Source: a virus. Taken from it: 20,101 bases of DNA. Position numbers and translations under genes: made by a program. The notes below the pieces were generated by a model, which worked only from the letters and a program-made list of their open reading frames with translations, was not told the origin of the DNA and ran no database searches. The stretch spans positions 1-20,101 of the IMG/VR virus record IMGVR_UViG_3300029286_000304; one strand, given 5' to 3'. Shown here in pieces: positions 1-20,101 of the stretch (position 1 is the stretch's first letter; every line of letters begins with the position of its first letter).

Positions 1-643
1 CGCCTGTGGCTCCGGTCGCTCCAGTTGCACCGTCAATTCCTGTGGCACCAGTCGCACCGTCTGCCCCTGTTGCGCCGGTTGCACCATTAGTTCGATAACT
101 TATACAGGATGTTTGTCCATTAATTAAATGACCTCCTCCTCCTAATGGGTAAACCAGCAGAGTAATATAATTTGTGTAATTATATACTCCGTTTATTCCA
201 AAAGTGCCCCAAACTTGGTTTAACGATCCATGTTGAGTAATTTCTAAAATAGAATTTGTACTTATCAATGATAGCCATGTACTCACATTATAGCCATTAT
301 AACTTTGCTTATTGATGTAAATGCTTACAGTCGCACTTAAATCTGTTGAATTCACATCAAAGCAACCCAATGAATCCGCTCCTCCATAATTATTGTAACG
401 GAATGTAATGCAATTACTACCGTCTGTTCCAGTAGCTCCGGTTGCGCCTGTAGCTCCCTGTGTGCCGACAGCAGCTTTCAATGTTTTAAAACTAACTGAT
501 TTTGTCGAATATGCGCCTGGAGTACCTTTTGACACCTCAAATAATGAACTGTCTGTTAAACTACCTGTGCGAGGCAAATCCGAAATTTTCTGACCCAGCG
601 TTATTGCCGGAATCAACATTAAAAATAAAATCCACTTTTTCAT
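1..643 (-). CDS. Collagen-like tail fibre protein with signal peptide, incomplete at window edge
   Basis: An open frame runs from ATG 643-641 off the left edge (214 codons visible). The first residues, MKKWILFLMLIPAITLGQ, look like a signal peptide. The next stretch (about 18-55, KISDLPRTGSLTDSSLFEV) resembles N-terminal segments of Bacteroidota phage tail fibres. A short Gly-Ala-Thr collagen-like run at about 60-72 is followed by a roughly 110-residue globular segment rich in Tyr, Asn, Ser and Gly, and a second GAT/GAD collagen-like run reaches the edge. It is the last visible gene of the leftward tail operon, 17 bp after the LysM-like gene. Collagen-like triplets are common in receptor-binding fibres, so a fibre role is inferred. 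A signal peptide is unusual on a virion protein; a host-type secreted protein cannot be excluded because the C-terminus is missing. Confidence 0.75.
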   Translation of the reverse strand, partial: MKKWILFLMLIPAITLGQKISDLPRTGSLTDSSLFEVSKGTPGAYSTKSVSFKTLKAAVGTQGATGATGATGTDGSNCITFRYNNYGGADSLGCFDVNSTDLSATVSIYINKQSYNGYNVSTWLSLISTNSILEITQHGSLNQVWGTFGINGVYNYTNYITLLVYPLGGGGHLINGQTSCISYRTNGATGATGADGATGATGIDGATGATGATG

Positions 644-660
644 ATTTGTTTTTTTAATTG

Positions 661-1185
661 TTATTCAATTATTCTTATTGTACCTTCTTCTGTTTTACGA
701 ATTACATTTTCTTCAGTGATTCTATAATTACTTCCTATTCCTGTTACTACCTTAATTCCTGCATTCGTATATTGTGTTTTAATAAGGTTATCAGTTTTTG
801 CATTTACCGGTAATTTGTAGCGAGCATTTGCTATTAATCCGTAATTTAATCCTTCAATATTATTTGCTGTCATAAAGTCGAAAATAGCCTCTATAGTGCC
901 AAATTCCTGTAAGCATATATCAAAAATATTTTGATTCTCTAAAGCGTATTCTCCGTCTTTAGTTGTTTTTCTAACTTCTGGTTTTGCCTCATCAAAATTT
1001 TCTTTTGCAGCTTTAAAATTTAAACTGATTAAGACATTAGTATTTACAGGCTGTATTGCATCTATTAACAAAGAACTATTATCAGCCAGTAATTGAAATA
1101 TAGCATTAGCATTGCCATATTCCTGAATTGCCAAATCAAATACAGTTTGATCAGTTTTTGTTTTTATATATTTACTATTCTGCAT
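661..1185 (-). CDS. Duplicated LysM-like tail/baseplate protein
   Basis: This 174-aa protein contains two related segments: residues about 12-53 (QTVFDLAIQEYGNANAIFQLL) and about 84-127 (QNIFDICLQEFGTIEAIF). Each has the pattern F-D-(hydrophobic)-Q-E-(Y/F)-G-x-(A/E)-AIF, like the LysM-type folds of phage tail proteins such as P2 gpX. The C-terminal 45 residues are polar and beta-rich. Its start overlaps the end of the gp46-like gene by 11 bp, implying translational coupling in the baseplate module. Tail LysM domains usually bind other baseplate parts rather than act as enzymes; that role is inferred. The duplication is directly visible, the exact family is not certain. Confidence 0.6.
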   Translation of the reverse strand: MQNSKYIKTKTDQTVFDLAIQEYGNANAIFQLLADNSSLLIDAIQPVNTNVLISLNFKAAKENFDEAKPEVRKTTKDGEYALENQNIFDICLQEFGTIEAIFDFMTANNIEGLNYGLIANARYKLPVNAKTDNLIKTQYTNAGIKVVTGIGSNYRITEENVIRKTEEGTIRIIE

Positions 1186-1462
1186 CTATGCTTATCACTC
1201 CATTAACCGTTGAAATATCTTTTATTTTAAAACCATCTGCTAACAATGCTACTCTTATTCTTCTTCTTGTTTCTCCGTTCATAGGCCCGTTCAGATCCTG
1301 AGTTATATTAGCTCCCAATAATGGATTTTGTTTATAATGCCCGGGAGCAGCTCTCAGTAAACATTCAATTTCCTGCTGTGTACTATTACCTACAACAAAG
1401 TCGCCATCCTCAATTCTAAGATCAAGTTCGTCATCAAGTAATATGTCCTGCCTGTCGCTCAT
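1175..1462 (-). CDS. Baseplate protein, Mu gp46 / gpW (gp25)-like
   Basis: A 95-aa acidic protein. It opens with an alternating Asp/Leu segment (ILLDDELDLRIEDGDFVVG), then a helical stretch with QQEIECLLRAAPGHYKQNP, then GETRRRIRVAL and a short beta tail. The order (D-rich beta start, Q-E-(I/V)-x-x-L-L, pre-terminal R-R-I) fits the small baseplate wedge proteins of contractile tails, Mu gp46 and the gp25/W group. It directly follows the spike gene (3-bp gap), the same order as gp45-gp46 in Mu. In Mu a J-like gp47 would come next; none is seen before the fibre gene, so it may lie outside the window. Confidence 0.6.
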   Translation of the reverse strand: MSDRQDILLDDELDLRIEDGDFVVGNSTQQEIECLLRAAPGHYKQNPLLGANITQDLNGPMNGETRRRIRVALLADGFKIKDISTVNGVISIDAE

Positions 1463-1465
1463 TTA

Positions 1466-1963
1466 TTAGTGTTTTACTTTTGTATTTTCAAAATTTGAAT
1501 CAGTCTTAAGCGTAGTCTGCGGAACAAACGTAAGTCCAATTCCAGTGAATAATGTTTGTATTGCAAGCATATCAGTTACAACATTATTGTATGCAGAAAC
1601 TAATGGCGACACTTTTACCAATCCTCCTAAATTCCCGCCATTCATGGTAATTGTAGAACTTTCAATTTTCAATTCCGAATTTCCGATCGTGATAATCACT
1701 TTATCAATTTCAGCAGTACTGATAACAAATGCAACATTTTCACTCAGGTAACCTATTAAAACATCACTGTTAACTTTAGGTATCAAAACAATTCCTTCTG
1801 TTATTTCCATTTTTGCCTGCAGGCGCACTTCAGAATCAGTTCCTCCCTGTGGATACTCAACTTCACATGAACGGGCAGTTTCATCAACGCTAAGCACTTT
1901 TGCAAGCTGGCAGTAAATTGCCTTCTTATCAACTAATTTGTTTATGAGTTCTTTAACTGTCAT
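1466..1963 (-). CDS. Baseplate spike / puncturing protein, Mu gp45 / gpV-like
   Basis: A 165-aa protein with an N-terminal helix (MTVKELINKLVDKK), an OB-fold-like beta segment (about 18-90, with SCEVEYP and LIPKVNSDVLIGYL), and a repetitive beta region (NSELKIESSTITMNGGN, about 95-115) of the kind that forms the trimeric needle of spike proteins. The motif GLVKVSPLVSAYNNV follows. The gene overlaps the hub gene by 4 bp (ATGA), so the two are probably coupled. The role, a spike at the tail tip that pierces the outer membrane, is inferred from fold pattern and operon position. Confidence 0.7.
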   Translation of the reverse strand: MTVKELINKLVDKKAIYCQLAKVLSVDETARSCEVEYPQGGTDSEVRLQAKMEITEGIVLIPKVNSDVLIGYLSENVAFVISTAEIDKVIITIGNSELKIESSTITMNGGNLGGLVKVSPLVSAYNNVVTDMLAIQTLFTGIGLTFVPQTTLKTDSNFENTKVKH

Positions 1964-3024
1964 GCTGCTTCCTGAGTTAATATCTGATCCAAATAAATAG
2001 TCTGCTGGTAACCGCTCAATCCTGAACTTACCTTTACCTGCCTAATCAAATAACTTCCGTCCGGGTTATATTTACCACCTTCAATTACTGCTATATCTCC
2101 CTTTTCCACTGCCGGCTCGCCAAATGTTGTAAAACTGCCACGATAACCGGTGTATTTAAATCTTTCAAGCTCTGAATTGGCAAATTTTGTAAGGTCAGCT
2201 TGAGATACTTTGTATTTAAACACTGTGCGAACTTCGCCATCATCATCTCCAACTTCCACATTAATCCTGCTGTTGTCGGCTGCTATGCTTGTGGCTTTTA
2301 CTTTCAAACTTACATCTTCAGCTAAAACATATTCCAGATCATCTTTAATGATCAATCCGAAATTCTTAACAGCTTCGTTAGTTCCGAATTTAAATGTTGC
2401 CGATTTTCTTTTCTCTACCCAGTAAGCAAGTCCACTATATAGCACAGAGCGAGTTATTCCGTTTTCAGTTATATTTCTGAAATATGAAAATATTCCCTGG
2501 CTTTTTAAATCTTCAAGAATTTTTGCCGGTGTTGCATTGGTTATCTGCAGATCACCTATGGTCATATCAGCGGCCACATATTCTATATCTACAGGAAGAA
2601 TATATAAAAGAATATCTTTTAATGTAGTTGCCAAAAATTTCTTTGTAACCGGTTTTCCCTTCAACAGGAACATCGAATCTTCACAAAGTAATGTTACAGG
2701 CACTCCGGACTTAATGCTCTTTATATAGCCAATAAAACGTGTTTTAATGATATTATCATAACCAAGTTGAATAGTGATTTTATCTCCACGTTTAAATAAT
2801 GCTTTGCCATTTACAGTATCATCACCAACAGCAATGGGAGTTCCTCCCCATGTTAGTTTTCGTGGAAGTTTTATTGTACAGGTATCAGTAAGTGTTTCAA
2901 TATTCTGATCAATATCCACATCAACCAGATAATCAAATTCAATTACCTGACTCCTGCCGGTAGTATTCTGCGTTATGGTTATATGACACTTAGGTACTAA
3001 CATCTTTTTTATTCTCTCATTCAA
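1960..3024 (-). CDS. Baseplate hub protein, Mu gp44 (gpP) / P2 gpD-like
   Basis: A 354-aa beta-rich protein. The N-terminal region (about 12-110) carries DVDIDQNIETLTDTCTIKLP and a following GDKITIQLGYD, a pattern of hub proteins that join the tail tube to the spike. A middle helical part (about 130-180, TLKDILLYILPVDIEYVA) and a C-terminal domain ending in GSYLIRQVKVSSGLSGYQQ fit the gpD/gp27-like hub fold. It lies between the gp43-position gene and the spike gene, as gp44 does in Mu. No peptidoglycan hydrolase motif is evident. Length is normal for the family. Confidence 0.75.
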   Translation of the reverse strand: MNERIKKMLVPKCHITITQNTTGRSQVIEFDYLVDVDIDQNIETLTDTCTIKLPRKLTWGGTPIAVGDDTVNGKALFKRGDKITIQLGYDNIIKTRFIGYIKSIKSGVPVTLLCEDSMFLLKGKPVTKKFLATTLKDILLYILPVDIEYVAADMTIGDLQITNATPAKILEDLKSQGIFSYFRNITENGITRSVLYSGLAYWVEKRKSATFKFGTNEAVKNFGLIIKDDLEYVLAEDVSLKVKATSIAADNSRINVEVGDDDGEVRTVFKYKVSQADLTKFANSELERFKYTGYRGSFTTFGEPAVEKGDIAVIEGGKYNPDGSYLIRQVKVSSGLSGYQQTIYLDQILTQEAA

Positions 3025-3036
3025 TCATTTTATCAT

Positions 3037-3750
3037 TCATTCATTACTCATAGTCAATTCAACACTTTCATCCGAACACGCTTTAATATCGAACATCAGC
3101 ATATTTTGCAATCCTTCTTCTTGTCTTATATCAATGCTTTCAATCACTATATTACAAATGCCGTAAACGCCTTCTAAGTAATCGCTGGTTACATTTATCG
3201 CTTCGTTAAGATCATTCAGTTTTACCAAATCAGAAACTTCAGATAGAGGATATTGATACATCTCTTTATTAGCAAAGGCTCCCTTAATATTTAACTGATA
3301 ATCGCCATTATTTATATATTCTTTAATTGTATTATCTCTGCCCTGAATAGCTGTCTTTATAATAGTTTTAGCTCTGCTAACAAAACAGAGCGCCTGTAAT
3401 AATTGTACTGTTGTTTTACCTGTAATATCACTCAACACTATATCTGCAAATACCGGTACTCCCCAAAATAACGAAGGAGATATCTTTTGTCCGGTGTTAT
3501 ATTCGGTAATATCGTAATAAGGTCCTGATAAAGTAAAATCCCTTTTAATGCCTGTATTTTCCTGTGCTGTTTGGAAAGCCTGGTATGCTTTCTTTTTTAA
3601 AAGGTAATTTCCCCAATTATTGGCAACAATTGTAGCTCCTGTGTATCTCTGTGGATTCTGTACGGCTTTTAATACACCATCAGCAAACACAAAAGGACGC
3701 ATTTGCCCTAAATCTAAAGTGTTTAATATTTGAAAATGATAAGTATTCAT
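3037..3750 (-). CDS. Tail/baseplate protein at the Mu gp43 position (DUF6046-like)
   Basis: A 237-aa soluble protein without signal or membrane segments. The best-marked part is residues about 130-200: TAIQGRDNTIKEYINNGDY, then LNIKGAF, YPLSEVSDL and a run of hydrophobic beta strands (GICNIVIESIDIRQ). This G-R-x-x-T-(I/V)-K-E-(Y/F)-I signature occurs in tail proteins of Bacteroidota phages that I recall as DUF6046, and in the region before the hub gene generally. It sits between tape measure and hub, the place of gp43/gpN in Mu, so a connector between tube tip and hub is likely. The family name is from memory and not checked. Confidence 0.6.
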   Translation of the reverse strand: MNTYHFQILNTLDLGQMRPFVFADGVLKAVQNPQRYTGATIVANNWGNYLLKKKAYQAFQTAQENTGIKRDFTLSGPYYDITEYNTGQKISPSLFWGVPVFADIVLSDITGKTTVQLLQALCFVSRAKTIIKTAIQGRDNTIKEYINNGDYQLNIKGAFANKEMYQYPLSEVSDLVKLNDLNEAINVTSDYLEGVYGICNIVIESIDIRQEEGLQNMLMFDIKACSDESVELTMSNE

Positions 3751-3761
3751 TCCTTATTCTC

Positions 3762-3796
3762 TTATGCCTTATGCCTTGTCAACTTTTAACTTTTTT
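3762..3796. repeat. Degenerate 7-bp repeats between tape measure and gp43-position genes
   Basis: TTATGCC twice, followed by the weaker heptads TTGTCAA, CTTTTAA and CTTTTTT, filling most of the spacer. Confidence 0.5.
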
Positions 3797-5677
3797 TTAG
3801 TTTCTTCCTGCTAAATTCGCATCATTAACCGCCGTTAAGAGTACTTGTTTTACTGCATCTTCAACCTTACTCATATTTTCCATTATAGTACTCGTTGTTA
3901 TGTTTTCTATACCTATAAGTCTGTTAATAGTGATGGTTATGTTTTTTACTTTGGAAATGTCGCCATTCATATTTGTTATTCCATACGGATCTGTATCATC
4001 ACCTTTTCCTTTTATGAGTTTAGATGTAGATGTGCTTTCAGTATTAAACCCCAATGTTTTAACAAATTCATTATATTTTTTTTCTAACTTTAAAGCTGTA
4101 CTATTTAAATTTCCATATTTTTCTATATTATGAAAATAAGTGCCATATAAAGCTTTAGAATTAGCAATGAAATACATCAATTCTGTAGATAAATCACCTG
4201 TAGCTGTTTTATCAGTTTCAACAGCTAATTTCATAACCTCATAGTATTTTTTCTCAGTTGTTATATTTTGCCCTAATATTGATTGAATTTTACCACTTAA
4301 TTGAGCATTTAATACAGTATTTTTTTCGGCAAATTCTGCTGCCATAGTTTGCCAATCTTCTTTATTGGTCATCATATACGAAAATCGTTCACCAGCTTCA
4401 TTTGTTATATCTTTTATCTCTTCTTCTTTTTTCGATAAAAATATTTTCTTTGATGCTTGTTCGTTATATGCTTGTAAATTATCTTTTAATTTGCCGTATG
4501 CGATTGATTCCTTATCTATACCAGTAAGTACTTCAGGAGCTATGCTTTTTAATTCGTCATAAAGTTTGTTACGCTCAGTCATTGGAATATTAGTATCAGA
4601 AATTCTGTTACCCAATACTATTACCTTCATTCTTTCATCTTCCATTTTTTCACTGAGTGGAATTTCCATCCATTTAGTAGCTGTATCAACAACCTTTCCC
4701 AATCCTTTACTTAATCCTCCCAATCCGGATGTCATTCTTTCTCCTACAGCTTCTTTAAAATCCTTCATTTTATTGGCAAGAATAGTAAAGCCTCCTGTAC
4801 CGGCTTTTGCAGCAGCTTCAGCAGAACCGCCAAACTCAGTATTAAGTTCTTTAAGAATTATTGCCTGTGCTTTTTCCTGCTGTCCTAATGCAACAAAAGT
4901 TTTTATCTGTTTTTCCTGTGTTTTTGTAAGTTGCACACCCTGCCTGCGTAATGCTGTAACACCCAGTATCGGATCATTTAAAGCTTTACCAACTTGTAGT
5001 GCTGCATCCGACAAATCCATGTTCATCTTAGTTGCCATATCCTGAATAGCTGGCACAGCTTCATCGTAAATAACTCCTCGTATCTTGGTAAATGTTAGTA
5101 AAATCTTTTGCGCTCCTCCGGTAACATCATCTTCAAATAAAGTAGTTCCCGCAAGTTCGTTAGCCTGGGCTTTTAATTCCGAAAGAGTTTTCCCGCTTAT
5201 ACCTCCGGTACTTGTTAATCCTGCTTTTAATTGTGCTTCTGTTTGTGCGCTTTGGTTGTACTCATCAATTGAACTACTGGCAAATCTGCCTGCGCCATAT
5301 ACAGCCCCAATTGCTAATCCTGCGCCACCTAACATTCCAAGCGCTCCCATTCCTAAAGAACTTTTGGAAGCAGTAAACGAACCTGTTCCCATAGTTTCCA
5401 TTTTGGTTTTTTGCAGCGAAAGCTTTTCTATTTGTGCATTTACACTTTTAAGCTGCGAAGCATCAACAGATATTTTACGAAGTTTTGTGAGCCTGTCTAA
5501 TTCGGTATTTATTTGATCAATGGAAAGTTTAAATTCTTTATTCTCAGCTTCAGCTTTATTCATTTTCGTTTTCCAGTTATTAAAAAACGAATCCGATTTC
5601 CCCTGAAGTAATTTAAGTTTTGAACTGAACAGGTCGTTCATTAAAACACTTAGTGATATGGTATTTGTTACACTCAT
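3797..5677 (-). CDS. Tail tape measure protein
   Basis: A 626-aa protein. Residues about 35-95 are charged and heptad-like (coiled coil, with QLKSVNAQIEKLSLQ). A Gly/Ala-rich hydrophobic segment follows at about 107-133 (LGMGALGMLGGAGLAIGAVY). Then comes the typical tape-measure domain (about 140-315: LSELKAQANELAG, DPILGVTALRRQGVQLT, MKDFKEAVGERM). The C-terminal half is mostly helical. It follows the frameshifting chaperone pair, the usual order in tailed phages. The tape measure sets tail length and travels with the DNA; the known ratio of roughly 0.15 nm per residue would predict a tail near 90 nm, an estimate only. Confidence 0.9.
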   Translation of the reverse strand: MSVTNTISLSVLMNDLFSSKLKLLQGKSDSFFNNWKTKMNKAEAENKEFKLSIDQINTELDRLTKLRKISVDASQLKSVNAQIEKLSLQKTKMETMGTGSFTASKSSLGMGALGMLGGAGLAIGAVYGAGRFASSSIDEYNQSAQTEAQLKAGLTSTGGISGKTLSELKAQANELAGTTLFEDDVTGGAQKILLTFTKIRGVIYDEAVPAIQDMATKMNMDLSDAALQVGKALNDPILGVTALRRQGVQLTKTQEKQIKTFVALGQQEKAQAIILKELNTEFGGSAEAAAKAGTGGFTILANKMKDFKEAVGERMTSGLGGLSKGLGKVVDTATKWMEIPLSEKMEDERMKVIVLGNRISDTNIPMTERNKLYDELKSIAPEVLTGIDKESIAYGKLKDNLQAYNEQASKKIFLSKKEEEIKDITNEAGERFSYMMTNKEDWQTMAAEFAEKNTVLNAQLSGKIQSILGQNITTEKKYYEVMKLAVETDKTATGDLSTELMYFIANSKALYGTYFHNIEKYGNLNSTALKLEKKYNEFVKTLGFNTESTSTSKLIKGKGDDTDPYGITNMNGDISKVKNITITINRLIGIENITTSTIMENMSKVEDAVKQVLLTAVNDANLAGRN

Positions 5678-5695
5678 TGCCTTTTGAACTTTTTT

Positions 5696-5890
5696 TTACT
5701 TTCTGATTCCTGTTTGCGTATAATAAGGATGGCCCTGCGATAATGCCCATTTTAGTTCATTCCACAAGGCCGCCCATTCTGTGTCCGAAAGTTTATCCGG
5801 ATCCACGTGAAAATATATCCTTAAAAGTGCATTGATTTTCCTTGTGTTATCTTCGCCATCCCTTTCATCAATGGTTGTCTCCTCTAATTT
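5696..5890 (-). CDS. Tail assembly chaperone, -1 frameshift extension
   Basis: From the A9 run at the end of the upstream chaperone gene the -1 frame stays open for 64 codons: KLEETTIDERDGEDNTRK, then INALLRIYFHVDPDKLSDTE, then WAALWNELKWALSQGHPYY, ending in GIRK and a TAA at 5698-5696. There is no in-frame ATG; the only alternative starts (GTG, TTG) lie deep inside. The region therefore explains the otherwise empty 206 bp between chaperone and tape measure and fits the gpG/gpGT (lambda), E/E' (P2) and gp41 (Mu) arrangement, where a minor fusion product helps load the tape measure. It stops 18 bp before the tape measure start. Confidence 0.8.
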   Translation of the reverse strand, partial: KLEETTIDERDGEDNTRKINALLRIYFHVDPDKLSDTEWAALWNELKWALSQGHPYYTQTGIRK

Positions 5891-6201
5891 TTTTTTAAAG
5901 TAGCTTTACGGTAAGTTATCATTTCATCAACCACAGTACATGCCGAAATAAATAATTCATCATCATCCATTATGCGTTTGTCACCCCCAAGATAACCATT
6001 GCGAAGTATTATTTCTTTTGCCTTCAGCGGATCACGGTCCTGTATTGATAACGATAAGCTTAAAACCTGCCTGCCTGGCTTCTTAAAATAAGCTGTAACG
6101 GTGTTTTCTTCTTCGTCCTGGACTGATATTTCAAAAACAGTTTTTACCCCATGCTTTGCAGCAATTTCATCGAGAGTTGGTATTTTATTTTCTTCACTCA
6201 T
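5884..6201 (-). CDS. Tail assembly chaperone (short form), Mu gp41 position
   Basis: A 105-aa acidic protein: MSEENKIPTLDEIAAKHG, a beta segment (VFEISVQDEEENTVTAYFKK), then PGRQVLSLSLSIQDRDPLKA and a helical C-terminus (FISACTVVDEMITYRK). Position between tail tube and tape measure, size, and a terminal slippery run feeding a -1 frame all identify it as the short form of the tail assembly chaperone. The gene ends TTA-AAA-AAA-AAT-TAG. The short form normally exceeds the long form and coats the tape measure during assembly. Confidence 0.8.
   Translation of the reverse strand: MSEENKIPTLDEIAAKHGVKTVFEISVQDEEENTVTAYFKKPGRQVLSLSLSIQDRDPLKAKEIILRNGYLGGDKRIMDDDELFISACTVVDEMITYRKATLKKN
5887..5899 (-). 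promoter_or_regulatory. Programmed -1 frameshift slippery site (chaperone)
   Basis: On the minus strand TTT is followed by nine A. Read in the chaperone frame this contains three overlapping canonical X_XXY_YYZ heptamers: T_TTA_AAA (5899-5893), A_AAA_AAA (5896-5890) and A_AAA_AAT (5893-5887). The zero-frame stop TAG follows at 5886-5884. A -1 slip on any of them enters the 64-codon extension. I see no strong downstream hairpin, so efficiency may depend on the long A run itself. Confidence 0.8.
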
Positions 6202-6264
6202 GTTTCAATATCTTAATAATCAATTAATATCTTTTTTAACTACGCTGCTGAATAAATTTTTATT

Positions 6265-6690
6265 TTAAACCCATTTTATATGAGAAATTACTAAAGTCAT
6301 TTCACTCTCAATAACCATATCACCCTGTTTCATCTCTCTTTTATTCGTAGTAAATTGAGCATTTTTTAGTGTGTGAGTAATAAAAATACCTGAAGTCGGT
6401 TCGAACGTAACTATTACGTCAAACGGAGGATAGTCTTGTATTCTTCCGTTAGGGGCTGCAGCGGCTAATGCTTCTATTTCTTCAGCTTGAATTGTCAGGG
6501 AACCTGAACTTTTAATATTACCATATCCCCGGGATACAGGATATTTTCCGGCAGCGTAATTATCTTGCATTTCCTGAACATCTTCATATTTTACAGCAGT
6601 GATACCTGATAATAAAGTACCCATTATGACACAACGAACGTCAGCCCATGAATAGGCAACACCGTTAATTAAAGGAACATTTGCTGGCAT
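6265..6690 (-). CDS. Tail tube protein (Mu gpM/gp40 position)
   Basis: A 141-aa beta-rich protein: MPANVPLINGVAYSWADVRC at the start, YEDVQEMQDNYAAGKYPVSR in the middle, and a final GDMVIESEMTLVISHIKWV. The pattern of alternating strands, a Gly-rich loop (RGYGNIKSSGSLTIQAEE) and a length near 140 residues fit inner tail tubes of contractile phages. It follows the sheath gene and precedes the chaperone gene, exactly the tube position in Mu. It forms the rigid channel inside the sheath. Confidence 0.8.
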   Translation of the reverse strand: MPANVPLINGVAYSWADVRCVIMGTLLSGITAVKYEDVQEMQDNYAAGKYPVSRGYGNIKSSGSLTIQAEEIEALAAAAPNGRIQDYPPFDVIVTFEPTSGIFITHTLKNAQFTTNKREMKQGDMVIESEMTLVISHIKWV

Positions 6691-6709
6691 ATCTTTTTAT
6701 TTTAAATTG

Positions 6710-6744
6710 TTACTTGATACTTGATACTTATTACTTTATACTAA
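6710..6744. repeat. 7-bp tandem repeats (5 units) between sheath and tube genes
   Basis: Heptads TTACTTG, ATACTTG, ATACTTA, TTACTTT, ATACTAA on the + strand, running into the sheath stop codon. Degenerate version of the repeats before the capsid gene. Confidence 0.75.
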
Positions 6745-8240
6745 AGACTAGTCGTATAACTTATTTTCACAGTCATAGTCCTGCTTACCCCAACACCTAC
6801 ATTTGTAATTACAATATTCAGGTTTGAAGTTTGCAAAATATTTTGATTTGGATCAATGAATGTTTGGTATCCGCTTAACTCCCCATTTTTTTCCATATCT
6901 TCCAAAGCTTTATTTCCAACAGCTTCCAAATTTTTACAAATAGCCAGTTGAAGTTTTCCTGAAGTAGGATCGACATAAATAGGAGAGTTAGTATATGGCA
7001 GCAAATTGGTACGAACATTGCGAATGGCTTTATCCATAGTCCTGTTGCGTTCTATACAATTATAATCATTTGTAGCTGCGGTGGCAGTCCATGAATCATA
7101 AAAGTATGTTCCGGCAATACCGACATGTTTCTTCAGGAAAATATATCCCTTGGTGTCAATCGCTGCAATTGCATTATCGCTTAATGTGCTTACAAGTGTG
7201 CCGTTTGCAATAGCAGGGGTTTCTAATTCATTGTTTCCTGACATATTGAACTTTGATACCCAGCCTATATTTTCATGTACTGCAGCTAACGAAACTGCGC
7301 CTAAAGTTGCACCAAGGCAAGTAATAGAATATCCTTTTTCCGTATATAAAGCAGCTCCTGTATTACCGCCATCCTGTCCAATTATAACAGAAACATTCTG
7401 ATCGGTTAATGCTTTCAGATCTGATAAAGTTGTAAGATCAGTAATAGCTGTTATGTCGGCAGCATAAAGAACTGATAATGGTTTGTGATTGGTTTCAAGA
7501 ACTGTACATATTGCCTGAATAGTATTCAGATGTGCAGTACTGAAAGCTTCATCCTTCAGGTAAACTCCAAGCTGGCGAAGTTTACCATCACAGGCATTCT
7601 GCATGGTTGTAATTTCTGCAAAATCATAAGCTGAAACCGGAGTAGCATATATTCCTACATATAATTTTACGTTAGGATTTCTGCGGAATATTTCGCTGAT
7701 ATGGTAATGAACAACATCGAAGAAAGCATCTACACCACCGGTAAATTGCGTAACAGTTGCTGCGCCTGTGCCTGTTGTTGTAAAACTCAAATGTGTACCG
7801 CTGTTTATTGAATCACCAAGACCGGCGGGTGCGGTTAAAGCAACATTAGCTCCTGTTCCTGCAGCAACATAACCGTGAGTTGATGTTAATGCATTTATTG
7901 CAGCTCTTAAACCGGCTGCAACCAAATCGTTAGTATCAGAAGTAATAACGGTATAAGAACCTAATATTACACCATCCATTACAACAGCTTGTACGTTGCC
8001 GGCGGCGCCCGGTGTTGTCATTAATACGTTGCCGCCTGTGGCTTTTGTTTCATCGCTTTTGTCATCAACGATACCAAGAGCTTCAGCAGCCGGTAAGTCG
8101 GTAATTTCTTTTACCCTTGCATTTGCTGAGAAACCTGAAGGTAAAGAAGAATGATATATAAGAAGTCCGCTTATGTGATCTTCTCCGGGAGCCTGACTGT
8201 TGAGTCCGCCCTGTGATTTTATAAATGTTATTTCTCCCAT
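6741..8240 (-). CDS. Contractile tail sheath protein (DUF2586-like)
   Basis: A 499-aa protein. The N-terminus (GLNSQAPGEDHISGLLIYH) and the segment VVHYHISEIFRRNPNVKLYV at about 176-195 are typical of Bacteroidota DUF2586-type sheaths. Residues about 72-169 form a Thr/Gly/Ala-rich insertion ending in TVTQFTGGVD, likely a separate beta domain on the sheath surface. The C-terminus (SNLNIVITNVGVGVSRTMTV) carries the conserved strand pattern of sheath subunits that link to neighbours. The start codon overlaps the upstream spanin-like stop by one base. The presence of a sheath defines the phage as a myovirus. Confidence 0.9.
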   Translation of the reverse strand: MGEITFIKSQGGLNSQAPGEDHISGLLIYHSSLPSGFSANARVKEITDLPAAEALGIVDDKSDETKATGGNVLMTTPGAAGNVQAVVMDGVILGSYTVITSDTNDLVAAGLRAAINALTSTHGYVAAGTGANVALTAPAGLGDSINSGTHLSFTTTGTGAATVTQFTGGVDAFFDVVHYHISEIFRRNPNVKLYVGIYATPVSAYDFAEITTMQNACDGKLRQLGVYLKDEAFSTAHLNTIQAICTVLETNHKPLSVLYAADITAITDLTTLSDLKALTDQNVSVIIGQDGGNTGAALYTEKGYSITCLGATLGAVSLAAVHENIGWVSKFNMSGNNELETPAIANGTLVSTLSDNAIAAIDTKGYIFLKKHVGIAGTYFYDSWTATAATNDYNCIERNRTMDKAIRNVRTNLLPYTNSPIYVDPTSGKLQLAICKNLEAVGNKALEDMEKNGELSGYQTFIDPNQNILQTSNLNIVITNVGVGVSRTMTVKISYTTSL

Positions 8241-8758
8241 TATCGTTTTAAATAAAGTTTATAATATAAATATTGTAGAACATTAGCAATAACAAGCAAA
8301 ACAACAAATAACCATATCCAACCGGGTATATGTTTTTCAATAACTGTTGTAGCTTTATAATTTTTGTATTTCTCATACAAATACCGATAATACTCGATTT
8401 TGGCATTTCTTATAAGAACGTTTATTGTTCCTGTTTTTAATCGAGGTTTAACATTAATTACATTATCCTTCACCCAAACATCTACTGAAACATAATCATA
8501 ATCATAAGTTCTCATTGCAATATCAATCTCTCCTGATGGAGGACAGTCAGCTTTAACCTTTATTGTATCGGCAGGTAATGCAGGTAACTGAACAGCAAAT
8601 ATTGAATCGTGACGAACGATACTATCATGTTTGATCACTGTAGTGTCGTGTATCTCAACAGATGGGCATTTCTTACACCACTTGTTTAATCGCTTCTGAT
8701 AACTGCATGAAGCGAACAATAAACTTAAAATCAAACAATATGTGTATGTTTTTTTCAT
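8240..8758 (-). CDS. Outer-membrane lipoprotein with C-terminal TM: unimolecular spanin candidate
   Basis: A 172-aa protein with an N-terminal lipoprotein signal (MKKTYTYCLILSLLFASC, lipobox LFAS-C18) and one strongly hydrophobic segment near the C-terminus (about 146-166, GWIWLFVVLLVIANVLQYLY) followed by a basic tail. Between them lies a periplasmic stretch with an HD(T/S)-repeat (HDTTVIKHDSIVRHDSIF) and a beta-rich part. A lipid anchor at one end and an inner-membrane helix at the other is the diagnostic layout of a u-spanin such as T1 gp11, which fuses the membranes as the last lysis step. It lies directly after the amidase gene in a lysis cassette. The role is inferred; sequence similarity to known spanins was not tested. 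Confidence 0.7.
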   Translation of the reverse strand: MKKTYTYCLILSLLFASCSYQKRLNKWCKKCPSVEIHDTTVIKHDSIVRHDSIFAVQLPALPADTIKVKADCPPSGEIDIAMRTYDYDYVSVDVWVKDNVINVKPRLKTGTINVLIRNAKIEYYRYLYEKYKNYKATTVIEKHIPGWIWLFVVLLVIANVLQYLYYKLYLKR

Positions 8759-8762
8759 TTTA

Positions 8763-8783
8763 TTACTTTTTACTAATTACTTT
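8763..8783. repeat. 7-bp tandem repeats (3 units) at the amidase 3' end
   Basis: Heptads TTACTTT, TTACTAA, TTACTTT begin at the amidase stop and continue into its last codons, so they encode the terminal residues. This is the only place where the repeat enters a reading frame by more than a stop codon. Confidence 0.65.
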
Positions 8784-9260
8784 TTTAACATAAATATTCT
8801 TATCGGCTATGCTAATGCTTTTAAGCCATGTTGGAACATCAAACGACGGACAAGCTTTCGGGTCGAACTGGTTATGACCGGCTATTAATATGTCAGGATG
8901 TTTCTGAATCATTTCCATTACATATTTTTGCAGAGCGAACTTCTGAGCATTTGTCCTCGTATCTTTAGGATCTTTATAAGGCTTATCCATCCCGCCTATA
9001 TAGCATACGTGTCTTGATATTGCATTCATCACTCCGGCTCCATAAGTAAGTTCATACAGGTTAACATAATTGTCTTCATCATAAGGACGAAGATTTTCAA
9101 CAGAACCATCAAGGTGTATAATGTCTGAGTAACCGGGTCTGTCCCATCCTCTGCCTTTTGGAGGCGGACTCATGTGAAATGCTTTTATCTGTGCTCCTGT
9201 ATATTCTTTTCCTTCGGGAGTTGCAGAACAATGTATGATTAGAAATGTTAACTTACCCAT
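8763..9260 (-). CDS. Endolysin: N-acetylmuramoyl-L-alanine amidase, T7 lysozyme-like
   Basis: A 165-aa amidase_2/PGRP-fold protein that cleaves the bond between muramic acid and L-alanine. Zinc ligands match the T7 lysozyme set: H10 (LIIHCSATPEGKEYT), H129 (IAGHNQF) and C137 (DPKACPSFD), with catalytic candidates Y44 (GYSDIIHLDGSV) and K135. I chose ATG 9260 because homology begins there; the frame extends upstream to 9347, but that part lies inside the holin gene. The start overlaps the holin stop by 8 bp. No signal peptide, so it depends on the holin for export. The last codons merge with a 7-bp tandem repeat at the stop. Confidence 0.92.
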   Translation of the reverse strand: MGKLTFLIIHCSATPEGKEYTGAQIKAFHMSPPPKGRGWDRPGYSDIIHLDGSVENLRPYDEDNYVNLYELTYGAGVMNAISRHVCYIGGMDKPYKDPKDTRTNAQKFALQKYVMEMIQKHPDILIAGHNQFDPKACPSFDVPTWLKSISIADKNIYVKKVISKK

Positions 9261-9477
9261 TTTTATTTTTCTTAAAAAAACATCTGTATTTCTCATTAAC
9301 ATATTTAGCAAATTTTCCACCCCACCAACCGATAAATCCTCCAACAAATGCTAATACCAGAGCTTGAAAAAATTTATCATTCATTAAGGATGCTATGAAT
9401 CCAACACTTGATCCAAATATTACAGATAGAATTTTTCCAAGCATATTCTTTGATTTTTGATTATAAATTTTTAACAT
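9253..9477 (-). CDS. Putative holin
   Basis: A 74-aa protein with two hydrophobic segments, about 12-30 (MLGKILSVIFGSSVGFIAS) and 38-57 (FFQALVLAFVGGFIGWWGG), and a very basic C-terminal tail (KYRCFFKKNKNG). Size, topology and coupling to the amidase gene (8-bp overlap) fit a class II holin that opens the inner membrane. A second start at M12 (9444) could give a shorter form, as in dual-start holins; this is speculative. Holins are too diverse for sequence-only certainty. Confidence 0.7.
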   Translation of the reverse strand: MLKIYNQKSKNMLGKILSVIFGSSVGFIASLMNDKFFQALVLAFVGGFIGWWGGKFAKYVNEKYRCFFKKNKNG

Positions 9478-9489
9478 TTATTTTCTTTG

Positions 9490-9546
9490 AACCCGGAGGA
9501 GGATTCGAACCTCCTCTGTGCGTGATTCCATATTATATCGCGGGTT
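9490..9546 (-). other. tRNA-like T-arm/acceptor element (not a full tRNA)
   Basis: On the minus strand, between capsid and holin genes, a perfect T-arm occurs: stem GGAGG, loop TTCGAAT, stem CCTCC (9514-9498), extendable to 7 bp. The next bases end in CGGGTT (9495-9490), which pairs with AACCCG at 9546-9541, giving a 6-bp acceptor-like stem. The whole is only 57 nt. The roughly 26 nt between the two arms contain no convincing D-arm or anticodon arm. It is a tRNA remnant or a tRNA-like structured RNA inside the late transcript. Confidence 0.6.
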
Positions 9547-9569
9547 AGTTTTATCTTATTACTTATACC

Positions 9570-10634
9570 TTATGCAGCATCCTGAACAATTGCAACAACG
9601 CCTTTTTCATCAGCTCTGCGGATACGTCCGCCCATTCTTTGTAATGAAGAATATACATCGCCAAAGAAAGTAGGATCGTTCAGATTTTCAAAGAACTCAG
9701 TGCTGCCCATTGCCTTTTCGAGTGAAAGTTTTTGCCAGCAAAGAACGCAGTCGTTATCTGTTGTAGCTCCGACAGCGCCGGGTAATTTAATAACCGGAGT
9801 TGTAGCGTTGGTATATGTAAGTACGGAAGCTCTTTCAAGTATCTGGAATCCATATAATTTAGCTACAGTACCTTCAGGAAGATTCATTTCACGAACGGAA
9901 TCACGTGCAGTATTGAAAGCAGTGTCATCAGTTAATTGTGCATACATATCACTTGAGAGTAAAGCATATCTGTCAGCTTTTGGAACGCCATCTTTATTCA
10001 TCAGTTTTTGAGCGTTTTTCAAATCTTTAACAAGTAAAGCTTTCCTGTTACCGGTTGCTGAAGCTAAATGTGCAGCAACACTCGAACCTGTAGTTCTTAT
10101 AATTCTTGTTGCACCTGCTGGAGCCCATTTATAAAGCATCCATTCTGCTATAAGTTCTTTAAGACCGGATAGATCTTCCTGAAGTATGCTTCCGAGTTTA
10201 TCATACGACAATTCGTATTTATCGGCGTTAACTATCAGTCGGGGATCGGTTGTAAATTCATCAAGTGCATAAGTTATATCTACATCCTGGCGTTGGGTAA
10301 TTGTAGCCGGTAAATTTGTACGGTTACGTTTAACACCCGAAGCTGCACCGGCCTGTGGTATATGAACCAATGTACCATTTATAACGAATGCATCCGCATT
10401 AAAACAATAGTTAAGGAATTCGTTATCCTTAAAAAGATTACCTATAATATAATCTACCCATACCTCTTTTTGTATTGCCATTGCAATCGTACCTTTTTGC
10501 GATTGCATAAAGAGACTAATTCCTATAACTCCTCCGGTAGTAATTGACGGATTAATACCTGATGCTATTCCTAAACTTGCACCACCGAGAATCGTAAACA
10601 TAAATGTTACGAGAAAGAAAATTGATTTTTTCAT
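9570..10634 (-). CDS. Major capsid protein with hydrophobic N-terminal extension
   Basis: A 354-aa protein. From about residue 52 (MAIQKEVWVDYIIGNLFKDN) it reads as the major capsid protein of Bacteroidota Mu-like phages: VHIPQAGAASGVKRN, then DVDITYALDEFTTDPRLI, then ELSYDKLGSILQEDL. Upstream, residues 1-51 hold two hydrophobic stretches starting MKKSIFFLVTFMFTILGG. The long start (10634) has a typical A-rich leader; the internal ATG at 10481 would give the 303-aa mature-like form. I chose the long form because I recall similar extensions in related capsid genes. The extension may be removed by the head protease. The gene lies downstream of the protease/scaffold and fibre-like genes. Confidence 0.85.
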   Translation of the reverse strand: MKKSIFFLVTFMFTILGGASLGIASGINPSITTGGVIGISLFMQSQKGTIAMAIQKEVWVDYIIGNLFKDNEFLNYCFNADAFVINGTLVHIPQAGAASGVKRNRTNLPATITQRQDVDITYALDEFTTDPRLIVNADKYELSYDKLGSILQEDLSGLKELIAEWMLYKWAPAGATRIIRTTGSSVAAHLASATGNRKALLVKDLKNAQKLMNKDGVPKADRYALLSSDMYAQLTDDTAFNTARDSVREMNLPEGTVAKLYGFQILERASVLTYTNATTPVIKLPGAVGATTDNDCVLCWQKLSLEKAMGSTEFFENLNDPTFFGDVYSSLQRMGGRIRRADEKGVVAIVQDAA

Positions 10635-10666
10635 TTTATTTTTTTATTTTTTAGTTTATACTTTTT

Positions 10667-10715
10667 TTACTTATTACTTATTACTTTTTACTTGTTACTT
10701 TTTACTTTTTACTTT
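10667..10715. repeat. 7-bp tandem repeats (7 units) before the capsid gene
   Basis: Seven consecutive heptads on the + strand: TTACTTA, TTACTTA, TTACTTT, TTACTTG, TTACTTT, TTACTTT, TTACTTT. They fill the spacer and include part of the fibre-gene stop codon. In the sense strand of the genes this reads AAGTAAN repeats, followed by an A-rich leader to the capsid start. Confidence 0.9.
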
Positions 10716-11808
10716 ATTCAATCAAATCAGCAGCCCATGCAGGAGAACCGGAAACCATTTTCAGTACCTGTCCGTCAGTGCCTTTTGGGATAATTGTCCA
10801 TGCAGTACCGCTCCAGTATATAATGTCACCAGCAGCTACACCATCGGCAAGTTTTGCAAGTGTTACATTTTTATCTTTTATTTTAGCGGTTTCAACTGCA
10901 TCAGCTGCAATTTGTCCTGCTGTTATTGCAAGATCATCAATCTTTGAAGTTTCAATAGCTTTAGCAGCGATATGTTCAGTATCAACAGCAAGATTTGCAA
11001 GCTGAGTACCTGTTACGGCAGCATCATCAATTTTAGCTGTTGTTACAGCTTTATCGAGAATCTTATCAGTGGTAACGGCATCAGAAGCAAGTTTGTCGGC
11101 TGTTACATTTGCGTTGAGAATCTTTGCGGTTGTTACAGCATCTGAAGCAAGTTTATCGGCTGTTACATTTGCGTTGAGAATCTTTGCGGTTGTTACGGCA
11201 TCCGAAGCAAGTTTGTCGGCTGTTACGTTTGCATTGAGAATCTTTGCGGTTGTTACGGCATCCGAAGCAAGTTTGTCGGCTGTTACGTTTGCATTGAGAA
11301 TTTTTGCAGTTGTTACGGCATCCGAAGCAAGTTTGTCGGCTGTTACGTTTGCATTGAGAATCTTTGCGGTTGTTACGGCATCCGAAGCAAGTTTTGCTGC
11401 TGTAACAGAACCGTCATCAACCACTGCAACATCAGCAGAAACAACAATGAATGCTGTGCCGTTGTATTTTGCAAATAAGTAACGGGTTTCTCCTGTTGGT
11501 ACCACAAATGAATTACCACTTATTCCGGTACCGAATGTAATGGTGCGGTCAGCAGTAATTGCTGAAATTTTTAAAAGCATTTCAGCGCCGGGAGTAACTT
11601 GTTCATCTGTTACAACCGAAATTGCAGCATCATGAGCCAGATCGGCAATGCTCGAAAAATTGTGCATTTCTTTTACAGGTATTGAAATTGTTGCCGATTC
11701 ATCAATATCCTGTGTCTCTGAGATTGGAAATAAAACTTCTTTTGTTTCAGTCAGGTGATCTGAAGGAACAAAATTTTCGGAATAAGGGGAACCTTTTTTT
11801 GTGTACAT
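10714..11808 (-). CDS. Repeat-rich fibre-like protein (head or tail fibre)
   Basis: A 364-aa protein. Residues about 1-130 form a beta-rich head domain (LFPISETQDIDESATISIPV, TADRTITFGTGISGNSFVVP). About 131-250 hold six copies of LASDAVTTAKIL or a close variant separated by NANVTADK (20-residue period), then diverged copies (KAVTTAKIDDAAVTGTQLA). The end (GDIIYWSGTAWTIIPKGTDG) is a common fibre C-terminal motif. Such A-V-T-T-A-K-I repeats make fibrous beta-helical shafts. The position between head protease and major capsid suggests a head fibre or decoration protein rather than a tail fibre, but this is inference from location only. Confidence 0.7.
   Translation of the reverse strand: MYTKKGSPYSENFVPSDHLTETKEVLFPISETQDIDESATISIPVKEMHNFSSIADLAHDAAISVVTDEQVTPGAEMLLKISAITADRTITFGTGISGNSFVVPTGETRYLFAKYNGTAFIVVSADVAVVDDGSVTAAKLASDAVTTAKILNANVTADKLASDAVTTAKILNANVTADKLASDAVTTAKILNANVTADKLASDAVTTAKILNANVTADKLASDAVTTAKILNANVTADKLASDAVTTDKILDKAVTTAKIDDAAVTGTQLANLAVDTEHIAAKAIETSKIDDLAITAGQIAADAVETAKIKDKNVTLAKLADGVAAGDIIYWSGTAWTIIPKGTDGQVLKMVSGSPAWAADLIE
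11071..11395. repeat. 60-bp in-frame tandem repeats inside the fibre gene
   Basis: About five near-identical 60-bp units, with partial units at both edges, align exactly at 60-base intervals between 11071 and 11395. Most differences are single third-position changes (for example ACATTT/ACGTTT, TCTGAA/TCCGAA), so the 20-residue protein repeat is conserved. Copy number could change by recombination or slippage. Confidence 0.95.
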
Positions 11809-11842
11809 TTTATTTTGATTTTTGGTTAATACTTTTTTTTAT

Positions 11843-11882
11843 TTAATGACGCTGCATAGCAGCAAATGACCTAATGACAATT
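11843..11882. repeat. TAATGAC-type dispersed repeat, copy A (diverged)
   Basis: The spacer between protease and fibre genes holds three heptamers close to TAATGAC (TAATGAC, AAATGAC, TAATGAC). The first two are separated by GCTGC-ATA-GCAGC, an inverted repeat with a 5-bp stem. It lies in the same + orientation as the other copies although the flanking genes run leftward. Confidence 0.7.
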
Positions 11883-11887
11883 AAGTA

Positions 11888-13009
11888 CTAAGCCTTAAAT
11901 TCCTTTCCATACTCAGCTTTAAACAATCCTTTGAATTTGTCGAAGTCATTTGCTTTCATTGCTTCCAAACCTTTAGGATCGTTCTTCATAAAGTCTTTAT
12001 ATGACCACTTAGCTCTTTTATCAGCTTCAGCTGATTCGCCATTATTAATTTGGTTGTGAACCGGATTGTATGCTTTCATTGCATTTAAAGCTTTTTCAGC
12101 AGCATCAAAATTTGAAGTTGCCAGTGCGGTATAACTGTCTTTTAGTTCAGCTGTTATCTTACCATCTTTTTCAGCTTTATCAACAAGATTTTTCACTCTT
12201 GCTTCATGATCAAGTTTTGCCTTGTCTTCAAAACCTTTCAGTTTATCTTCAAGTTCACCAATGGATTTTTTTGCAGCTTTGTGATCGTTAATTTCTTTTT
12301 GAATACGGGCAGTTACCTGATCAGGAGTTGAGTCGGCTGCCATTCCGAACATTGCAATAAATACAGTGAGATCTTTCATTGTTTCATTTTTTTGGTTAAT
12401 ATCAATTTTATTATAGAATTCAAACATTTCTTTAGCGGTGATCTTAGAAGTTTCAGCAGGTATAGTAACAACAGGACCGTCATATATTTCATCAATTAAC
12501 TTTTCCTGTAATGCTTCCTGTGCATTCATCCATTTATTTACACCTCTCTGCATGAATTTAGATTTAGCCTGATCAACAGGTAATCCGGTTCTCGAAGCAT
12601 ATATATCTGTTAAATCTTTTTCTAAAGAATCAAGTTGAGTGGCAATATCTCTTAATGATTGGGAATCGCCTTCAGCGGATCCGGAAGGACAATGAACCAT
12701 GAGCCTTGCATATTTGCTCATGTATATTTTATTACCGCTCATGGCAATTACCGATGCCATACTGGCGGCTATACCATCAATATAAATATTGACTGTACAT
12801 TTACTTTGCTTGATAAGATTATAAATTGCAATACCTTCAAACACACCTCCACCGCCACTATTAATGCGGACATTTATTGTTGAAAATTTATTGGATATAT
12901 TTTTCAACTCATTCGCAAAATCATTGGCTGTAATATCAAAACCGATGAAACCATATAAATAGATTTCAGCGGTGTTATCATTTACAGCTTTGAATCGGAA
13001 TTTCTGCAT
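11888..13009 (-). CDS. ClpP-like head maturation protease fused to scaffold domain
   Basis: A 373-aa protein with two parts. Residues 1-180 are a ClpP-fold prohead protease: glycine loop (INSGGGGVFEGIAIYNL, about 50-65), nucleophile in GIAASMAS (S83), histidine in LMVHCPSG (H106), and the terminal helix WMNAQEALQEKLIDEI. At the usual Asp position before that helix (ClpP DRFLSA) there is Asn (N158). Residues 211-373 are charged and helical (IGELEDKLKGFEDKAKL), fitting a scaffold. An internal ATG at 12379 (M211) with an A-rich leader could give free scaffold, as Mu gpZ is made inside the gpI gene. The protein shapes the prohead and cleaves capsid and scaffold. First gene of the leftward block. 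Confidence 0.85.
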   Translation of the reverse strand: MQKFRFKAVNDNTAEIYLYGFIGFDITANDFANELKNISNKFSTINVRINSGGGGVFEGIAIYNLIKQSKCTVNIYIDGIAASMASVIAMSGNKIYMSKYARLMVHCPSGSAEGDSQSLRDIATQLDSLEKDLTDIYASRTGLPVDQAKSKFMQRGVNKWMNAQEALQEKLIDEIYDGPVVTIPAETSKITAKEMFEFYNKIDINQKNETMKDLTVFIAMFGMAADSTPDQVTARIQKEINDHKAAKKSIGELEDKLKGFEDKAKLDHEARVKNLVDKAEKDGKITAELKDSYTALATSNFDAAEKALNAMKAYNPVHNQINNGESAEADKRAKWSYKDFMKNDPKGLEAMKANDFDKFKGLFKAEYGKEFKA

Positions 13010-13028
13010 TTCGCATTTAATTTATCGT

Positions 13029-13062
13029 TGCAAAATTGTATGCAAAAAATCTCGTGTGCAAA
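13029..13062. repeat. Three TGCAAA direct repeats in the divergent spacer
   Basis: TGCAAA occurs at 13029-13034, 13041-13046 and 13057-13062, all within 20-55 bp of the leftward operon start. The spacing is 12 and 16 bp. It could be an operator, but the motif is short and AT-rich. Confidence 0.4.
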
Positions 13063-13154
13063 TAGTAATATACCTAACATACCAATATTCACACTTAACT
13101 CCGAGATTTTATATAGTAAACATTTCATCATTATTTTTCACAGTAAAGTCATTT

Positions 13155-13162
13155 TAAATTTG
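13155..13162 (+). promoter_or_regulatory. Candidate Bacteroidota -7 box for the rightward operon
   Basis: TAAATTTG matches the Bacteroidota -7 consensus TAnnTTTG and lies 15 bp before the small terminase start. No clear -33 TTTG is seen at the right distance, so an activator would be needed, as for Mu late genes, or the match is chance. Confidence 0.35.
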
Positions 13163-13177
13163 CCTAAAATCAATCGA

Positions 13178-13633
13178 ATGGACTTACCAATAGCGCAAAA
13201 AAAGGAGTGGGCAAAACTCCTGTACTTAAAGAGCGAACTCAATCAGAAAGAAATTGCCGAGAAAGTTGGCGTTGCTGAGAAAACACTTAGCAAATGGGTT
13301 AATGATGAACACGAGAACTGGGAGCTTCTCAAAAGTTCATTCATTATTACACGTGAACAGGAACTACGCAGGATATATATTCAGATCTCAGAACTAAATA
13401 ATTCCATTGCTAATCGTGATGAGGGCTTTCGTTTTTCTACTCCAAGAGATGCTGATGTACTTTCCAAACTTGCATCAGCAGCCAAAAGCCTCGAAGCTGA
13501 GACAAGTATAAGCGACACTATCTCTGTGTTTCGTGAATTCTCTGAATTCCTTAAAGAAATTGATTTTAGTAAAGCCAAAGAATTCATTGTATTTCAGGAT
13601 GCTTTCATTAAACATAAATTAAGTTCTCATTAA
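13178..13633 (+). CDS. Small terminase subunit candidate (HTH protein)
   Basis: A 151-aa protein. I chose ATG 13178 (MDLPIAQKKEWAKLLYLKSE) because the upstream extension to 13028 is low-complexity and crosses the promoter spacer. Residues about 21-41 form a helix-turn-helix (LNQKEIAEKVGVAEKTLSKW). The rest is helical (REQELRRIYIQISELNNSIA and SVFREFSEFLKEIDFSKAKE). Its place directly before the large terminase fits the DNA-recognition subunit that starts packaging. A transcription regulator is the alternative, given the HTH and first position in the operon. Confidence 0.7.
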   Translation: MDLPIAQKKEWAKLLYLKSELNQKEIAEKVGVAEKTLSKWVNDEHENWELLKSSFIITREQELRRIYIQISELNNSIANRDEGFRFSTPRDADVLSKLASAAKSLEAETSISDTISVFREFSEFLKEIDFSKAKEFIVFQDAFIKHKLSSH

Positions 13634-13640
13634 TTATTAT

Positions 13641-13674
13641 TAATGACAGCGAAGCGTAATGACAATTAATGACA
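13641..13674. repeat. TAATGAC-type dispersed repeat, copy B
   Basis: Between the small and large terminase genes, TAATGAC is followed by AGCG-A-AGCG, a second TAATGAC, then AAT and a third TAATGAC. This is one full 26-bp unit plus the start of the next, and fills most of the 46-bp spacer. Confidence 0.9.
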
Positions 13675-13679
13675 TTTAG

Positions 13680-15200
13680 ATGAAACAAAAGGATAAAAAT
13701 TCACTTCAGTTCTGGGAAGAGTTTCGTAGGGATATTCTTGAAAGTACTGCTATTCCTAAAGAATCGGAAGCCCAAAAAATAAAGCGAATTAAGCAGCTTG
13801 AAGAGAATCCGGAAGAATGGTTCATCTTTCATTTTCAGAAGTATTGTACCGCACCGCCTGCATCATTTCATATAAAAGCAACACAACGTTTATTTGCAAA
13901 TGAGCGTTGGTATGAAGTACGTGCATGGAGCCGTGAACTTGCCAAGTCAGCAAGAGTAATGATGGAGGCAATGTACTTGGTATTTACCGGAAAGATTAAA
14001 AACATTCTTATTGTATCTTCAACATTCGATGATGCATGTCGTTTATTAAAACCTTATAAAATATTTCTTGAAGAAAGCCAGCGTATAAAACATGATTACG
14101 GTAATCAGCGTTATATGGGACATTGGGAGGAAAGCGAATTTACAACTGCAAAGGGTGCAGCATTCAGGGCAATCGGCGCAGGACAATCTCCACGTGGTAC
14201 CAGGAATGATAATTTTCGCCCCGACATGATCATCATTGATGATTTTGATACTGATGAAGAATGTAGAAATCCGAATATTGTAGAGCAGAAGTGGAAATGG
14301 ATTGAACAGGCTCTTATACCTACCGTATCAGTTTCCGGTTCATATCGCTTTGTATTCAATGGAAATATAATTGCTAAAGACTGCGCCATTACACGTGCAA
14401 TGAAAAAAGCAGATCATGTTGATATAATCAATATCCGCAATAATAAAGGTAAATCATCATGGCCCGAAAAAAATAGTGAAAAAGATATTGATGATATATT
14501 AAGTAAGATCAGTTTCGCTTCAGCGCAAAAAGAATATTATAATAACCCCATTACTGAAGGTTCTGTTTTTAAAGAAATACAATGGGCGAAATGCCCCCGG
14601 ATGAATCAACTGCGTTTTATAATTAATTACGGAGACCCGGCTCCAAGTAACCAAGAGAATAAAAAGAACTGTTATAAAGCATTAGTGCAACTTGGAATGC
14701 TTAATGGTGTGTTATACGTATATAATTGCAGGGTGGAACATGTGTCGAATGATAAGTTTGTAAATTGGTATTACGAACTTGAAGCTGTAGCTGATAAATC
14801 TATTCAGGTTTATAACTATATTGAAAATAATAGTTTGCAGGATCCTTTTTTTCAACAGGTTTTTTTACCGTTATTCCAGGAAGCAGGAAAGCTTAATGGA
14901 CATTATATCCATGTATCACCTGATGAACGTAAGAAGCCCGACAAATTCGCACGTATCGAGGGAAATCTCGAACCTCTTAATCGTGTCGGAAAACTTATTT
15001 TCAACATTGATGAAAAGAACAATCCTCACATGCAAAGATTGGAAGAGCAATTTAAAGCAGTAGAACCAAAATTATCAGCGCCGGTTGATGGAGTAGATGC
15101 AGTAGAAGGCGGTTATTTTATTCTAAATTATAAAATCAAAGCTTCATCACCAATTGATATAGGCAAAAGAAATTTCAGTGCAAATAAAAAACGCTTCTAA
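13680..15200 (+). CDS. Large terminase subunit (Mu gp28-like)
   Basis: A 506-aa packaging motor ATPase and nuclease. A deviant Walker A is at about 84-91 (SRELAKSA), after RWYEVRAW; Walker B at about 182-189 (DMIIIDDF). The segment GAGQSPRGTRNDNFRPD before it is typical of the family. The RNase H-like nuclease half begins at FIINYGDPAPSN (D319), with E382 (YNYIENNSLQD) and a later acidic patch (PVDGVDAVEGGYF, D469/D473). It cuts the DNA and pumps it through the portal. The gene starts right after a TAATGAC repeat copy. Confidence 0.9.
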   Translation: MKQKDKNSLQFWEEFRRDILESTAIPKESEAQKIKRIKQLEENPEEWFIFHFQKYCTAPPASFHIKATQRLFANERWYEVRAWSRELAKSARVMMEAMYLVFTGKIKNILIVSSTFDDACRLLKPYKIFLEESQRIKHDYGNQRYMGHWEESEFTTAKGAAFRAIGAGQSPRGTRNDNFRPDMIIIDDFDTDEECRNPNIVEQKWKWIEQALIPTVSVSGSYRFVFNGNIIAKDCAITRAMKKADHVDIINIRNNKGKSSWPEKNSEKDIDDILSKISFASAQKEYYNNPITEGSVFKEIQWAKCPRMNQLRFIINYGDPAPSNQENKKNCYKALVQLGMLNGVLYVYNCRVEHVSNDKFVNWYYELEAVADKSIQVYNYIENNSLQDPFFQQVFLPLFQEAGKLNGHYIHVSPDERKKPDKFARIEGNLEPLNRVGKLIFNIDEKNNPHMQRLEEQFKAVEPKLSAPVDGVDAVEGGYFILNYKIKASSPIDIGKRNFSANKKRF

Positions 15201-15201
15201 C

Positions 15202-15243
15202 AACTTTGAACTTTGAACAATGAACTTTAAACTTTAAACTTTT
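15202..15243. repeat. 7-bp tandem repeats (6 units) after the large terminase
   Basis: Heptads AACTTTG, AACTTTG, AACAATG, AACTTTA, AACTTTA, AACTTTT occupy the spacer and run into a T tract just before the ATG of the next gene. Same period as the repeats in the leftward block, but with a different core. Confidence 0.9.
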
Positions 15244-15246
15244 TTT

Positions 15247-15663
15247 ATGTCTTTCATCCAATCTACCGATTATCCTTCAGTAATACATGCTGAGATACTC
15301 ACAGCTTTAACACGTGGCGATGCCACAATTGTACCGGAAGCAGAAGACAAAGCAATTGAAGAAATGAAAGCGTATTTGTCCTCTCGTTACGATGTTGAAA
15401 ATATATTCAACAAAACAGGGAGCGCCCGGAACAAACTAATACTTCAATACACGCTTGACATTGCTATATATCGTTTGCATATTATTCACAATCCGCAGAA
15501 GATGCCTGAAAGCAGGTTAGCTCTTTATGAACAGGCTTTGGAATGGTTAAAGCAAGTTAGCAAAGGAATGATCAATCCTGTTGATTTACCCGTACTAACG
15601 CCACAGAATGAAAAGGGACAATTACTCTACGGAAGTAATGCAAAACGCAATAACCATTTTTAA
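15247..15663 (+). CDS. Head-tail connector, DUF1320 / Mu gp36-like
   Basis: A 138-aa mainly helical protein. Signature parts: EDKAIEEMKAYLSSRYDVEN, then GSARNKLILQYTLDIAIYRL, then RLALYEQALEWLKQVSKG. The A-x-x-x-(M/I)-x-x-Y-L-x-x-R-Y-D and Y-T-x-D-I-A-x-Y pattern fits DUF1320. Such proteins form the ring under the portal. In Mu gp36 follows the capsid gene; here it lies between terminase and portal, a reordering seen directly in this window. Confidence 0.85.
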   Translation: MSFIQSTDYPSVIHAEILTALTRGDATIVPEAEDKAIEEMKAYLSSRYDVENIFNKTGSARNKLILQYTLDIAIYRLHIIHNPQKMPESRLALYEQALEWLKQVSKGMINPVDLPVLTPQNEKGQLLYGSNAKRNNHF

Positions 15664-15682
15664 CATTAAACATTAAACTTTT
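15662..15682. repeat. 7-bp tandem repeats (3 units) before the portal gene
   Basis: Heptads AACATTA, AACATTA, AACTTTT begin within the connector stop codon and end 5 bp before the portal ATG. Confidence 0.8.
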
Positions 15683-15687
15683 TTAAC

Positions 15688-16995
15688 ATGGCTAAAACAA
15701 CAACTGCAATCCGTAAAGCCGGTAAAATGCCTGCAAGTAAAATTGTGACTTATCAACTTGATATTCGTCAAATACAACGTACAATTGTTGATATTGAAAT
15801 ATGGCGAAGCGCTATTCAATCGGCAGAAAATATACAATTCCCACGCAAAATAAAACTATTAGATCTCTATTCCGATATTCTGTTGGATGCTCACCTGAGT
15901 TCAGTAATTGACAAGCGTAAAATTGCAGTTCTAAAATCACCCATCACTTTTGCAAAAGATGGTAAAGAAAATGAAGAAATATGTAAACTTATTAAATCTC
16001 CATTTTTCATCCAAATGATAACAGATGTTCTTGATTGCCGTTTCTGGGGACATACACTTATTGAATTTGAATTAACTCCTGATGCTCTTATACCACATCT
16101 TATACCACGTAAACACGTTGTTCCTGAGAAAGGATTAATATTGATAAATCAGAACGACCAGAACGGTTTGGAATATCGTGAAGCTCCATATTCAAATTTT
16201 ATGATCGAAGCCGGTGAGCCAGGCAATCTTGGTTTGTTAGTTAAAGCGGCGCAATATGTAATTTATAAACGTAACTGTTTAGCTGATTATAGCCAGTTTT
16301 CAGAAATGTTTGGTCAACCACTCAGGAAGGGAACTTATAATCCACAAGATGCCAACGGACGCACTCAACTTAAACAAAGTTTAGAGGAGATGGGCTCCAG
16401 CGCCTGGTGCATTTATCCGGAGGGAACAACTATTGAACTGATTGAATCGAATAGTAAAACAGGATCAGCAGATTTGTATTCAGGTTTAATTGAAATATGC
16501 AATAAAGAAATTTCAAAACTTATACTTGGTCAAACTTTAACAACAGACCATGGCGCTCAGGGTACACAGGCTCTTGGCACAGTTCACGCCGCAGTGGAGG
16601 AAGAAATTGAATTTGCCGACAAACTTTTTATACAGGGATTCCTGAATAATGAATTCAAAAATTTCCTTTTAAAACACGGTTATCCTGCCGATGGTGAGTT
16701 TAATTTTGTTGAAGATGAAGTAATGTCATTAACAACACGAAAAGACATTGACATCGCTTTAAATGGAATAATTCCTATTGGCGATGATTACTTCTACGAA
16801 ACCTATGGAATTCCCAAACCTGAAAACTATGATGAACTGAAGGCAAAGAAGGATGAAGAAAACGCAGCCCGCAACAATCCATTTTCTTTACCTCCTGCAA
16901 ATCCGGATCCCAAAAAAACAAACTCTAAACTCCCGGATCCCAACTCCAAACTAACTTTGTGGGATCGCCTTTTTTTTCAGTACGCCCGCGAATAG
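15688..16995 (+). CDS. Portal protein, DUF935 / Mu gp29-like
   Basis: A 435-aa portal subunit; twelve form the DNA channel at one capsid vertex. Marker segments: LYSDILLDAHLSSVIDKRKI (about 60-80), CRFWGHTLIEFELTPD (about 120), YSQFSEMFGQPLRKGTYN (about 205-222), and KEISKLILGQTLTTDHGAQG (about 273-292), all typical for DUF935. The C-terminal 50 residues are proline-, asparagine- and lysine-rich and look disordered. The last 13 codons overlap the F-like frame. The end CTT-TTT-TTT-CAG is a slippery site followed by a GC hairpin, so part of the ribosomes may continue into the F-like protein. Confidence 0.92.
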   Translation: MAKTTTAIRKAGKMPASKIVTYQLDIRQIQRTIVDIEIWRSAIQSAENIQFPRKIKLLDLYSDILLDAHLSSVIDKRKIAVLKSPITFAKDGKENEEICKLIKSPFFIQMITDVLDCRFWGHTLIEFELTPDALIPHLIPRKHVVPEKGLILINQNDQNGLEYREAPYSNFMIEAGEPGNLGLLVKAAQYVIYKRNCLADYSQFSEMFGQPLRKGTYNPQDANGRTQLKQSLEEMGSSAWCIYPEGTTIELIESNSKTGSADLYSGLIEICNKEISKLILGQTLTTDHGAQGTQALGTVHAAVEEEIEFADKLFIQGFLNNEFKNFLLKHGYPADGEFNFVEDEVMSLTTRKDIDIALNGIIPIGDDYFYETYGIPKPENYDELKAKKDEENAARNNPFSLPPANPDPKKTNSKLPDPNSKLTLWDRLFFQYARE

Positions 16996-18176
16996 CGGCG
17001 GGCAATTATGAACATCTTACCTCGTTCAATAATCTGTATCAACCCTGCGAAATATGCGGTAAGTTTCATTTTTCTGCATCCATTGATAAGAAGTACCAGG
17101 ATAAAATAAATAAGCGTGCCGATAAGCTTGCAAAGGATATTTATACAGGTAAATTCAAAGGCGATATAGATCCGGAACTTACAACTTTAGTTGCCGGTAA
17201 ATTAAAAGATGCAGTAATTCAGGGTTACGGCGCATCACTCCCTGAAGTAGCTTATAATTCGCCCGATTGGAATATGATCGCCAACCTTGATAAAAATGTA
17301 TATCAATTTGCAGCTGCAAAAAATTATCAGAATTTAAAGGATATTACAACAGCTTTAAAAGATAATGATGGTAACATCAGAAGCTTTAAAGAATTTCGGG
17401 AAGCTGCCGGAAAAATAAGTTATCAGTATAACACCGACTGGCTTAATACCGAATATAATACAGCTATCGGTTGCGGACAAATGGCCGGTCGTTGGGTTGA
17501 CTTCCAAAAAAATGCCGACAGTATGCCTTATCTGCAATATGTAACTGCCGGTGATGACAGGGTGCGTGAAGAGCATGCAGTACTTGACGGAGTGATAAAA
17601 CGCATTGACGATCCGTTCTGGGATATCTACTACCCTCCCAACGGATATAATTGCCGGTGCGACGTGATCCAGCTCCCGGGCGATGCTCAGGAAACAGATA
17701 CTGAAGAAATAAATAAGCCTGTTATTAATACGCTATTTCGCACTAACACTGCTAAACACGGATTAATATTCCCTGAAAAACATCCTTACTTTAAAGGTAT
17801 TCCTGATGACGTAAAGAAAGCTTCTGATACATTGAGTAGAACAACAGTAAGAGCATGGACACAATTACATGGCGAAGAAAAAGCATATAATAAAGTAATG
17901 GATGCGGATATAAATATTGAATGGCAGGGAATAAAGAAAGCTACCGATCAACCACATGACAATTATTATGCGAAAAATATTGCAATATATAAAATAGACA
18001 GGTTAATTACAGGAGCCAAAGAACATACTATTGTCCCTGATACTGAAGACAGAATTCTTAATTATCATTACCTGAAAATAAACATTGCGGGAAAAGACTC
18101 ATGGATTGTTATTAAAGAGAGAAAAGACAACTCATATCATCTTTATTCAATAGTAGATAAAATAAAGAAGGAATAA
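16959..18176 (+). CDS. Mu F-like minor head protein with C-terminal PBECR-type nuclease domain
   Basis: The frame gives 405 aa if it begins at the GTG 16959. The first in-frame ATG is only at residue 106, so translation starts at GTG or arrives by -1 frameshift from the portal. Residues 30-36 hold CEICGKFH, a possible metal knuckle. Residues about 150-238 are the Mu F / SPP1 gp7 domain: DDRVREEHAVLDGVI, WDIYYPPNGYNCRCD. Residues about 315-403 (QGIKKATDQPHDNYYAKN, ILNYHYLKINIAGKDSWI, SYHLYSIVDKI) resemble the PBECR (barnase-EndoU-ColicinE5/D-RelE-like) nuclease modules known on phage F proteins; H333, K339, H370 and K386 are candidate active residues. Such modules are proposed to enter the host with the DNA. 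The nuclease assignment is from pattern memory. Confidence 0.8.
   Translation: MGSPFFSVRPRIAAGNYEHLTSFNNLYQPCEICGKFHFSASIDKKYQDKINKRADKLAKDIYTGKFKGDIDPELTTLVAGKLKDAVIQGYGASLPEVAYNSPDWNMIANLDKNVYQFAAAKNYQNLKDITTALKDNDGNIRSFKEFREAAGKISYQYNTDWLNTEYNTAIGCGQMAGRWVDFQKNADSMPYLQYVTAGDDRVREEHAVLDGVIKRIDDPFWDIYYPPNGYNCRCDVIQLPGDAQETDTEEINKPVINTLFRTNTAKHGLIFPEKHPYFKGIPDDVKKASDTLSRTTVRAWTQLHGEEKAYNKVMDADINIEWQGIKKATDQPHDNYYAKNIAIYKIDRLITGAKEHTIVPDTEDRILNYHYLKINIAGKDSWIVIKERKDNSYHLYSIVDKIKKE
16971..17003 (+). promoter_or_regulatory. Candidate -1 frameshift signal at the portal/F junction
   Basis: In the portal frame T_TTT_TTT (16971-16977) is a canonical slippery heptamer. After a 6-nt spacer (CAGTAC) comes a hairpin with stem GCCCGC (16984-16989) and GCGGGC (16998-17003), six GC pairs with an 8-nt loop that includes the portal stop TAG (16993-16995). 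A -1 slip continues in the F-like frame without interruption. Confidence 0.65.
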
Positions 18177-18227
18177 CCTTAAACGCCACCAGTAGCAAAC
18201 TGACATTATTTAAAATTATTCCCTCTG

Positions 18228-18259
18228 CAAATATACGATATTTAAATATACAAAGTCAA
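18228..18259 (-). promoter_or_regulatory. Leftward promoter-like sequence in the F/G spacer
   Basis: On the minus strand TATATTTG (18235-18228) matches TAnnTTTG, with a TTG at 18259-18257, 21 bp upstream, a good Bacteroidota spacing. It points left, against the F-like gene, where no leftward gene exists. An ATATTTAAATAT palindrome (18238-18249) lies between the boxes. The rest of the 141-bp spacer holds the TAATGAC repeat copy C. Confidence 0.35.
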
Positions 18260-18273
18260 GTTTTTTCAACAAT

Positions 18274-18326
18274 TAATGACGGCGTAGCCAAATGACAACT
18301 AATAACAGCGAAGCGCAATGACTAAT
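18274..18326. repeat. TAATGAC-type dispersed repeat, copy C (two units)
   Basis: Two diverged 26-bp units: TAATGAC, GGC-GTA-GCC, AAATGAC, AAC; then TAATAAC, AGCG-A-AGCG, CAATGAC, TAATGA. The second unit overlaps the next gene: its CAATGAC provides the ATG at 18318. Confidence 0.85.
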
Positions 18327-18866
18327 GATCATAATATTAATTTCTCGGAACTTCAGTCAAAGTTCAACCGCATGATGGAGACCCTGCCATCGCAACTTGG
18401 AACTATTATGGTAAATTTTAGTAAACAGCGCTTCAGGGATCAGGCATGGAAAGATATTACATTATCTCCATGGGCACGCCGCAAAGCAGGTGTAAAACGC
18501 AACAAGGGCAGAGCTTTATTAATTGACTCAGGAAGACTCAGGAGAAGTATAAGAATATTAAATGCCACACGTAACAGGGTAACTATCGGCACCGATGTAC
18601 CTTATGCAGAAGCCCATAATGAGGGTGTTGATAAACAGGTTACAGTTAATGCTTTTTCACGCCGTAAAACGCAAAAACAAAAGCTGTACAGTGTTAAAAC
18701 AAAGAAAGGAAGGTTCAGCAGGGTTGAGGTAGGAACAGGCAATGTAAAGGCTCATACCCGCCACATGAAGTTACCGCAACGCCGTTTTCTTGGCCCCAGC
18801 GAAGCTCTTACTGCACAATTAACATTATTTATAAAAGAAGAACTGAATAAAGTATTCACACAATGA
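18318..18866 (+). CDS. Virion morphogenesis protein, Mu gpG-like
   Basis: A 182-aa basic protein. Marker segments are FSKQRFRDQAWKD (about 34-46), KGRALLIDSGRLRRSIRI (about 63-80) and VPYAEAHNEGVDKQ (about 94-107), the recurring pattern of gpG / HK97 gp10-like tail completion proteins. The region 108-158 is very basic (FSRRKTQKQKLYSVKTKKGR). It follows the F-like gene as gpG follows gpF in Mu and probably acts at the head-tail junction. The start codon and the stop codon both lie inside TAATGAC repeat copies, a sign that the repeats inserted or expanded right up to the gene ends. Confidence 0.8.
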   Translation: MTNDHNINFSELQSKFNRMMETLPSQLGTIMVNFSKQRFRDQAWKDITLSPWARRKAGVKRNKGRALLIDSGRLRRSIRILNATRNRVTIGTDVPYAEAHNEGVDKQVTVNAFSRRKTQKQKLYSVKTKKGRFSRVEVGTGNVKAHTRHMKLPQRRFLGPSEALTAQLTLFIKEELNKVFTQ

Positions 18867-18964
18867 CAGCAAGTGTAATGACAATTAATGACAGCGCAGC
18901 GTAATGACAATTAATGACAGCGTAGCGTAATGACAATTAATAACAACGCAGCGTAATGACAATT
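18862..18964. repeat. TAATGAC-type repeat array, copy D (four 26-bp units)
   Basis: Four tandem units at 18862-18886 (25 bp), 18887-18912, 18913-18938 and 18939-18964. Each holds AATGAC, an AGCG-N-AGCG core (diverged in the first), TAATGAC and AATT. The array starts in the stop codon of the gpG-like gene and fills nearly the whole spacer to the next gene. Confidence 0.95.
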
Positions 18965-18977
18965 AAATCTTATTATT

Positions 18978-19508
18978 ATGGACATCTTATTTGAAAGCAT
19001 CTCCGAACGCCTAAAAGCAAACGTACCCGAACTTAACTGGATAGATTGGGACTGGGGACAACTTGAAGTTTTGGAACAGGAATACCCGATACAGTTCCCC
19101 TGTGCGCTTATAGATATACAGAGCATAGACTGGAGCAATGTCTCTAACAATCTGCTAACCGGTAATACAAATATTAATATCCGTATTGCATTCGACATTT
19201 ACGAAGACACCCACGTGGCAGCAGGAATAATAGCTCCGCAACGTGAGTATGCATTTGCCCGAATGAAGCTGATAAATAAAATAACTTCCTGGCTCCAGGG
19301 ATTTGGGGGCAATATTTTAAGTGACGGACAAGGAGCATATAGGGATAATCACTTTAACAGACTTAATGCGGTGCGATATGGCAGCGAAAAACGTGAGGAC
19401 GGGCTGAAAGTATTTCTAATGCAATTTGCCTGCAACCTACGCAATAATTATGCTATGCCTATAACAACTCCGGTAACGGTTACTCCGGTAATAACAGGAA
19501 ATTATTAA
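18978..19508 (+). CDS. Neck / tail completion protein candidate (Mu gp37 position)
   Basis: A 176-aa protein: MDILFESISERLKANVPELN, then the aromatic WIDWDWGQLEVLEQEYPIQF, then NINIRIAFDIYEDTH and MKLINKITSWLQGFGG, with a beta end (LKVFLMQFACN). The layout (N-terminal helix, central strands FDIYEDTH, helix, C-terminal strand with Pro/Thr-rich tail) resembles head-tail joining or tail terminator proteins of Bacteroidota phages. It is the last clear gene of the rightward block. I assign it by pattern and position; a precise family is not certain. Confidence 0.6.
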   Translation: MDILFESISERLKANVPELNWIDWDWGQLEVLEQEYPIQFPCALIDIQSIDWSNVSNNLLTGNTNINIRIAFDIYEDTHVAAGIIAPQREYAFARMKLINKITSWLQGFGGNILSDGQGAYRDNHFNRLNAVRYGSEKREDGLKVFLMQFACNLRNNYAMPITTPVTVTPVITGNY

Positions 19509-19519
19509 AACTATTCAAT

Positions 19520-19726
19520 ATGAGAACACAAATAACTTATAAATTGCAAAACGGTATCCCGTTTACGATTGAGGAACTTGAATACAAGGAAAAAATAAGA
19601 AGGTTAATTTTGAACGCTTCGGGGATCCATATATTTTCCTTCATCTGCCATCCTTGCAAGTTCTTCGATGAGATGCTTGAATGCCGCAAACTTGACAAAA
19701 CCCTCCGGAAGTTCTTTAAGAAATAA
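19520..19726 (+). CDS. Small hypothetical protein, possibly truncated
   Basis: A 68-aa frame, 11 bp after the previous gene. The first 34 residues (MRTQITYKLQNGIPFTIEEL, then EYKEKIRRLILNAS) look like real protein. The second half lies antisense to the leftward gene 19604-19885 and has an atypical composition (FICHPCKFF). Either two real convergent genes overlap by 123 bp, or this gene lost its 3' end and now reads into foreign sequence. Function unknown. Confidence 0.4.
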   Translation: MRTQITYKLQNGIPFTIEELEYKEKIRRLILNASGIHIFSFICHPCKFFDEMLECRKLDKTLRKFFKK

Positions 19727-19885
19727 ACTCAAATCAGTTTTAAACTCATTGAAGTCCTTTTTGCGGTTGTCTGTTAGTATGTAAACATAAGTTGCAATGA
19801 TTTCAGCGGCTTCAAAGAAATTACATTGTTTTATGTATTCATTGACTCTTACGAAATCTTCTTCTAATTCATTATCTTTTTCCAT
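19604..19885 (-). CDS. Hypothetical 93-aa acidic protein
   Basis: A soluble, helical protein: MEKDNELEEDFVRVNEYIKQ, then FFEAAEIIATYVYILTDN, then FLKELPEGFVKFAAFKHLIE. No recognised domain. It has a candidate promoter (TATATTTG, 23 bp upstream) and faces the late block, so it may be the end of another transcription unit such as an early or host-derived region. Codon usage and composition look normal for a coding sequence, better than the overlapping + frame. Confidence 0.65.
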   Translation of the reverse strand: MEKDNELEEDFVRVNEYIKQCNFFEAAEIIATYVYILTDNRKKDFNEFKTDLSLFLKELPEGFVKFAAFKHLIEELARMADEGKYMDPRSVQN

Positions 19886-19907
19886 TTTGCTCAGTTTTAA
19901 ATTTCCA

Positions 19908-19915
19908 CAAATATA
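19908..19915 (-). promoter_or_regulatory. Candidate -7 promoter box for the 93-aa gene
   Basis: TATATTTG on the minus strand fits TAnnTTTG. It directly abuts the terminator palindrome. A TTG inside the palindrome is only 12 bp away, too close for a regular -33 element. Confidence 0.45.
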
Positions 19916-19942
19916 AAAAAAAGGGGCAATTGCCCCTTTTTT
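19915..19942. terminator. Bidirectional intrinsic terminator
   Basis: An A8 run, the perfect palindrome GGGGCAATTGCCCC (19923-19936) and a T6 run form a hairpin (GGGGC/GCCCC, loop AATT) with U tracts in both directions. It would end leftward transcripts of the gene at the right edge and any rightward read-through of the late block. Confidence 0.85.
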
Positions 19943-19968
19943 GTCAGCCTGAGTTTATCGAAGGCCAA

Positions 19969-20101
19969 TCATTCAATCATTTTTATTCCCTTTAAAAACT
20001 TTTTCAAGTTAAGGTAATGCCCATAAACCTCCAGTCGTAATCTGGCTGTATCTGCGGCTTCGGAATTCATAAACGAATCGAACATCATATTTAAGCTTTC
20101 T
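19969..20101 (-). CDS. C-terminal end of an unknown protein, incomplete
   Basis: The last 43 residues of a leftward frame that enters from the right edge: ESLNMMFDSFMNSEAADTAR, then LRLEVYGHYLNLKKFLKGIK and MIE, stop TGA at 19971-19969. Helical and amphipathic; no family recognised. The terminator follows 27 bp downstream, supporting a real gene end. Confidence 0.6.
   Translation of the reverse strand, partial: ESLNMMFDSFMNSEAADTARLRLEVYGHYLNLKKFLKGIKMIE

Follow-up and report, generated by a model that had tools for sequence, protein, structure and literature searches.

Organization of the portal–MuF junction

The sequence analyzed here, referred to as the window, comes from a Mu-like phage and spans 20.1 kb (viral record IMGVR_UViG_3300029286_000304, positions 1 to 20,101); its relatives are phages and prophages of Bacteroidota. 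A portal gene is followed in it by an overlapping open frame for a MuF head protein (Table 1). The portal is of the Mu type, scoring 264.8 bits against Portal_Mu (curated cut-off 23.9), and the MuF protein scores 65.4 bits against Phage_Mu_F (cut-off 29.6). The MuF domain adjoins the portal, as in MuF polymorphic toxins, and the C-terminal LPD3 domain occupies the position at which the relatives carry variable effectors. By profile match this C-terminus belongs to LPD3 and to no known toxin family or recognised nuclease family; the label 'nuclease' used in the initial annotation is appropriate for some relatives, which carry PBECR2 or PBECR3, but finds no support in the LPD3 match of the window. 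Elsewhere in the window, the minus strand at 10714–11808 encodes a predicted protein with tandem repeats of the VTADKLASDAVTTAKILNAN type, which is probably a fibrous structural protein.

Table 1. Genes, domains and signal elements at the portal–MuF junction of the window
Feature	Position	Strand	Evidence and remarks
Portal gene, frame 0	15688–16995	+	435 aa; stop TAG 16993–16995; ORF and Pfam Portal_Mu PF06074, E 1.6e-78
MuF open frame, −1 relative to portal	16929–18176	+	Phage_Mu_F PF04233, E 1e-17; LPD3 PF18798, E 1.4e-7
GTG, alternative start	16959–16961	+	Not conserved, absent in L003; rejected as the main start
Slippery heptamer T_TTT_TTT, in portal codon phase	16971–16977	+	Sequence; last 7 nt of a T8 run, 16970–16977
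6-nt spacer CAGTAC	16978–16983	+	Sequence; 6-nt spacing common among relatives
Candidate stimulatory hairpin	16984–17003	+	GCCCGC 16984–16989 / loop GAATAGCG / GCGGGC 16998–17003
MuF part translated after the predicted slip	16977–18173	+	Stop 18174–18176
Phage_Mu_F domain of the predicted fusion	17364–17669	+	Residues 136–237 of the ORF counted from 16959
LPD3 domain, C-terminus of MuF	17838–18134	+	Residues 294–392 of the ORF counted from 16959

In portal codons, the junction reads CGC CTT TTT TTT CAG TAC GCC CGC GAA TAG, followed by CGG CGG GC. The heptamer lies in the zero-frame phase and follows the X_XXY_YYZ pattern of a canonical −1 frameshift site, and the candidate hairpin has a 6-bp stem composed entirely of GC pairs, with the portal stop in its loop. 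The initial annotation, which proposed a programmed −1 frameshift here, had placed the heptamer, the 6-nt spacer, the all-GC stem and the −1 MuF frame correctly to the base. It had also included the position of the stop codon within the loop; this holds in the window but is not conserved, the stop being located before, in or after the hairpin in different relatives, and the stop in the loop was rejected as a component of the mechanism because of this variation. Slippage at the heptamer would generate a portal–MuF fusion of 829 aa with a computed mass of 94.3 kDa, in line with the earlier estimate of roughly 90 kDa. Taken alone, the hairpin of the window is unremarkable, with a folding energy of −14.2 kcal/mol, a z-score of −1.5 and 14 of 200 shuffled sequences folding equally well; the case therefore rests on comparison with relatives.

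Distribution of junction layouts among relatives

Relatives were drawn from viral contigs, bacterial genomes and phage records; in each of them, profile searches identified the ORFs of portal and MuF, delimited from stop to stop. Among 133 portals nonredundant at 95%, MuF was found at −1 in 110, in a single ORF with the portal in 15, at +1 in 7 and in the same frame but apart in one. After additions, the census comprised 152 nonredundant relatives, of which 103 were split and 25 fused with a T6 signal; A runs were present in a further five fused and four split loci, one split locus carried G_GGT_TTT, one fused locus had no signal, and 13 showed other arrangements. The split layout was also detected in isolates, namely hankyphage p00 and Elizabethkingia phage TCUEAP3, and in type strains, while the fused layout is represented by phages of Porphyromonas gingivalis.

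Some distant relatives lack the T6 signal and have A runs, separate genes or, in locus L227, a fusion. L227 is the sole in-frame fused member of its clade in which the slippery heptamer has been lost. A runs replace T6, in split or fused form, in L039 (Winogradskyella phage Peternella), L211 (Flavobacterium phage fF4), L013, L112 and L017, and likewise in L043, L203, L245 and L246. These junctions are mostly devoid of an evident GC hairpin and are possibly another route to the same two products. In L021, L022 and L025 a long T run is found at the junction, MuF is at +1 rather than −1, and the GC hairpin is absent; polymerase slippage or sequence errors may account for these three loci and for the distant A-run loci without a hairpin. 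The signal is kept in L118, L129 and L186, where the MuF ORF is disturbed.

Conservation of the heptamer, spacing and stem

In the 133 nonredundant relatives, the in-phase heptamer T_TTT_TTY was found at 120 of 9,169 junction codon positions versus 3 of 46,546 positions in the portal bodies, an enrichment of about 200-fold, and the two wrong phases at the junction yielded only 15 and 9 occurrences. In 96 of 116 loci, exactly 6 nt separate the heptamer from the first G–C pair of the stem. A 5′ arm at this fixed place is followed shortly downstream by its perfect 6-nt complement in 95 of 114 loci, compared with 3.7% when the arms of other loci are used. This arm-swap comparison takes the fixed place in all T6 loci, and the arms themselves are diverse, with 31 distinct 5′ sequences (e.g., GCCCCG, GGACAG, GCCCGT, GGCCTG and GCTCCT).

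Covariation was assessed on 36 junctions of equal length: all 216 of 216 cells were paired, and 32 had changed on both sides. None of 500 shuffles was comparable, and none of the slid registers came near to either value. Since this set was chosen for a 6-bp stem and a single loop size, the complete pairing is partly a product of selection, a bias from which the arm-swap comparison is free. Conservation of the heptamer and hairpin in related phages, which the initial annotation had named as a check of its proposal, is thus borne out: both are kept in more than 100 nonredundant relatives, and the stems covary strongly.

Start of MuF translation

The only start codon in the MuF frame upstream of the conserved part of the window is GTG 16959, and the first ATG is at 17274, codon 106 counted from this GTG, exactly as described in the initial annotation. 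Upstream of the slip site within the MuF ORF, ATG is absent in 101 of 102 split loci, and ATG, GTG and TTG are all absent in 87 of them; in 69 of the 102, the first ATG lies inside the MuF profile match or past its start.

The pattern of substitutions gives an independent view of the frame in use. In 17 independent close pairs, third-position substitutions follow mostly frame 0 before the slip site and frame −1 after it, and the switch is visible within the first 30 nt. Over the 98 codons between the slip site and ATG 17274, comparison of the window with L071, whose portal is 76% identical, gave a dN of 0.44 and a dS of 1.09. Because relatives lack starts before the slip, the frame of selection switches there and dN is below dS, GTG 16959 cannot be regarded as a conserved start, and its proposal as an alternative site of initiation did not stand up.

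A retained signal in fused loci

In a substantial minority of relatives, portal and MuF form a single ORF. Fused loci that keep both the slippery heptamer and the GC hairpin include L041, L214–L228, L018 and L232–L244. Across 30 nonredundant fused T6 loci, the codon preceding the site ends in T in all 30, the next codon is TTT in all 30, and the third is TTC in 28 and TTG in 2, with GC arms at the usual place in nearly all. Genewide, TTT makes up 48% of the phenylalanine codons of these loci, yet it is invariant at the slip site; similarly, GGG accounts for 18% of glycine codons, yet it is the usual glycine codon of the 3′ arm. This codon usage indicates that the codons are fixed beyond the need of the protein. 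Unexpectedly, the signal is retained where the genes are already fused, and slippage there would release plain portal. In one fused clade of 14 rows (SH-aLRT 99) the heptamer is present in 13, and the portal tree implies that T6 loci switched between the split and the fused layout at least eight times, a count that is approximate because the quick tree has weak branches.

The tau/gamma −1 frameshift of dnaX, a cellular gene, uses A_AAA_AAG with a downstream hairpin and an upstream Shine-Dalgarno-like stimulator; the hosts of the phages considered here hardly use Shine-Dalgarno sequences. As in dnaX, a heptamer is followed by a hairpin, and in the fused relatives frame 0 would give the long product and the slip a truncated one. 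Unlike dnaX, the heptamer is T_TTT_TTC, the system resides in phages, and the opposite layout also exists within the same family. The 30 fused T6 loci show the elements of a dnaX-like site: a single ORF encloses the heptamer and hairpin, and a −1 stop follows nearby. The −1 stop, reached 18–90 nt on, was dropped as evidence, as 82% of random positions have one within 90 nt; the argument for the fused layout accordingly rests on the heptamer and stem. We read this layout as dnaX-like, with the fusion encoded in frame and a truncated portal predicted to arise by slippage, in which case both layouts would yield portal and portal–MuF.

Alternative explanations

MuF could instead be translated on its own, either through independent initiation or through termination–reinitiation (in the window at GTG 16959, in other loci at starts close to the portal stop), with the heptamer and hairpin being incidental. 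This GTG is indeed present, an ATG in the MuF frame is located within 20 nt of the portal stop in 24 of 103 split relatives, including hankyphage, and a GTG or TTG in 20 more; in the outgroups Mu and Faecalibacterium phage FP_Mushu, portal and MuF are separate, overlapping genes, and the Mu record has a ribosome-binding site annotated for the F gene. However, 59 of the 103 have no start within this distance, ATG codons are nearly absent before the slip, and the first ATG often falls within the MuF match or past its start. Nor does separate synthesis account for a heptamer kept in phase, a hairpin that covaries, a change of frame exactly at the slip site or a signal within fused genes, and we consider it extremely unlikely; in the 24 loci, the ATG close to the end of the portal gene could nevertheless add some separate MuF.

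Transcriptional slippage, in which RNA polymerase would insert an extra U at the T run and ribosomes would translate the altered mRNA in one frame, appears very unlikely to us. The T8 runs of the window and L071, the T7 run of L003, and the distant relatives with A runs or with a long T run and no hairpin, among them the three loci with MuF at +1, are compatible with it, but in most relatives the run stops at T6 before a C, which is short for polymerase slippage. Moreover, a slipping polymerase requires neither a hairpin 6 nt downstream nor a codon phase, both of which are strictly kept. An artefact or an unrelated element (sequencing error, a decayed gene, a transcription terminator or another RNA element) has a probability close to nil. 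Although the window is one metagenomic contig and homopolymers are error-prone, sequencing error was rejected by an identical second contig (L002) and by isolates and type strains that share the layout. The excess of dS over dN after the slip also counts against this reading, and a search of Rfam gave no match. A terminator was rejected as well: on this strand the T run precedes the hairpin instead of following it, and on the other strand it reads as an A run.

Proposed mechanism and dose of MuF

Three features characterize the junction as a frameshift site: the in-phase heptamer, an RNA structure within the expected 5–9 nt downstream, here the covarying GC stem after a 6-nt spacer, and a −1 ORF under protein-level selection from the slip onward, as indicated by the frame switch and dN < dS. 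At the sequence level, the comparisons demonstrate the signal, its phase and spacing, covariation or pairing, codon-level conservation and the frame switch. Very probably, a canonical signal for −1 programmed ribosomal frameshifting is located at the 3′ end of the portal gene, and both plain portal and a portal–MuF fusion are made. The frameshift proposed in the initial annotation is thereby supported, the signal being conserved, the GTG or ATG start not, and the coding frame switching at the slip. We conclude from the genome comparisons that −1 programmed frameshifting is widespread among the Mu-like phages that infect Bacteroidota, hankyphage being one of them.

T_TTT_TTY would be read by tandem tRNA-Phe, and the P- and A-site tRNAs would slip into the −1 frame while the GC-rich hairpin delays the ribosome. 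Ribosomes remaining in frame 0 would reach the portal stop and produce plain portal, whereas those slipping back one base at 16977 would enter the MuF frame and produce the fusion, of 94 kDa in the window. In the fused layout the signal would act in reverse, frame 0 giving the fusion and the slip a shortened portal. Fusion and plain subunits may co-assemble in the portal ring, perhaps with the fusion on a few subunits, as the initial annotation suggested; if the fusion joins the ring, a covalent link would tether the MuF domain and its variable effector to the portal within the head. Portal C-termini face the head interior, which would place the MuF part there, and the number of MuF copies in the head would be set by slip efficiency.

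In the split layout, a slip of 8–17% would correspond to one to two MuF per 12-mer, and the fused layout would give the converse ratio unless the efficiency is near one half. Given these converse ratios, either the dose would be loosely constrained or slip efficiency substantial; the tolerance of both layouts suggests that it is not small, perhaps near one half. We somewhat favor the view that a single small signal doses a head-borne MuF effector, with a mixed ring being selected and attained through either of two interchangeable layouts. The C-terminal domains of MuF among 65 relatives include PBECR2 (11), LPD3 (10), Gln_amidase (4), PBECR3 (4), CdiA_C (3) and ADP-ribosyltransferase (1). This repertoire of nuclease-like PBECR2/3, glutamine deamidase, CdiA_C, ADP-ribosyltransferase and LPD3 domains, as annotated by profile, fits effectors carried with the DNA.

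Relation to known systems and significance

A closely comparable case in phages is the −1 frameshift of the lambda gpG/gpGT type in tail assembly genes (Xu, Hendrix and Duda 2004, cited in PMC8008677 and PMC6316719). As there, a slippery heptamer is located near the end of a gene of the structural module, the slip would extend a minority of the product, and the arrangement is conserved over a wide phage diversity despite sequence variation. Unlike there, the partners are a portal and a MuF head protein, conservation of the hairpin is strong, and the layout also occurs inverted. On the minus strand of the window, a 105-aa ORF (5884–6201) upstream of the tape measure gene ends in TTA AAA AAA AAT TAG; past its A9 run (about 5888–5896, minus strand), the −1 frame runs on for about 60 aa without a start codon (about 5690–5900). 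This is likely a classic G/GT-type tail chaperone frameshift, which would give the phage two recoding sites.

The adjacency of MuF to the portal and the variability of C-terminal effector domains are shared with the MuF polymorphic toxins (PMC5576092, PMC11699363). The MuF protein gp7 of SPP1 is drawn to the procapsid by strong portal binding, with a copy number of one or two; when virions lack gp7, only about 25% are infectious (PMC6316719, PMC5576092). Unlike gp7, a separate gene product bound to the portal non-covalently, MuF would here be linked covalently and dosed by frameshifting. In-frame portal–MuF fusions are known from Microbacterium phages (PMC7302621), and these, like the P. gingivalis fusions (PMC10367356 group), combine the same two proteins in one polypeptide; whereas the fusions are described or annotated there as plain, the Bacteroidota ones retain a conserved frameshift signal at the junction. 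The mechanism itself is of a known kind; for a frameshift at the portal–MuF junction, or for two interchangeable, paired layouts, no earlier report was found in the open-access literature, an absence that does not constitute proof.

If the proposed frameshifting is true, it would be the second widely conserved frameshift of tailed phages, beside that of the tail chaperone. The signal is found in prophages of the dominant gut genera Bacteroides, Phocaeicola and Prevotella, as well as in isolates such as hankyphage, and many annotated MuF proteins would then be missing their true N-terminal part. The paired natural layouts allow the assembly ratio of portal to portal–MuF to be tested, and frameshifting would provide these phages with a mechanism for placing a set number of MuF effector domains in the head.
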